Assembly: GCA_903899985.1 (NCBI GenBank)
Contig: CAIULL010000027.1
Location: forward strand, 1 to 60,837
DNA length: 60,837 nt
Reading direction: 5' to 3'
Source of the DNA: an uncultured Schlesneria sp.
GTDB taxonomy: Bacteria; Planctomycetota; Planctomycetia; Planctomycetales; Planctomycetaceae
Shown in pieces: positions 1 to 60,837 of this stretch. Positions within the stretch are counted from its first letter, which is position 1; each line of letters begins with the position of its first letter. The translations under genes were made by a program, and so were the position numbers. A model generated the notes under the pieces. That model was not told the DNA's origin and ran no database searches. It saw only the letters and a list, made by a program, of their open reading frames with translations.

Positions 1-481
1 GACAGTAGATCGGCAAATCCTTACGGTTTTCTGGTGCCACAAAAAAGGATTTCTATAAATCTCGAAGCGAGATTATCTCGGATAAGTATATTGGACCGCG
101 CGATTGCTAGCTGACGAGACATCGCGACGAAACGTCTTCGGTTCACGTCTTTACGCCAGTGTCGTTGCTTATTAAAGCCGCGACAATTTCGGTATGCGAT
201 CCACTCGGGGTGGTGAAATTAGAGTGTGGTCTAACCCCAACCGTCTATCATCGTTCGTTCAATCGCACGAATCCGTATTCGCATGTTTCGTAAAACGGAG
301 ATCGATAGGACGGAACGCATCAGGGAACAAGTGATTTAACACCCTTCGTATCAAACGAGAATCGTCGGGACTTGCCTCCGGTACGCTCGCGACCTTTTGT
401 GACGCAGTGCGTTTAACGCCAAGACCGCTTGTTGCAGAGAGTGACGTTTGGCGACCCATACAACAGTTCCTACCAATCACC
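1..481. other. Gene-poor left edge
   Basis: No convincing gene is visible here. A 73-codon frame on the minus strand (259-480) has no recognisable motif and no good ribosome binding site, and it sits directly downstream of the esterase stop, so it was not called. The stretch is the 3' flank of the minus-strand esterase gene; no strong hairpin followed by a T-run was found. Confidence 0.5.
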
Positions 482-1372
482 TTACTTTTTTAATGCCTCG
501 GCGACGAACTCAAACAGCGCCTTTGTTGATGGGTCATCCGGGGTTCCCAGATTGTTATTGATGCGCGAGTGGTTGGTCTCCTGGGCTCCGAAGACTTTCG
601 TGGGGACGCCGGCTTCCTTCAGGACGTTACCGAGACGCTGGGCCTGGGCCGAATTGTCTGGATGATCGTTGACGTACAGAATCAGGAATGGTGGGATTCC
701 CTTGTTCTTCGCCACGTGTGTGACTGCTGAGAAGTCTTTGTGCTTTTCTGGATCGTTACCGAACTTCTCGCGGTGGCCGAATTTGGCTTGTGGCTGGCCG
801 TGGACGCTGCGACGCGTTTCCGCCGTGGTGATGATCGCGGGGACGTCATAAGTGTCGCCGTCGACGGGGACGCAGCCTTTGATAATCGATAGATTCAGTC
901 CCTCGGCCTTAAGATACCGGTCATCGGTACAGATCAGGGCTGCCAGTTGAGCGCCCGCCGAATGACCCATGACCAGAATTCGCTTTGGGTCGCCACCGTA
1001 TTGTGCAATGTGGTCGTGAACCCAGCGAATCGACTTGGCGATGTCACGATTGATGACCCCCATCTCGACGTTTGGTAACAGACGGTAATTGGTGGCGACG
1101 AAGACGAATCCTTGATCGACAAAGGCTTGCGGCTTGATCTGCACCGCCGATTTGTCACCGGTCTGCCAGCCGCCACCATGAATCCAGAAGACGACGGGCA
1201 AGTCTTTTGCATTGACTGGAGAATAAACATCAAGCACCTGACGTTCGAGGGCCGGTTCGGCATACGGGATGTCACGCTTGAGTACGATTTCCGCCCCTTG
1301 AGCCAGGAAGATCGGCAAAAGCAATGCGGACATGAAAGCCAGATTGGAAAGCCGGTTCGAGATCTTGGTCAT
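482..1372 (-). CDS. Alpha/beta hydrolase, esterase/lipase-like, exported
   Basis: A 296-residue serine hydrolase of the alpha/beta fold, resembling the BD-FAE/acetyl-esterase group that removes acyl groups from sugars or small esters. An N-terminal hydrophobic stretch (about residues 10-26, ending ALA-like before EIVLKRD) looks like a signal peptide, so it probably acts in the periplasm. The oxyanion-hole motif HGGGW lies near residue 65 and the nucleophile elbow GHSAGA near 137. The catalytic histidine is probably in the NHSRINN segment near the C-terminus, with an Asp from the NDHPDN region. It is transcribed alone, 99 bases downstream of the hydroxyacid dehydrogenase on the same strand. 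The true substrate cannot be read from the sequence. Confidence 0.85.
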
Positions 1373-1471
1373 TGCGGGAAGTCTCCTTGAAAAAGGTCCG
1401 ATGGCGGCGAGAGTCAGCGTTCGTCGATCAGGTCACTCGGTCAGTCACAGCATAACCTTTTGCAGGCTTCA

Positions 1472-2473
1472 TCAATACCAAGCCCGCTTGTCGACCTGAG
1501 TCTTAAGCGGTTCACCATTGACGAAACACCGGACATTTTCGAGCAGGGTTTCCAGGTGTCTTTCGGCGATCCGAGGTGAAGCGGCAGCGACGTGAGGTGT
1601 GATGATCACATTCGGCATCTGCCAGAGGGGATGTTCCGGCGGCAGCGGTTCGGGGTCACAGACGTCGAGTGCTGCGCCGGCGATTTCCTTTTCGCGAAGG
1701 GCATCGGTCAAGTCCTGAAGATCCACGATCGCACCTCGACCAATATTGATCAGGACACTTGAGCGTTTCATCATTTGAAAGATGGGACGTTGAAACAGTT
1801 TTCTGGTGATTGGGGTCAGCGGTGCGGCGATGACGACATAGTCGGAACAGCTCAAGAGATCGGGCAATCTTTCCAGCGGCCAGACATCTTTGATGACACC
1901 AGCGACTGAGCGTGTTCTGGGGTCAACCCCGGTCAATGTCATTCCAAACGCGGCGGCACGGCGCAGGATTTCGGCTCCGATATTTCCCACTCCGACGACA
2001 CCCAGTGAGCAATCCGACAGGTGTTGATGTGCTCGATCCATGGGAAGGACGGTTCCCGGCGCATTCACAAAGTCGGCGACGTAGCTCTGGTCGCCGACGG
2101 GTGACCAGACAGAGTCTTGCTGCTGCCGAAGATAGAGATGCAGGTTCCTGGCGAAGCAGAGGACGAAGCTCATGACGTGATCAGCGACGACGTCAGAAAA
2201 CAAACCTCGCATGTTACTCAGCACACAAGGGTGCTCGATCAGTTCAGGGAACAGATAATGTTCCAGGCTGGCGGTTGGCGACTGGACCCAGCGAAGTTGT
2301 TTCGCGTGGCTCAGAAGTTCGGGTGTCAGCTTACCAAAGAACGCATCAGCGTCACGGATCTCAACCACCGCTTGCTCGATAGACTGGGCGTTGGTGACGT
2401 GCATGGGAGACGCTGCAGAGCAAACGTGATTCAGGCGGCGTTCATCAATCGGCGGATAGATGACGAGCTTCAT
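1472..2473 (-). CDS. D-isomer-specific 2-hydroxyacid dehydrogenase
   Basis: A 333-residue NAD(P)-dependent oxidoreductase of the D-2-hydroxyacid dehydrogenase family, which interconverts 2-hydroxy and 2-keto acids. The Rossmann motif GVGNIG is at about residues 180-185. The catalytic set is visible in order: Arg in the INIGRGAIVD segment, Glu in the CDPEPLP segment and His in the TPHVAAASPR segment. The length matches the family. Related proteins include glyoxylate/hydroxypyruvate reductases and phosphoglycerate dehydrogenase; there is no C-terminal ACT domain, so it is not a long-form SerA. It is divergent from the CsrA-like gene, with 223 bases between the two starts that must hold both promoters. 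Confidence 0.9.
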   Translation of the reverse strand: MKLVIYPPIDERRLNHVCSAASPMHVTNAQSIEQAVVEIRDADAFFGKLTPELLSHAKQLRWVQSPTASLEHYLFPELIEHPCVLSNMRGLFSDVVADHVMSFVLCFARNLHLYLRQQQDSVWSPVGDQSYVADFVNAPGTVLPMDRAHQHLSDCSLGVVGVGNIGAEILRRAAAFGMTLTGVDPRTRSVAGVIKDVWPLERLPDLLSCSDYVVIAAPLTPITRKLFQRPIFQMMKRSSVLINIGRGAIVDLQDLTDALREKEIAGAALDVCDPEPLPPEHPLWQMPNVIITPHVAAASPRIAERHLETLLENVRCFVNGEPLKTQVDKRAWY

Positions 2474-2696
2474 GATCGAGGTCGATTCGTTTCAAAGGTG
2501 TGGAAAACAGAGGTTTTGAATGGTTGGACAACTTTTTGCTCGTCGTGTCAAGGTTCATGGGTATCACAATTTTTACTTTAGAAAACATCGTTTTTTCGAC
2601 TTGCTCTTGAGCGAGACTGACGGCAGAATACCGCCCCGTGTTGGTTCCTCGGAACCTTCTGGCATCTCTCGATTCATGTCTGCATGAGGTCGCTCG

Positions 2697-2945
2697 ATGC
2701 GTTGTTATTTGCGAGCTGAAGACGAAGGTTTGACAATAGGTTCGGTCCAGATCAATGTGCTGGAGGTCCGGCATGATTCTGTGCTGCTCGGGATCCATGA
2801 TCCCAGCGCCTCGCCCATATATCGCGAAGAAGTTCTCTACATCCGATCTGAAGACGATGACCAGGAAGATGCGGAAGATGCTGAATCGGCATTTGAGCCA
2901 CTCCAATTTCAATCGATCAATTCATTCGCAATTCCGTTGCGGTAA
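2697..2945 (+). CDS. CsrA-like RNA-binding regulator with acidic tail
   Basis: An 82-residue protein whose residues 10-52 follow the CsrA/RsmA pattern: GLTIG, then VQINVLEVRHDSVLLGI, then the signature IYREEVLYI. CsrA dimers bind GGA motifs in mRNA leaders and change translation. The arginine of the REE motif, needed for RNA contact in E. coli CsrA, is present. Two features are odd. The usual start MLxLxRK is replaced by MRCYLRAED. After the core there is a strongly acidic tail (SEDDDQEDAEDAE) where most CsrA proteins have a short polar end. The start is supported by a GAGGT element six bases upstream. It precedes uppS by 60 bases on the same strand and may be co-transcribed with uppS-cdsA. 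It could have lost RNA binding or bind a different partner. Confidence 0.72.
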   Translation: MRCYLRAEDEGLTIGSVQINVLEVRHDSVLLGIHDPSASPIYREEVLYIRSEDDDQEDAEDAESAFEPLQFQSINSFAIPLR

Positions 2946-3005
2946 CGTCGTAGACTTGCCCTTTGCGTAACCGCGCGGACACAATCGTGCGGAGGATTCT
3001 CGCTA

Positions 3006-3815
3006 ATGGCATCGACGACCGCATCATCAAACTCGCCTACGATCCCTGCGCGACGATCTGCCGATGATCCGTATTCATCAGAGCAGCTCGCCGTGTTCGG
3101 GTTGAACGCAGATCGACTGCCTCGACATGTCGCTATCATCATGGATGGCAATGGTCGCTGGGCGCAGGCTCGCGGGCTGCCACGGATTGAGGGGCACCGT
3201 CGCGGAGTTGCCACCGTTCGTACGGTGATCGAGACCTGTTCGCGGCTGAACATCGAGCAGCTGACGTTGTATTGTTTCAGCAGCGAGAACTGGAAGCGGC
3301 CAGTACTTGAACAGAAACTGCTGATGCAGTTGCTGGAACAATACCTGATTGAAGAACGCGCAGAGATCGAGCGGCAGAATCTGCGGTTTTCGGTCATCGG
3401 CCGCCGTCCGGCTCTGGGTGAGAGCGTGAATCGCGAGATCGATCGGACTTATGCATGCGCACAGGAAAACACCGGCATGCGTCTGTGCCTGGCGATCAAC
3501 TATGGAAGTCGCGGCGAGATTGCTGACGCGGTGAAAACGATCGCACGGCGAGTTGCCACTGGTGAGATTGACCCGGAATCGGTCGACGAAGCGACGATTG
3601 AAGCTCATCTCGATACCGCAGGGATGCCCGATCCCGATCTGGTGATTCGAACGGCGGGTGAAATGCGAATCAGCAACTATCTGCTTTGGCAGATCAGCTA
3701 CGCCGAACTGTGGGTCACGGAAAAATGCTGGCCTGATTTTGGCCAGGAAGAATTGTTTACCGCGCTTCGCGATTTTGCGCAGCGGCACCGCCGGTTTGGA
3801 GGCCTGTCGAACTGA
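3006..3815 (+). CDS. uppS: Isoprenyl transferase (undecaprenyl diphosphate synthase)
   Basis: A cis-prenyltransferase that adds isopentenyl diphosphate units to farnesyl diphosphate, making the C55 carrier lipid used for peptidoglycan, O-antigen and other envelope polymers. The family signature HVAIIMDGNGRW is at residues 41-52, with the catalytic Asp at 47. The C-terminal block RTAGEMRISNYLLWQ...YAELW matches the IPP-binding and dimer region. At 269 residues it is slightly longer than E. coli UppS because of an extra N-terminal segment of about 30 residues, rich in Ser and Ala. A GGAGGA element about ten bases upstream supports the start. Its stop is 7 bases before cdsA, so the two are almost certainly one transcription unit, as in many bacteria. 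Confidence 0.96.
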   Translation: MASTTASSNSPTIPARRSADDPYSSEQLAVFGLNADRLPRHVAIIMDGNGRWAQARGLPRIEGHRRGVATVRTVIETCSRLNIEQLTLYCFSSENWKRPVLEQKLLMQLLEQYLIEERAEIERQNLRFSVIGRRPALGESVNREIDRTYACAQENTGMRLCLAINYGSRGEIADAVKTIARRVATGEIDPESVDEATIEAHLDTAGMPDPDLVIRTAGEMRISNYLLWQISYAELWVTEKCWPDFGQEELFTALRDFAQRHRRFGGLSN

Positions 3816-3822
3816 GGCACGA

Positions 3823-4749
3823 ATGCTCGTCTGGCGACTTCTCGTTTCTGCGATTCTGATCCCACTGTTCGTCGGGTGTTTTTACCTGGATGCGCGGTTG
3901 GGTGCCCCTGCGCCGATCCTGCTGGGTATGTTCGTTTTCCTCGCTGTCTTTGGTGCACGCGAAATGGTCGACCTGCTGTGGACACGCTCGTTCACGCCCA
4001 ACAAGATCATCGTTTCTGCCTGTTGCGTGCTGGTGACGGCCGCAGCCTGGTGGGGCCGGTTCGGCCATATGCCGATTAAGATTCCATCCGACGACAATAC
4101 GCTCGCCCAAGTCATGCTGGCCTATGCCATGACCATCCTTGTGCTGTTTCTGCTGGCGACGTATCGATACCGTGAGCCTGGGGCCAGCATGGAGACTCTG
4201 GGTGCAGAACTGCTCATCGTCAGCTACGTCGGCGTTTTGCTGGGAGTAGTTGCGCAACTTCGCTGGGTTGCGGGAAGCGACGCGGGGTATCTGGTGATCG
4301 GGTCATTGGTGATTGTAACCAAAGGTGGTGACGTTGGTGCTTACACACTGGGGCGCTTAATCGGACGCCGAAAACTCGTCCCGTTACTTTCACCGGGAAA
4401 GACCTGGGCAGGTGCCGTTGGTGCGCTCATCGGATCGGCAGGTAGTGCGGTTCTCTGGCTTCAGTTTGCAACCCCGCTGTTCACACCAACCGGAGAGACC
4501 GCCTGGGTTCCACCAATCTGGTGGGCATCGGCGATTTATGGGTTGATCCTCGGGATCACTGGTCTGGTCGGGGATCTTTGCGAATCACTGATCAAACGAG
4601 ACGTCGGCAAGAAGGACTCATCGAGCCTGCTTCCAGGATTTGGAGGATTGCTTGACCTGGTGGACAGTGTGCTCTACGCCGGTCCGGTCGCCTACGTGCT
4701 TTGGAAAGCACTACCACTGGCAACATGGATGCCACACGACGTGAGTTGA
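3823..4749 (+). CDS. cdsA: Phosphatidate cytidylyltransferase
   Basis: An integral membrane enzyme that makes CDP-diacylglycerol from phosphatidic acid and CTP, the branch point for phospholipid synthesis. The 308-residue protein has about eight hydrophobic segments. The family signature near the C-terminus is readable as SLIKRDVGKKDSSSLLPGFGG, followed by LLDLVDS. The open frame extends upstream into uppS, but the ATG at 3823, seven bases after the uppS stop, gives a membrane-helix start (MLVWRLLVSAIL) and is preferred. The position that is usually His in the LPGHGG motif is Phe here. It is the last gene of a likely csrA-like/uppS/cdsA operon and faces a strong hairpin at 4885-4912. Confidence 0.93.
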   Translation: MLVWRLLVSAILIPLFVGCFYLDARLGAPAPILLGMFVFLAVFGAREMVDLLWTRSFTPNKIIVSACCVLVTAAAWWGRFGHMPIKIPSDDNTLAQVMLAYAMTILVLFLLATYRYREPGASMETLGAELLIVSYVGVLLGVVAQLRWVAGSDAGYLVIGSLVIVTKGGDVGAYTLGRLIGRRKLVPLLSPGKTWAGAVGALIGSAGSAVLWLQFATPLFTPTGETAWVPPIWWASAIYGLILGITGLVGDLCESLIKRDVGKKDSSSLLPGFGGLLDLVDSVLYAGPVAYVLWKALPLATWMPHDVS

Positions 4750-4884
4750 TCGAAGTAATGAGGCCGTGTTGTTCCGGGGGGCGGGTTTCGAATTTCAAAA
4801 CATGCCCCGAGTATTCTCTGAATGTGGAAATCGCATCACTGGCCGATATTGAAACTTGATCGCCCGGAAACCCTCCTTAAAGAA

Positions 4885-4912
4885 CACTGGCGAGCGAAAA
4901 CGCACGCCAGTG
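4885..4912. terminator. Hairpin between convergent genes
   Basis: An 8-bp stem CACTGGCG/CGCCAGTG, one A-A mismatch, a further GCG/CGC stem and an AAAA tetraloop. It lies between the 3' ends of cdsA (+) and the esterase/SGNH gene (-), so it could terminate either. No long T-run follows on either strand, so function is inferred from position. Confidence 0.6.
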
Positions 4913-4946
4913 ATAAACAACCCTGCTGACAAATTCTTGTGACCAA

Positions 4947-6932
4947 TCAATTGACCAGAAAGTGGATCACTCGAATTGCATGACCTTTGCTTTTGGGGTC
5001 AGCCGCGTTGGCCACCCTGAGTTCCAGGACGTGGTCGCCGGCTGCCAGTTCTGCTGCCAGCATTTTTGCCCATGGAAGATGCAGCTGGGGACTCCATAGG
5101 GTAAACAGTTCTTGAGTGTGCCAGTCGCCATTATCGACACGAAACTCAACGGCTCCAGTATCGGGTCCTGAGGCGACAAACAGGCCAACTCCAGTACCAT
5201 GGAATTTGAATTTCAGCGTTGCTCCAGTTTCTTCCGCGACGAGCGCCGGAACTTTCACGAATCCGGGCCGAGTTCCCGCGTTATCAGAAGGGACCCAATC
5301 CGGTACGAGCACCCATCCCTTTTCAATGGTTATCGATTTGTTTTCGAAAACCTCTTTCGGACTGACCAGACGGCCGTGAAAGTAACTATGTGTGTCGAGT
5401 GGTGGTGGTAGTGGCGGCAGTTTTTCTTCGGTAGCGGCTGCTTCTGGATCCTTCCAGGCAGCATCGAACAATCGTTGGATCGACTTGGCGTAGAGTTTAT
5501 GCCCGAACGGTGATGGATGCAGATCGCGGAAATCTTTTGCCCAGGTGAATTCCCCGGCATGGATTCGTTCCGATACTTCCCGCGCGAGATTGATGGAGGA
5601 GACTTTGTAATGTGCCGCGACTTTCTCATGATTGCCAATCACGGCAGGCGTTTCACCTCGGTTGATCTGGTCAATCTTTCCAGGATCGGCAAAGTGCAGC
5701 AGGACGATATCGATTGCGGGGTTTGCCATTCGAGCCTGACGAACGATCCCTTCCATTCCACGTACCTGGTCGACATTGGAAAACCCATTCGTGTCGTCGT
5801 TCACGGCAGCTTCTTCGAATAACAGGTCGACGGGACCGTGGCTCAAGACATCGCGCTGGTATCGAAAGGCACCTGGGGTAGAACCGAGCGACGGGATACC
5901 GGCATTGACGAAGTCAAACTTTGTTTCAGGAAACCGCCGTTTGAGTTCTTCGCAGACCTGGTCCCGCCAGCCGGCAGTCGAAGCCGTGATCGAACCACCA
6001 AGGAAGGCCACGCGCCCCGTTTTTTCTTTCAGGAATTTGAGACGACAATTGTTCAATCCATCCCGCAGAACGAAGTAATCGTATCCATAGGGGGTTGCGG
6101 GTTCGCGAACACGATCGGCAAACCCGGTATGACTCAAAACAAAATTCACGATACGTGCAGGGTCTTTGAGGCTATGCGGATGATGGTTACAGTTCGGCTT
6201 GGCAATCATTGTGAATGATCCGCCGAGCTGTTTGTATCGTTGTTCGATTAGTCGGGAGTTTTCCTCGATTGGTACGACATCGTCTGTCTCACCGCAAACG
6301 TGCAGCAACGGGATTTTCCCGTTGGCCAGAGGCGCGAGGTTGTCGACAGGATTCAATTGATAGGCCATCGCTTCATCATCGCTGGCAAACCCGTAAAGGC
6401 TTTTAACTCGTTCCCAATCCCCTGGCGAGCCTTTTCCATTGCCCTTACCCCCTGGCCAGCTCTTGAAGTCGCAGACAGGAGCATCGTTGTAAACGCAGGC
6501 GACTTTGTCGGGGTTCCGCGCGGCCCAGTTCAAGCTAAACAAACCGCCGCGACTGAAGCCTTCAAGGACTGTTTTTGAAGAAAGAGAAAATTCTTTTGTG
6601 ACGTGTGCATATAGAGAATCCATATGCCGCATCGCCACAGGGGAACCGTACAGATTCTGCAGGTCGATGTAGGCGACGTGAAATCCATTCGCCAGTAATG
6701 CGAGATCGGCTTGTGGTTCATGTCCGAAGAATTCCGTTCTCCAGATCCAGGGGTTGCCCGTCGCGGAAGCCTTGGGAACGATCAAAAACGCATTTCGTCC
6801 ATCAACCATGAATTCCCGTTTTTCATATCCTTGCCATTCGGCACCTAAAAGGGAGTGCTGATTCGAGTGAAGGGCCGCAACAAACAGAAAAACGACAAGT
6901 CTGCAAAGGTTCGAAGTTTGAAATAAATGCAT
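4947..6932 (-). CDS. Two-module hydrolase: alpha/beta hydrolase plus SGNH esterase
   Basis: A 661-residue exported protein with two different esterase-type modules. After a signal peptide (MHLFQTSN...FLFVAALHS) comes an alpha/beta hydrolase (about residues 45-270) with nucleophile elbow EGFSRGG, an acid region GETDDVVP and His in the NCNHHPHS segment. A second module (about 290-490) is SGNH/GDSL-like: block I FLGGSITAS with the Ser nucleophile, an Asn region FEEAAVNDD, and the catalytic DLHPSPFGH block. The C-terminal 150 residues look like a beta-sandwich. The open frame runs up to 7211, but the ATG at 6932 begins the signal peptide and is preferred. It is divergent from the sulfatase by 154 bases, suggesting joint action on acylated and sulfated polysaccharide. 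Substrate is not known. Confidence 0.85.
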   Translation of the reverse strand: MHLFQTSNLCRLVVFLFVAALHSNQHSLLGAEWQGYEKREFMVDGRNAFLIVPKASATGNPWIWRTEFFGHEPQADLALLANGFHVAYIDLQNLYGSPVAMRHMDSLYAHVTKEFSLSSKTVLEGFSRGGLFSLNWAARNPDKVACVYNDAPVCDFKSWPGGKGNGKGSPGDWERVKSLYGFASDDEAMAYQLNPVDNLAPLANGKIPLLHVCGETDDVVPIEENSRLIEQRYKQLGGSFTMIAKPNCNHHPHSLKDPARIVNFVLSHTGFADRVREPATPYGYDYFVLRDGLNNCRLKFLKEKTGRVAFLGGSITASTAGWRDQVCEELKRRFPETKFDFVNAGIPSLGSTPGAFRYQRDVLSHGPVDLLFEEAAVNDDTNGFSNVDQVRGMEGIVRQARMANPAIDIVLLHFADPGKIDQINRGETPAVIGNHEKVAAHYKVSSINLAREVSERIHAGEFTWAKDFRDLHPSPFGHKLYAKSIQRLFDAAWKDPEAAATEEKLPPLPPPLDTHSYFHGRLVSPKEVFENKSITIEKGWVLVPDWVPSDNAGTRPGFVKVPALVAEETGATLKFKFHGTGVGLFVASGPDTGAVEFRVDNGDWHTQELFTLWSPQLHLPWAKMLAAELAAGDHVLELRVANAADPKSKGHAIRVIHFLVN

Positions 6933-7086
6933 TTGATTTCCAGGATTGGAGAGGACTTGGAATGCCAACGAAAACTGCGGAAAGAACTTCAATACCGTTT
7001 GCGATTTTGGCAACCCTCGGATTAAATGGCAACTTGAGTCAGAACGCGACCGTGCCATATCTCTTGCTTTTAGGAGTTGACCTTCC

Positions 7087-8535
7087 ATGGTTGCTCGAGT
7101 GACACGAATACTTTGCGGTATCGGCTTGATCATCGGATCAGCGCGTATCCCGCTGCTTGCCCTGGACAAGCCCAACATCATTTGTTTCGTCGTTGATGAT
7201 CTGGGATTCATGGATGTTCAGCCCGGTAACCCCGATTGTTTTTATGACACGCCTCATTTGAAGCGTCTGGCAGAATCGGGATTACGATTCACATCGGGGT
7301 ATGCTGCCTGTCCGGTCTGCTCGCCGACTCGTGCCAGCCTGATCACCGGCAAGTATCCGCAGCGAACCGGGATCACGGACTACATCGGAGCGGCGCAGCC
7401 TGAGGCATGGAATCGGCGGACAAAACTATTGCCAGCGCCCTACCGTGATCGACTGTTGCACGAGGAAACAACATTTGCGGAAGCGTTGAAGAAGGCTGGT
7501 TACGCGACGATGTTCGCCGGGAAATGGCATCTTGGTCCTGAAGAGTTCTGGCCAGAGACGCAGGGATTCGATTTTAACCACGGAGGGATCGATCGTGGCG
7601 GCCCCTATGGCGGCAATAAGTATTTTTCCCCTTATGGAAATCCGCGATTAGCGGATGGACCTGCAGGTGAACATCTACCCGATCGACTGGCGACTGAAAC
7701 CGTCAAGTTCATGGAGACTCATCGTACCGAACCGTTCCTGGCGTACTTTTGTTTTTACTCAGTTCATACACCATTGATGGCCCGAGACGACTTAAAATTG
7801 AAATATGAAGAACGTGCCAGAAAACTGGCGGCAGTCGGGCCCAAGTGGGGCCAGGAACGAGAACGTGCCGTTCGACTGGTTCAGGATCATGCTGTCTATG
7901 CAGGCATGGTCGAAGCGATGGATCAGGCCGTGGGAAAGGTTCTTGATGCTCTTGATCGACTTGGCTTGGCGAATAACACTGTTGTGATCTTTACATCCGA
8001 CAACGGCGGTCTTTCGACGTCTGAAGGTCACCCGACATCGAACCTGCCGTTACGAGCGGGAAAAGGCTGGATGTATGAAGGTGGCATCCGAGTTCCGTGG
8101 ATCATAAGAGCCCCCGGCCTGACTCAACCAGGAAAAGTCTGTGACACGCCGATCATGAGTATGGACCTTTACCCAACGCTGATGGAGCTGGCGGGTGTTC
8201 CGGTTCCAGCGGCGCCTTCCGTCGACGGCAGTAGCCTCGTTGAATTACTCAGTGGGGGTACCCTGAAGCCGCGTCCCCTGTTCTGGCATTATCCGCATTA
8301 TGGAAATCAGGGTGGAGCCCCCGGCGGAGCGGTTCGAGATGGAGACTGGAAACTGATCGAATGGTACGAAGACGGATCGCTCGAGCTTTTTAATCTGAAA
8401 GCAGATTTGGGCGAGACAACAAATCTGGCAGCGGAGATGCCCGACAAAGTTCGGGAGCTACGGGATAAGCTGGAGACGTGGCGGTTGGAAGTCGGTGCCG
8501 TGATGCCCAAGCCAAACCCGAAGTCTCGTGGTTGA
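7087..8535 (+). CDS. Type I sulfatase (arylsulfatase family)
   Basis: A 482-residue formylglycine-dependent sulfatase that hydrolyses sulfate esters. A signal peptide (residues 1-26) indicates export. The alkaline-phosphatase-fold start KPNIICFVVDDLGFMD carries the metal-binding Asp pair. The activation motif CSPTRAS fits CxPxR, in which the Cys is converted to formylglycine, followed by LITGKYPQRTG. GKWHLG (Lys and His) and FTSDNGG, typical metal and substrate contacts, are also present. The fold is complete to the C-terminus. Planctomycetes encode many such enzymes for marine or plant sulfated polysaccharide. It shares a divergent promoter region with the two-module esterase. The natural substrate cannot be assigned from sequence. 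Confidence 0.95.
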   Translation: MVARVTRILCGIGLIIGSARIPLLALDKPNIICFVVDDLGFMDVQPGNPDCFYDTPHLKRLAESGLRFTSGYAACPVCSPTRASLITGKYPQRTGITDYIGAAQPEAWNRRTKLLPAPYRDRLLHEETTFAEALKKAGYATMFAGKWHLGPEEFWPETQGFDFNHGGIDRGGPYGGNKYFSPYGNPRLADGPAGEHLPDRLATETVKFMETHRTEPFLAYFCFYSVHTPLMARDDLKLKYEERARKLAAVGPKWGQERERAVRLVQDHAVYAGMVEAMDQAVGKVLDALDRLGLANNTVVIFTSDNGGLSTSEGHPTSNLPLRAGKGWMYEGGIRVPWIIRAPGLTQPGKVCDTPIMSMDLYPTLMELAGVPVPAAPSVDGSSLVELLSGGTLKPRPLFWHYPHYGNQGGAPGGAVRDGDWKLIEWYEDGSLELFNLKADLGETTNLAAEMPDKVRELRDKLETWRLEVGAVMPKPNPKSRG

Positions 8536-8632
8536 CCGGTGTTTGAAAACCGCGTCTGAACCCCGGGGGATTGATTGAACAATCGGTGAAATACGGTAAT
8601 AAAAAAAAGCTGCGACACGTCGGCGGCCTGCA

Positions 8633-8658
8633 CAGGCATGTTTGCCTGGTCATGCCTG
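8633..8658. terminator. Inverted repeat between convergent sulfatase and DUF3050 genes
   Basis: Arms CAGGCATG and CATGCCTG (8 bp) are separated by a 10-base loop, and the right arm overlaps the stop codon of the DUF3050 gene. Position between two 3' ends suggests a bidirectional terminator; there is no clear T-run. Confidence 0.45.
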
Positions 8659-9444
8659 ATTTTGGACTCGAATCTGGTTCAGGATGCCATCCCAAAGCGA
8701 GATTCGCTGAGAGATCGCTCGCGAAGCGGTGGCGATCGCTTCGGATTCGCGATGCTGCTGGTTATCACACAGCGTAGCAAGCAGTCGTTTTGACAGCGGG
8801 CCATGGTCGTTCGCGTCGAGTTCGATGTGCCGGCGAAGATAGTGGCCAAATCGTTCGACAGTCACACCCTGATTCGCGAATGATTCCACAAACCTTGAAA
8901 ACATTTCGGGGATCACATCTTCCCGTCCATAGAAGAATGCAGCAGCCACTTCGTGGGGCTGACCTTTCATCGCCAGTCGAATCGTGGATTGAACGAACTC
9001 CCGCGTGCTGGGAAGTATGTCAGTTTTTTTAAGAGCCTGTTCAATGGGAACCCGGTTTTGAACTTGAGCGATAAATGTTCGAATCGGTCGCGTGTCCGCA
9101 GCGACTTCTTCCATGGCAGCAAGATAGAGTTCGAAATGGCTCGCATAGCCTCCGCGTCCATCTTCATCACATTCTTCTCCGAGCACGATTTCGTTGATAA
9201 AGCGAGCATGGGAAGCGTCGGTGGCTGGCGACCAGGGAATGTCGCAACAGGTCGCGATTTGCTGCAATCGCTTGAGTAGCGACATGAAATCCCACACAGC
9301 GAACGCATGCTCGCGCATAAAGGTCCGGAGATTTTCGTGCGTCAGGACAGATTCGTACAACGGATGGTTAAGCAGATCTGCGCGGAGATTTTCCAGGACA
9401 CTCGTATGATGAAGAGATTCATACGCCAGGAATTCGGATGACAT
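8650..9444 (-). CDS. DUF3050 family protein (heme-oxygenase-like fold)
   Basis: A 264-residue cytoplasmic protein of the DUF3050 family. The family has the helical heme-oxygenase/TenA-like fold, but its biochemical role is not established. The typical early segment MREHAFAVWDFMSLLKRLQ is present at about residues 45-63, where the His and acidic residues of the fold would lie. Conserved acidic clusters (NEIVLGEECDEDG, and HIELDANDHGP near residue 215) may bind metal or cofactor. The frame opens 36 bases earlier (9480), but the ATG at 9444 gives a family-like start (MSSEFLAYESL). It is monocistronic and convergent with the sulfatase, with 245 bases to the DUF1501 gene downstream on the same strand. 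Confidence 0.78.
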   Translation of the reverse strand: MSSEFLAYESLHHTSVLENLRADLLNHPLYESVLTHENLRTFMREHAFAVWDFMSLLKRLQQIATCCDIPWSPATDASHARFINEIVLGEECDEDGRGGYASHFELYLAAMEEVAADTRPIRTFIAQVQNRVPIEQALKKTDILPSTREFVQSTIRLAMKGQPHEVAAAFFYGREDVIPEMFSRFVESFANQGVTVERFGHYLRRHIELDANDHGPLSKRLLATLCDNQQHRESEAIATASRAISQRISLWDGILNQIRVQNQA

Positions 9445-9689
9445 GACAAACTTTCTGATGACACGCGACCGTGTCTGCACACTTTCAAATTGACTCTCGG
9501 GGTTATAGAGGTGCCGAAAGTTTTCGACAAATGATTAACGCGAAATTAATGAAAAATTATTCGCGAAAATCGGACTTGGCACATGAAATGCCGCATTTTG
9601 CCGCAGGCTAAACGCCCCAGTTGCGATTCACCGAGAAGAAGAGATAGCTCGTGAATGACTGAAGCAGTTCTGTCGTTCCAAGCTGTATT

Positions 9690-11165
9690 TCAGGCCAATA
9701 GTTTCGGGACGAGGTTTCCGTGGATATCAGTCAGTCGATAATTTCGTCCCTGAAATTTGTATGTCAGCTTCAGATGATCGATGCCCAGTAAATGGAGCAG
9801 CGTCGCGTGCAGGTCATGAACGTGTACCTTGTCTTCGGTAATGTAATAACCAATCTCGTCGGTGGCACCAATCGTTTGGCCGGTCTTGATCCCACCGCCA
9901 GCCATCCACATTGTGAATGCCTCGACATGGTGATCGCGGCCCATCATGTCGCGGGGTTCGCCCTGCGGAGTCCGTCCGAATTCACCACCCCAGATCACGA
10001 TTGTTTCGTCGAGCAAGCCGCGACGCTTAAGATCAGAAACCAATGCTGCGGAAGCTCGATCAACTTCGCGACAACGTTCATCGAGCGATTTCCCCAGTTC
10101 CGTCCCGACGTTTCCGTGGTGGTCCCAGTCAGTATGGTAAAGCTGAACGAAACGTACTCCCCTTTCAACCAGTCGTCGTGCGAGCAGACAATTATTCGCA
10201 AACGAGTGCTTTCCTGGCTCAGCACCATACAACTGAAGGGTCTCTGGCGTCTCGCCGTTCAGGTCCATTAGCTCGGGTGCACTGGTTTGCATCCGATAGG
10301 CCATTTCGTACGACGCGATCCGTGTTGAGATCTCAGAATCCTGAGTTGACTCGTGTCGCAATTGATTCAGATCATTAACGGCATTAACGAAATCGCGTTG
10401 CTGAAGTGAATTCATACCTGGTGGGTTCCCCAGGTTCAGGATCGGCTCTTTTCCTGAGCGTAAGGGGACACCCTGAAATTGGGTCGGGAGGAAACCACTT
10501 GACCAGAGCGGTGCTCCACCGCGCGGTCCGCGTGGCCCTGACTGAAGAACCATGAAGCCGGGTAGGTTTTGTGATTCACTTCCGATCCCATATGTCACCC
10601 ACGACCCCATGCTTGGGCGCCCCATAAATTGTGGCGATCCCGTATTCATGAACAGCTTTGCGGGTCCGTGGTTAAAAACGTCGGTCGTCATCGAGCGAAC
10701 CAGGCAGATGTCGTCCGCCACATTTGCCAGGTACGGCAGGCATTCACTGATGACAGCGGCGGAATCTCCATGCGTTCCGAATTTGCGAACGGTACCCAGA
10801 AGTTTCGCATCCGGTTTTATGAAGGCGAACCGCTTTCCTTTAACGTAAGATTCGGGAATGACCTGACCGTGCAATTCTTGCAGCTTCGGTTTCGGATCAA
10901 ACAATTCGAGTTGACTTGGTCCGCCGGCCATGAACAGAAAGATGACCGACTTTGCTTTCGCAGGAGCGTGAAGTCCCCGACTTCCCTCATTGAAGCCCGC
11001 AGGCTGGAAATCTGCGGATGCAGATTGATTTCCCGCAAGCAGCCCACTCAATGCCATGCCTCCGAGACCGACCTGGCAATCACGAAAGAAATGTCGACGA
11101 GTGATCTCGCGCAACAGATGTTTTTCACAAGAATCGGGCGCGGAATACTGGAGGTTACCTGGCAT
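9690..11165 (-). CDS. DUF1501 protein, Tat-exported, orphan copy
   Basis: A DUF1501 protein of 491 residues, a family with an alkaline phosphatase/sulfatase-like fold that is very abundant in planctomycetes. The N-terminus has a twin-arginine motif (TRRHFF at about residues 23-28) followed by a hydrophobic stretch, pointing to Tat export of a folded protein. The family pattern is clear: SVIFLFMAGGPSQLELFDPKP, HGPAKLFMNTGSPQFMGRPSMGSWVTYG, and VIWGGEFGRTP...GRDHH near the end. The ATG at 11165 was chosen because it leaves a normal Tat signal. DUF1501 genes usually follow a PSD1/DUF1549-DUF1553 gene, as in the pair at 12683-17085; this copy has no such partner next to it. Confidence 0.88.
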   Translation of the reverse strand: MPGNLQYSAPDSCEKHLLREITRRHFFRDCQVGLGGMALSGLLAGNQSASADFQPAGFNEGSRGLHAPAKAKSVIFLFMAGGPSQLELFDPKPKLQELHGQVIPESYVKGKRFAFIKPDAKLLGTVRKFGTHGDSAAVISECLPYLANVADDICLVRSMTTDVFNHGPAKLFMNTGSPQFMGRPSMGSWVTYGIGSESQNLPGFMVLQSGPRGPRGGAPLWSSGFLPTQFQGVPLRSGKEPILNLGNPPGMNSLQQRDFVNAVNDLNQLRHESTQDSEISTRIASYEMAYRMQTSAPELMDLNGETPETLQLYGAEPGKHSFANNCLLARRLVERGVRFVQLYHTDWDHHGNVGTELGKSLDERCREVDRASAALVSDLKRRGLLDETIVIWGGEFGRTPQGEPRDMMGRDHHVEAFTMWMAGGGIKTGQTIGATDEIGYYITEDKVHVHDLHATLLHLLGIDHLKLTYKFQGRNYRLTDIHGNLVPKLLA

Positions 11166-11284
11166 TATCTTACTTTCGCAAACAGCATCACCTGACGAAA
11201 GCCTGAATTTCAAACTGGCTTTGAGGAAATCTCTCGTATAATACGCGATTGATGAGTGAATTCACGTGACTCAAGGAGAAAAAC

Positions 11285-11650
11285 ATGGCCGCTCAAAGTT
11301 TTGAGCAACTGCGATCTGGGAAGTGCGTCCCCTGTGAAGGGGGTGTCCCGCGATTGACGAATGCGGAGGCTGAAGAACAACTCGCCAAGCTCGTGGGCTG
11401 GAGCCTTACCGCCGACGGACAACGAATTCGGAAAGAGTGGATCGTCAAGCATTTCATGGCGGGGATGCGATTCTTTAACCTCGTTGCTGAAATTGCCGAA
11501 GCCGAAGCACATCACCCGGATTTGTACCTTGTCGGTTTTCGTAACGTGGCGGTCGAAATCTGGACGCACGCAATTGGAGGACTGTCCGAGAACGATTTTA
11601 TCCTGGCCGCAAAGATCGACGCGCTGCCGATCGAATTGAAATCAGTTTGA
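11285..11650 (+). CDS. phhB: Pterin-4-alpha-carbinolamine dehydratase
   Basis: A 121-residue protein of the PCD/DCoH family, which dehydrates 4a-hydroxytetrahydrobiopterin during recycling of the pterin cofactor used by aromatic amino acid hydroxylases. The family motif is visible as EAHHPDLY followed by VEIWTHAIGGLSENDF, including the His pair, the Trp and the final Asp. The N-terminal 30 residues include a Cys pair (KCVPCEGG) of the type seen before the core in many bacterial homologues. A strong GGAG element (tcaaggagaaaaac) precedes the ATG. No phenylalanine hydroxylase gene is adjacent, so in this organism it may serve another pterin. A hairpin with a T-run follows at 11697. Confidence 0.93.
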   Translation: MAAQSFEQLRSGKCVPCEGGVPRLTNAEAEEQLAKLVGWSLTADGQRIRKEWIVKHFMAGMRFFNLVAEIAEAEAHHPDLYLVGFRNVAVEIWTHAIGGLSENDFILAAKIDALPIELKSV

Positions 11651-11656
11651 CCGACG

Positions 11657-12571
11657 TCAGCGCCGTCCTGGGTAGTCTGACGGAGACCAACCCATCACCC
11701 GTTTGAATGTTGTGGAAAAGACAAACGGGTTTTTATAGCCGACATCGTTGGCGATCGACTCAATTTTACGTCGTCGTTCGATCAGAAGCTCTGCGGCACG
11801 TCGCATGCGTAACCAGATCAATTGCTGTCGAGGACTTCTTCCAAGTTCCTTCAGGCAGAGTCGTTGCAGTTGCTTTTCGCTCAGGTGAACAATGTTGGCC
11901 ATTTCCGTGATCGTCCATTGCTGATCCAAACCTTCCGCGACCTGTTCCCAAAGCTGCCAGATCCTGGGATCGAGACGTGTCGGAGCGGCGAAACGCAAGA
12001 CGTAATGATGGACGAGTTCGATCCATCGACCGATTGCGGGAGAATCCACGTGTGGCAATTCATGAGGATCATTTTGGCTGTCGTGTCTTGTGGCGGTGCA
12101 TTCATGGAATAAACCAAGAATTGCCAGTCGCAAGCCTTCCGAATCAAATTGAGCGATAACCGGGGTTTGTGCTGAAGTCAGTGGCTGTTGTCCTGAGCGC
12201 TCCTGATAACGAACCCAGCAGAAATCCCAGGACCGACCCGGCGTCGTATGGAATGCGTGCAGCGTTCCAGGTGGTAGTAAGACCGCTTGGCCACGAACAC
12301 AATTCGTCCAGCGACCGTCGACTAAGACATATCCTTCGCCACCGAAACACGAGAGGAAATAACTGCCACCCAATCTGGTCCTCACAATCTTGAACGGTGA
12401 CGGCATGTGAGCAACCGCCAAATGTCGGATTCTGTATCGATTGAGTTCGGAACAGACCGGAGCCGACGCCAGCCATTCTCGCGAATCTTCGGCATCGGCG
12501 CGAATCATTGAGACTTCCGCGAATGGCGGGCGGATGTCGGTTTCAGATAGATTTTGGTCGGGACGACGCAT
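11657..12571 (-). CDS. AraC-family transcriptional regulator
   Basis: A 304-residue regulator with an N-terminal cupin-like ligand pocket (about residues 60-130; LPPGTLHAFHT is typical of AraC-type sensors) and a C-terminal double helix-turn-helix (about 205-304). The C-terminal motif is clear: IESIANDVGYKNPFVFSTTFKRVMGWSPSDYP. The frame continues upstream to 12763, but the ATG at 12571 starts a normal-sized protein and leaves 111 bases to the divergent PSD1 gene. The neighbourhood suggests it controls the PSD1-DUF1501 pair, probably in response to a sugar or breakdown product; that is inference. Its last 26 codons overlap the terminator of phhB. Confidence 0.9.
   Translation of the reverse strand: MRRPDQNLSETDIRPPFAEVSMIRADAEDSREWLASAPVCSELNRYRIRHLAVAHMPSPFKIVRTRLGGSYFLSCFGGEGYVLVDGRWTNCVRGQAVLLPPGTLHAFHTTPGRSWDFCWVRYQERSGQQPLTSAQTPVIAQFDSEGLRLAILGLFHECTATRHDSQNDPHELPHVDSPAIGRWIELVHHYVLRFAAPTRLDPRIWQLWEQVAEGLDQQWTITEMANIVHLSEKQLQRLCLKELGRSPRQQLIWLRMRRAAELLIERRRKIESIANDVGYKNPFVFSTTFKRVMGWSPSDYPGRR
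11697..11734 (+). terminator. Rho-independent terminator for phhB
   Basis: A 9-bp stem ACCCGTTTG/CAAACGGGT with a 16-base loop is followed directly by a run of five T on the plus strand. It lies 47 bases after the phhB stop but inside the 3' end of the convergent AraC coding sequence, so the same bases encode the end of the AraC helix-turn-helix domain. Confidence 0.72.
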
Positions 12572-12682
12572 GGAGATCGGTCGCAGTCTGGTTATGATAG
12601 AATGAAGAATCGATCCAATTGAGAATTGAAACTGACTGATTTGCAGAATACCAGAGATTCGAATTAGCGAGACTCCATCACA

Positions 12683-15622
12683 ATGAACAGGGTTCGTAAA
12701 CCACATCTCCAGTTGCTGCTGGGATTCTTGATTTTTTGGGGTGCCGGCAATGTGTCCGGCCAATCCTCAGATCCGATCGACTTTGGCCGCCAGATTCAGC
12801 CGATACTAGCCAAGCGATGTTTTGCTTGTCATGGTCCCGACAAAGCGGAGGGGGGGCTGAGGCTCAATCAAAAGGAGTCTGCCTTATCGAAACAACAGTC
12901 GGGAAGACAGGCCGTCGTGCCTCAACACGCAGAACAAAGCGAGTTGCTTCGCCGTGTGACTTCGGGCGATGACGGCGAACGGATGCCTCCGGAAGGTCCC
13001 CCGCTGACGTCAGCTCAAATCGAAATGCTGAGGCGTTGGATTGAACAAGGGGCAGAATGGAAAGAACACTGGGCGTTTTTGCCGCCAAAGGCGTTCGCTC
13101 CCCCAGTCGTCAAAAATGCCGCGTGGGTGACCAATCCTATTGACGCCTTTATTTTACATAAACTTGAACAGGCTGGACTGACTCCAGCAGTTCCGGCAGA
13201 CAAGACGTCCTTGTTGCGCCGAGTCACATTTGACCTGACGGGACTTCCCCCCACTCAGAAAGAGGTTGAATCATTCGTTGCTGACGATTCGCCCGGCGCG
13301 TATGAAAAAGTCGTGGATCGTCTGCTTCAGTCCCACCACTACGGAGAACAGTGGGCCCGCCATTGGCTGGATGTTGTTCGCTATGCCGATACAAACAGCT
13401 TTGAACGGGATGGACCGAAACCAAATGCCTGGAGATACCGGGACTACGTCATTCGGGCGTTTAACAGTGACAAGCCGTATGATCGATTCGTTCGTGAGCA
13501 ATTGGCCGGCGATGAATTACCAGATGGTGGATCGGACGGACTGATTGCCACGGGATTTTACCGCCTTGGCCAATGGGACGACGAACCCGCCGATCGCTTA
13601 CTCGCGCTCTATGACGGTTTCGACGACATTATTACGACAACGGCTCAAGGTTTTCTTGGGTTGACGGTGAACTGTGCCCGTTGCCACGATCACAAAATTG
13701 ATCCGATTTCACAGCAAGACTACTACAGTCTGCTCGCGTTTTTTCAGGGAGTGACGCCAAACGGGAACCCGAATCCGAATACAGAGCGTCCAATTTTTGA
13801 AGACGAATCAGCAAGGCAGGCCTATCTGGCCGCAGTGAAAGTACATCAGGAACGAATGGACAACGTCCAGGCTTCGATTTCGGCAATCGAAAAGGACTTT
13901 CGCGAACGGCTTGATACTCAAGAGACTCCAATTCATCCTGCGGATCTGGACGAATTAGAGTATCGTTTTTACCGCGACACTTGGCAGAAGCTTCCTGATT
14001 TTGACAACCTGAAACCCGAGACGAAGGGAAAGCTGGAAAAAGGTTTTATCGATATTTCGCTGGCAACGCGTGATTTCTCATTCGGGTTTGTCTTCACAGG
14101 GGTCTTAAAAGTTCCAGCAGATGGCGAATACACATTCAGCGTCGATTCTGATGACGGTTCCCGGTTGACGATCCAGGGACAAGAAGTCGTTCTTTACGAT
14201 GGGATTCACGGTACGGGTCAGCCACATGTGGGTAAGATTTCATTAAGAAAGGGACGAGTTCCAATCCGGGTCGACTATTTTCAGGGGCCTACGGGAGCGA
14301 AAGACCTGATCGTTAAGTGGTCTGGACCTGAGGTCGAGCAGCGACTTCTTTCTGTCCCCTTCGAAAGTGGCTTGCGCGTTTCTGAAGGAAAGAATCGTAA
14401 AAAGGACTTTAAGAACTTGATCGCATCGAAGGGAACGGCGATCCTTGGGGCCGAGGTATATGGCCGGTACACGAAATTGCTGCAACAACTTGATGAATTG
14501 AAGCACGACAAAGTCCAGGCGCCGTCCGCTTTGTGTGTCACGGAAACTGGGCCGAACCCACCCGAGACGGTTGTGCTGAAACGAGGGAACCCCCAGTCTC
14601 ATGGTGACGTCGTGGTCCCGGCGTTTCTCTCTCCACTCGGTGGTGGCGTAGCGAACATTCCAAAGCCTGATCAGTCAGCGACAACGTCGGGACGACGGTT
14701 GGCATTGGCGAATTGGATTGCGTCGCCCAGCAATCGGTTGACCGCTCGAGTCATCGTAAATCGATTGTGGCAACATCATTTTGGACGGGGAATCGTGCGA
14801 TCACCGAACAATTTTGGTTTGCTCGGCGATCGTCCGACGCACCCCGAATTGCTGGACTGGCTGGCAATCGAATTGATGCAAGGCTCGAATCCTGGCGATG
14901 CATGGTCGATGAAGCGCATGCACAAGTTAATTGTGATGTCGAGCACCTACCGGATGTCCTCGCGCGCACCCAAGCTGAGACTCAACTCGACAAAAGCAAC
15001 GTCAAATGACAACGATCCTTTGTCGATCGACCCGTTAAATCAACTCTTCTGGCGGCACGACATGCGACGGCTTGGCGCTGAAGAGGTGCGTGATTCGGTG
15101 CTCGCCGTGAGTGGTCAGCTGAATTCCAAAATGTATGGGCCTGGCGTTTATCCGAAGATCAGCGACGAAGTCAAAGCGGGCCAGTCGAATCCCGGTTCAG
15201 GATGGGGAAATTCTTCTGTCGAAGAGCAGTCGCGTCGAAGCGTTTACGTTCACGTGAAACGGTCACTGGTGCTGCCGATCCTTTCCGACTTTGATGTGGC
15301 GGATTCAGATACGAGTTGCGCCGCGCGCTTCACGACGACTCAGCCGACTCAGGCCCTGGGGATGCTGAATGGTGAATTTCTTAATGAGCAGGCGGTCCAG
15401 TTTGCAAAACGTTTGCGCAAAGAGGCCGGGGGCGACGTCACTCAACAAGTCTCGCTCGCATATCGTCTGGCCCTGAATCGAGAACCAGACGAAGCCATGC
15501 TTCGCCGAGGATTGTTATTGATCGAAGCGATGAGAACAAAACACGATTTGTCTGCCGAAAAAGCACTCGAAAAATTCTGCCTGATGACTTTGAACCTGAA
15601 TGAATTTGTTTATCTGGACTAA
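12683..15622 (+). CDS. Planctomycete cytochrome C protein PSD1 (DUF1549/DUF1553) with PA14 domain
   Basis: A 979-residue exported protein of the planctomycete cytochrome family. After a signal peptide (1-26) comes a PSCyt1 domain with heme-binding CFACH at residues 46-50 and the following GPDKAEGGLRL. A DUF1549 domain (about 150-370) contains HHYGEQWARHWLDVVRYAD and a second CxxCH (NCARCHDHK). A PA14 carbohydrate-binding-type domain (about 425-560) has the typical YTFSVDSDDGSRL. DUF1553 (about 685-960) starts at LALANWIASPSNRLTARV. The stop is 8 bases before the DUF1501 start, so the two are one operon. Such pairs are widespread in planctomycetes and are thought to work in polymer breakdown at the cell surface; no activity is proven. 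Confidence 0.93.
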   Translation: MNRVRKPHLQLLLGFLIFWGAGNVSGQSSDPIDFGRQIQPILAKRCFACHGPDKAEGGLRLNQKESALSKQQSGRQAVVPQHAEQSELLRRVTSGDDGERMPPEGPPLTSAQIEMLRRWIEQGAEWKEHWAFLPPKAFAPPVVKNAAWVTNPIDAFILHKLEQAGLTPAVPADKTSLLRRVTFDLTGLPPTQKEVESFVADDSPGAYEKVVDRLLQSHHYGEQWARHWLDVVRYADTNSFERDGPKPNAWRYRDYVIRAFNSDKPYDRFVREQLAGDELPDGGSDGLIATGFYRLGQWDDEPADRLLALYDGFDDIITTTAQGFLGLTVNCARCHDHKIDPISQQDYYSLLAFFQGVTPNGNPNPNTERPIFEDESARQAYLAAVKVHQERMDNVQASISAIEKDFRERLDTQETPIHPADLDELEYRFYRDTWQKLPDFDNLKPETKGKLEKGFIDISLATRDFSFGFVFTGVLKVPADGEYTFSVDSDDGSRLTIQGQEVVLYDGIHGTGQPHVGKISLRKGRVPIRVDYFQGPTGAKDLIVKWSGPEVEQRLLSVPFESGLRVSEGKNRKKDFKNLIASKGTAILGAEVYGRYTKLLQQLDELKHDKVQAPSALCVTETGPNPPETVVLKRGNPQSHGDVVVPAFLSPLGGGVANIPKPDQSATTSGRRLALANWIASPSNRLTARVIVNRLWQHHFGRGIVRSPNNFGLLGDRPTHPELLDWLAIELMQGSNPGDAWSMKRMHKLIVMSSTYRMSSRAPKLRLNSTKATSNDNDPLSIDPLNQLFWRHDMRRLGAEEVRDSVLAVSGQLNSKMYGPGVYPKISDEVKAGQSNPGSGWGNSSVEEQSRRSVYVHVKRSLVLPILSDFDVADSDTSCAARFTTTQPTQALGMLNGEFLNEQAVQFAKRLRKEAGGDVTQQVSLAYRLALNREPDEAMLRRGLLLIEAMRTKHDLSAEKALEKFCLMTLNLNEFVYLD

Positions 15623-15630
15623 GTGAGATC

Positions 15631-17085
15631 ATGTCGATTCCAAATTTTTGCGGACGAACGAGGCGTGAATTCCTGTGGCAAGCCGGTGCAGGGTTTGCTG
15701 GAACCGCACTTTCCGGCATGTTGCAGCGTGATGCGATCCGGGCTTCAAACGTACTGGCGTCGGACATCGTCGCCCATCAGAACCCGCTCACTGCGAAAGA
15801 ACCGCATTTCGCGCCCAAAGCCAAGAACGTAATTTTTTTATTCATGTATGGCGGGCCCAGCCATATCGATACTTTTGATTACAAGCCTGCGATGAAGGGA
15901 CGCGACAACCAGACGATTGATGTCAAAACCTTTGGTCGCGGCGGTCATAAAAACCAGGGCCGAATTGTGGAGCCACGATGGAATTTCCATCAGTATGGTC
16001 AATGTGGCAAGTGGGTCAGTGACCTCTTTCCGCACCTCGCGACGTGTGTTGACGATATTGCGTTTTTACATTCAATGACCGCCGATTCACCGATCCATGG
16101 TTCGGCCATGCTGATGATGAACTCGGGGAAAATCACATCGGGCAGCCCGTGTCTGGGATCGTGGGTCAACTACGGATTGGGAAGCGTTAACGAGAACTTG
16201 CCGGGTTTTGTCGTGATGCTCGATCCTTCCGGTGGACCGATCAGTGGAGCGAAAAACTGGTCGAGTGGCTATATGCCTGCCACGTTTCAAGGGACGATTC
16301 TTCGCTCTAAGGGGGCTCCGATTATTGACCTCAACACACCTGAAGGAACCACTCGCGCGATGCAGCGTGAACTTCTGGATGCGTTGAACGACGTGAACTC
16401 GGCCCATGCCTCGACTCGCTCGGATAACTCAGAACTGGCGGCGAGAATCAACAGTTACGAGCTGGCGTTTAAGATGCAGCAGCATGCACCGGAGGCAGTC
16501 GATTTTTCACAGGAAACGGCCGAAACTCAAAAGCTCTATGGTCTTGATCAGCCTCGAACTCAGGATTTTGGTAAGCGTTGTCTGCTCGCGCGACGGCTGG
16601 TCGAACGGGGCGTCAGGTTTATCCAACTCTATTCCGGCGGTAACCACAATGACGCGAATTGGGATGCTCACGGCGATCTGGAAAAAAACCATAATTTCCA
16701 CGCCGGGAACACCGATCAACCGATTGCAGGGTTGCTGAAAGATCTTAAGCAGCGTGGCTTGCTTAAAGACACTCTGGTCGTCTGGGGCGGAGAATTTGGT
16801 CGTCAGCCGACTGCCGAATACGCCATGGGAACCGGTCGTGATCACAATGCGTATGGATTCACAATGTGGATGGCTGGTGGGGGAATCAAGGGTGGGGTCA
16901 GCGTCGGTACGACGGATGAGCTTGGTTCGGCTGCTGTTGATTCACCTTTTCATGTGAAGCGACTTCACGCGACGATCTTGAATCAAATGGGACTGAATCC
17001 AAACGGTCTTTCGTACTATCACGGTGGACTCGATCAAAAGCTCGTCGGCGTGGAACACGTTGAGCCGATTGGAGAGATCATCTAG
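15631..17085 (+). CDS. DUF1501 protein, Tat-exported, partner of PSD1
   Basis: A 484-residue DUF1501 protein with an N-terminal twin-arginine motif (RTRREFLWQ at about residues 8-16) and a hydrophobic stretch, so it should leave the cytoplasm by the Tat route. It shows the alkaline-phosphatase-like family pattern: NVIFLFMYGGPSHIDTFDYKP, then HGSAMLMMNSGKITSGSPCLGSWVNYG, and LVVWGGEFGRQP...GRDHNAYGFTMWMAGGG. It lies 8 bases after the PSD1 stop, the standard gene order for this pair. It is a clear paralogue of the orphan copy at 9690-11165. The function of the family is unproven. Confidence 0.93.
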   Translation: MSIPNFCGRTRREFLWQAGAGFAGTALSGMLQRDAIRASNVLASDIVAHQNPLTAKEPHFAPKAKNVIFLFMYGGPSHIDTFDYKPAMKGRDNQTIDVKTFGRGGHKNQGRIVEPRWNFHQYGQCGKWVSDLFPHLATCVDDIAFLHSMTADSPIHGSAMLMMNSGKITSGSPCLGSWVNYGLGSVNENLPGFVVMLDPSGGPISGAKNWSSGYMPATFQGTILRSKGAPIIDLNTPEGTTRAMQRELLDALNDVNSAHASTRSDNSELAARINSYELAFKMQQHAPEAVDFSQETAETQKLYGLDQPRTQDFGKRCLLARRLVERGVRFIQLYSGGNHNDANWDAHGDLEKNHNFHAGNTDQPIAGLLKDLKQRGLLKDTLVVWGGEFGRQPTAEYAMGTGRDHNAYGFTMWMAGGGIKGGVSVGTTDELGSAAVDSPFHVKRLHATILNQMGLNPNGLSYYHGGLDQKLVGVEHVEPIGEII

Positions 17086-17201
17086 AGCCGCGAGCGATTT
17101 TTGAATGCGAAAACGGATGCCTGATTGTCCGCAGTACGATTCCGCCTAATCCGCCGATGAATTACTGAGGATCTGAATAGAAACGCGCCCCAACGCTGAA
17201 G

Positions 17202-17777
17202 TTACTTCTTCTGATTCGCTTTGACCGTTTCCCAGTGCTTCCGAATTACGGCAGCAGCTTCGTCTTTGATCGACAGGACCTTTGTCGGAAGCGGCTGCTT
17301 GACTGGGGCTGCAGGCGGAACCGACACTTTTGCAGTATCAGAACCAGAATCTGAATCTGATTTCGATTTTCCGGAAATAATGGCGGTATCAGTCCCCGTG
17401 TAATTTGAACCTGCATCCATCAGCCAGTCGGCGATTTCATTGTCGGAAACTTTCGGTTGACTGCCGCCAGTGGAAGCCTTGGCTTTTTGCAAAATCGGCA
17501 CTGATAGCAATGTCGAACCGATTCTCAGGACATCACCTTCTCGCAAGAGAGTCGGCGCTTTAATGGGGACATCATTCACCAGCGTCCCGTTCTGGCTGCC
17601 AAGATCCGTAACGAGGATTCCTTCAGCAGAATTCTTGATGACGCAATGCTTTCGACTGACAGAAGCCGATCCGATCCGAAGATCGCAATCTTCGTCCCGC
17701 CCAACGACCATTTCCTTCGCTGGCAAAAGAAGCCGCTTTCCTTGAAGCTTTCCCGATTGAATGACGAGTTCGGTCAT
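17202..17777 (-). CDS. FHA-domain protein
   Basis: A 191-residue protein with a forkhead-associated domain at about residues 10-90. The phosphothreonine-binding pattern is complete: VVGRDEDCDLRI, ASVSRKHCVI, then DLGSQNGTLVNDVPI and LREGDVLRIGS. FHA domains read phospho-Thr marks set by Ser/Thr kinases, and two large kinases of that type lie in this window. The C-terminal half is low in hydrophobic residues and rich in Ser, Asp and Lys (about 110-165), so it is probably a flexible tail. The frame opens earlier (17834), but MTELVIQSG at 17777 is the natural start. It follows the response regulator by 91 bases on the same strand and is likely co-transcribed. Confidence 0.9.
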   Translation of the reverse strand: MTELVIQSGKLQGKRLLLPAKEMVVGRDEDCDLRIGSASVSRKHCVIKNSAEGILVTDLGSQNGTLVNDVPIKAPTLLREGDVLRIGSTLLSVPILQKAKASTGGSQPKVSDNEIADWLMDAGSNYTGTDTAIISGKSKSDSDSGSDTAKVSVPPAAPVKQPLPTKVLSIKDEAAAVIRKHWETVKANQKK

Positions 17778-17868
17778 TATTTTTATGCCTCTTCCAGTTT
17801 TCAACGACAATCCGTCGGCTTCCCAAAACTCCAAGGTCTCTCACGAAAACATCAGCGACGATTTCAAA

Positions 17869-18432
17869 TTAGCCCGGTACCGTCATCGGTTCCCCACATT
17901 GAGGGCAAATCATACTTCGCCCTTTGTGAGCGGTACTCACCCGGAATCGCTTGCCACAAATACATGTGAAACGAATTCGGTCCGACGACTCTTTCGTATC
18001 ATCCTGTCGGGCTTTCGACCAGACCGCCTCGGCCACTTGACGGATGGTCGCAATCAGCTGTTCGGGTTCGACGGGTTTCGTTAAATATTCATCAGCCCCC
18101 ACGCGTTTCGCTAATGCCCGGGACTCGTCGCTGTCAATTGCGCTGAAGATCAGAATGGGGATCGTATCATCAGAATGCTTCAGGCGATCACAAATCTCGA
18201 AACCCGATTCACCCGGCAAGATGAGGTCCAGGATCACAAAGTCAGGCTTTTGCATCACAAAGGATGACTGTGCCTGGCCGCCGTCTTTGGCAATTTTGAC
18301 AGACATCCCATGATGTTCCAAAATCAGCTTCGTTGCATTTGCAGAATCCGCGTCATCCTCGACGAGTAACACAAGGTTGACTGTTACACCAACATTCGCG
18401 AGCTGCGACCAACGATCACCATTCACGGGCAT
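17869..18432 (-). CDS. Response regulator receiver fused to a zinc-ribbon-like tail
   Basis: A 187-residue protein with a receiver domain (about residues 18-138): the acidic pair LLVEDDAD, the phospho-acceptor Asp in FVILDLILPG, the Ser/Thr position in ILIFSAID and the Lys in DEYLTKPVEP. There is no DNA-binding output domain. The last 35 residues read FTCICGKRFRV...ICPQCGEPMTVP, with two Cys pairs (CxC and CPxC) that look like a small zinc ribbon. Such tails are common in planctomycete proteins. No histidine kinase is adjacent. The ATG at 18432 was chosen over the GTG one codon earlier. The next gene on the strand is the FHA protein, suggesting a mixed His-Asp and Ser/Thr signalling pair. Confidence 0.88.
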   Translation of the reverse strand: MPVNGDRWSQLANVGVTVNLVLLVEDDADSANATKLILEHHGMSVKIAKDGGQAQSSFVMQKPDFVILDLILPGESGFEICDRLKHSDDTIPILIFSAIDSDESRALAKRVGADEYLTKPVEPEQLIATIRQVAEAVWSKARQDDTKESSDRIRFTCICGKRFRVSTAHKGRSMICPQCGEPMTVPG

Positions 18433-18909
18433 CACCAGTTTATTCCGTTTCGCGTCAATGGATAAGGGAAGTTTACAGGCCCGAAATCACGTAACAGCGA
18501 AGTCAATCGCATTATATCCTTTTTGCAGACAATGATTCATTGTCACGGGGCGAAGTTCGCGATCTTGCGACTCCCGTTTGTGTGAGTACTTGAATACCTT
18601 AAAACTGAAGTTGAAGCAACTACGTATTTGAATCTAATCTGACGAATTCTAGATCCCAAGCAGTGATTTGCCCAAGATTTAAGACAAGATTCAGGCAACA
18701 GAATTTTGCGTGAAGAGAGGAAAAAGGGTTCGACAAGAAACGATGAATATTTGATGAACAGAATCGGTTTGAATCATGATTTCGATAAAACCTCTGATCA
18801 ACAGAATTGAAAATTTCTCCACTCGTAGACTTTCGCTACAACAATTCTGACTCGTTCGAATACCATTTGCTAACGAATTCCTGAACTCAAAAGAATTGAG
18901 GCATTTACA
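18433..18909. other. AT-rich divergent promoter region
   Basis: About 475 bases between the divergent response regulator and the DDAH-like gene. It is richer in A and T than the flanking genes. A 161-codon minus-strand frame that reaches across the region (18691-19176) runs antisense into the DDAH-like gene and has no recognisable family features. No RNA gene or strong repeat was seen; it presumably holds both promoters. Confidence 0.5.
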
Positions 18910-19737
18910 ATGCATGCACTGAATCAGCCGACAATTCTGATGTGTCCACCTGATTTCTACGGAATCGAATACGAAATCAACCCGTGGATGAGTCGCAATA
19001 CACCCAATGATCCCGCTCGATCTCGCATCCAGTGGCTCGGACTGCATGATTTGCTGGTCACGCTTGGAGTGGATGTGCGGCTGATGGAACCGGTCAAAGG
19101 TCTTCCCGATCTCGTATTTACCGCAAACGCCGGCCTGGTATGGAAGGACAAGGTTTTTCTTGCTTCCTTCCGACATTCCGCACGACAGGGTGAAACGCCT
19201 TGGGATGAAGCCTGGTTCCAGGCTGCAGGATTCGAAACATTTTTATTGCCATCACCGCTGAACTTTGAGGGAGCTGGTGACGCGCTGTTTTGTGGCGACA
19301 CTTTATATGGTGGATATCTCGTCCGTAGTGATGCCTCAGCCATGCAGTGGCTCGGAAATCGAATGGGATGCCGTGTTATTCCACTGCAACTCGTTGACGA
19401 TCATTACTACCATCTCGATACTTGCTTTTGTCCCTTGGATGCCAAGACCGCGATGTATTTTCCGGCCGCATTCGACGACTACGCTCGCCGTGCATTATCG
19501 CAGATCCCACAACTGATCCCGGTGCATCCTGACGAAGCATCTCGATTTGCCTGTAATGCAGTTGTCGTTGGTCGCCATGTTGTGTTGAACACAGGCTGCC
19601 CGCGTCTTGAGGCTGATTTATTATCACATGGTTTTATTCCCCATTCCACGCCTTTGGAAGAATTCCTCAAGGCAGGGGGAAGCGCAAAATGTTTGACGCT
19701 TCGTCTGGACGGCGAAGAAGCGGCAATCTGGCCGTGA
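18910..19737 (+). CDS. DDAH/arginine deiminase-like amidinohydrolase
   Basis: A 275-residue member of the guanidino-group-modifying superfamily that includes dimethylarginine dimethylaminohydrolase (releases citrulline and dimethylamine) and arginine deiminase. Catalytic positions are visible in the expected order: FTANAG near residue 71, the FEGAGDAL acid block near 117-124, the YYHLDTCFCPLD His block near 160, and the nucleophile Cys in GGSAKCLTLRL near 260. The length fits the short DDAH-like group rather than the 400-residue ArcA. The start has a GAGG element eight bases upstream. It is convergent with the photolyase gene, with only 10 bases between stops. Exact substrate (arginine, methylarginine or another guanidine) is open. 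Confidence 0.88.
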   Translation: MHALNQPTILMCPPDFYGIEYEINPWMSRNTPNDPARSRIQWLGLHDLLVTLGVDVRLMEPVKGLPDLVFTANAGLVWKDKVFLASFRHSARQGETPWDEAWFQAAGFETFLLPSPLNFEGAGDALFCGDTLYGGYLVRSDASAMQWLGNRMGCRVIPLQLVDDHYYHLDTCFCPLDAKTAMYFPAAFDDYARRALSQIPQLIPVHPDEASRFACNAVVVGRHVVLNTGCPRLEADLLSHGFIPHSTPLEEFLKAGGSAKCLTLRLDGEEAAIWP

Positions 19738-19747
19738 GCAGATCCCG

Positions 19748-21196
19748 CTACTTCGGCTGCTTGATCTGTGAAAGCGCTTGAAGTGCTCGAATTCTTGCTT
19801 CGTTGTGATCAACAATCGGGTACGGATACGTTTTACCGAGACGGACTGCGGCCTCTTCGAGAACATTTTCCGGTGCCGTCCAAGGGGCATGCAGAAACTC
19901 GCTGGGAAGGTGTCGTAATTCCGGTAACCACCGTCGAAGATATTCTCCATTCGGATCAAATTTTTCGGACTGACTTATCGGGTTGAAGAAGCGAAAATAC
20001 GGCGCAGCGTCTGCTCCGCAACCTGCAGTCCATTGCCACCCCAGCGTGTTGCTGGCGAGATCGGCATCCACCAGTGTATCCCAAAACCATTCGGTTCCGC
20101 GCTGCCAGGGTATCAGTAAGTCTTTGACAAGGAACGAAGCGGTAATCATACGAACACGATTGTGCATCCACCCCGTATTCCAGAGTTCTCTCATTCCTGC
20201 ATCAACGATCGGATATCCCGTTTGTCCGCGCTGCCATGCTGCCAGTCCGTCAGCATCTTCTCGCCAGGGAAATCGCAAGAACTCGGTCCGCAACGGTTCT
20301 CTGGTCGTCTTTGGGAAATGAAACAACAGGTGGTACGCGAATTCTCGCCAGCCGATTTCTTTCAGAAACGTATCGGCACCCTTAGTTTCGCGACCCCCTC
20401 CCTGCTCTTTGACAAGACGATGCGTTGCCTGCCAGATTGTTCGCGGGCTGATTTCACCGAAATGCAAATACGGAGACAGCCTCGATGTCCCCCGCCGGGC
20501 CGGCTGGTCACGAGCAACGTCGTAATCAAACACGGTCGATTCGAGAAATCGTTCTAATTCTGTGGCTGCCGAATTCGTTCCGGTTTGCCATGACGATTTT
20601 AAGCCGGAATCCCATGAAATTGTCGGCAGGAGGCCCAGTTGATCAAGCATCAACGAGCCGGGCCATTGATCAGGCGGTGCCAATCGTCGTGGGCGCGGCA
20701 AAGGCTGTTCGGGGGGATTGCGGTTAAGGCACGATTTCCAGAACGGAGTGAATACCTGGTAGGGGCGTCCCTCTTTCGTTTGCACTTCCCATGGCTCGAA
20801 TAACAGTTGGCCATTGAAGCTTTCGGCTGTGATCCCTCGATTTCGTAATTCTGACTTAACTCGAGAATCACGCAAGATACTCGCAGGTTCGTAGCAGCGA
20901 GTCCAAAAGACAGCTTGCGCGTGCGTTTCGTCAATGGCCGCGATCAGTTGCGAAAGCGCGTCGCCTTGCCGGATGATAAGTCGCGAGCCGAGAGATGTCA
21001 GCTCGTTGCTGAGTCGATCAAGAGAATGGTGCAACCACCAGCGACTGGCAGCGCCAGGTGGCCAATCCGATTGATCAGATTCGTCGGCGATATAAATGGG
21101 GATAACAGGTCGACCGTGATTTATCGCAGCCGCCAAGGCGGGCTGGTCTTCCAGTCTTAAGTCTCGCCGAAACCAGACAAGACTTGGCTGAATCAC
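19748..21196 (-). CDS. phrB: Deoxyribodipyrimidine photolyase (class I cryptochrome/photolyase family)
   Basis: A 482-residue flavoprotein that repairs UV-induced cyclobutane pyrimidine dimers with blue light. The N-terminal antenna domain begins LVWFRRDLRLEDQPAL and fills about residues 1-165. The C-terminal FAD domain contains the landmarks WREFAYHLLFHFP, YPIVDAGMRELWNTGWMHNRVRM, and then TLGWQWTAGCGADAAPYFRFFNP. These fit CPD photolyases of class I. The start is a GTG whose first base pair overlaps the stop of the MerR-type gene (GTGA overlap at 21193-21196), so translation is probably coupled to the regulator upstream. Confidence 0.94.
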   Translation of the reverse strand: MIQPSLVWFRRDLRLEDQPALAAAINHGRPVIPIYIADESDQSDWPPGAASRWWLHHSLDRLSNELTSLGSRLIIRQGDALSQLIAAIDETHAQAVFWTRCYEPASILRDSRVKSELRNRGITAESFNGQLLFEPWEVQTKEGRPYQVFTPFWKSCLNRNPPEQPLPRPRRLAPPDQWPGSLMLDQLGLLPTISWDSGLKSSWQTGTNSAATELERFLESTVFDYDVARDQPARRGTSRLSPYLHFGEISPRTIWQATHRLVKEQGGGRETKGADTFLKEIGWREFAYHLLFHFPKTTREPLRTEFLRFPWREDADGLAAWQRGQTGYPIVDAGMRELWNTGWMHNRVRMITASFLVKDLLIPWQRGTEWFWDTLVDADLASNTLGWQWTAGCGADAAPYFRFFNPISQSEKFDPNGEYLRRWLPELRHLPSEFLHAPWTAPENVLEEAAVRLGKTYPYPIVDHNEARIRALQALSQIKQPK

Positions 21197-22116
21197 GATG
21201 CAAGTTCATTGGGGGTAGTCGGCGTTCCAATTCGACGAATCGCTTTTGCGAATGAGTGCAGCTGTTGCATTGAGTCGCAGTGGCAACAGTAAGTTAGCCT
21301 CGTACGAATCTCGTCGTTGAAGGCTCGACCACCAATGACCAGAGCCGCTCCAACAGATTCGGCGGCATCGGACAGCTTTTTGAAATCGCACGCGAATTGA
21401 TCGACGTCATTAATTTTCACCGAGGCAGCAAGCCAGAATAGCTTGGGTCTTGTATCGAGAATTGCGCGAACCATAGAGTCAAATGGAATCGCAGTTCCAA
21501 GCGAATTCGCGTTCCAGCCAGCGTCCCGAAGCACTAGTTCGGTCATCGTCGTCGGCAGCGAATAGGTATCGCCTGTCAGTGTCCCGCCGATTGCTGTCCA
21601 GTGTGGATCAGTAGGGGGGAGCAAATGCCGCAATTCAAAAAGTATTCGTTGAGCGACCTCGCAACTGCGGCGTTCCTGGTAAATATCTGCCGAATGATCT
21701 TCCCAAAGCCGACCAATTTCTGCGAAAGCAGGGCATAGCAGCTTATCGCAAATCGAACTGATGCTGTGCTCTGCCTTGTAAATGTCAAATACAAGCTGCC
21801 AAGCCCGATCTCCATCACCCTTGATGAGCGCATCGCTGACCATCTGCACAGCCCGATCCGGCCCGGTGACAGTTCGATCCACTACATTTGATGATTGGAG
21901 TGAAGGGCTAGGTACACCGAAGCCCTCGAGGCTGATGATATTGATGTCATGATTGCGTTCCTTGACGAATCGCAACACGTCGCTGACAGGTAGCTTACGA
22001 TGTCCACCCTCGGTTTTGATTGTTTTAATCAAGCCCCGATCACACCAACGCTTGAGCGTTGACTCACTTACGCCGATTGCTCGTGAAACTTGTCTGGGCG
22101 TCAACATGTCGACCAT
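21193..22116 (-). CDS. MerR-type regulator with degenerate B12-binding-like domain (CarH/LitR-like)
   Basis: A regulator of about 307 residues. The N-terminus is a MerR-type winged helix (MLTPRQVSRAIGVSESTLKRWCDRG, then GGHRKLPVSDVLRFV). The rest matches the helical-bundle plus cobalamin-domain layout of the light sensors CarH and LitR: LWEDHSADIYQERR aligns with the Wx9EH motif, and GDTYSLP...LRDAGWN aligns with the cobalamin-binding DxHxxG block. In both places the key His is replaced, by Arg and by Tyr, so classical adenosylcobalamin binding looks unlikely. It overlaps the photolyase gene by 4 bases, the usual target of this regulator group. The start is uncertain: ATG at 22116 or 22107, or TTG at 22122 with an AAGGG element. 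Confidence 0.85.
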   Translation of the reverse strand: MVDMLTPRQVSRAIGVSESTLKRWCDRGLIKTIKTEGGHRKLPVSDVLRFVKERNHDINIISLEGFGVPSPSLQSSNVVDRTVTGPDRAVQMVSDALIKGDGDRAWQLVFDIYKAEHSISSICDKLLCPAFAEIGRLWEDHSADIYQERRSCEVAQRILFELRHLLPPTDPHWTAIGGTLTGDTYSLPTTMTELVLRDAGWNANSLGTAIPFDSMVRAILDTRPKLFWLAASVKINDVDQFACDFKKLSDAAESVGAALVIGGRAFNDEIRTRLTYCCHCDSMQQLHSFAKAIRRIGTPTTPNELAS

Positions 22117-22998
22117 CGGCAAAACATCCCTTGTTCGTCTGACTATTGGGTAATCAGGGGGTCAAAATTGAAAAATCACGTTGGAATTTGGCTGATTAAC
22201 CTGAGAACAGGGCCGAGACATAACACTGACTTAGACTTCGTTTTTACTGTTACGTCAGGCCGAATGTTTCTAGTCACGCTTGGCCAATTTTCAACCCTCG
22301 AATTTCAACGTCTCCCATATTTTTACCTTCATTTCATCTGATTCATTTCAGCCCACTCAAATTGGCCTGAAGGCGAAATTGTCTTAAAACTCATTGAGAA
22401 ATCGCCACCGAGTAAATTTTCAACGCGAAAACCCACAATAAATTTTATCGTCAATTCGATCCCGCTGCTGAAACGCAACCTTTTGTCATTATTTCAGCGT
22501 ATTTTGTTATAAGGTCACAAATTAAACCCACTGTGTTAAACGGCTACTGACAACACAAAGAGCTTCTTTTTGCTGAGCTTCTGTCACAAACACCGATCAC
22601 CGTAATTCACTACAACGACCGCTACCTCAAGGTTAACACCCCTTTGGATTCGGAGTCAACAACATTGTGCGTTCTGTATTGTAAGAGAGCGACAATTCAG
22701 GGAAAAACCGATGAAAATCATTAAAAGGCTCGTACATGACGAGCTTCCACCCCTGAAAACGAATCTTTTTGATTGATTTTTGACGCAAGAAATGTGTACG
22801 TATGTATTTTTTATGTGAATTGAAAAAATACGGATTGCTTTGGGCTGTGGTCAAACACGAGTAGGCATATTTAACTTGCGAGAGTGGCCCCAATTTCATT
22901 GGACGTTTTAGATTTTGGAAAAGCCCTGCTTGAGAGTCTGGCTATTCGCGCACGCTAATTTGCGACGCCCTGACACCTTCCACAAAAACCTATCGTCA
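22117..22998. other. Long AT-rich gap upstream of the photolyase operon
   Basis: Almost 880 bases without a supported gene, clearly more AT-rich than the neighbours. It holds the promoter of the MerR-photolyase operon at its left end and the 3' flank of mgtE at its right end. A TGTGTT/AACACA inverted repeat with a 14-base spacer lies at 22532-22557. An 88-codon minus-strand frame (22633-22899) has no recognisable motif. A regulator operator or a small RNA is possible but not shown. Confidence 0.45.
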
Positions 22999-24381
22999 TC
23001 ACTTCAAAAGAGTACCACTCAACACCATCGTGGAGACCGAAAAATAGATCACAAGGCCCGTGACATCGACGAATGTCGCAACGAAGGGCGCGGACGATGT
23101 GGCCGGATCCAGTCCCAGTTTTTTTAGCCCGAAAGGGAGCATTGAACCAATGACCGATCCCCACAAGACGATCGCCACGAGAGAAAGGCTGACAGCAACG
23201 CCGACTTGGATCCAATGCGGGCCATAGACATCCGAAAAAGCACTCCAGATGGCAATTCGAAGGAATCCGATTGAGCCGAGGATCACCCCCAGGATGGCGC
23301 CGGACAGCAATTCACGGCGGAAGACCCTGATCCAGTCACTCAACCGAATCTCGCCAACCGCCAGCGCACGGACAATTAATGTTGCTGCCTGTGATCCAGA
23401 GTTCCCGCCACTGGAAATGATCAGTGGAATAAAAAGCGCCAATACGACGGCTTTCGCGATCTGATGCTCGAAGTACCCCATTGCGGTCGCTGTGAGCAGT
23501 TCTCCCAGAAACAAGATCACCAGCCAGGTTGCACGCTTATGAACCATGGTCAGCAGTGGCGTCGTGGCATAGGGTTCACTCAATGCCTCCAATCCCCCGA
23601 ATTTTTGCGCGTCTTCAGTCGCTGCTTGTTCTGCGACATCGAGCACATCGTCGATTGTCACGATTCCCACGAGCTTGTTGTGATCGTCAATGACCGGCAG
23701 AGCGGTACGGTCATACCGGCGGAAGACTTCGATCGCCGATCGTTTCAGGTCGGTCGCCCTCAATGAAACAAAGTTAGTATCCATCAAACGTTCGATCGTC
23801 GTGTGGATCGGAGCAAGAAGAATCTGTCGGATTCGTAGATCGTCGATTAAATGCATGTCGTGGTCGACGACGTAAACCACATTCAGTGACTCGCTGTCTT
23901 GACCGTGTCGTCGGACGTGATCAAGGACGTGTTCGACAGTCCAATTTGACCGTACTGCAACAAAATCGGGAGACATCAGTCGACCGACGCTGTCTTCCGG
24001 ATATTCCAAAAGTGATCGCGCGATTGCCTGCTGCTGTGCGGAAAGTGTTCGCAGGTGTTTCTCGCGGTCGCTTTCGTTAAGTTCTTCCAGCAGCGCGGTC
24101 CGATCATCGGCCGACATATCGTTGAACAGGGCGCCAGCATCAGCAGGATCCAGGCTTTCCAGCAAGAAATGCTGAGTTTGTCGATCAAGGTATTCGAAGA
24201 TCAGTGTCCGTTGCGGACCATGCAACAGTTGGAATGCCGCCCGTTCATCTTCGTCGCTCAGGTCTTCAAACAATTCGGCAATGTCGGCGGGCTGCCACAT
24301 GTCCAGAACTTCGCTGAGCGTTGTCCCGTCGCGCGTCTCAATCAATTCACGAATTTCGGGAAGCATCAGCTTGCTGAGCAT
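22999..24381 (-). CDS. mgtE: Magnesium transporter MgtE
   Basis: A 460-residue Mg2+ channel of the MgtE family in the inner membrane. The cytoplasmic N domain (about residues 10-125) contains the repeated PADIAELFEDL and PADAGALFNDMSADDRTALLEEL helices. Two CBS domains follow (about 135-260; TIERLMDTNFVSLRATD, LPVIDDHNKLVGIVTIDDVLDV). The last 190 residues hold five membrane helices, ending PFVATFVDVTGLVIYFSVSTMVL, where the pore Asp lies. A TTG start at 24396 would overlap moeA; the ATG at 24381, 9 bases after the moeA stop, is preferred, though neither has a strong ribosome site. It is the distal gene after moeA, and the pairing has no obvious functional reason. Confidence 0.95.
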   Translation of the reverse strand: MLSKLMLPEIRELIETRDGTTLSEVLDMWQPADIAELFEDLSDEDERAAFQLLHGPQRTLIFEYLDRQTQHFLLESLDPADAGALFNDMSADDRTALLEELNESDREKHLRTLSAQQQAIARSLLEYPEDSVGRLMSPDFVAVRSNWTVEHVLDHVRRHGQDSESLNVVYVVDHDMHLIDDLRIRQILLAPIHTTIERLMDTNFVSLRATDLKRSAIEVFRRYDRTALPVIDDHNKLVGIVTIDDVLDVAEQAATEDAQKFGGLEALSEPYATTPLLTMVHKRATWLVILFLGELLTATAMGYFEHQIAKAVVLALFIPLIISSGGNSGSQAATLIVRALAVGEIRLSDWIRVFRRELLSGAILGVILGSIGFLRIAIWSAFSDVYGPHWIQVGVAVSLSLVAIVLWGSVIGSMLPFGLKKLGLDPATSSAPFVATFVDVTGLVIYFSVSTMVLSGTLLK

Positions 24382-24389
24382 TTTTTGTT

Positions 24390-25616
24390 TTACCAACCGT
24401 AGGTTTCAAGTTCGTCGCCGACTCGGTACTGACGAGCCTCGCCTGAAAGATAGGCCATTCCATTCGCTGCAGCGGTACCACAGAGATTGGACGAACCATG
24501 CCAAGGGACGAGCGTGACAGCAAGACTGCCCGCCTCCCAAGTCAAACGAGCCGGATGATACGTCGGGCGGTCTGTTCGGGTCGAGTAATCATGCTCAAGT
24601 TTCGCCAAATTCGGCGGAACAATTGCTGGTTCGACTCCCATCAATCGCCGAATGGCTGCGCGAACAAACAATTCGCAGCAGACCAGGCTGCTGACGGGAT
24701 TACCAGGTAAGCCAAAAACGTAACAGACAGAACAATTCCCATGATCCGATTGGTCGCTTCTGTCCCGTATTCCAAACCAGATCGGCTTACCCGGCTTCAT
24801 TTCGACCTTATGAAAGACTTCTGACACACCCATTTCAGCAAGTGTACTCGGCACAAGATCAAGCGTACCAGCCGAGACGCCACCAGAAAGCACAAGGATG
24901 TCACTCGTCAGACCCTCGTGAATTTTCCGTCGCAGCTCGTCGCGTTCGTCACGCGCGATACCGAGTCTTACCGGAACACCCCCAGCTGACTCGATCTGTG
25001 CGGCCAGCATCGATGCATTGGAATTTCGGATCTGCGCAGGTCCCGGTCTTTCTTCGATCGGTACTAATTCGTCTCCTGTCGCGAGGACTGCAACTTTAGG
25101 GCGACGGCGCGTGGGGACAACGGCGTATCCCATTTCAGCGAGAGTTCCGATTCGAGCACCGTTTAAGACGAGACCAGCGCTCAGCACACAGTCTCCGGCT
25201 CGAACGGATGTTCCGCGCAGGATGACGTTTGTCCCTGCTTGCGGCGACACCGTTTTAATGAGGACCTGATCACCTTCACGCGAGGTTTCCTCAATCTTGA
25301 CGACGACGTCGGCACCCTCAGGTATCGGGGCACCCGTCATGATCTGGGCCGCCTCGCCCACCCCGACTTTCCTCGTGGGGACACGGCCAGCCGTGATGGT
25401 TTCTATCACGCGAAGCGACGAAACGCCGCTGGTAACGTCGTTCGAGCGGACCGCGTAACCATCCATCAACGACTTGTCGAATGGTGGAATGTCATCTGGA
25501 CAACAGATGTCTTTCCCAAGCACGAGTCCGAGCGAGTCTTCCAGAGCAATCTCTGAAAGACCGAACGGTAAGACCGTTGCCAACAATTTTTCGAGAGCTG
25601 AGGCAACCGTCAGCAT
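24390..25616 (-). CDS. moeA: Molybdopterin molybdenumtransferase
   Basis: A 408-residue enzyme that inserts molybdate into adenylated molybdopterin in molybdenum cofactor synthesis. Family blocks appear in order: PPFDKSLMDGYAVRS (about residue 45), the MTGAPIPEGADVVVKIEE block (about 93), VAVLATGDELV (about 175), the MoCF signature VLSGGVSAGTLDLVPSTL (about 247) and KVEMKPGKPIWFG, then GLPGNPVSSLVCCELFV. The C-terminal domain is complete. No other Mo-cofactor gene lies in the window. It sits between the BBP7 outer membrane protein upstream (43-base gap) and mgtE downstream on the same strand. Confidence 0.95.
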   Translation of the reverse strand: MLTVASALEKLLATVLPFGLSEIALEDSLGLVLGKDICCPDDIPPFDKSLMDGYAVRSNDVTSGVSSLRVIETITAGRVPTRKVGVGEAAQIMTGAPIPEGADVVVKIEETSREGDQVLIKTVSPQAGTNVILRGTSVRAGDCVLSAGLVLNGARIGTLAEMGYAVVPTRRRPKVAVLATGDELVPIEERPGPAQIRNSNASMLAAQIESAGGVPVRLGIARDERDELRRKIHEGLTSDILVLSGGVSAGTLDLVPSTLAEMGVSEVFHKVEMKPGKPIWFGIRDRSDQSDHGNCSVCYVFGLPGNPVSSLVCCELFVRAAIRRLMGVEPAIVPPNLAKLEHDYSTRTDRPTYHPARLTWEAGSLAVTLVPWHGSSNLCGTAAANGMAYLSGEARQYRVGDELETYGW

Positions 25617-25658
25617 AGTGCTACTTCACGCGGTTTCAATCGGGTTTCGAAGAATGAA

Positions 25659-27410
25659 TCAATACGTCCACTCAACACCCAGATTGAAGTTATGATTGAA
25701 GAAATCAGACTTCTGACCGTTCAACTGTGGGGTCAGCGGGTACTGATTCCAGATGATTGTGTTTTGCGGACGATAGACACTTCCAATATACATGAATGTA
25801 TATCCCGCTTGCAGTTGAGCTCTTTCGAAAATCTCAAGCTTGTTGACGTACGGGATCAAGTCGAAGATCGGGAACTTGACGTTGACCGATTGCTCGAACA
25901 GAGGCGACATGCTCGTCGTCTGCTGTTGCGTGGTGAATGCAGTCAACTGAGGACTGTTGGGCATCGTTGGAACGGTATTGGCCACACCGTTCGTCTGCCC
26001 GGCAATATTAAATCCGTTTCCGATACCATAGCCCGTGATTTGTCGCGATGTCACATTTGCCAACGCCGCGAACTTGGTGTTTCCCCACACCTGAAACTTA
26101 GAAGTCGGTTTGCCGAGGTCGATTCGAAAGCCTGCTTCAGGACCTGCCATCTGAGAAAGATCTGACGATACCAGATGAGAGTGCAGCACGTTCACGTTCG
26201 AGAAGAATGGATCAAGGGCGAGTGGTGTCAGGTAACCTGAGAACACCGTCCCCCCATTTCCACCACCACCACCACCGCCGCCGCCCGCTCCATTTGAAGG
26301 ATTATTGACCGTGTACCCCAGGCCGCTGTCATACCCATCGAAACTGAATGTTTCTTTCAAGTGGATATATCGGGCTCCCACTAACGGTCGGACTCGGAAT
26401 GCTGGTCGCTCATAAATCGAATTGAAATACCAATCCGAATTGGCACCCATCAACTGAGACGTAAATCGGATGAAGACACCCATGTCATAGGGCTGAACGG
26501 CACCGTAGAGTCCGTTAGCGTCCGTATCGCCTGGAGGACTGACAGCATTCGTCGTTGTCCCCGTTAAGAGTGGCAGGTACGTTGTTGTCACCCCGGAATT
26601 CCCTAAGGGGAGACCAAACCACGCATGCAAGTGCAACAGAGGGTTGTAGTTACCGCTGTTCGGATTGATATCCAGCAGAGGGTCATACAAATTCCAACTG
26701 GATGTCGCTTGCCCTTGAACGAAACCAGACACAACAAACCCGGAATCGTCCGGATTGAACCATCCCCATGTTCCGCGGAAACCACCTGTCGACATCACGT
26801 TCGACAAGATGCCCGTCGTCTGGGCACCGAAGATCGTGGGACTTCCGATCGTTCCCGTACCACCATTACCACCACCGCCACCTGCGGAAGCATTAATGTA
26901 TCGGTAAGGGCCCGTCGTGAAGACTGATTGATCGAACTGGGTCGTTCCGCCCAACAAGTTACCGGCTGCCGTAGTCCCGGAGACCAGGTTCCCTTGAAGT
27001 GCGTCGATGGAAACAGGGTTAACCCCTGGTGCACCGATCAGGGTCTCTGTTCCCCCTTGCGTACGTGCAAATAACGCCTCCGCAGAGAAATAATACTTGC
27101 GGTTTCCCTGCAAGATTCTGTTGAACCAGAATCCATCCTCGTAGGCGTAGGAATCGACCGGAGGACCGGCAAATGGCGAAATATTCGGCCATGCCGTCGC
27201 ATTCGGAGGGTAACCCGGCCCCTCCAATCCGGAAGAGTATTGCGGCGTCGGACCATACGCGGGGGCGTATGGCGACGGAGGCAACCCCATGCCAACTTGA
27301 TCTGGATTTCCATTGGATGGCATCATCGGTGGCTGAGCGTTGGACGTGCCAACCCCTGCCAATGCCATGCATCCACCCAACATTACAGCCAACCAGTGCC
27401 GTGTCCGCAT
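25659..27410 (-). CDS. BBP7-type planctomycete outer membrane beta-barrel protein
   Basis: A 583-residue predicted outer membrane protein. A signal peptide (MRTRHWLAVMLGGCMALAGVGTSNA) precedes a Pro/Gly/Tyr-rich linker and a long beta-rich region. Landmarks of the BBP7 family are readable: GNRKYYFSAEALFART near residue 105, AGPEAGFRIDLGKPTSKFQVWGNTKFAAL, and the C-terminal AQLQAGYTFMYIGSVYRPQNTIIWN. Two polyglycine stretches, one with nine Gly in a row, sit in probable surface loops. The open frame continues to 27767, but the extra residues are Arg-rich and unlike protein; the ATG at 27410, with AGGGA seven bases upstream, is the real start. It is a candidate porin or structural envelope protein. 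Confidence 0.83.
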   Translation of the reverse strand: MRTRHWLAVMLGGCMALAGVGTSNAQPPMMPSNGNPDQVGMGLPPSPYAPAYGPTPQYSSGLEGPGYPPNATAWPNISPFAGPPVDSYAYEDGFWFNRILQGNRKYYFSAEALFARTQGGTETLIGAPGVNPVSIDALQGNLVSGTTAAGNLLGGTTQFDQSVFTTGPYRYINASAGGGGGNGGTGTIGSPTIFGAQTTGILSNVMSTGGFRGTWGWFNPDDSGFVVSGFVQGQATSSWNLYDPLLDINPNSGNYNPLLHLHAWFGLPLGNSGVTTTYLPLLTGTTTNAVSPPGDTDANGLYGAVQPYDMGVFIRFTSQLMGANSDWYFNSIYERPAFRVRPLVGARYIHLKETFSFDGYDSGLGYTVNNPSNGAGGGGGGGGGNGGTVFSGYLTPLALDPFFSNVNVLHSHLVSSDLSQMAGPEAGFRIDLGKPTSKFQVWGNTKFAALANVTSRQITGYGIGNGFNIAGQTNGVANTVPTMPNSPQLTAFTTQQQTTSMSPLFEQSVNVKFPIFDLIPYVNKLEIFERAQLQAGYTFMYIGSVYRPQNTIIWNQYPLTPQLNGQKSDFFNHNFNLGVEWTY

Positions 27411-27835
27411 CAGTCGTTCCCTGACTATGAACGCCGTGAACTCGGAACGCTCGCGAGTCTCGTCTCCGCTCCGAGTAGCCCGTTCTCCGCTTCCCGACGC
27501 AACGATGACTCTACGGGCGCAGCAATCTGCGCCTAGCGGAAGTATCGGCGCATGGAGTTGGTAAACTGTACCGAAGATTCGGGTCGTAACGAAATTTCCT
27601 TTTTTTCTGTTACTGAACCGGTCAAATCTGCCGAAGCAGGACATTCGTAACCTCACCTTGAACCTCAATCTCAAGCGGTTCCACCGTCGCAATCGCAAAG
27701 CGTGGTCCCAGCAGACGTACTGCCGAATCGAAAGTCTCTTTATCTGAGACCCCGAGGAGACGATCACCAGTCAGTGAGGATTCACTTCGCGACGATACGG
27801 TTTCGAGATTTGCAGTCGCCGAGACCGTCGAAGAA
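27411..27835. other. Noncoding gap upstream of the BBP7 gene
   Basis: 425 bases between the BBP7 start and the 3' end of the glycosyltransferase gene, both on the minus strand. The reading frame of BBP7 stays open through most of it, giving an artefactual N-terminal extension. It must contain the BBP7 promoter and leader; no motif was clear enough to mark. Confidence 0.45.
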
Positions 27836-29128
27836 TTATTGAAACCTGACCTGCTGGCTGGTCTTACCTAACTTCTGAACGGTCGCCTCTGCCAAACGAG
27901 AAAAGTCGTGTTGGCCACGGACTCCCTGGTAACCAGCTTCAGCCAGCTTCATTCGCAAGCTCGAGTCCTGCAGAACCTGCCGAAGCAAGTCGGCCAGTGA
28001 ATCAGCGCTGCCAGTCTCTGAAAGCAGTCCCCCTCCCGTCGAGGCGATCAATTCGGGGAACGCCGCGTGATCAGGAAGCACGACCGGAATGCCGTTGGCC
28101 CACGCTTCAAGAACATAGAGACCTTTAGGCTCCTGGAACCGTGCTGGAACACTGAAAACATCGATCGATTTAAGAAAATCAACCTTTTCGGCATGAGTCG
28201 CCGGACTGCCAATATATTCGAACGCATCTCCCAACGGTTCCGCCATTTGTCGCACGGTTTCGAAATAGGCCTGATTCTGGGAACCGAGATACCCCCCGGC
28301 TCGCAGCCGGATTTCAGGGATGTCCTGCTTCAACCTCAGTACACTTTGCACCAGAACGTCTAATCCTTTCTCAGGACAAATGCGCGCAAAGTATCCGACC
28401 GTCGGAGGATGCCCTAGACCCGCTTTTGGCTTTCCGTCGTGTTTTGCACAATCGATGGAAAGGGGTAATTCAATGAATTTCTCTCGCGGCAGGTTGAGGT
28501 ACTGCGACATGTAATTGCGATAGAACTGGCTGTGAACAATATAACCGTCAAATTCTGCGGCACGTTCAGTCAGGGTCGCCATCACTTGCTGGCGATAAGG
28601 TTCGATCAGCCCATCCAGGAAAACATCGTCACCTTGCAGAACGCAAAAGACGGGCCCGGCGTATTTGTTTCGCAATGTGCGTAGCGACCCGCTGAGCAGC
28701 GAATTGCTGAAACAAACGAGATCGGGCTTAAGGCTGGAAACAAAATCAGCCAGTTCTTCTCCGGCCTGCCGATGCGGTCCTGATTCGCCTGACAGCATCG
28801 ATGCGGTCATACTTCCCAATTCAGCGGCATCGTTTCCGACCGCACTACGTGTCGCCTGCCGAATAATCGCTGGTGAATCGAGCCAGCGTGTGAGAAATCT
28901 CGGAAGACGGCGCCAGAATTTGAAGTGATCGCTCAGGTAAAGATTAATTCCGCCAAAAAAAATGCGTGACGAGGTTTGATCCTCTTCATCGACACGAATC
29001 GGCGTATAGAGAGGAATCAGCGAAACCTCGACTCCAGCCTGATGAAGCGCCCGAGCCCAGGTGTTGTCGTGCATGCAAGACCCGCAAAACATGCCGGCCC
29101 CTCCTGCGGTAACGATCGCCAAATGCAT
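27836..29128 (-). CDS. Glycosyltransferase, GT4-like (GT-B fold)
   Basis: A 430-residue glycosyltransferase of the family 1/GT4 type, which transfers a sugar from a nucleotide-sugar donor. The N-terminal acceptor half starts LAIVTAGGAGMFCGSCMHDNTWARAL with the glycine-rich loop. The donor half shows the GT4 pattern: PTVGYFARICPEKGLDVLV (about residue 245), then FEYIGSPAT, FSVPARFQEPKGLYVLEAWANGIPVVLPDHAAFPELI with the catalytic-type E...E spacing. There is no signal peptide or membrane helix. No other polysaccharide genes are adjacent, so its product is unknown. It is downstream of the pseudopilin operon, separated by about 270 bases and an inverted repeat. Confidence 0.9.
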   Translation of the reverse strand: MHLAIVTAGGAGMFCGSCMHDNTWARALHQAGVEVSLIPLYTPIRVDEEDQTSSRIFFGGINLYLSDHFKFWRRLPRFLTRWLDSPAIIRQATRSAVGNDAAELGSMTASMLSGESGPHRQAGEELADFVSSLKPDLVCFSNSLLSGSLRTLRNKYAGPVFCVLQGDDVFLDGLIEPYRQQVMATLTERAAEFDGYIVHSQFYRNYMSQYLNLPREKFIELPLSIDCAKHDGKPKAGLGHPPTVGYFARICPEKGLDVLVQSVLRLKQDIPEIRLRAGGYLGSQNQAYFETVRQMAEPLGDAFEYIGSPATHAEKVDFLKSIDVFSVPARFQEPKGLYVLEAWANGIPVVLPDHAAFPELIASTGGGLLSETGSADSLADLLRQVLQDSSLRMKLAEAGYQGVRGQHDFSRLAEATVQKLGKTSQQVRFQ

Positions 29129-29306
29129 TTGAACCGACTCTTCAGTGGACGCAACACAGATCTGACCTTTGCGAGGTTAAGTTTCTTCGAGAAAAAAAAC
29201 CACTCGGAATCACCGTTGTGTTTCGCTCTCGCTGGGATTTGGTGTTGCGCGCGACTTCATTCAAGTCTTTTGAGGTGCTGTCTTCTCTCGACCTCCCGTT
29301 TTCAAG

Positions 29307-29340
29307 ATCACTGCGTGATCAAAGTCGATCACGCAGCGAT
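29307..29340. terminator. Inverted repeat after the pseudopilin operon
   Basis: Arms ATCACTGCGTGATC and GATCACGCAGCGAT pair over 14 positions with one mismatch around a six-base loop. It lies 60 bases downstream of the last DUF1559 gene of the minus-strand operon. There is no T-run, so termination is inferred only from place and shape; the GATC-rich arms could also bind a protein. Confidence 0.45.
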
Positions 29341-29399
29341 ATGATCAAAGAGACTCATTGAGAACGCAGTCGTACACTGCGGGCTTGATTCGGAATTCA

Positions 29400-30341
29400 T
29401 CAGAATTCCGGCGTTAGCTCTCCGTCACTTCGGTTTGCCAGATTTCGAAGTGTCTTCGGATCCGTGTTCAGGCTCATCGCGTACACGGCACCATCGCCTT
29501 TCAAAACCATGAACAGATTTCCGATATGGTTGCTGCCGATTCCCCCCACTGTTTCACGACCTGCTTCGAGGTCGGCGAGTTCTTGTTTTAACGTGATACC
29601 GTCCTTGCGGTTTGCGTGCAATTCCCAGCCGCCACCCCCAGCACCGGCGCGAGAATTTGGCTGGCCGACGGGGACTGCTCGAACGACATTTCGTAACGAC
29701 GATCGCGTTCCTGAAATCCAGCCGAGGTCGCGTGCATGATCGATCCGGCTTTCAATAACAAAGAGCGTATTCGAACTTCCATCTCGGATCTGCTCGTATC
29801 GAATCGAACTGTTCAGAAACAGGACTCCATTCTGGTTCACATCGATCGGGGTTTCAAAATCATTGTGGACTCCGCTGTAGTTGGTCCATGCGTAAGTCAG
29901 CGAGGGGCTGTGTGTGGCTGACGGGCATTGCAAGATGCCGATCTGATATTGTCTCGCCGGCAGATTGATCGGGTCGTACACGGACCGCGTAAAATCAATG
30001 TGCTCGTAGACATACTGCTTTTCAAGATAGGGAAGAATCTGGGAGATCCACCCCATGTGGTAGCCTCCCCCTTCTTTCGACAGGATCGGCCCCGAATCGT
30101 TCTGCGTGCCCGGCGGCAATACTTCATGAGCCATCATGTAATTGTTTAAAGCAATTCCAATCTGCATCATATTGTTCATGCAACTTGCCCGCCGAGCCGC
30201 TTCACGAGCCTGTTGAACGGCTGGAAGCAACAAGGCGGCCAACATCGCGATAATGGCAATCACAACCAGCATTTCGATCAGCGTAAAGCCGGATCGGACG
30301 CCTGACGGACTCCGGCGAAAAGCGAGTCTCATTCGGCTCAT
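29400..30341 (-). CDS. DUF1559 pilin-like protein, paralogue 2
   Basis: A planctomycete DUF1559 protein of about 313 residues with a type IV prepilin N-terminus: GFTLIEMLVVIAIIAMLAALLLPAVQQAREAARR-type signal where a prepilin peptidase would cut after Gly. The C-terminal region carries a diverged form of the H-X9-DG motif (NHIGNLFMVLKGDG). It is a close tandem paralogue of the gene just upstream; the two share long identical runs such as ALNNYMMAHEVLPPGTQND and HNDFETPIDVNQNGVLFLNS. It is the last gene of the seven-gene operon. The start is ambiguous (ATG 30341 or 30332, TTG 30362). Confidence 0.9.
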   Translation of the reverse strand: MSRMRLAFRRSPSGVRSGFTLIEMLVVIAIIAMLAALLLPAVQQAREAARRASCMNNMMQIGIALNNYMMAHEVLPPGTQNDSGPILSKEGGGYHMGWISQILPYLEKQYVYEHIDFTRSVYDPINLPARQYQIGILQCPSATHSPSLTYAWTNYSGVHNDFETPIDVNQNGVLFLNSSIRYEQIRDGSSNTLFVIESRIDHARDLGWISGTRSSLRNVVRAVPVGQPNSRAGAGGGGWELHANRKDGITLKQELADLEAGRETVGGIGSNHIGNLFMVLKGDGAVYAMSLNTDPKTLRNLANRSDGELTPEF

Positions 30342-30399
30342 ACTTGGAGTCTCGGAATTCAAGGAGTGTTGTGAAGGGCCTCGTGTATGCAGCTCGACA

Positions 30400-31413
30400 T
30401 CAGAAATCCTTCAGCATGTCTCCGTCAGACCGATGTGCCAGATTTCGGAATGTCTTGGGATCAATGTTCTGGCTGATGAAACGGATCGAGCCGTCACCCA
30501 TCACGAAATGTCCGCCTCCGACATGAAAGCTGCTTGGTCCTCCGACAAACTCGCGACCAGCTTCCATATCGGCCAGTTCCTGCCTCAAGTTACTGCCGTT
30601 AACATTGCTGAGTGATGTGGCGTGCAATCGGAATGTCGCCTCACCCTGTGCGACAGACTGCGCACTGCCAGTTCCGTCATTGCTGGACGGAACCGCGGCA
30701 GGTGGGTTATTCGGGATTGCGACGACCAGATTTCTCAACGATGATCGTGTTCCCGACATCCAGCCGAGATCGCTGCCGGTATTCAGACGGCACTCCGCGA
30801 CGTAAATCGTGTTTGAACTCCCGTCGGTGATTTGTTCGTATCGAATGGAACTGTTGAGAAACAAGACTCCGTTCTGATTCACATCGATCGGAGTTTCAAA
30901 ATCGTTGTGAATACCGCAGTAACTCGTCGCGCCAGCCGTCGGGCTGACGCCAGAGCTTCCGTCAGAGGGACAGAGAAAGACATTAATCCTCTGCTGACGG
31001 GCGGGAGCGTTGGCTGGGTCATACGCCGACTTATTGAAATCGATGTGGGTGTAAACATTCTGCTGTTCGAGGTAAGGCAAAATCTGCGTGATCCAGCTCA
31101 TATGATAGCCTGCCCCCTCTTTGGACTGAATTGGTCCCGTGTCATTCTGTGTTCCAGGGGGAAGTACTTCATGCGCCATCATGTAATTGTTCAAAGCCAG
31201 GCCGATCTGCATCATGTTGTTTTTACATTGAGTTCGTCGGGCAGCCTCACGAGCCTGCTGAACGGCAGGGAGCAATAACGCTATCAGAACGGCGATGATC
31301 GCAATCACGACAAGCAGTTCGATCAGCGTAAAACCCGATTGACGGGTTGCTCGTTGGCGTGGGGTCAACTTAAACATAGCGAGCAGCTTTCGATGAGATG
31401 AAAAAGTGGTCAT
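30400..31413 (-). CDS. DUF1559 pilin-like protein, paralogue 1
   Basis: A 337-residue DUF1559 protein with a prepilin-type leader (QSGFTLIELLVVIAIIAVL) at about residues 25-45, so it is a predicted substrate of prepilin peptidase. The end has the family H-X9-DG motif, FHVGGGHFVMGDGSIRF. DUF1559 proteins are highly expanded in planctomycetes and are thought to form surface or pseudopilus-like structures, but their exact role is unproven. It lies 36 bases downstream of the small PilX-like gene and 38 bases ahead of its own paralogue's longest frame. The start at 31413 is not certain; an ATG at 31377 is also possible. Confidence 0.93.
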   Translation of the reverse strand: MTTFSSHRKLLAMFKLTPRQRATRQSGFTLIELLVVIAIIAVLIALLLPAVQQAREAARRTQCKNNMMQIGLALNNYMMAHEVLPPGTQNDTGPIQSKEGAGYHMSWITQILPYLEQQNVYTHIDFNKSAYDPANAPARQQRINVFLCPSDGSSGVSPTAGATSYCGIHNDFETPIDVNQNGVLFLNSSIRYEQITDGSSNTIYVAECRLNTGSDLGWMSGTRSSLRNLVVAIPNNPPAAVPSSNDGTGSAQSVAQGEATFRLHATSLSNVNGSNLRQELADMEAGREFVGGPSSFHVGGGHFVMGDGSIRFISQNIDPKTFRNLAHRSDGDMLKDF

Positions 31414-31449
31414 GGTGGTGAATCCAATTCGAAATGAAGTTTTGTGATG

Positions 31450-31860
31450 TCACGGAACGGGTCTGGAACGTGTGACGCGAACAAGATCGGGGTGCCCTGA
31501 AGGATACTCGGCAACGACCGAGACCATCCGACGTTTTGGTTGGGTTGTGTCGGTGATCACCGAAAGTCGAACGGTCGCCGTTCGATCCGGAGAAAGTTGT
31601 TCTGCGGGGACTTTCCATTCTTCGTTGGTGAATTCGGGCTGGATCTTCAGTCGCATCAATGCGCGGTCACAGCCAGCATCAGCGAGCAGACTGGCTTGAA
31701 GTCGATACTCGTCACGCTTGAGCTGACGATGAGACATCGCTGTGGTCCTCAGCAGTGCGGCAATGATCATCGAAGCGACCAGGAGCGCCATCAGGGCAAA
31801 CACCATGGCTGCTCCGCGTCGACTGGGCGTCGGTCGTGATTGATTGCGTATCTGTTTCAT
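31450..31860 (-). CDS. Small membrane-anchored minor pseudopilin-like protein (PilX/GspK-like N-terminus)
   Basis: A 136-residue protein with a basic N-terminus (SRRGAAMVFALMALLVASMIIAALL) that looks like the anchor of PilX or GspK-type minor pilins. It has no clear Phe-Thr-Leu-Ile-Glu signal. After the single membrane segment it has a compact domain of about 95 residues with no recognised family; LLADAGCDRALMRL is the helix that follows in such pilins. The start overlaps the stop of the upstream pseudopilin gene (ATGA), so translation is coupled. Assignment to the pseudopilus rests on this context. Confidence 0.72.
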   Translation of the reverse strand: MKQIRNQSRPTPSRRGAAMVFALMALLVASMIIAALLRTTAMSHRQLKRDEYRLQASLLADAGCDRALMRLKIQPEFTNEEWKVPAEQLSPDRTATVRLSVITDTTQPKRRMVSVVAEYPSGHPDLVRVTRSRPVP

Positions 31861-32474
31861 GGCTGGTTCTCCAACGAACTTGTTTCTGTCGTTGATTTGC
31901 TGCTGATATCTGTCGTTGCACTCGCCTGACGGTCGTTTCGTTTGAGGTGAGCGTCGATTTTCAACGCTTTGAGTGGAGCGGCTTCCTGATGATTCTTAAC
32001 AAGAACAGCTCCAGGTCGTTTAATCTCAAGTCTTCGCAGTGAAGATTCACGATCCTCACCGGAAGAGACGGAAATTTGACAATCCGGCAATCGAAAGTCG
32101 TCACGTGCCGTGATCTGATCATGCGTCACGACTAAACGAGCAAGTCGGTCAGAGTTGATGAGATACCGAATTTGAATTCCGCTCCCGGTTGCAAGCGTCA
32201 ATGCCGGTTCGTCACTCTCGGATCCATTTGATAAGACACCGGTTTCGGACTGATGAACATCGTCTCGGAACTGGATCGCCAGACGAGAAATCGTTCGTTC
32301 GGTAACAAACGACTGAGAGACAAGTTTTTCAGACCGCATCAATAAATGAAATGTCATGCCGACCAGCCCGATGACGACTGTCAACATGCTGATAACGACA
32401 ACCATCTCTATCAAAGAAACGCCGCGCCGAGTGTGTTTTCTAACCGGTACCCGATCAATTGCGGTCACCATCAT
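31857..32474 (-). CDS. Prepilin-type pseudopilin (GspJ/I-like)
   Basis: A 205-residue protein with a prepilin cleavage signal: RRGVSLIEMVVVISMLTVVIGLVGM at about residues 16-40, matching the Gly before the hydrophobic helix and the Glu at +5. The remaining 160 residues form a mixed soluble domain of the kind found in minor pseudopilins. It overlaps the upstream pseudopilin by 4 bases and the downstream PilX-like gene by 4 bases, so three genes are translationally coupled. The precise pseudopilin subtype cannot be read by eye. Confidence 0.82.
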   Translation of the reverse strand: MMVTAIDRVPVRKHTRRGVSLIEMVVVISMLTVVIGLVGMTFHLLMRSEKLVSQSFVTERTISRLAIQFRDDVHQSETGVLSNGSESDEPALTLATGSGIQIRYLINSDRLARLVVTHDQITARDDFRLPDCQISVSSGEDRESSLRRLEIKRPGAVLVKNHQEAAPLKALKIDAHLKRNDRQASATTDISSKSTTETSSLENQP

Positions 32475-32989
32475 GGTACCTCCTTCATCGAATGCACCCA
32501 GGCAGATAAGCGGCAGGGACTCGTCAGTTCACCTCCACGGTTCCGCCACTGGATCGAGGCAATGATCTGACGCGTATCGAATTCGTCCGCCAGTTGTTTT
32601 ACGATCAGTGTTTGCTGTAAGCCTGGCAAGACAGCCTGCAATTCGTTGTCGGGACTGGGAATTTCCAGTTCCCCGGGTTCAAGTTCGGACCAGTCTCGCT
32701 GTACGGCTGCTTCAAGCAAATTGGTCGCGTGCTGCATTGCAAGCTGTCGTTGTTCCGCTGAGCGTCGTTCGCGAGAAACCAGCAACAACATCGGAATCGA
32801 CATTGAGAACAGGATTCCCAGCAGCAGACAAGTTCCAATCATTTCGATGATTGTGAATCCGCCGCGAAGTTGACGTGCTTGCGCGAGTAGGATACGGGAA
32901 CCACGGCTCGGAACGCCTCCCGGATCACCTGCTCTGGTCGAAGTTCGAAACGGTATCACGTATCGGTGAAGTCTCATGATCACTTTCAT
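32471..32989 (-). CDS. Prepilin-type pseudopilin
   Basis: A protein of about 172 residues. A long basic leader precedes a prepilin signal RGGFTIIEMIGTCLLLGILFSMSIPMLLL. A short soluble domain follows. The frame opens at 33031 by a TTG; an ATG at 32989 or 32977 is more likely, but even then the leader is unusually long (about 40 residues) for a class III pseudopilin signal. The stop overlaps the start of the next pseudopilin by four bases. Together with the next two genes it could form a small pseudopilus tip. Confidence 0.78.
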   Translation of the reverse strand: MKVIMRLHRYVIPFRTSTRAGDPGGVPSRGSRILLAQARQLRGGFTIIEMIGTCLLLGILFSMSIPMLLLVSRERRSAEQRQLAMQHATNLLEAAVQRDWSELEPGELEIPSPDNELQAVLPGLQQTLIVKQLADEFDTRQIIASIQWRNRGGELTSPCRLSAWVHSMKEVP

Positions 32990-33037
32990 GTTTTTCTGAT
33001 AATCCCGCCGTCTGGTGCACGCTGGAGCCAACGTCGA

Positions 33038-34342
33038 TCAACTCAAGTCATTCAATAACTTGACCAGTGGAAGAAACATGGCAATCGCCACGAACCCTAC
33101 GATCAGTGACATTCCGATCAGCAGAATCGGTCGGACAAATTCCATGAAGGCCGACAAGCGAAATGCCGAACGGTGTTCCAGGTTGGTCGCCAGCGTCTCG
33201 AGAGCCCAAGGGAGGTTTCCTGTTTGTTCCGCCGTTTCAAGGACCAGGGTTTCGGAGTGTTTCAGTAAACCTGCGGCCTGAAGGGTCTGCCAGCTGGGTG
33301 TCCCTGATTGAAGTGAGTCGACCGCCCATGCCAATCGGTCGCGAAGCCTGATCGGTCCGGGATGTTTTGCGATCGAATTCAAGGCCTGGTCCAGAGGAAT
33401 TTTCTGTTCCACGCATTGCGCCAGAGCTCGCATGACGTCAGGGGTATACCAGCGAATAAACCACCCTCCGAAAACGGATTGCAGCATCACTCGCCATCCG
33501 TAGTACTGCGCCATCGAGGCGAAAATAAAAACGATGATCGGGATATAAAACAGGGGCAATCCGAAGACATACCAGAAATTGACGACGGCATCTGACAATT
33601 GAATCAGCAGGATTGTCGGCTGGGGAAGGACCGTTCCAAAATCTTCGAAGATCTTTTTGAACTTTGGAATGATGTAATACATGAGAAACCCGACGACCAG
33701 GCACGCAATCGGGATCATGGCTGCGGGGTAAATAAGTGCGCCCCCTGTATTTACCGATTCGTCATCTTCCGTCAGTTCTCGCGTGAGTCGAAGCGCTGTG
33801 GTACGCAATGTTGTTTCGAGAGATGATGATGCGACGCCAGCGTGAATCTGCATGGCCGCAGATCGGGGCAGCAGTCCCTGGGGAACAGCCAGTTCGGTCA
33901 GCGGCACGCCGCTACGCAATCGATCTGCCATATCAGTCAATAGTCGATGTCGTCGCCCCCATGTCCCTTGTGCATAAGCTTCGATCTCGTCAGCAAGCGG
34001 GCGACCTGACTTCACGGCCAGTGCCAGCAGCCAGACGAATTCCACTTGTCTGGCGCGGTCTCTCGCGCCTCCGATGCGGATCTCTGCGTCAACCATCAGG
34101 AAGGCCATAAAAACAGCGAGCAGCAATCCGATGAATCCAACCGCGCCAGAAGTGAGTGTCAGAAACACCATTCCAACAATGGCGATGACGGTCAGGACAT
34201 AGCTGATAAAATTCAACATCCGCCGCCGGTCGCCGGTCGCGGTGACTTCGGGTTGAGCTGCTGAAATCGCTCGAAGTACACAAGCCGTGATCAAGATCGC
34301 GAACGGTCCACACGACAAGATAAAAGTAATCGAAGGGTCCAC
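33038..34342 (-). CDS. Type II secretion/pilus inner-membrane platform protein, F family (second copy)
   Basis: A 434-residue GspF/PilC-type membrane protein, the inner-membrane platform on which pseudopilins are assembled. Two F domains are present: a first from about residue 95 (VEFVWLLALAVKSGRPLADEI...SLETTLR) and a second from about 300 (DVMRALAQCVEQKIPLDQAL...GNLPWALETLA), each followed by membrane helices. An extra pair of hydrophobic segments at the N-terminus (about 5-25 and 45-85) sets it apart from its neighbour. It ends FLPLVKLLNDLS, nearly the same as the other F protein. The GTG start has a strong GGGAGG site. Confidence 0.9.
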   Translation of the reverse strand: MDPSITFILSCGPFAILITACVLRAISAAQPEVTATGDRRRMLNFISYVLTVIAIVGMVFLTLTSGAVGFIGLLLAVFMAFLMVDAEIRIGGARDRARQVEFVWLLALAVKSGRPLADEIEAYAQGTWGRRHRLLTDMADRLRSGVPLTELAVPQGLLPRSAAMQIHAGVASSSLETTLRTTALRLTRELTEDDESVNTGGALIYPAAMIPIACLVVGFLMYYIIPKFKKIFEDFGTVLPQPTILLIQLSDAVVNFWYVFGLPLFYIPIIVFIFASMAQYYGWRVMLQSVFGGWFIRWYTPDVMRALAQCVEQKIPLDQALNSIAKHPGPIRLRDRLAWAVDSLQSGTPSWQTLQAAGLLKHSETLVLETAEQTGNLPWALETLATNLEHRSAFRLSAFMEFVRPILLIGMSLIVGFVAIAMFLPLVKLLNDLS

Positions 34343-34403
34343 CCCAACCTCCCTCAGTGACGAACTAATTCCGAATCGCGGCTTCGCTTCTGTGAAAATT
34401 TCA

Positions 34404-35459
34404 CTAAGACAGATCGTTCAGCAATTTGATCAGCGGAAGAAATAACGCGATGGTCGTTATCCCGGCAAAGCCCATCACAACGACTAAGGCAAACGGTTCA
34501 AGGATCGCACTGACGAGTCGAGAGCTGACAGAACATCGCGCGGCGTACAGGTCAGCCAGTCCGCGTAAGGCTTCAATAAATGTCCTTTCCGAACTGGCAT
34601 GACGAAAGACCTGCCTTAACGAGTTCGGCAATCCGGACAGCATGGCCGCCTCATCCGGGGTCGAACCATGTTCAACATCGTGAGCCATCATCAGGCATTT
34701 GTGTTTGAGCCAGCGGTCATCGCTGGCGGCGCCGGCAAACCGTAACGCCTTCGAAAACGGCATTTTCGCTTCGGTGAGTATCGCCAGAATTTGACAGAAT
34801 TCCGAATAGGTTGCCAGCCGAAAGACGGTCCCAAACAACGGGATCGATGTGGCCCAGCGTTGCATCAATCCCGATCGGCCGAGCAGTAAAAAGAGGACAC
34901 AGAGAGCAAACGGGATATAAAAAATCGGGGTCCCGACGAGATGCCAGAAATTCACGAAGAAATCGGAAAAATGGATCAGCACCAGCGTTAATCCGGGAAG
35001 TTCAGTACCGAAGTCGTCGAAGATCCTTTTGAATTGCGGGATGATCGTCACCAGAATGAATGAGCAGATCATTCCACAAAACAATGTAAGAAAAAGAGGA
35101 TAGGCCAGCGACATCCAGACCTCACGCCGAAGCCACGATGCTCGCTGCGACTGTTCGACGCTGTATTGCATCACGGAATCGAGCTTGCCTGTTTCCAGTC
35201 CCGCTTCGACCAGTACGCTCATGGAATGCGGCAGATGCGAATCCGTATTCCGCATCGCATCGGCGAGCGGCGTTCCTTGCTCCAGGCGTTCGCTCAGTTC
35301 CATCAGAGCACGACGAGTTCGTCCTGATCGAGTTTGCTCGGCCAGCGCACGTAGACCTGTCTCCAGCGGCAGACCGGCTCGTACCGCCTGACTGAGCTGG
35401 CTTGCCACGGCCGGAGAGTTGGCTGTCCCCCGGTTAATTGTGTCATCGTTGTTCGCCAC
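34404..35459 (-). CDS. Type II secretion/pilus inner-membrane platform protein, F family (first copy)
   Basis: A 351-residue GspF/PilC-type protein and the first gene of the operon. Domain one is at about residues 20-140 (LSQAVRAGLPLETGLRAL...VLVEAGLETGKLDSVMQYS), followed by a membrane helix and IIPQFKRIFDDFGTELP. Domain two starts near 215 (SEFCQILAILTEAKMPFSKAL). The C-terminus FLPLIKLLNDLS matches the second copy. It uses a GTG start with GAGGG about seven bases upstream. The operon as seen has no ATPase (GspE/PilB), secretin or peptidase gene, so these must come from elsewhere in the genome. Confidence 0.92.
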   Translation of the reverse strand: MANNDDTINRGTANSPAVASQLSQAVRAGLPLETGLRALAEQTRSGRTRRALMELSERLEQGTPLADAMRNTDSHLPHSMSVLVEAGLETGKLDSVMQYSVEQSQRASWLRREVWMSLAYPLFLTLFCGMICSFILVTIIPQFKRIFDDFGTELPGLTLVLIHFSDFFVNFWHLVGTPIFYIPFALCVLFLLLGRSGLMQRWATSIPLFGTVFRLATYSEFCQILAILTEAKMPFSKALRFAGAASDDRWLKHKCLMMAHDVEHGSTPDEAAMLSGLPNSLRQVFRHASSERTFIEALRGLADLYAARCSVSSRLVSAILEPFALVVVMGFAGITTIALFLPLIKLLNDLS

Positions 35460-35492
35460 GAAAAAACCCTCAGATCATTTGTTTTCTGTGAA

Positions 35493-36977
35493 CTAAGCTG
35501 ACCAACTTGTTGCCCTCTCAAATGGAAACATCGGTCGTCGACGATTTCGATAAGGAAGTTGAGTCATGTCTGCCACAGTGACACCGCGCGTGTTAACTCG
35601 CAGAATGCTGGGGCAGACCGAACGATAGGCCGCCAGTGGAGCATTTACTCCCTTGGCCACGATGATTTGAAATTGTTTCGGGTCGAGCCCAAACGATGTC
35701 AACTGCTTTAAGCTGAACGGAAGCGATCGTTTCGATGTGACCATCACCGTCAGTCCGTTCTGCGTAGAAAGGATTGCAGTCCGCCCTTGGTCAAATTCCG
35801 TGAAACCACCATGACGAACTTCGTCTTCGGAATAGCGTCCGTCGTCCAGCTGTCGCACAGTGAACTCGGCTTCGAGTGGTGGGCCATGCAGTTCGTCCGT
35901 CCGGCCACCGATCGAAAAGGTCGATGTTTGCCCAATTCCGATGGCTTCCGCCAATTGAACCGTCGCGGCATCATCAATACAGACAAATGCCGGGCCGATT
36001 CCTGTTCGATACAACTCACGAGCCAGCCATGTTCCATCCCCCGGCGAACCGCCGCCGACATTGTCTCCCATGTCGAGCATGCAAACTGGCCCTGCCAGGC
36101 TTGCGGCTTGTGCCACCGCATCTTCGACCGACAGAAATGTCCCCGCCAAACCTTCTCGCAGATTCCACATTTCCTGACCAAGTTGGCGGGCCAGCGTTTT
36201 GGCTAATTCGAGGTTTCCATCAGTGACAACCAGCGATGACGATCCCATTTCGACAACGTCAGCATAAGGAAAACCAAACATCAAGCTTGCCGCGAGAACA
36301 CCCTCATGACCTCGGACTTCGTCAAAGCGTTCAATCAGATCTTTGCAAGGAGATTCCGAAGTGCATTGACGCTCAATGTTGATTGCCATCGGTGGATAAC
36401 AAGCGGCTTGTACCGGTTTGATCTCCCCTTTCAACGTTCGAATCATTAACTCAGCCGCTTCAATACCCCGGTGTTCCTGATCGACATGAGGGTTTGTCCG
36501 ATAACTGACCAGCGCGTTGGTGGCTGAGACCATCTCGGCTGACAAATTCCCGTGCGGATCGAGTGTTCCGATGATTGGCATCGTTGGCCCGACAACCGAT
36601 CGAACTTTTGACAGCCACTCTCCGTCTGCATCCGGAAACAAACGGGAAACCGTGGCACCATGTGGCGCAACGAGAAGTCCATCCAGTCGCCCGGCGGCAG
36701 CCAACTGCTCCAGCATTTTTTGCAAAAGTGCTTCGAACGCTTCAGGTTCAATGGTCCCAAATGGCAATGCTCGCGCTGCAAACAACGGTACCGCTTCGAA
36801 CCCGGCTTGGGCCAATCCGTCAAAAAAACCGCGAATTTCGTGATGAGCACTGGAAAACTGAGTTCGAATTTGTTCGCCAACCAGCAACAAATCCTGCTGG
36901 AAATGACCCAGTGTGGTCGTCCCCGGAAGGAAGGTATTTGACTCTTGAATCAGGGCAAGAATGCCGACGCGAGGCAT
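35493..36977 (-). CDS. M81 family metallopeptidase (MlrC-like)
   Basis: A 494-residue protein of the M81 peptidase family, named for MlrC, which acts last in microcystin breakdown; most members have unknown substrates. Family blocks are clear: VGILALIQESNTF at the N-terminus, LLVAPHGATVSR (about residue 108), GTLDPHGNLSAEM (about 145) and the metal-binding YRTNPHVDQEHRG (about 163), then CMLDMGDNVGGGSPGDGT (about 290) and the C-terminal Lys/Asn region. No signal peptide, so it is cytoplasmic. It is 34 bases upstream of the pseudopilin operon on the same strand and may share its promoter, although no functional link is known. It is divergent from the GntP-type permease, which could import its substrate. 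Confidence 0.92.
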   Translation of the reverse strand: MPRVGILALIQESNTFLPGTTTLGHFQQDLLLVGEQIRTQFSSAHHEIRGFFDGLAQAGFEAVPLFAARALPFGTIEPEAFEALLQKMLEQLAAAGRLDGLLVAPHGATVSRLFPDADGEWLSKVRSVVGPTMPIIGTLDPHGNLSAEMVSATNALVSYRTNPHVDQEHRGIEAAELMIRTLKGEIKPVQAACYPPMAINIERQCTSESPCKDLIERFDEVRGHEGVLAASLMFGFPYADVVEMGSSSLVVTDGNLELAKTLARQLGQEMWNLREGLAGTFLSVEDAVAQAASLAGPVCMLDMGDNVGGGSPGDGTWLARELYRTGIGPAFVCIDDAATVQLAEAIGIGQTSTFSIGGRTDELHGPPLEAEFTVRQLDDGRYSEDEVRHGGFTEFDQGRTAILSTQNGLTVMVTSKRSLPFSLKQLTSFGLDPKQFQIIVAKGVNAPLAAYRSVCPSILRVNTRGVTVADMTQLPYRNRRRPMFPFERATSWSA

Positions 36978-37368
36978 GTTGAATCTTCAATGGTTTGGGT
37001 CGTGAATCAATATCTGACAGGAGTTCCCGCTGCCGAAGCGATGTCAGGCGATGAACTAAAGACAGTATGCCTGAAGTCGGACAGAAAAGGAAGAGTCTAA
37101 AAACCGAAAATGAGGGAATTTTCTTGGAAACAGGCCCGCGATTCGACTGGCAACCGAGCGGAATCCAACATGGCTACCAACACGAGTTAAGAAAACATCG
37201 TTTTCATGTGATGACGCCTCAATGATCTGATAGGATCGATCACATCAAACGAGGCAGCGACACGCGATGTCATCATGACTTTTCGAATTCCGCGTGCCTG
37301 AGAACTGTCTGCCGGCCAATTTTCGGTTGTTTTCCCGGAAGTCACCTGTCTGTCAAGTGCCTGAATCC
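36978..37368. other. Divergent promoter region, M81 peptidase / GntP-type permease
   Basis: About 390 bases between divergent starts. It contains the palindrome GAAAACATCGTTTTC at 37191-37205, which also occurs (less perfectly) in the divergent region at 2581-2594. No gene was recognised. Confidence 0.45.
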
Positions 37369-38775
37369 ATGTTCCATGACATTTATCATCTGGCGATTCT
37401 CTTCAGCTCTATGGCGTTAATGATGACCCTGGTGGTGCAAGGCAAAAGCATTTTTGTCGTAGCACCGCTGTGTGCCTTGATTGCTGTAACATTCAGTGGC
37501 GCTGACCCGGTTGCACAGATGAACGAGGCTTACATGACCGGGTTTGCGGATTACGTGAAACGCTTCTATCTGATTTTTGCACTCGGAGCGGTCTTTGGAA
37601 AATTAATGGACGAATCCGGTGCCGCCGTGTCGATCGCGCGTGCCGTCGTCATGCAGTTAGGGAAGGAACGCGCCTGTCTGGCGGTCGTTTTGGCATGTGC
37701 CGTGTTGACCTACGGCGGTGTTTCGCTGTTCGTGGTCGGGTTTTCAGTTTATCCACTTGCCGTGCACCTGTTCGGCTCGGCGAATCTTCCTCGTCGGTTT
37801 ATTCCCGCAGCGATCGCCTTCGGATCAATTACATTCACAATGACATCGGCAGGCTCACCGGAAATCCAGAATTTGATCCCGATCAAATATCTTGTCGATG
37901 CAACAACAGGTCAGTCATTAACTGACGCCCGAGCGGGGTGGCCTGTCAGTTTGATTGTTGCCTTACTGATGTTCGTGCTTGGACAATGGTATCTCGATAC
38001 TGCGATTCGGCGCGACGTCAAAGCGGGTCTCGGCTTTGAAACGCTGGACACCGATCGTGTTCAAACAACAGATGTGGCAGGACCTCCGTTTCTACTGGCG
38101 ATGTTGCCGTTGGTTGTCACCATACTGGCACTTAACCTGCTTCCTGCGATGTGTCACGCCATTGCCTCATTGGCGTTTTCGGCGGAAAGCACCCCGACAT
38201 TGCATGCGATTTTCAGTCGATTTCCTGAGGACGGAACACTGGCAATCTTTCTCGGTGTGATTGTCGGGACGATCGTGATGCGTCGTCGATTAAATGATGT
38301 CTGGAAGTGTTTTGGTGAAGGTTTTTTCAATGGCTTGCTCGCCGTTGGATCAACGAGTGCCGTCGTCGGATTCGGTGCCGCAATAAAAACACTGCCGGCG
38401 TTTCAACTTGTCGTGAACTGGGTGACAAACATACCTGGCGACCCGTTGATCGGAGCGGCGATTGCCGTGGCCGTGATCGCCGCAATTGCCGGGTCCGCAT
38501 CTGGCGGTCAAGCCATTGCTCTGCCGGTGATCAAGCCGATCTATATTGATCAACTTGGCGTCGCGCCGCGTGCCCTGCATCGGATCGTGGCAATCTCCTC
38601 AGGGACATTGGACTCACTTCCGGCGAACGGGTACGTCGTGATGCTGATCCATAACATTTGTGGCGAGACACATTCGCGCGCGTATGGTCCGATATTTGTG
38701 ACGACGGTACTGATCCCCGCGATCGGAACAGCCGTCGCGATCGTCCTCTTCAAGAGCTTTCCGCAATGGGGCTGA
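37369..38775 (+). CDS. GntP-family permease (gluconate/organic acid type)
   Basis: A 468-residue inner-membrane transporter with about 12-14 hydrophobic segments. It resembles the GntP group of H+-coupled symporters for gluconate and related hydroxy acids: GAVFGKLMDESGAA near residue 72, SLFVVGFSVYPLAVHLF, TMTSAGSPEIQN near 163, and the late SASGGQAIALPVIKPIY plus LDSLPANGYVV. A GTG at 37294 gives a 25-residue hydrophilic extension with no membrane features; the ATG at 37369 (MFHDIYHLAILF) is preferred. It is divergent from the M81 peptidase, and a hairpin-repeat lies downstream between its 3' end and that of the kinase gene. The substrate is not determined. Confidence 0.85.
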   Translation: MFHDIYHLAILFSSMALMMTLVVQGKSIFVVAPLCALIAVTFSGADPVAQMNEAYMTGFADYVKRFYLIFALGAVFGKLMDESGAAVSIARAVVMQLGKERACLAVVLACAVLTYGGVSLFVVGFSVYPLAVHLFGSANLPRRFIPAAIAFGSITFTMTSAGSPEIQNLIPIKYLVDATTGQSLTDARAGWPVSLIVALLMFVLGQWYLDTAIRRDVKAGLGFETLDTDRVQTTDVAGPPFLLAMLPLVVTILALNLLPAMCHAIASLAFSAESTPTLHAIFSRFPEDGTLAIFLGVIVGTIVMRRRLNDVWKCFGEGFFNGLLAVGSTSAVVGFGAAIKTLPAFQLVVNWVTNIPGDPLIGAAIAVAVIAAIAGSASGGQAIALPVIKPIYIDQLGVAPRALHRIVAISSGTLDSLPANGYVVMLIHNICGETHSRAYGPIFVTTVLIPAIGTAVAIVLFKSFPQWG

Positions 38776-38869
38776 GGAAGAACGAGCCAGCGCTTTGTCA
38801 AACTTCTGAAACCTGGATTCTGTGCCACAGCATCGGAACCTTTCGAGAAGAAGTGGCTTATTCTTGTTT

Positions 38870-38989
38870 CGTGTGCTTACCCGGATTACTCCTGAATTCT
38901 CTGTGATTCGACACACGATCTTGATCGATCCAGATAGAAACGGTCATCACAAAAAACACCCTGAAACGTAAGCCCGAAACGCAGGCGAG
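38870..38989 (-). repeat. Diverged dispersed repeat, copy A
   Basis: Read on the minus strand, these 120 bases align without gaps to 49813-49932 on the plus strand; 82 of 120 positions were identical when counted by hand. Identities are spread over the three codon positions (30, 26 and 26), so shared coding pressure is not evident although both copies lie in short open frames. It sits between the permease and the kinase 3' ends. Confidence 0.6.
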
Positions 38990-39057
38990 GGATCTCGTTT
39001 CCGTTAAGACGATCCTTCGCTGGCGGGTCAGGCTGACGAATGATGCTTTTAAGAGAG

Positions 39058-39087
39058 CACTGCTTGACCGGAGACGATCAAGCAGTG
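39058..39087. repeat. Convergent-gene hairpin repeat, copy 1
   Basis: Arms CACTGCTTGACCG and CGATCAAGCAGTG form a 13-bp stem with one mismatch (a G-U pair on one strand) and a GAGA loop, followed by GCAC. Two more copies are at 48338 and 54417. All three lie between the 3' ends of convergent genes; here the permease (+) and the kinase (-). The likely role is a bidirectional terminator or RNA 3'-end structure. Confidence 0.72.
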
Positions 39088-39156
39088 GCACGCGGATTAC
39101 AAAGTTCATCAAAAGTTCGGTACGTTCGAGGTGCTGACCAGCACCAGCCAGACGTC

Positions 39157-41838
39157 CTACTTTTCAAGGTGAGGCAGTTTCTTCATCGGGGCACCAGCGG
39201 CATAACCATCGCTCGCACCTTTTACCGCCGGATTCGATTCTGCTAACAAGGCCACGTCATCTGGCATGAGGCTCGAAAACGATTTGTCCGGCGTCTTGAC
39301 GACTTTCAGGTTGATGGACTGCACACCTTCGTACGTCCGCGAGAATGACTTCCACTGACTTTGTTCATACGAAGGGAAATTCCCGGTCACTTGCGACGTC
39401 GAGATGTCGAGAAAGGTTTCGATGTTATTGTAGAAATTCAGATCACCTTTCCATGAGAACGACTGTTCAAAGTCCATGAACTCTGCCAGCCCCCGCATGG
39501 AAATTAATGGACGATTAGGCCCGCACGAGATCACGTTGTTGCGGGCATCAACGAAAATCGGCGGTAATTTCTCGGTCAATCCGCCCATTCCTTCTACCGC
39601 AAGCAGGCTTTGGCCAAGCAGGCACGTCACATGTTCCAGACCCAGCGATATACTCTCTTTCTCCATTCCAACAGGACTCATGACAAGTTTGAGTTGCAAG
39701 AGATTGCCATCCACGCCAACGACCGAATCCTTCAATTCAAATCGTGCCGGAACAGGATCGCGCAGCACGATGAAATCACAAACTCCGCGGACAAAACTTT
39801 CGGCTAACAACAGTTCCGGTGGAATCACGGGCATTCCGTTCTTTCTCAGTCCCATCCCATCCAGTCCTTGCCCGACGGGTGCTCGTTGCTCGACCACACA
39901 AGCCGCCTTGTTATGAGGGTTCGTGACTGTGATTGTCACTCCCTTCATTTGTACCTTTTCTGGTCGTTCCAGTGAGAACATCGCCCATCGATCGGAACTC
40001 ACACGATTCGGGATGACCATCACCAGATCAACATTGACGAATTCAAGTAATCCGCCGGCCACTGTGATCATGTGCGGCTGTGCCCCGTCGGCTGCAAACT
40101 CGTTTGGAGCAAACAGGATTGTTGGTCGATAGCCTTCGGCGGCGCGAATGATCAGTTTCTTGTTCGGTAATCGAATCGGACGCTCGGCTTCACGGACACC
40201 GTTATATCGCAGTTCAATCGTACTGCCGACTTCGGCAGCTTCCGTACAAGCCGCTTCCAGGCTTGCATAAGACTTTCCATTCTTGATCTGAATGGCTGGG
40301 AGCGATTCGGCAGGTGTTATTGCGATTTTTTCAGCACTCGGCGACGGTTTTGATTTCTCAATCGTTGTCGACGTCTCTGCTGAGCCGGTTCCATTGGTTG
40401 TCGTTGCAGGAATTGGAACGATACCGATCGTTCCCGGCTCTGGCGCTGCAGTTGTGGTTTTCGAAGTCAAAAAATTCTCTGGGATCACAGAAACCTTCGG
40501 ATCGTCAGCCGGGCGGGATGACGTTTCCAGCGGTTTTGACTGACGACTTGCAATTGATACAGACCGTTCCGGTTCGACCGTCTCAAGTGGGAACGGGTCC
40601 GGCTGAGTTCGTTTACTCGTTGCGGTATCACGTGGAAAAACAATTCGGGAAAAATCAGGATAAAATTGCACGGCGGCCACAAGCAGGCATAACGCACACG
40701 TCGTTGCGACCCATCCGAAGTTACTTTGCCAGAATGGGGGTTTGAATCGTGTTGCCGTCAACCAGACCTGACCGTCGATCGGCACAGCTCCCGCACCCAG
40801 ACTCCGTGCGACGATCAACAAGTCTCTGAGCAAATCACCTGGCGTGGCATACCGCCGTGCTGGCAAACTGGCCATCATTTTACGGACGACATGTGACAGC
40901 ATTGGCGACACACGCCGGTTCTTTTTCGCCGGATCAGGGGGTTCTTTATCCTGGTGATCCAATAATTTTTGCAGAGCCGTTCCCTCAGGGTAAGGTGGCT
41001 CGCCGGTCAACATGTGATAGAGCGTGCATCCAAGCGAATAAATGTCGCTGCGCACATCGACACTATGTGGATCACGCGCCTGTTCCGGGGAAATATAGTC
41101 GAATGTCCCCAGCGTTGTTCCCGGGATCGTCAGTTCAAATGAAGACTCCAACGTTGTTTTTCGTGCCAGCCCCAGGTCGACGAGTTTCGCACGGCCAAAC
41201 GGAGTAATCAAAACATTCGACGGCTTGATATCACGGTGGATCACCCCGGCACTCGAAGTATGATTCAACGCCGCCGTCAACTGAATGGCATAGTTGACGG
41301 CCTCGGCCGGCTCAAGCCAGCCTTTTGATCTGATCAAATCTCGAAGATTCTGACCGGGAACATACTCGTAAGCGATGTAGTAAAGGCCAGACTCTTCACC
41401 CGAATAGAAGACACGGGCGATGTTGTCGTGATCCAGTCGTGCCGCTGCTTGAGCTTCGTTCTGAAATCGTTGCACCGATGTTTGATCAAGTGCGAGCGAT
41501 GGAGCGAGTACTTTTAACGCGACATCTCGCTTGAGACGTTCGTCCGACGCAAGAAATACACTACCCATCCCCCCAACCCCGATCCGCTTCTGGATCGTGA
41601 AATGGCCAATCGTAATTCCAGCGACATTTTCCGCATCGTGGGTGGTCGGGAACAGGCGAGGAACAAGATCATTGCCGTTCGTCGAAATTTCACCTGAAAG
41701 ACCGGACGAGGGCATCACACGGGGATTCGTGATGACCGTTTCCGGGCCTGCACCTTTGCCCGAGCGCCACAAATAACCGAACCCTGATCCGGTACCACTA
41801 CCGGATTCAGACTTCGGTTGATTCAGGCTGCTGGACAT
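39157..41838 (-). CDS. Membrane Ser/Thr protein kinase with extracytoplasmic beta-helix-like domain
   Basis: An 893-residue Hanks-type kinase. The kinase domain covers about residues 78-345: glycine loop GVGGMGSV (87-94), Lys109 in VALKVL, catalytic HRDIKPSNVLI near 200, a DLG in place of DFG, and SPEQA. A single membrane helix (about 376-394, WVATTCALCLLVAAVQF) is followed by a Pro/Ser/Thr-rich linker of about 120 residues. The C-terminal 350 residues resemble a parallel beta-helix (SYASLEAACTEAAEVGSTIELRYNG...LIIRAAEGYRPTI), so it may sense a polymer outside the cytoplasm. Acidic and Gly-rich N-terminal 70 residues are probably flexible. The DLG variation is common in planctomycete kinases. 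Confidence 0.92.
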   Translation of the reverse strand: MSSSLNQPKSESGSGTGSGFGYLWRSGKGAGPETVITNPRVMPSSGLSGEISTNGNDLVPRLFPTTHDAENVAGITIGHFTIQKRIGVGGMGSVFLASDERLKRDVALKVLAPSLALDQTSVQRFQNEAQAAARLDHDNIARVFYSGEESGLYYIAYEYVPGQNLRDLIRSKGWLEPAEAVNYAIQLTAALNHTSSAGVIHRDIKPSNVLITPFGRAKLVDLGLARKTTLESSFELTIPGTTLGTFDYISPEQARDPHSVDVRSDIYSLGCTLYHMLTGEPPYPEGTALQKLLDHQDKEPPDPAKKNRRVSPMLSHVVRKMMASLPARRYATPGDLLRDLLIVARSLGAGAVPIDGQVWLTATRFKPPFWQSNFGWVATTCALCLLVAAVQFYPDFSRIVFPRDTATSKRTQPDPFPLETVEPERSVSIASRQSKPLETSSRPADDPKVSVIPENFLTSKTTTAAPEPGTIGIVPIPATTTNGTGSAETSTTIEKSKPSPSAEKIAITPAESLPAIQIKNGKSYASLEAACTEAAEVGSTIELRYNGVREAERPIRLPNKKLIIRAAEGYRPTILFAPNEFAADGAQPHMITVAGGLLEFVNVDLVMVIPNRVSSDRWAMFSLERPEKVQMKGVTITVTNPHNKAACVVEQRAPVGQGLDGMGLRKNGMPVIPPELLLAESFVRGVCDFIVLRDPVPARFELKDSVVGVDGNLLQLKLVMSPVGMEKESISLGLEHVTCLLGQSLLAVEGMGGLTEKLPPIFVDARNNVISCGPNRPLISMRGLAEFMDFEQSFSWKGDLNFYNNIETFLDISTSQVTGNFPSYEQSQWKSFSRTYEGVQSINLKVVKTPDKSFSSLMPDDVALLAESNPAVKGASDGYAAGAPMKKLPHLEK

Positions 41839-42149
41839 GACGCCCGCCAGGGTAAAAATTCGTGATAATCGTTAAAAAAGTGAATCTCGAAAGTTCCGAC
41901 ATGATTCTCAACAAAACGCAAAAATCGGTTCTCCAGGAACTGCTGCTCCTCGGAACCCGGGAAACTTTGACGAGATTTGCAACTTCAAGTTCCTCAGGAA
42001 GCGATGCGAGAATCAATTTCGGCTGAAGAAATTCAGCAACCAGACAAGTTCTGACAATGTCGCTCGAGCAAGGAGCTTACAGGGATTCTCAAAGGTGACA
42101 CTCAATCTGACCATAGGGAATACCGAACTCGACGTATTTTGAAGAGGTT
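41839..42149. other. Gap upstream of the Ser/Thr kinase
   Basis: 311 bases between the kinase start and the end of a small hypothetical gene on the same strand. No gene, repeat or clear hairpin was seen. It should contain the kinase promoter. Confidence 0.45.
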
Positions 42150-42458
42150 TCAACTATTGAGACCCCGGTTGACGACTTCAGACACATCCTTTTCAATTGC
42201 GTTCAGGTATTTTTCCAATGATTCGACCAAACCGCCGGTAAACCGATCACTTTCAATCACACCAGAAACATAGCTTCGAATTGTGACATCGGCAACCGGC
42301 TGTGCGCCGGATGAGGGATCATGCTGACGGCTTAACTTCTTAAGCTCATGAACTTTCGGTATAAATCCCAGTTCAAGATGTTCGGCAAGTTCACGGAGAA
42401 CATGCTCGGCATCTCGCAACTTTTCACGGAGCGTCAATTGATCTATGGGGGAACTCAT
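42150..42458 (-). CDS. Small helical hypothetical protein
   Basis: A 102-residue protein not recognised as a known family. It is soluble, with heptad-like helices at about residues 8-30 (LREKLRDAEHVLRELAEHLEL) and 75-100 (LVESLEKYLNAIEKDVSEVV), so it could be a small coiled-coil or oligomeric protein. Codon use resembles the neighbouring genes. It starts 102 bases from the divergent phosphoesterase. The strand, length and codon pattern support a real gene, but no function can be given. Confidence 0.55.
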   Translation of the reverse strand: MSSPIDQLTLREKLRDAEHVLRELAEHLELGFIPKVHELKKLSRQHDPSSGAQPVADVTIRSYVSGVIESDRFTGGLVESLEKYLNAIEKDVSEVVNRGLNS

Positions 42459-42560
42459 GAAATGTTCTTGTCAAACGAGTTCGATAGCGAAGGGTTGACG
42501 TATTAAACCGTTGCGTGATGTCAATCGTCAAGACGGATTGCACATTCTGGAGAGCAGTCG

Positions 42561-43265
42561 ATGAAAATCCTCATTCTTGCCGATATTCATGCGAACTCGA
42601 TTGCACTGCAGTCCATTCAGGAAACGTTCGATGCGTGCCTGTTTTTAGGTGATCTGGTCGAATACGGGGTCGATCCGATTCCCTGCATCGACTGGGTGCG
42701 GACGCATGCAACCGGAGCGATCCGTGGAAATCACGATCATTCGGTTGCTCAACGAGTTCCCCCGCCGTTCGGAACGGGATTTCGTAAGCTGGCCGGTGCG
42801 ACCCGACAACTCCACTGGAACATTCTGCGGCCATCACATCTGAAGTATCTGACTCAATTGCCTGTGACACAGAACCTGGTGATCGACGGATTGCGATTTC
42901 ATCTGGTCCACGCGACCCCGCGTGATCCGATGGATGAGTATCTTGCCGCTGACGTTGAGGGCTGGCAAAGGCGACTAACGAATTTCGATGTCGATTTCGT
43001 CTGTGTCGGACACACCCACATTCCCTTTCATCTCGATCTGGGGACTTGCCAGGTCTTAAATCCAGGGAGTGTCGGGCAGCCGCGCGACGGCGACCCGCGC
43101 GCCGCCTATGCGATCATCGAAAATGGTCGAGTCGAGTTAAAGAGGATCGAATATGATGTCGAAGCGGCCGTCGCTCAGTTACAGAATAGTGGTATGGATG
43201 AAGAGCTGATCGAACTTGCTTCGAAAACGTTGCGGACCGGTGGTCGCGCCAAATCAGGCCCGTAA
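42561..43265 (+). CDS. Calcineurin-like metallophosphoesterase (YfcE/MJ0936 type)
   Basis: A 234-residue phosphoesterase with the dinuclear metal site motifs of the calcineurin-like family: DIHAN (residues 8-12), GDLVEYG (about 30-36), GNHDH (about 60-64), and HATPRD plus GHTHIPF near residues 120-155. It probably hydrolyses a phosphodiester or nucleotide; the short single-domain form matches YfcE/MJ0936-like enzymes. A GGAGAG site lies nine bases before the ATG. It is single-gene and convergent with pckA; a long structured stretch (43289-43388) lies between them. Confidence 0.9.
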   Translation: MKILILADIHANSIALQSIQETFDACLFLGDLVEYGVDPIPCIDWVRTHATGAIRGNHDHSVAQRVPPPFGTGFRKLAGATRQLHWNILRPSHLKYLTQLPVTQNLVIDGLRFHLVHATPRDPMDEYLAADVEGWQRRLTNFDVDFVCVGHTHIPFHLDLGTCQVLNPGSVGQPRDGDPRAAYAIIENGRVELKRIEYDVEAAVAQLQNSGMDEELIELASKTLRTGGRAKSGP

Positions 43266-43288
43266 TATAACCGATCGCGTCGTTGCGT

Positions 43289-43388
43289 GAGGGAGCCTCC
43301 TGCCGAGCCGTGAATGGGGTACACGCATCGACGATGCGGCTCGACAGGAGTTTCGCCCTCCCGCTGAGTTGCGGGACGCACCCGCAAC
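43289..43388. terminator. Compound hairpin region between convergent genes
   Basis: Two adjacent foldbacks. The first pairs GAGGG (43289), CTCCTG and CGAGCCG with CGGCTCG (43337), CAGGAG and CCCTC (43356) in matched order, giving a long imperfect stem. The second is a perfect 8-bp stem GTTGCGGG/CCCGCAAC (43368-43388) with the loop ACGCA. They sit between the 3' ends of the phosphoesterase (+) and pckA (-), so termination for both genes is the simplest role. Confidence 0.62.
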
Positions 43389-43395
43389 GTGACAA

Positions 43396-44973
43396 TTAGC
43401 CTTCCATTGAGGCCTTAATCACGCCTCCTGACTGGAACTGCGCGTGGGTTTCCGCGAACAATGCGGCTAACTTACGGGCACTCGCTTCATACGCACCGGG
43501 ATCGGACCATGCCTTTCGCGGGTCAAGAATCTCATTAGGCACATTCGAACACCGCGTGATCACGTTCAGCCCGAAGATCGGGTCGACATGAGTTGGCGCA
43601 TCCTTCAGTTCACCCGAATGAATCGCATCAATGATTGATCGCGTATACGCCAGTTTCATTCGCGAACCGGTTCCATAGGCGCCACCGCTCCAGCCGGTGT
43701 TGACCAGCCAGACTTTGGCATTGTGGGTTCGAATTCGATCTGCCAGCAGGTCGGCGTACTTCTGAGGGTGCCAGACCAGGAATGGACCACCGAAACAGGG
43801 GGAAAATGTGGCCTGAGGTTCTTTCACGCCGACTTCGGTTCCGGCGATCTTCGCCGTGTAGCCGTTCACAAAGTGGAACATCGCCTGTTCGGGAGTCAGG
43901 CGACTGACTGGTGGCAGCACTCCAAAGGCATCACATGTCAAAAAGATGACGTCGGTCGGGTGACCAGCAACACAAGGAATTTTTGCATTTGTCACATACT
44001 CGATCGGGTAAGCCCCGCGGGTATTTTGTGTGATCGACGAATTGTTGAAATCAACATGATGATGTGCATCGTCGTAGACGACGTTTTCCAGGACCGCACC
44101 GTAGCGTAATGCCTGGAAAATCTCGGGTTCGGACTCACGTGAAAGATAAATTGCTTTCGCGTAACAGCCCCCTTCAATGTTGAAAATCCCTTCATTCGAC
44201 CAGCAATGTTCGTCGTCACCAATGAGCGATCGACGCGGATCAGCCGACAGAGTGGTTTTTCCTGTTCCCGACAATCCAAACATCACCGACGATTGACCCG
44301 TCACCCGATCGGCCGTTGCCGAACAATGCATCGACAGGACACCCCGTTTGGGCATCAGGTAATTCATGATGGTGAAGATTCCCTTCTTCATCTCGCCGGC
44401 GTACTCGGTACCGAGAATGACGACTTCACCATTTTCAAAGCTGACATCAACACTGGTCGTGGATGTCATCCCGGTCGTATATCGATTGGCCGGGAATCGA
44501 CCGGCGTTATAGATCACGAAGTCGGGCTTACCAAAAGTTTCCAACTGTTCGTCCGTCGGACGAATCAGCATCTGATGCATAAACAAGGCATGATATGGCC
44601 GTGAACAGATCACACGAACCTTGATCTGGTACCGAGGGTCCCAGCCGGCATACGCGTCGACCACATAAAGTCGATCACGCGTGTTGAGATAGTCCTTCGC
44701 GCGCTCGCGATTGATCGAGAACGTGGCGTCGTCCAACGGAAAGTTGACCGGCCCCCACCAGATGTCATCGGACGAGGCGGAATTCTTGACCAGCCGCTTA
44801 TCTTGCGGAGACCGTCCCGTCTTCTCGCCGGAATAGGCGATCAAAGCACCCGAATTGGAAATGCGCGTCCCCGGTTCATACCGGATCGCTTCTTCATACA
44901 ACTGCGAGGGGTCAGCATTACGCAAAATCGTCTGCACATTCAAACCATGCACAGACAAATCAAATTTCGACAT
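43396..44973 (-). CDS. pckA: Phosphoenolpyruvate carboxykinase (ATP)
   Basis: A 525-residue enzyme that converts oxaloacetate and ATP to phosphoenolpyruvate, the first step of gluconeogenesis. The ATP-type is shown by the P-loop GLSGTGKTTLSAD (about residues 240-252), the following IGDDEHCW metal-binding block and the early GEKTGRSPQDKR substrate block (about 50-62). RYTTGMTSTTSVD and the C-terminal LVNTGWSGGAYGTGSRMKL agree. The frame opens at 45165, but the ATG at 44973 with AGGAGAG eight bases upstream is the start. It is monocistronic, convergent with the phosphoesterase gene. The long upstream gap (44974-45572) probably contains its promoter. Confidence 0.95.
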   Translation of the reverse strand: MSKFDLSVHGLNVQTILRNADPSQLYEEAIRYEPGTRISNSGALIAYSGEKTGRSPQDKRLVKNSASSDDIWWGPVNFPLDDATFSINRERAKDYLNTRDRLYVVDAYAGWDPRYQIKVRVICSRPYHALFMHQMLIRPTDEQLETFGKPDFVIYNAGRFPANRYTTGMTSTTSVDVSFENGEVVILGTEYAGEMKKGIFTIMNYLMPKRGVLSMHCSATADRVTGQSSVMFGLSGTGKTTLSADPRRSLIGDDEHCWSNEGIFNIEGGCYAKAIYLSRESEPEIFQALRYGAVLENVVYDDAHHHVDFNNSSITQNTRGAYPIEYVTNAKIPCVAGHPTDVIFLTCDAFGVLPPVSRLTPEQAMFHFVNGYTAKIAGTEVGVKEPQATFSPCFGGPFLVWHPQKYADLLADRIRTHNAKVWLVNTGWSGGAYGTGSRMKLAYTRSIIDAIHSGELKDAPTHVDPIFGLNVITRCSNVPNEILDPRKAWSDPGAYEASARKLAALFAETHAQFQSGGVIKASMEG

Positions 44974-45572
44974 CAGTCTCTCCTGAGAGCCCAGTACTCC
45001 GACGATCCATCCGAGCGCTCTTGGATGATAACAGATTGCCGAAAGATCATCCTCCCTCAAACACGGGAACATGGCTTCAAAAACGACGGGCCCCGAGCCA
45101 CGGTGGAATGTAAGACGAATGACGTTGGGGTGGGGGCGTGGTCTGGTTACCAAATTCGCTTCCACCTGGATGAAGATTCAGTCGGAGTTACCGTTTATCG
45201 ATACGCCTCAATGTAAATTCCCATGGCAAAGACAAAGTTAATTCAGTGAAATCCCTGCGCCGCCGCGGCAGGGGCTTTGCATTCGTCTGAGGCGCCGTTT
45301 ACCGAGGCGTTATCACGCAGATTTCCGAGGCAAAGGCCCATTAAGCATCTGCATGCGGGGGGGCAATAGTGTCAGGACCTGATCCTCATTGTTTCGGCGA
45401 CAAAATCGTCCAGTGAGTCGCTGCTTGGTATGAACGGAATTGGACGTTCAATTCAATCGATGTCATGACCCCCGTTCTATTTTTAATTCCGAAGCCCCAG
45501 ACTTTCTCAGCTGCCGGACTGCGGCTTCGGAAAGGCAGACGGCCTTCGCGGGATAGATGCTTATGAGCCGTT
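44974..45572. other. Gap upstream of pckA
   Basis: About 600 bases between pckA and the methyltransferase gene, both on the minus strand. A short hairpin CCCTGC/GCAGGG with a nine-base loop lies at 45253-45273. No gene was recognised; short frames here have no family features. Confidence 0.45.
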
Positions 45573-46616
45573 TCACTGGATCGGAACGGACTCAATAATA
45601 CTCGCCGTTGCCCCCGGTACCGAGTTGATGCCGGTGACCTGATAGCCCGCTGACAACAGAAGTGACGACCACTCCGCTTCGCTTCGCTCGCGACCCCCTG
45701 TGACCGCGAGCATATTGATGTCGGCCATCAGCAATTTCTCTAAAGCAGGATCGGTCGACGCGACCGTCGTTGGGAGCACAACTTCGATGATCAGCAGCCT
45801 GCTTCCCGGTTCTGCGACCGCACGGCAGTTGTGAAGAATGCGCCGCGCGTTGGTGTCGTCGTAACCGTGCAGAACGCTTTGAAGAATGTAGACGTCCGGC
45901 CCCGTTGGCACCGAGTCAAACAGGTCCGCGGCCTGGAACTGACATCGATCCGCCAGTCCGAGTGATTTGAATTTTGTCGCCGCCGCGGTCACCGCTTCAT
46001 TCCGGTCGACGAGAATTCCTTGGGCCTGGGGAATCGCGGTCAGAATTGCCGTCAGCAATCCGCCGCCACCTCCACCAAGATCCGCGATGACTCGATATGT
46101 CGAAAAATCATGAGCCGCGATAAACGGAGCCATACTCGCCGCCGTTGATTCCGCGAAGGCGTGATGAAAAATTGCTTTGGCATCAGGTTCCACCGACCAG
46201 CGTGATTTCGTTCCATCGCGTTCTCTCGCTATCGCGGCACCATCCCGATTTCCCGTCTGAACACAATCAGCCAGATAGGTCCACGAATCGGCCAGCAGGT
46301 CGGCCCAGAAAATGATCGAAGCCCAGACGGATTCTGGCACATCCTTGCGAAGTGGCTGTCCAAACGGCGTTAATCGGTATCGGGCGGGTGCCACTTCGGC
46401 GACAACTCCGATACTTGCCAATGCACGTAGAAGTCGATGCAGAGCGTCTGGGTTGGTCTTAGTTACCAGCGCAATCTCGTCGAGACTTTTTTCAACATCA
46501 CCAAGTGCGTCGGCGATTCCCAGCCTCACCGCTGCAACCAATAACTTCCCTCGGAAGTACCCGCGTGCCATCTCACCGAGGGAGACGGGGTTAGCTGCAT
46601 CTTGATCCTGGCTCAT
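45573..46616 (-). CDS. O-methyltransferase, family 2 (SAM-dependent)
   Basis: A 347-residue S-adenosylmethionine-dependent methyltransferase of the plant/microbial family 2 layout. The N-terminal dimerisation winged helix (about residues 12-95, VRLGIADALGDVEKSLDEIALVTKTNPDALHRLLRALAS) precedes a Rossmann domain with motif I VIADLGGGGGGLLTAIL near 185. YILQSVLHGYDDTNARRILHNC near residue 250 is the catalytic His region. Homologues methylate phenols, indoles or polyketides in secondary metabolism. No biosynthetic cluster is adjacent, so the substrate is unknown. Confidence 0.88.
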   Translation of the reverse strand: MSQDQDAANPVSLGEMARGYFRGKLLVAAVRLGIADALGDVEKSLDEIALVTKTNPDALHRLLRALASIGVVAEVAPARYRLTPFGQPLRKDVPESVWASIIFWADLLADSWTYLADCVQTGNRDGAAIARERDGTKSRWSVEPDAKAIFHHAFAESTAASMAPFIAAHDFSTYRVIADLGGGGGGLLTAILTAIPQAQGILVDRNEAVTAAATKFKSLGLADRCQFQAADLFDSVPTGPDVYILQSVLHGYDDTNARRILHNCRAVAEPGSRLLIIEVVLPTTVASTDPALEKLLMADINMLAVTGGRERSEAEWSSLLLSAGYQVTGINSVPGATASIIESVPIQ

Positions 46617-46819
46617 GAAATGAACTCACGTTGCTGGTTTCGAGCAATATCCTGAAAACTCGCCGCCAGCAAAACTATTCACGACGGCTGGAAAAAGTTC
46701 AATGGTTCCGGAATGACACGACTTGTGAAACAGTAAAGCGTTGTGTAAGAGCGTTTTATCTGCCGTTGTGTGCAAGACCGTAACGGCGGCTGTTCCCCCG
46801 CCGCAAAGGAGATTTGTTC

Positions 46820-47206
46820 GTGAAGAAAGTTGTGTTTGTCTGCGTGGAAAACTCGAACCGAAGTCAGATGGCTGAAGCGTTTGCGCGCATACACGGGAAT
46901 GGGAAGGTCGAACCTTATAGTGCCGGGTCCCGTCCATCGGGCCGAGTCAACCCGAAAGCCATCGAAGCGATGCGCGAACTGGGATACGACCTGACGACTC
47001 ATACTTCCAAGGGGCTGGACGCCTTCAATGGGAACGAAGTCGAAGTGGCCATTACGATGGGGTGTGGAGACGAGTGTCCTCTTGTCATTGCGAAGCAGCG
47101 ATTGGACTGGCAGATACCAGACCCGCGCGACATGACGCCCGAACAGTTTCGCGAAGTGCGAAATCTGATTGAGTGCAAAGTGAAAGAATTAATCGCAACG
47201 CTGTAG
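46820..47206 (+). CDS. arsC: Arsenate reductase, thioredoxin-coupled LMW-PTP type
   Basis: A 128-residue protein of the low-molecular-weight tyrosine phosphatase fold. The active loop CVENSNRSQMAEAFA fits CX5R, with Cys near residue 8 and Arg at 14; the late DPRD fits the general acid Asp. The redox Cys pair expected in pI258-type ArsC corresponds to the Cys in MGCGDECP near 75-82. It would reduce arsenate to arsenite, or act as a phosphatase. The start was set by the ribosome site: AAAGGAGAT leaves eight bases to a GTG at 46820, but only two to the TTG at 46814. There is no ArsR or arsenite pump next to it. Confidence 0.85.
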   Translation: MKKVVFVCVENSNRSQMAEAFARIHGNGKVEPYSAGSRPSGRVNPKAIEAMRELGYDLTTHTSKGLDAFNGNEVEVAITMGCGDECPLVIAKQRLDWQIPDPRDMTPEQFREVRNLIECKVKELIATL

Positions 47207-47260
47207 CAGGCTGGCTGGTTGAAATTCTGACTTGATAAGTCAGTTCCGAGGATTTCTTCC

Positions 47261-47429
47261 AAAGTAGCCATCACCACTCCGCGTGATGAGCATTGTTCGA
47301 GAACCAGCCAAATACCAAACAGCATTTTTTCAAAGCCGAGATTTGAATAATGAATTTGTTCCGAAGCTAAGGCAACGATTGAATCGTTTCTGACACATGC
47401 TCATCACGCGGAGCGATGATGGCTACTTT
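47261..47429 (+). repeat. Left palindromic flank of the RAYT gene (169 bp)
   Basis: Starts AAAGTAGCCATC and ends GATGGCTACTTT; the 32-base termini are inverted copies with two mismatches. The interior holds smaller palindromes such as AACGATTGAATCGTT. It differs from the right copy at about a dozen of 169 positions. It ends 14 bases before the transposase ATG, so it may supply the promoter and regulate expression. Confidence 0.88.
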
Positions 47430-47443
47430 TCTAAGTGCATTCC

Positions 47444-48100
47444 ATGAGTGAGCTTCATTTCTTTGATCCACGTGCAGACGTCTCGGTGTTTGAACGACGG
47501 TTGCCACATTGGATGCAGGCCGGAGTTCTATGTTTCATCACATGGCGTACGAATGATTCCATTCCGCAAGAAGTGCTGGAGCGCTGGCAGCATGAGCGGC
47601 GTCAATGGCTAAGGCTTCATGGCATCAATCCGCTTGATGCGAACTGGAGACAACGACTTCAAGATCTGAGTCAGGAATCACGTGAAGAGTTTTTTGGTCA
47701 CTTTTCCAAACGCTGGCATGACGAACTGGATGCAGGCCACGGCGCATGCGTCCTTAAATCGCCGAATTTGTCGAAAATCGTCGCCGACAGCTTGCTTACG
47801 TTCGATGGAGATCGATACGACTTGACGGACTTCGTTGTCATGCCCAATCACGTTCAACTTTTAGCGGCGTTTCGCGACGAAGACTCGATGTTAGTTCAAT
47901 GCGAAAACTGGAAGCATTATCAAGCTGTTCAGATTAACCGTGTAATCGGCACATCGGGACGATTCTGGCAACAGGACGGCTTTGATCATCTCGTGAGATC
48001 AGAAGTACAGTTCAAGCATTTTCGACGCTACGTCGCGGACAATCCTCGGAAAGGCCGAGTATTACCCGCGAATTCTGTTGTATGGTCGAAAAAGATATGA
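47444..48100 (+). CDS. REP-associated tyrosine transposase (RAYT, Y1 HUH family)
   Basis: A 218-residue Y1-type transposase related to IS200 TnpA. Features are readable in order: an N-terminal FITWRTND strand, the metal-binding block FVVMPNHVQLLAAF (about residues 128-141), ENWKHYQAVQINRVIG, and FWQQDGFDHLVRSEVQFKHFRRYVADNP with the probable catalytic Tyr in RRYV. The HUH motif is HVQ: the second His is Gln. It has no partner TnpB. The ATG at 47444 follows a GTG three codons earlier. In related systems the protein cleaves single-stranded hairpin DNA of REP elements. Here the 169-bp flanking repeats are the natural candidates for substrate. Confidence 0.88.
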   Translation: MSELHFFDPRADVSVFERRLPHWMQAGVLCFITWRTNDSIPQEVLERWQHERRQWLRLHGINPLDANWRQRLQDLSQESREEFFGHFSKRWHDELDAGHGACVLKSPNLSKIVADSLLTFDGDRYDLTDFVVMPNHVQLLAAFRDEDSMLVQCENWKHYQAVQINRVIGTSGRFWQQDGFDHLVRSEVQFKHFRRYVADNPRKGRVLPANSVVWSKKI

Positions 48101-48119
48101 CAGCAAAAGCGGCGTGCCC

Positions 48120-48288
48120 AAAGTAGCCATCATCGCTCCGCGTGATGAGCACTGTTCGAGAACCAGCCAAATACCAAACAGCATGTTTTTAAAGCCAAGA
48201 TTTGAGTAATGGGTTTGTTCCAAAGCTAAGGCAACGATTGAATCATTTCCGACACATGCTCATCACGCGGAGCGATGATGGCTACTTT
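48120..48288 (+). repeat. Right palindromic flank of the RAYT gene (169 bp)
   Basis: A direct copy of the left flank, starting 19 bases after the transposase stop. Its 32-base terminal inverted repeats (48120-48151 and 48257-48288) are perfect. The terminal GTAG within AAAGTAGCC resembles the tetranucleotide that precedes REP hairpins. Same length as the left copy. Confidence 0.88.
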
Positions 48289-48337
48289 GTCGTCTTCGGA
48301 AAAGCAGTGGCTTCTTCGTCTGCCAGAGAAAAAAGAG

Positions 48338-48367
48338 CACTGCTTGACCGAAGACGGTCAAGCAGTG
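48338..48367. repeat. Convergent-gene hairpin repeat, copy 2
   Basis: A perfect 13-bp stem CACTGCTTGACCG/CGGTCAAGCAGTG with loop AAGA, followed by GCAC. It lies between the RAYT gene (+) and the membrane protein gene (-), 50 bases after the right RAYT repeat. Copies 1 and 3 are at 39058 and 54417. Confidence 0.78.
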
Positions 48368-48463
48368 GCACAATCTTTAGAAAATTGAAGATTCTCTGGA
48401 AGTTTTAAGCGATTCGCCGATTTGATCCGCAGACTGATGCTCGTGAAATGCTCACTAATTCTT

Positions 48464-48961
48464 TCACGCAGTCACTGCCGTTTCGATGGGGACTTCAGGC
48501 CGGGTCCTCGATCGAAATCTTTGATTGGCCGCCTGAAAGTAGAGAAAACATCCAGTCAAGATCGTCTCGATGACAGGAAGATCGATTTGAGTGACAATCG
48601 AAAAGCCGAGCCTTTGCCAGAGATAGCGTCGATGAAATTCGGACGCCGACGGCCACCAGGTGAAAAACTCGTAGGCAATAATTCCCACGATGCCGATCAG
48701 GCCAAATGAGATCAACAACGATCCGAGCAATCGTGTGGCACGCTCCCCAATCCAGTTTTGGATCAAGGCAGCAAGCGGAAGCAGTACGACCAGCCAGGAA
48801 AGATGGCAAGCCACCAGAGCCAACAGCGGCGGACCGCACCCCCAGGGGCCACAAATGCTGTGCCCCCAATCCGATCGCACCTGGCCGATTGACAGTGTTG
48901 CCAGGAAAACGAGTCCCCAAACCACGATTCCTGCAATAATCCTTAAGCCCGAAAGCGACAT
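48464..48961 (-). CDS. Hypothetical four-helix membrane protein
   Basis: A 165-residue protein with four hydrophobic segments (about residues 5-25, 45-68, 80-103, 125-145), so it is predicted to lie in the inner membrane. It is not recognised as a known family. A Cys/Pro/Gly-rich loop ICGPWGCGPP follows helix 1 at about residues 36-45 and would face the periplasm if the N-terminus is inside. Charged C-terminal end RFRSRTRPEVP. Hydrophobicity and length argue for a real gene, but nothing ties it to a process. The next gene upstream is another membrane-anchored hypothetical on the same strand. Confidence 0.6.
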   Translation of the reverse strand: MSLSGLRIIAGIVVWGLVFLATLSIGQVRSDWGHSICGPWGCGPPLLALVACHLSWLVVLLPLAALIQNWIGERATRLLGSLLISFGLIGIVGIIAYEFFTWWPSASEFHRRYLWQRLGFSIVTQIDLPVIETILTGCFLYFQAANQRFRSRTRPEVPIETAVTA

Positions 48962-49087
48962 GGAAATCCCGATTTCGATTCAAACTAAAGTGACAAACGG
49001 AATCAATTTCTTGAGTCTCAAGGCTGATTAATCAGATCGACCGTCAATCCAAGATGGGCAGAAAAAAGACGCTCAATTTGTTTCATT

Positions 49088-49576
49088 TCAATTCGATGTG
49101 TTTGGGGAATCGTCGGTGTTTTCAACCGAAAGGCGTTCTGGCGAAGAATCCTCCAAAGTCATCTCCGAAGGCAGTTCTAAGTCTTCCTTTGAAGTTGATT
49201 CCGGGGGAGAGATCGTTACATCCAACATATCTTGGAGCCTTATACGGTTACTGAGATCTGCGTCGGCTGCGATGGATGTCGGGCAACCAGTTGTCAATCC
49301 GCACGAATTGGAGACCGTTGATGCTCCATTCGATGCGGGACAGACATGTTGACTCACAGGGTCGTCGATCCAGGGAGCCGCGTATTCCGCGATTTCTGGA
49401 AACGTCGCCAATGCGGCGAATCCCCCAAACAAGAGTAGAATCGGCGTGTAAAATACGGCTGTTAAGGTTTGATGGTGTTCGCAGCCACCAGAGCAACTTA
49501 TTGAATTTAAGCCGACGGTCGATTTACCAGTTTGATTCGGTTCACTCACGTCAGGCATCACAGGAAGTTCAGGCAT
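49088..49576 (-). CDS. Hypothetical single-helix membrane protein
   Basis: A 162-residue protein of no recognised family. A soluble N-terminal segment of about 35 residues with CSGGCEHH (possible metal-binding Cys/His cluster) precedes one hydrophobic helix (about 38-60, LTAVFYTPILLLFGGFAALA). The C-terminal half is acidic and Ser/Thr-rich (DVTISPPESTSKEDLELPSE) and likely disordered. It is followed on the same strand, after 126 bases, by the four-helix membrane protein, and the two may be co-expressed. Low-complexity composition lowers confidence. Confidence 0.5.
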   Translation of the reverse strand: MPELPVMPDVSEPNQTGKSTVGLNSISCSGGCEHHQTLTAVFYTPILLLFGGFAALATFPEIAEYAAPWIDDPVSQHVCPASNGASTVSNSCGLTTGCPTSIAADADLSNRIRLQDMLDVTISPPESTSKEDLELPSEMTLEDSSPERLSVENTDDSPNTSN

Positions 49577-50052
49577 TCAAGGTTGTCCTTTACACGATTG
49601 CGATCGAGAAAACACATCCGAGTCGCGGCGAGAATGAGTCAAAACGGAAATTGCTCGCGAGACGTTTTGCGATCCTGGCTGCAAATGATTCATTCATGAC
49701 TGTCTCGCACGCGAAGCAGAGCTGAAAACCATTGAAACTCGATTCCCAAGCAATCAGATGCTTTTACTGTGGCTTTCGTTACGGAATAAATTTCGAAAAC
49801 CGAATCGAATTCCTCGCTTCCATCTCGGTCTCACATTTCTGGGTGTCGTTTGTGACAATTGTCCGACTTTGGATCAACGAAGATCTTGGGTCGAATCGTA
49901 AAGAATTGACGAATCATTCGGGCCAGAAAACTGAGTTGAGCCAAGGTACCGTTTAACGGTCTTACATCATGCAGCGCATGGCGACACAATGCGTAGGCGA
50001 CGACTTCTCGGATCCCTTCGGAGCAGGGACCCCTCGAATTGAAGACCAGATG
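49577..50052. other. Gap between hypothetical gene and TPR gene
   Basis: About 475 bases holding copy B of the diverged dispersed repeat (49813-49932). The 74-codon plus-strand frame that covers it (49732-49956) is not called as a gene because the similarity to copy A shows no third-position signature. Confidence 0.5.
49813..49932 (+). repeat. Diverged dispersed repeat, copy B
   Basis: Aligns without gaps to the minus strand of 38870-38989, with 82 of 120 positions identical by hand count; similarity continues for some 20 bases further upstream with one gap. Lies downstream of the TPR gene 3' end. The core shares TTTC.GGGTGT and TGGATC.A runs. Confidence 0.6.
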
Positions 50053-53000
50053 TTACGGGTGATCTTTGGGTGCAAAATCCCCGCCATCGACTAAATCTCT
50101 TGCCGGCCGGTGGCGATCGAGGTACGCCTGAGCTCGTTCGCGTTGTCGCGGAGACAGGCGCGGTTGGCGAAGTACGAGCGCCATCTGGAAACAGATGACA
50201 GCGGAACGTCGGTCCCCGCGAAGGTCGTACATTCTTCCCAGATTGTACTGGAGCCAGGCGTTTTCGGGACACTTCTGGATCGATTGGTCAAAGTCCTCAA
50301 TCGCGTCATTCCATCTCTCGAGGCCCGCTTTTGCCAGGGCGCGCCCGTTCAACGCATACGCCACGAACGATTCCTCTTGCTCTTCATCATTCGTTGCCAG
50401 TTCGATCGCACGATCAAGATCGAGGATTGCCTCTTCGTATTCTCCAAGTTCGACCCTGACCTGGCCTCGACCGCTGTATGCAGCAAGGCGATCTGAATCC
50501 CGCTCCAGGACTTGCGAAAAATCGTCACCCGCTTCGACCCAGTGTTCCAGATACCATTTTCCCCCCGCTCGAATCATCAGTCCATCGACGGAGTTCCCAT
50601 CAATCTGCAAGGCTGTTTCGGCCTTTTCGATCACTTGTTCGTAATTCTCACGATGCTGAGCAACGCCTGCTTCGATAAACAATTGTTGCAATTGAATTTG
50701 TTCTGCGGATTCTGGTTGCAGTTGAATTGCTTCGGCGAAATCCTTCTCAGCTTCTTCGGGACAGTCCTTGTACAGCCAGACCGTTCCCCTTCCGATCAGC
50801 GCCGGAACGGACGGGTTAAGTTCAATCAGTTTGTCGAAGTCCGCAATCGCTTTATCGTATTGCTCGGTAATAATAAACGAACGGGCGCGGAGCGCGAGCA
50901 CGATTTCGTTTGCCGGATCACTATTTAAAATCGCATCGAAGTCGAGGATCGCATCGGAAATTCGCGACATCCGACCCAGGAGCATTCCACGTTCCATGCG
51001 CGCCACCACAAGTTCCGGATCAATCTCCAGAGCTCGTGCAAACGCATTCAGAGCATCATCGAATTCTTCGCGGCTGACATGGCACGATGCTAAATTCTTC
51101 CAGGCGGCCGCAAAACCTGGAATCAGTTCGACCGTCTTGCGATAGTCGTCTAATGCTTCCTGGTTGCGTTTTAACATCGCCAGCAGATTGGCTCGATGAA
51201 ACCATGGCAATGCCCATTCAGGAGAAAGAGAAATCGCCTGGGAGTAAGATTCCTCTGCCAAACTCCAGAATTCTTCGCCGTCGTTTTCGTAAAGCAGGCC
51301 GCGAAGGTCGTGTGCCCGGGCATGGTTCGGATCGAATTCGATGGCAGATTCAACGTCCTCAAGCGATTCCTGATACTGCTGTCGAGTCAACCAGATCGAA
51401 GCTCGTTCGCATAACAAACTCGGGCTTGTCAAACCAAGCTCAAACGCACGGGCATAGTCGGGTAAGGCCTCGTCAAACTGGTCCAACTGAAAATGGGCGG
51501 TGGCGCGAAGTCCCCACCCACCTGGACCATCAGGCACAAGACTGATGATCTGGTCGGCGGCTTCAATCACCAGCTCCAGTTTCCCTTCTGCCAGCAACAA
51601 CTGTCCGCGATTAAACAAACAATCGACGTGTTCGGGTTGTAGACGCAACACTTCATTAAAATCGGACATGGCCGATTCATTGTGCTGTTGTTCCATGCGA
51701 ATACGGCCCCGTCGCAAGTAAAACTCTGCAACTAAAGAAGCCGACGAGCTGTCCGTGTACTCAATGCACCGGGTCAAATCATTTTCGGCATCCGCCCAAC
51801 GGGACTCATTGGCGTTGAGTGAACCTCGGTGAAAATAGGCAGAGACGCATCTGGGATCGAGTTCAATCGCGCGATTAAACCAATTCCTGGCGCGGACAGC
51901 GTCACCGCTAATCCAGCTTAAACGACCCCGCGCCACATCAAAAACGGGGGATTCGGCCCCAGCTCGCTCGGCCGCTTCCAGAACATCTTTTGCAGCGTCG
52001 AGTTGATTAAATTCAAATAAGGTCTCGATCACTGCCGCCCTGTTTTTGAGATTCATCGGATTGACATTGATCGCTCGTTGGACGGCCTGAATTCCATCGT
52101 CTTCTCGCCCCATTTTCAATTGATTCCACGCGTGCCGCAGATAGGCCCACGCTCGCCCCTGATGATCCATGTCCGTTGAACTGGTCGCTACATACAGCGC
52201 GTCTTCTGACGCTTGCTGAAACGATCCAGATTCAGAGAGAAGTCCGGATCGCAGCATTCTCGCCAGATTGTTGTCAGGAGCAGCGTCCAGAAATGCAGTG
52301 TATTGCTCGACGCCCCAAGAGGATCTGGAATCAATTTCAGCCGGCTTTTCTGCAAAGATCGAAAGGGCCTTGAAAAGTAACTCATGTGTCTCGGCCCCTT
52401 CAATGCACCTGGATTCTGGCAAACCGGCAAAGGGAGCGCGCCAGTACTCAGCCCACTCCGGTGATTGATAGCCAAATACCGCAAACATGCTGAAGGCGGA
52501 AATCCCTTTGCTGAAATTCGGGCGAGGGAGTCGTCGGATTGTCTCGACCAGTTGGCGAAGGACGCTTTCGTCAAGAACCGATGGCTCCTGATAGATATCA
52601 ATCAAGATTCGCTGATCGGAGCAGTAAGCGATGTCGAGTCGCAAATAATACTGTGTTGAAAGAGGTCCTTTCGGCTTAAGAGAACTCAACAGAAATCGAG
52701 CTGTTCTTGCATGAACTTCGATTTCTGTTGCGGCATCAGGGTCAACAAGATCGACCGGTTGCCCGAACCGAATTTCGTACTCGAACCAGTCTCCGTTAAG
52801 AGCCTTTATTGGACGCTGGGGAATTAACTTCGTGCCCGTGAATCGAATTTCCAGATCGGGATTTTTCTCAATCAATTCCCGCAATTCGAAATCGCGCCGC
52901 AGGAACTGATGTGCCTTGAAACGATACCGGGACTGGCCAATCCAATGATCCAGACTGCGACCGATCAATTGCAGTTTCCGCATCGCCCGTTTCACAGGCT

Positions 53001-53328
53001 TGATAATAAAACGATCTGTGAACGAGGTGGATGTCGCTCCATTCATCTCGGGCGATGGGGTTGTCGCCACGCCAAATTCCGCCGCGCACTTTTTGCAAAG
53101 CGGAATAACCAGATTCCGCTCGGTCCCGGTGACAGGACTGTGTAATTCGATATCGACCCAAAGTTCGGCGGGGTCAGAGGCATCGTTGGCACAGGCTGGA
53201 TATCGGTGAAGGGGGCTGAATCGATCTTCGCGCGGAATTTCTGACCCTGTGACGTGCGGAACCTTTCCCGGCCCGGCCACTTCGCCGTTGACGTGATGGG
53301 GACTCGCCTCTCCATTCGAACTCGTCAT
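50053..53328 (-). CDS. Large TPR-repeat protein with N-terminal CxxC
   Basis: A 1091-residue protein made mainly of tetratricopeptide repeats. The N-terminal 100 residues contain RYPACAND and IPLCKKCAAEF, a probable small zinc-binding site, followed by about 250 residues of mixed alpha/beta domain not recognised. From about residue 360 to 1075 there are some 18-20 TPR units with typical spacing (for example WAYLRHAWNQLKMGREDDGIQAVQRAINVNPM and ALPDYARAFELG). TPR arrays are scaffolds for protein partners. There is no signal peptide or membrane helix. It is divergent from hisA by 309 bases. The partner cannot be inferred. Confidence 0.9.
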   Translation of the reverse strand: MTSSNGEASPHHVNGEVAGPGKVPHVTGSEIPREDRFSPLHRYPACANDASDPAELWVDIELHSPVTGTERNLVIPLCKKCAAEFGVATTPSPEMNGATSTSFTDRFIIKPVKRAMRKLQLIGRSLDHWIGQSRYRFKAHQFLRRDFELRELIEKNPDLEIRFTGTKLIPQRPIKALNGDWFEYEIRFGQPVDLVDPDAATEIEVHARTARFLLSSLKPKGPLSTQYYLRLDIAYCSDQRILIDIYQEPSVLDESVLRQLVETIRRLPRPNFSKGISAFSMFAVFGYQSPEWAEYWRAPFAGLPESRCIEGAETHELLFKALSIFAEKPAEIDSRSSWGVEQYTAFLDAAPDNNLARMLRSGLLSESGSFQQASEDALYVATSSTDMDHQGRAWAYLRHAWNQLKMGREDDGIQAVQRAINVNPMNLKNRAAVIETLFEFNQLDAAKDVLEAAERAGAESPVFDVARGRLSWISGDAVRARNWFNRAIELDPRCVSAYFHRGSLNANESRWADAENDLTRCIEYTDSSSASLVAEFYLRRGRIRMEQQHNESAMSDFNEVLRLQPEHVDCLFNRGQLLLAEGKLELVIEAADQIISLVPDGPGGWGLRATAHFQLDQFDEALPDYARAFELGLTSPSLLCERASIWLTRQQYQESLEDVESAIEFDPNHARAHDLRGLLYENDGEEFWSLAEESYSQAISLSPEWALPWFHRANLLAMLKRNQEALDDYRKTVELIPGFAAAWKNLASCHVSREEFDDALNAFARALEIDPELVVARMERGMLLGRMSRISDAILDFDAILNSDPANEIVLALRARSFIITEQYDKAIADFDKLIELNPSVPALIGRGTVWLYKDCPEEAEKDFAEAIQLQPESAEQIQLQQLFIEAGVAQHRENYEQVIEKAETALQIDGNSVDGLMIRAGGKWYLEHWVEAGDDFSQVLERDSDRLAAYSGRGQVRVELGEYEEAILDLDRAIELATNDEEQEESFVAYALNGRALAKAGLERWNDAIEDFDQSIQKCPENAWLQYNLGRMYDLRGDRRSAVICFQMALVLRQPRLSPRQRERAQAYLDRHRPARDLVDGGDFAPKDHP

Positions 53329-53637
53329 GGTTGAATTCTTTAAACCTTCTCGCAGCTTGCGCTCCTCATTTTTTCGATTTCATCTTACCGCATTGGAAAG
53401 TGCGTCTCATAGAGAAAATCGGGAAAATGAATCGCTGTGTGTCCTGATCCGACCCGTTAAAATCGGCTCCTCGCTCCATCGTGACTCTGTCTCTCAGTTG
53501 CTATGATTGGCAGATGTCCAAAAGAATTATAGGCCCTGTGTACCGCCTTCCCGCTTAGCGCAGGAATTCTTCAGTAAAAATACAACGCGCAAGCGACTAA
53601 CCTCTTCGAAACCCATCATTCATCGCGCATTAAAAAA

Positions 53638-54375
53638 ATGGAAATATTGCCTGCTATTGATCTTCGGGGTGGTTGCTGTGTTCGCCTGCGGCAGGGGGAC
53701 TACGCTCAAGAAACTGTTTTTGGAGAAAATCCGACCGAAATGGCGCTTCGCTGGGAACGCGAAGGGGGAACCAGGCTGCATCTGGTTGATCTGGACGGTG
53801 CAAAAGCGGGCCGCCCTGTGAACGTTGCCGCCATTAAGGGGATTGTCGACGCGGTTAAGATTCCGTGTGAATTGGGTGGCGGACTTCGCGACGAAGCAAC
53901 GATCCAGGAAATGCTGGATGTCGTGGGAATTGACCGAGCGATCATCGGGACGCAAGCGCTGAAACAGCCAGACTGGTTTCGTTCGATGGCCAAACGGTTT
54001 CCCGGTCGGATTGCGCTCGGTCTGGATGCCAGAAACGGCATGGTCGCCACGGCAGGCTGGCTGGACGTGTCGCAAACGTCCGCCTTCGAACTGGCCCGCC
54101 AATTCGCCGATCTCGATCTGGCGGCCGTGATTTACACCAATATCGCCAACGACGGAATGATGCAGGGTGTTGATGAGGCAACCATCCAGGACATGTTACG
54201 CCTGACTGAAATGGGCTTGCCTGTCATCGCATCGGGAGGTGTAACAACTCTTGCGGATATCGAACGTTTGACTGCGGCCTCACGCCAGCAACCCAAGTTA
54301 ATCGGCGCGATCGTCGGTCGAGCGATCTACGAAGGAACGATCAAAGTGGCAGACGCGGTGAGAATCGCGAGCTGA
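53638..54375 (+). CDS. hisA: Phosphoribosylformimino-5-aminoimidazole carboxamide ribotide isomerase
   Basis: A 245-residue TIM-barrel enzyme of histidine synthesis that isomerises ProFAR to PRFAR. Visible blocks: [19 protein letters not shown] at the start (catalytic Asp at residue 8), then [24 protein letters not shown] (phosphate binding), and the second catalytic Asp in ALGLDARNG (about residue 129). [11 protein letters not shown] and the closing IASGGV...IVGRAIYEG phosphate-binding block complete the pattern. The length matches the family. No other his genes are adjacent, so the pathway is scattered. A hairpin repeat lies just downstream. Confidence 0.95.
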
Positions 54376-54416
54376 AGCAGCGCTTTTGCATCTTCAATGT
54401 TCGTTTTGCAGTTCGG

Positions 54417-54446
54417 CACTGTTTGACCGAGGACGGTCAAACAGTG
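54417..54446. repeat. Convergent-gene hairpin repeat, copy 3
   Basis: Arms CACTGTTTGACCG and CGGTCAAACAGTG form a perfect 13-bp stem with the loop AGGA, followed by GCAC. Compared with copies 1 and 2, the sixth base pair changed from C-G to T-A on both arms, a compensatory change that preserves the stem. It lies between hisA (+) and the DUF2721 gene (-). Confidence 0.78.
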
Positions 54447-54514
54447 GCACGGTCTTCAAACAAACCTTGCTTTGTCTAAGAGAAATTCTTCGCCGCGCGG
54501 TTTACCACTCAGCG

Positions 54515-55042
54515 TTACGCGCTTTCAGCAACTTTTAGCGTTCTTGAGCCGCGCGACTTCGATAAATAGATTGCCGTTACCGCCTTCAGATGCTCTTTTT
54601 CCGCCTGTAACGGTTCAAGTGAAAGTGAAAGTTCTCGCATCACCCAACCTAATCCGCTGAGGAACAGGGCAACGCCGAGACTTCCCATCGCCAAAGCTGC
54701 GGTGCCAATCCATTCATTCAGCTCTTCGGCACCAGTGAAGACAGAACAGAATACGAAGGCCGCAATGGCCAATAACAAACAGTTTAGGCTCGCCTTGACC
54801 AATCGGGCCTTATCCAGAACTTGTTCGCTCTGAGAGTCGAGCATATCCAGCAGCATCTCTTGCTCACTGTATTCGTGCTCGTGGAGATTCTTCAGCAATT
54901 CGACCTTCTGATGATGGATGAGTCGAATTCGAGTCGTCAGTTCTCCCAAGCGGTTGTAGAGTGACGGCGTGACCAGACCGCAGGCCGAAATCAGCACTAT
55001 CGGCGTGAATGATGACGAAAGCAGCTGTGCAGCAGTAGGCAT
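54515..55042 (-). CDS. DUF2721 membrane protein
   Basis: A protein of about 175 residues with three hydrophobic segments. The first lies near the N-terminus (SSFTPIVLISACGLVTPSLYNRLGELTTRIRLIHHQ), which matches the conserved DUF2721 start, and two more are at about residues 90-108 and 115-140. A hydrophilic helix (VELLKNLHEHEYSEQEMLLDMLDSQ) lies between. The family has no known function. The frame opens at 55129; ATG 55042 is preferred because it places the first helix as in family members, but ATG 55117 is possible and neither has a clear ribosome site. It is a single gene downstream of the kinase. Confidence 0.75.
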   Translation of the reverse strand: MPTAAQLLSSSFTPIVLISACGLVTPSLYNRLGELTTRIRLIHHQKVELLKNLHEHEYSEQEMLLDMLDSQSEQVLDKARLVKASLNCLLLAIAAFVFCSVFTGAEELNEWIGTAALAMGSLGVALFLSGLGWVMRELSLSLEPLQAEKEHLKAVTAIYLSKSRGSRTLKVAESA

Positions 55043-55177
55043 GATTCGGTCGCGGACGTAGTTTTGATTTGAAATTGACGAAAGGAAGGTGAGGGGCAGG
55101 GTAATATCAACCGGCATTGGATCGGTCAAGATCGACCAGAAAGCTAAGCTTGCTGGTCTGACGTTTCGTTGATCCGT

Positions 55178-58100
55178 TCACCAGTTCAGACCGTATTCTT
55201 TTAATCGTTCACGCAGAAGGTCCACGCGTAAAAGTCGAACGGCGGTTTCGTCTTCCACCTGAACGGCCACAATCCGACCATCTGAACTTGCTGCCAATTC
55301 CTGAACTAACCCCGAAAGCGGACCAAAGGTAAGGATCTCGGAAAGCTCTCCTTCGGTCCATTTCCATAACGTCAGTTTGTGATCCTGTGAGCCAGAGACG
55401 ACCAGTTCCTGCCCGGCAAATGTCACGGCGGTGACAGTGGTATCATGGGCATGGATGGTTTGGCGAAGCTTGCCTGACGGAATATCAATCACAAGCAGAT
55501 CGCCGTGACGGGTCCCAGCAACGATGGTTGATTCGTCCGGCGACATGGAAAGTGTATCGCTAATCGTCGGTAAATCCCGTTTTGCGACGACTGTGCCAAG
55601 TTCCAGATCCACGATGCGAATGCTTTGATCAACGGAGGAACAGGCGAGGAATTTCGATCTCACTGCCAGCGACAAAAATTTGCTGACACGCAAGGTTTGT
55701 TCGGACTCATTGTTCACCAACAAGGATTGAATTTGGTTTGTGCCGACATTCAGCACTTTAATTTCGCCCGGTGACCGGTCGGTCGTTCCGGACAGACTGG
55801 ATTGCGATTTCGATACGAAATACAAACGTTCTCCGTCGGGCGAGACGCGGAGAATGTTCGCGTCGATCAGTTCGGGCGATTGAATTGAGATATTTTCGCT
55901 TCCATCATAGTTCACTGACTTGAGAAGATTGAGCTGCTGTAGACTGACAAAAATCGCTTTGCCATCAGGAGAAAACTGAATTGCACCCTCCAGATCTGTT
56001 TTCACTGAAAGTCGCGCAGCGACGTAATCGGAATCTGTTTCTCCGACCAACAGTTGATTGAATAAACCGTTAAAAGTCAAAATCCTCATTGCAGCGACTC
56101 GGTCACCATCGGGACTCAATGTCATTCCATGCAACCGGTGTGATTGCTGTAATCGCTGTTGCCAGATGCTCGTGGGCGAGAGGTCGTAAACCGTTATTTT
56201 CCGATCACCGCTGACTGCTAACAAGTTTTGTGTTGGGTGAAATCGTGCCGTGACACGTCCCCGGTTTCCGCTGGAAAGTTCGCTCACTCGGTCATTGCCG
56301 GCCAGATCCCACAACTTCGCTGATTCGGAATTGGTTGTGACCAGCCAACGTGCGTCGGCCGAAATTTCCATTCCGTGCTGTTCACCGAGAATTCGATATT
56401 TTCTTTTTCGATCGACGAATCTTCTTAGTGGATGTTGAGTTAGTGAATTGAGTGCTTGAAGTGTTGACCCGGAATCTCGGATCCATCCCCCGCCGTCCGG
56501 ATACCGCGCTGCGACTTCGTAGGCTTGCGGTGCAGATGTGCCTTCATTGTCTGTTGTCAAATCCTTCTTCAAATCAGTTTCACGCAACCAGAGAGGGTTC
56601 ATTCCAGCCACTGCGACGTGAGTCGATTGCGGATTAAGTGAGTCGTTCACCACGACGATATCCGTGAGCTCACAGTTGTGATGAACCTTTTCGATCAAAT
56701 GCCCCTCAAGCGACCATTTCTTGAGCGAATGATCCTTTGAACAACTTAACAATGAATTGCCATCAGACGTGAATCGCATGCGAAAGACGTAATCATCATG
56801 TCCTCGCCATTGCCGGGTTTCTTGTTCGCGTACCATGTCAAATACGCGAACCCAACCGCTTCGAGTCCCAACAAATAATTCCTTTCCGTCTGGACTGAAA
56901 AACATCGATCGGACGCCGTCAGGACGCTGCTTTACATATTCATCGTCAACGGGAAAGCTGAGTGTTCGAGCGACCTCCCAGTTCGTCGTGTCGACCAACG
57001 CGATTTTGACAATCTCGTCCTCGTTTTGATTTGCACCCGCAACGAGAATCTTTCCGTCAGGACTGAATTCCAACGTATAGGTGTCAAATCCCTGAAGCAG
57101 GTCTCGCTGTTTCCTCGCGTCGAACGCAGCGAGCGCACGCATGGTTTCGCTGCGCAACTGATACAGCGCCGCCGGATCATCTGACGGACAAAGCGGGGCA
57201 AGCTGTTTTAATTCTTCCAAGTTGTTCCAACTCCATCCAGCTGGCCCACGCATGCTCCGCTCGCTGATTCGCCCCAAAGACGCGTAGAACTCTTGCACGT
57301 GAGCTTTCTCCGTCGCCGTCGCCAGATTTTTCTCCTGGGTTTGAGCTCGATTCGCCGCGTCGTGAATCCGTATCACCTCCCAAGCCCCGAGCCCAACCGC
57401 AAACACGAATCCCAAGGCGATCGCCGCAATTAACCCTGCCCTATCAGGAAATCGTTTCGACCAGCGCCAGGCGAGTTCCAGCGAATTCAAAGGCCGGGCG
57501 CTGATCGGTTTCCCCCCCAGAAAATTCTCAAGGTCGGACGCCAGCGCTGAGGCACTTGGGTACCGATGAGCTGGTTCTTTTGCCAGACATTTCAGACAGA
57601 TTGTTTCCAGATCAACTGGAATCTCGGGTACAAGCATTCTTGGTGTCACTGGTTCGATAGATTTTAGTTGCGCTAATGTCGCTAATAAGGTCGCTCCCTC
57701 GAATGGAGGGCGACCGGTCATCAGATCGTAAAGGGTTGCTCCGATCCCGTAGACATCCGACCATTGACCAATATCACCAGCGACTCCAAGGGCCTGTTCT
57801 GGTGCCATATAGCTGGGGGTTCCAATCCCCTCACCCGTTGCGGTGTGCATCGAATCGTTCTCAAGATATTTTGCCAGACCAAAGTCACTCACTTTGATCG
57901 TCCCGGACTGATCACGCATTAGATTCGCGGGCTTCAAATCGCGATGCAAAAGACCGGTCCGGTGGACATCGCCCATTGTTTTTGCCACCGTCAGCGCGAT
58001 TTCCGCAGCGGAACGGTGATCAATGGCCGATCCGGCTGCGCGTTGAGCAAGATTTTGTCCGTCAATGTATTCGAGAACCAGGCAAACCGTTTCTCCAAGA

Positions 58101-58567
58101 TCGATCACATCATAAACCCGGACGACGTGCTCATGATTGAGACGTCCCAGCGCATCCGCTTCGCGTCGAAGCCGCTTGCTCAATTCCCTCTGATTCTGTT
58201 TGGCGCCATTGATCACTTTAATGGCGACGAACCGTTTGACACTCAGTTGCCTGGCTTTATAGACAATTCCCATCCCGCCACGGCCGATTTCCGACAGGAT
58301 TTCATAACCAGGAATTTGGGGGAACTTGGCATGGGATAACGATTCAAAAGAGTTCGAATCGAGCAATGGCGTTTCCGCAGAATGGTCGATCATCAATCGG
58401 TTAATCGACGCCAGCATTTCGATCCGTCGCTTCAATTCGTCGGCCAGATCCATCCGCTCATGACAGAGTTCTTCCGGCGTCTTCGGCGGGGGCGAGAATT
58501 GCGAGTCTTCCCAATCGAGCAGCAGATCGGCCAACAGCTCTTCATCTTCGGTCAAAAGATCAGCCAT
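55178..58567 (-). CDS. Ser/Thr protein kinase with C-terminal WD40 domains
   Basis: An 1129-residue membrane kinase. After an 80-residue helical N-terminus, the kinase domain spans about residues 88-355: IGRGGMGIVYKA (94-105), Lys117 in VAIKVI, HRDLKPANLM near 218, DFGLAKYL near 238 and PSYMAPEQ. One membrane helix follows (about 384-402, AGLIAAIALGFVFAVGLGAW). The C-terminal 650 residues form WD40 beta-propeller blades (LEFSPDGKILVAG, MRFTSDGNSLLSCSKDHSLKKW, AASSDGRIVAV). A GGAG element supports ATG 58567; the frame opens at 58669. It follows the ECF sigma gene by 157 bases on the same strand, a pairing known in planctomycetes. It probably transmits an envelope signal to that sigma factor. 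Confidence 0.94.
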   Translation of the reverse strand: MADLLTEDEELLADLLLDWEDSQFSPPPKTPEELCHERMDLADELKRRIEMLASINRLMIDHSAETPLLDSNSFESLSHAKFPQIPGYEILSEIGRGGMGIVYKARQLSVKRFVAIKVINGAKQNQRELSKRLRREADALGRLNHEHVVRVYDVIDLGETVCLVLEYIDGQNLAQRAAGSAIDHRSAAEIALTVAKTMGDVHRTGLLHRDLKPANLMRDQSGTIKVSDFGLAKYLENDSMHTATGEGIGTPSYMAPEQALGVAGDIGQWSDVYGIGATLYDLMTGRPPFEGATLLATLAQLKSIEPVTPRMLVPEIPVDLETICLKCLAKEPAHRYPSASALASDLENFLGGKPISARPLNSLELAWRWSKRFPDRAGLIAAIALGFVFAVGLGAWEVIRIHDAANRAQTQEKNLATATEKAHVQEFYASLGRISERSMRGPAGWSWNNLEELKQLAPLCPSDDPAALYQLRSETMRALAAFDARKQRDLLQGFDTYTLEFSPDGKILVAGANQNEDEIVKIALVDTTNWEVARTLSFPVDDEYVKQRPDGVRSMFFSPDGKELFVGTRSGWVRVFDMVREQETRQWRGHDDYVFRMRFTSDGNSLLSCSKDHSLKKWSLEGHLIEKVHHNCELTDIVVVNDSLNPQSTHVAVAGMNPLWLRETDLKKDLTTDNEGTSAPQAYEVAARYPDGGGWIRDSGSTLQALNSLTQHPLRRFVDRKRKYRILGEQHGMEISADARWLVTTNSESAKLWDLAGNDRVSELSSGNRGRVTARFHPTQNLLAVSGDRKITVYDLSPTSIWQQRLQQSHRLHGMTLSPDGDRVAAMRILTFNGLFNQLLVGETDSDYVAARLSVKTDLEGAIQFSPDGKAIFVSLQQLNLLKSVNYDGSENISIQSPELIDANILRVSPDGERLYFVSKSQSSLSGTTDRSPGEIKVLNVGTNQIQSLLVNNESEQTLRVSKFLSLAVRSKFLACSSVDQSIRIVDLELGTVVAKRDLPTISDTLSMSPDESTIVAGTRHGDLLVIDIPSGKLRQTIHAHDTTVTAVTFAGQELVVSGSQDHKLTLWKWTEGELSEILTFGPLSGLVQELAASSDGRIVAVQVEDETAVRLLRVDLLRERLKEYGLNW

Positions 58568-58724
58568 CGCGAACCGAATCTCCTGTGTGTCATGCTCGGC
58601 AATAATAAAGCAGTGATTGAATTTCCGGATCAACCAGCAACTCAGCAGCACCTTGAGTTGCGTTGACACTTACGAAATCGCTGAACCGCTCATCTTCTCA
58701 ATTATCTTTGACAAAACCACGAAA

Positions 58725-59342
58725 TCAAAACATATCACAGGATTCGCCAAGCTGACGTTGCAGGTTAAGCCGAGCTGATTGCCAGATTCGACGGAGTTGC
58801 CGCTCGGGGACATTGATGACTTTCGCCGCTTCGGCCTGGGTGAGTTCGTGATACCACAGCAGATCGAAAACCTGTTTCTCGACCTCGGGCAACTGATCAA
58901 TGCCGGAATGAAATTCGGTCCAGAGCGCAAGTCTCGGCGGACTGCAGCCCGAATCCTGCGAAGCCCCGTCAAACATCACTTCGCCCGCTCGCTCGCTTCG
59001 TGGCGCAGGAGTGGAGTAATTCGCACCCAGTCCTTCTGGACCCTGGTAATGCCTGGCCAGGTCTTTTAGCTCACGACGTAGTTGCGCTGCGGCGAACCGC
59101 AGGAAGTCTTCCACGGTCGGCGGAACGACATCAGCCAATGACCGATGAAGCCTGATGGAAGCCCGTTGAACAACGTCTTCCGGCTCTTCCCAGCGACCAA
59201 CTCGCGGGTAGTCCCGCAACATTCGTTTCGCGAGAGCGACAAGCCGACGTGATGCCCGACCAATCATTTCGTCGCGGGCACTCAAGTCCCCCTTTTTGAG
59301 GCGACTTAAACAGTCTTCGAGAACAACAATTGTTTCCGACAC
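58725..59342 (-). CDS. ECF-type RNA polymerase sigma factor
   Basis: A 205-residue sigma-70 family factor of the ECF group. Region 2 is at about residues 20-90 (RRLVALAKRMLRDYPRVGRWEEPEDVVQRASIRLHRSLADV), and region 4 is at about 150-200 with LTQAEAAKVINVPERQLRRIWQSARLNLQRQL as the helix-turn-helix. Between them is a flexible, serine-rich linker. The GTG at 59342 (VSETIVVL) with GGGAAG five bases upstream is preferred over the GTG at 59363, which has no ribosome site. It is the first gene of a likely operon with the WD40 kinase, which may control it by phosphorylation. No anti-sigma gene was seen. Confidence 0.88.
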   Translation of the reverse strand: MSETIVVLEDCLSRLKKGDLSARDEMIGRASRRLVALAKRMLRDYPRVGRWEEPEDVVQRASIRLHRSLADVVPPTVEDFLRFAAAQLRRELKDLARHYQGPEGLGANYSTPAPRSERAGEVMFDGASQDSGCSPPRLALWTEFHSGIDQLPEVEKQVFDLLWYHELTQAEAAKVINVPERQLRRIWQSARLNLQRQLGESCDMF

Positions 59343-59509
59343 CGCGCTTCCCGACCGTAACACGTTTAACCAAAACTGTATTTACCGCGAAAAACAGCAT
59401 AGCGATAACGGCGGTCAGAATCATGGAAAAAGTTTTTCTCGGGAGATTTTTTTCGTCTTGCATAACATTTAAAAATGTGAACATTTGAATACAGGAATCG
59501 AATGAGCCT

Positions 59510-59543
59510 TGGCTGACATAGGACTGTCGCGTTGCGACGGAAG
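59510..59543. repeat. REP-like fragment R0 (inverted)
   Basis: Contains GGCTGACATAGG followed by a perfect 5-bp hairpin GTCGC/GCGAC with GTT loop (59526-59538), matching the inverted repeat R3. It is the outer edge of the repeat array around the IS200-like transposase. Confidence 0.7.
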
Positions 59544-59627
59544 AGAGCCGAAAAACAGTCCGATCCGGTCTGTTGATCGGGAAACAATTAGCGACGCATC
59601 CGTTTTAACGATTGCAACGCCCCCGGA

Positions 59628-59728
59628 CCATTCCTAAACCCCGAATGGGGTGGTCCTATGTCAGCCCAGGCCATCGGCCTGGGTTCGCCCGCCCCATAAG
59701 GGCACAAAACCCCAAAGGGGTGGCCCTA
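59628..59728 (+). repeat. REP-like repeat R1
   Basis: Three hairpins in order: ACCCCGAATGGGGT (59638-59651), CCCAGGCCATCGGCCTGGG (59665-59683), and ACCCCAAAGGGGT (59709-59721). It ends 71 bases before the tnpA start. Confidence 0.82.
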
Positions 59729-59799
59729 ATTCATTCGAATCACCAAAATGAAAAATCAGGCGGTTAAACGATCCAATGATCACCTGAGGGAGACACCCA

Positions 59800-60258
59800 A
59801 TGCCTCAATCGCTGGCAAAAGTTCTGGTGCATATCGTCTACAGCACGAAGGGCCGTCACCCATGGCTGAAGGACATCAAGGTTCGACAAGAGTTATATGC
59901 AATCAAAGCAACGATCTTGCGAGATAACGTCGATTCACCCGCATTAATCATCAACGGTGCCCAAGACCACATCCACGCGCTTTGTTTGTTATCACGAAAA
60001 TTCGCGATTAAAGACGTCATTCAGGAGGCCAAGACGGAAACGACCAAGTGGGTCAAAAGAAAAGGTCCACAGTATTCGGATTTCCATTGGCAATCAGGAT
60101 ACGGCATTTTTTCTGTAAGTGAATCAAACGTGGAAAAGGTCAAGCAGTACATCGCCAACCAGGAAGAACACCATAAAAAGATGACGTTTCAGGAAGAATT
60201 CCGCGAATTATGCAAACGACATGGAATTGAGATCGATGAACGTTACGTTTGGGATTGA
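59800..60258 (+). CDS. tnpA: IS200/IS605-type Y1 transposase TnpA
   Basis: A 152-residue single-strand DNA transposase. The HUH motif is intact, QDHIHALCLLS (about residues 55-65), and the catalytic Tyr is in VKQYIANQEEHHKK near residue 118. The start HIVYSTKGRHPWL and the WQSGYGIFSVSESN strand fit the small Y1 family common in planctomycetes. GAGGGAG ten bases upstream supports the ATG. There is no tnpB. Its stop abuts repeat R2. Length and motifs indicate an active-looking gene. Confidence 0.92.
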   Translation: MPQSLAKVLVHIVYSTKGRHPWLKDIKVRQELYAIKATILRDNVDSPALIINGAQDHIHALCLLSRKFAIKDVIQEAKTETTKWVKRKGPQYSDFHWQSGYGIFSVSESNVEKVKQYIANQEEHHKKMTFQEEFRELCKRHGIEIDERYVWD

Positions 60259-60359
60259 CCATTCCTAAACCCCGAATGGGGTGGTTCTATGTCAGCCCAG
60301 GCCATCGGCCTGGGTTCGCCGCCCCACAATGAAGCAAAACCCCAACGGGGTGTCCCTAT
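60259..60359 (+). repeat. REP-like repeat R2
   Basis: A direct copy of R1 with the same three hairpins: 60269-60282, 60296-60314 and 60339-60351 (ACCCCAACGGGGT). It begins directly after the tnpA stop codon. Confidence 0.82.
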
Positions 60360-60436
60360 TTCGCGAACAAACGCCACCGCAGGAAATCGGCGTAGACCGC
60401 TCGGACCGATGAACCAAACCAACAATCATGACGACT

Positions 60437-60527
60437 AGAGCCACCCCGTTGGGGTTCACCGTCACGTAAACGGTACCCAACCCAGGCCGATGGCCTGGGC
60501 TGACATAGGGCTGTCGCGTTGCGACGG
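60437..60527 (-). repeat. REP-like repeat R3 (inverted)
   Basis: An inverted relative with ACCCCGTTGGGGT (60443-60455), the central hairpin CCCAGGCCGATGGCCTGGG (60481-60499), and a different third hairpin GTCGC/GCGAC (60513-60525) shared with R0. Confidence 0.75.
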
Positions 60528-60613
60528 AAGACGGCTGAAGAACGACTTTCGCCGATTTGTAGGTGAGAAAATCCCAAACATCACACACATATCGACAACC
60601 GGAACGACCCCAT

Positions 60614-60702
60614 AACGTTTTTAAACCCCGAATGGGGTGGCCATATGTCAGCCCAGGCCATCGGCCTGGGTTCGCCGCCCCACAATGAAGCAAAACCCCA
60701 GG
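60614..60702 (+). repeat. REP-like repeat R4 (truncated)
   Basis: A direct copy with the first two hairpins (60625-60638 and 60652-60670), but the third keeps only its left arm (AAAACCCCA) and then runs into unrelated sequence, so it is broken at its 3' end. Nothing else is recognised from here to the window end. Confidence 0.75.
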
Positions 60703-60837
60703 GCAATCGAGCGTCGAGGTCACGGATTGATTCTTGCATGGTCTAGCGATTGGGGAAGCCCCATTTTACGGAGGCTTCGATTTTCTGTGGTCGCTAGCAA
60801 TGGAGTCGTCGCGTGTCCTCAGCCTTTGTTGAAACAA

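Follow-up and report, generated by a model that had tools for sequence, protein, structure and literature searches.

The RAYT (REP-associated tyrosine transposase-like) gene described here very probably belongs to a REPtron, in which the gene is flanked on either side by its own REPIN, repeated directly and mobilised in the manner of TnpA-REP. The window, that is, the whole stretch of DNA that was analysed, comprises 60,837 nucleotides of an uncultured Schlesneria sp. (contig CAIULL010000027.1). It contains a REPIN/RAYT system of a known kind with a variant architecture. The evidence consists of direct observations: the anatomy of the repeats, their family of copies, the conservation of their REP ends, their association with the RAYT gene and their presence or absence at orthologous sites.

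Both repeats are 169 nt long and lie on the + strand, the left REPIN at 47261-47429 and the right REPIN at 48120-48288. Each consists of two inverted 33-nt REPs (47261-47293 and 47397-47429 in the left copy; 48120-48152 and 48256-48288 in the right copy) flanking a 103-nt spacer, and can be folded as one hairpin. The REP at each end starts with AAAGTAG and continues into a small imperfect hairpin, which has a 3-nt loop in the right copy. Thus, each end carries a 5' GTAG followed by an imperfect palindrome. This is how a REP has been defined in print, a REPIN being an inverted REP doublet with a spacer (PMC6006769, PMC3116915); the REPIN was described in 2011 and called a miniature mobile DNA (PMC3116915).

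An earlier note on this DNA had described two direct repeats of 169 nt framing the gene and differing at about a dozen positions. We detected one direct repeat of 171 nt with 93% identity, and counted 12 differences over 169 nt. The similarity of the left and right flanks of the gene was far beyond chance (E=2e-59). The inverted termini noted before were recovered as 33 nt with 100% complementarity in the right copy, and as 33 nt with 94% complementarity and two mismatches in the left copy. The ATG (47444) does lie 14 bases past the left copy; the stop codon ends at 48100 and is followed by 19 bases and then by the right REPIN. Folding of the single-stranded DNA, which had been proposed as a check, gave z-scores of -10.0 for the right copy, -11.8 for its other strand and -9.6 for the left copy (one strand). 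None of 200 shuffles was as stable, either for the right copy (both strands) or for the left copy (one strand). The inner palindrome AACGATTGAATCGTT was found exactly in the left copy, whereas the right copy has AACGATTGAATCATT instead; the family consensus at this place differs from it and reads AACGCTTGAATCGTT.

The same note had regarded the repeat as unusually large and MITE-like. The first description takes the doublet for a single REP, and the second did not hold in the strict sense. The 33-nt end is the REP and the 169-nt unit a REP doublet; an oversized single REP was ruled out, each end being itself a GTAG REP. A MITE in that sense has terminal inverted repeats and a target duplication of constant length that a DDE enzyme produces; the ends found here are GTAG hairpins instead, and inspection by eye of 12 aligned sites gave no consistent target duplication.

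The RAYT gene is an open reading frame of 218 codons from the ATG (47444..48100, + strand). Two profile matches pointed to the RAYT identity claimed previously. NF047646, the NCBIfam model of REP-associated tyrosine transposases, matched the window protein with E=3e-11 and 43.4 bits, which is below its cut-off of 80 bits, and it matched all of 15 aligned sequences, the window one included. A profile built from these 15 sequences found one solved structure, TnpA-REP (PDB 4er8; E=5e-4), in a match that starts only at profile position 111. A Pfam search of the window RAYT gave no match. The tyrosine codon is at 48029-48031, in a Y..xNP context, and we take this residue to be the catalytic tyrosine. 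It was present in 104 of 107 aligned rows, the remaining three being unaligned there, and was invariant in the 15-sequence profile set.

The HUH motif of the window RAYT is not intact. At 47849-47857 the protein has HVQ where its relatives have HVH, the second histidine being replaced by glutamine (codon CAA, 47855-47857). We compared this position in the 107 rows, window included, which come to 98 once identical open reading frames are removed. Histidine was found in 95 of the 98 distinct sequences (104 of 107 with duplicates); the other three were the window, the only one with glutamine, L155 (arginine; 31% identity) and one unaligned sequence. The orthologue in genome G001, 94% identical to the window RAYT, has HVH. 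HUQ variants occur in other HUH enzymes. Given HVQ, the window RAYT may be inactive or weakened; the codon may also be a sequencing error. Comparison with the G001 orthologue yielded a dN/dS of 0.118 (14 non-synonymous and 29 synonymous changes), which indicates that the gene has been under constraint; the window copy is possibly impaired all the same. Judged by its sequence, the protein appears to be a RAYT by descent, and its activity as an enzyme is in doubt.

The earlier note had suggested that the repeats are themselves non-autonomous elements, and that they be searched for in this and related genomes. The 169-nt repeat was indeed found elsewhere without the gene, much as a non-autonomous element would be. 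REPIN matches were obtained in 10 of the 40 genomes searched, near-complete ones in the window genome (G000, a Schlesneria-like planctomycete) and its three congeners G001, G004 and G005, and weaker ones in 6 further genomes. G000 holds 15 near-complete copies (window pair included), 2 long partial copies and many fragments, which ruled out a repeat unique to the window locus. The copies are dispersed, yet 15 are few for a family of many dispersed copies; a REPIN can be the point at which a contig breaks, and counts taken from draft genomes may therefore be too low.

Over 68 near-complete copies from the four genomes, conservation was 0.985 and 0.985 in the two REPs and 0.848 in the spacer. 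The ends are thus more conserved than the spacer, as in a REPIN. Our sample comprised at least 88 REPIN copies (L219, a reverse self-match at 69.9%, was dropped from 89 rows); those of G001 and G005 were drawn from near-complete matches, and the G000 set consisted of the 17 best. Most sampled copies share one orientation after loci are reoriented to match, so a freely flipping REPIN was rejected.

A RAYT associated with its own REP was found in the window and in G001. A close RAYT was found in G000 and G001 only; the best match elsewhere was at most 59% identical. The earlier note had held that many copies without any link to RAYT genes would speak against a RAYT system. This pattern was seen in part: the linkage stands in G000 and G001, whereas the drafts G004 and G005 have many copies and a search of them for a close RAYT found none, with an assembly gap possible in G005. 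The sampled G005 copies were nevertheless the most uniform (mean pairwise identity 0.872). Use of the window repeat by all RAYTs of the genus was excluded, as only the G001 locus (L138) contained it among 26 RAYT loci inspected; L032, L139, L141 and L142 each come with their own palindromes. At L139 (G005:C154), a 230-nt REPIN pair lies at the RAYT (1269-1499 and 2170-2402). Among the best 40 candidates scored there was no other full-length copy of this 230-nt REPIN; its other matches were mostly REP ends, often in shorter doublets.

To compare occupied with empty orthologous loci, as had also been proposed, we aligned 12 sites, and at all 12 the REPIN was missing from at least one relative. 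Hence the repeat is not a fixed sequence present at the same place in all relatives, the other outcome that had been named as adverse. The 12 sites were selected from 30 queried for short spacing in a relative, and so demonstrate polymorphism and not its frequency. A repeat search of the stretches fetched for them found the REPIN only where expected (L305, L314). By spacing, the cleaner cases of absence were L013, L015, L212 and L221; at L005, L010, L017, L206, L217 and L229 the missing stretch was larger or rearranged. L010 is filled in G001 and L014 in G004, and further REPIN sites are common to two or three genomes. At L003, the REPIN unit is flanked by a duplication of ~23 nt (by eye). At L207, CTACTTT is all that remains in G004 (a single case, by eye); it is complementary to the AAAGTAG end and resembles the asymmetric excision remnants of SBW25, in which ~6 bp of conserved end are left (PMC3116915).

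These observations bear on the reading that the palindromes have a fixed structural or regulatory role (as terminators or RNA stability elements) and owe their spread to recombination and gene conversion, without the involvement of a transposase. The hairpins are strong and no active event was observed, both of which would suit such a role. The absence of the repeats from orthologous sites in congeners, their pairing with RAYT genes and their GTAG ends argue against it, and we regard it as very unlikely indeed.

Conservation often extends past 169 nt at a lower level (62 copies aligned with flanks), and the moving unit may therefore be larger than the REPIN. We named the flanking modules L1 and L2 on the left and R2 and R1 on the right. 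Among 79 copies with usable flanks (copies with short flanks were dropped), 49 had L2 on their left and 51 had R2 on their right; the outer arms L1 (left) and R1 (right) were recognised in 43 and 41, respectively, and 6 of the 79 carried an unrelated right-hand repeat. In the window, the block has reversed remnants of these arms at its two ends. The R2 hairpin was recognised on the - strand directly outside the left REPIN (47221..47260), and the L1 module on the - strand to the right of the right REPIN (48289..48371), with its CACTGCTTGACCG hairpin at 48338-48367.

A larger unit would be ~245 nt long (L2 hairpin-REPIN-R2 hairpin). Its target would have been an older palindromic element that is abundant (L1, GTGCCACTGC...GCAGTGGCAC), and another enzyme may have inserted it there, with the REPIN as a passenger. 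The frequency of L2 and R2 is consistent with this, and so is site L015, at which G001, G004 and G005 carry the L1-type element whereas in G000 an L1-like sequence is split by L2-REPIN-R2. The ~23-nt duplication at L003 flanks the unit, and several copies of a second REPIN family of G000 (family B) lie between the same arms as the window family (family A). On the other hand, the arms are far less conserved than the REP ends, no consistent target duplication accompanies the unit, and L178, L179, L231 and L235 show L1 and R1 without L2 and R2, while other copies sit in another repeat. Arm pairs lacking the REPIN were sought as precise empty sites; the two cases read (L242, L260) look like imprecise deletions, and a third (G004:C206) was weaker. 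We consider a larger moving unit possible, though on balance unlikely.

The L1-type element was also found alone (L265). At L265, L257 and L269 of G000, the element bounded by GTGCCACTGC and GCAGTGGCAC is ~100 nt long and has hairpins and no GTAG end. A query of joined arms returned 271-551 first-look candidates per genome in four genomes, of which the best 40 each were scored. Some REPINs (L212, L214, L234, L239) lie in a different repeat (TTGAATTCTTTGCGTCCTTGCGCC...); REPINs in differing repeats imply that landing is not confined to one element.

The shared arms of families A and B indicate that two REPIN families occupy one shared socket. G000 has a second RAYT-like gene (RAYT-B), 58% identical to the window RAYT, and each of the two is enclosed by its own REPIN pair. 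The pair around RAYT-B is bordered by an L1-L2 arm at one end and by an R2-like stretch at the opposite end.

We compared the window locus with the same locus in G001 and G004, using as anchors of orthology the left neighbour, an arsenate reductase/LMW phosphatase-like (arsC-like) gene (46820..47206, + strand), and the right neighbour, a gene for a small protein of 165 aa (48464..48961, - strand). In G004, synteny holds on both sides, save for ~1 kb of extra sequence further left, and the interval between the two neighbours contains a single REPIN and lacks the RAYT, an arrangement reminiscent of a solo LTR. A 117-bp element interrupts the left REP of this solo REPIN. The difference between G000 and G004 at the locus is thus the RAYT plus one REPIN. 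A test by eye for a chimera of two REPINs in the G004 copy gave a mixed result. The window REPINs are direct repeats, so recombination between them can delete the gene and would leave a solo REPIN; from the arrangement of the locus, gene loss of this kind fits G004. G000, G001 and G004 are nearly equidistant (0.872, 0.879 and 0.872 over 1948 sites), with informative sites split 14/9/8 of 847 among them, and a gain or a loss of the RAYT in G004 can therefore be read equally well.

In G001, the right-hand neighbour is followed by a full REPIN, then by a partial copy that has diverged, then by the RAYT and finally by a second full REPIN, and this whole block is oriented opposite to that neighbour. 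The last 74 nt of this contig (G001:C272), which lie within a further REPIN, are identical to the start of G001:C45, where a REPIN is followed by the arsC-like neighbour. The simplest reading of these sequences is a single locus in which the block would have been flipped by recombination between inverted REPs, with additional REPINs. The arsC-like gene of G001 (C45:227-611) is in two overlapping pieces, as from a frameshift or an assembly error.

The G001 locus also bears on whether the frame around the window RAYT is an artefact, a repeat duplicated in assembling a fragmented genome. The assembly of the window genome comprises 296 contigs, and REPINs can form contig ends in these genomes. Even so, the 94%-identical RAYT of G001 is likewise flanked by full REPINs (the left one farther off, with the diverged partial copy between), and an artefact is so improbable as to be negligible.

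The block might instead move as a composite, for instance in the form of a REPIN-RAYT circle, which would recombine with a resident REPIN or insert into it. RAYT plus one REPIN is what distinguishes G000 from G004; among the sampled G000 copies, the two window REPINs are each other's nearest (0.929, as against at most 0.834 for the rest); and direct frames are common in the clade (see below). Against this, G000 and G001 each have one such RAYT, beside the same neighbours, and G004 has none; the full REPINs flanking the G001 RAYT are not each other's nearest copies, since the left one most resembles other REPINs at its own locus and the nearest copy to the right one is a dispersed REPIN; and recombinational loss accounts for G004 equally. 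We hold movement of the composite to be quite improbable.

We then looked for direct frames around the RAYTs of the clade. Of 76 loci with at least 45% identity (L033 was omitted, being the same record as L138), 57 had flanks of at least ~290 bp on either side, and 55 of these were distinct. A direct repeat of at least 50 nt was shared by both flanks at 40 of the 55 distinct loci, or 42 of 57 with duplicates, window included. It was absent at the remaining 15. When flanks were swapped among the 57 loci as a control, such a repeat was found in 6 of 200 cases. By a loose test, all 42 framing repeats contain an inverted repeat, and 21 of them have GTAG close to their start together with CTAC close to their end.

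A broader and more tentative reading, which we think unlikely, is that of an LTR-like cassette in planctomycetes and their relatives. Two direct REPINs would frame the RAYT and collapse to a solo REPIN or flip by way of the inverted REPs, and the cassette would be the core of a shared, nested palindromic socket that takes the REPIN cores of different RAYT lineages. If this were true, the dispersed REPINs would in part be solo remnants of former RAYT cassettes.

The REP loops are themselves insertion targets. In G000, a 1.66-kb element (L168; G000:C46:544-2200) lies inside a REP loop between 5-nt duplications of CGGAG. It belongs to the IS1182 family by its match to NF033551 (E=1e-107; 361 bits against a cut-off of 270). 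In G004, the REP loop was interrupted in 16 of 30 sampled REPINs, in each case at the end motif shared by a family of IS1182-like elements and a 117-bp MITE with ends similar to those of the IS1182 element; the MITE was found in G004 copies such as L174, L189, L191 and L199. The corresponding 0 of 58 in the other genomes is no control, as those copies were sampled from near-complete ones, which exclude broken copies, and G000 does have a copy of this kind (C46). Of the inserts read, six, of 117-119 bp, were complete. Their duplications were CTCCG/CTCCG in two, CTCCG/TTCCG in two, and CGCAA/CGGAG and CGGAA/CGGAG in one each. At L174 (1387-1503, G004), the 117-bp MITE holds a GTAG...CTAC palindrome (GTAGCATGGGCTTCAGCCC ... 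GGGCTAAAGCCCACACTAC), which looks like another REPIN family. Insertion that breaks a REP is known from the REP-targeting IS elements of PMC1525189. That report names IS3, IS110, IS4, IS256 and IS5, in contrast to the IS1182-family element and the 117-bp MITE in the REP loop here. The insertions found here show REPIN hairpins to be landing pads for IS1182-type elements.

Mobilisation of REPINs by this RAYT lineage is most likely, by analogy with TnpA-REP (PMC8266576). The RAYT would recognise the GTAG tetranucleotide and the REP hairpin in single-stranded DNA, and its tyrosine would cut and rejoin the strand, so that copies of the REPIN are moved between sites; other palindromic repeats would be preferred or tolerated as landing sites. 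Some observations weigh against the REPtron as the best explanation. The ~23-nt duplication at L003 is not predicted by single-strand transposition. The window protein has a broken HUH motif, misses the NCBIfam cut-off and has no Pfam match. G005, with the most uniform copies sampled, yielded no close RAYT, and the direct frame is lacking at 15 of the 55 distinct relatives.

How RAYTs persist while REPINs spread is an open question, and prior work has mostly been done in proteobacteria, as far as the parts of the literature available indicate. A clade with many REPIN-framed RAYTs and a congener with a solo REPIN allows gain, loss and inversion of the gene to be read from alignments. GTAG repeats have been reported in the PVC superphylum, along with dimers inside longer palindromes in Anabaena variabilis and, in R. 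baltica, many tyrosine transposase genes with flanking repeats (PMC3733652). In the available part of that report we found neither the Schlesneria case nor the shared socket nor a solo-REPIN orthologue.

The REPINs and RAYTs of Pseudomonas fluorescens SBW25 and others (PMC3116915) share with the present system the inverted REP doublet that forms a hairpin, the conserved ends, the variable spacer, the dispersed copies and the association with a RAYT. The window REPIN is longer, 169 nt as compared with end motifs that start 71 bp apart in SBW25 group I (PMC3116915). Unlike those of SBW25, the REPINs described here are often nested in other palindromes and have few copies, and the RAYT is framed by direct full REPINs. 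The E. coli REPtron and its TnpA-REP (PMC6006769, PMC8266576) resemble the window system in the GTAG foot with an imperfect hairpin and in the Y1-type enzyme with its tyrosine, a likeness that includes the 4er8 profile match. The window protein differs from TnpA-REP in having HVQ and in matching 4er8 only from profile position 111, and the E. coli REPtron holds three REPINs from two REP types (PMC6006769, PMC8266576), unlike the window. RAYTs between two inverted REPs (Nunvar 2010, PMC2817692) likewise have REPs on both sides of the gene, and RAYTs meeting the criteria of that study were found, according to the part of it available, only in gammaproteobacteria. In contrast, each side of the gene described here carries a complete REP doublet, the two doublets are in direct orientation, and the arrangement occurs in planctomycetes and their relatives.
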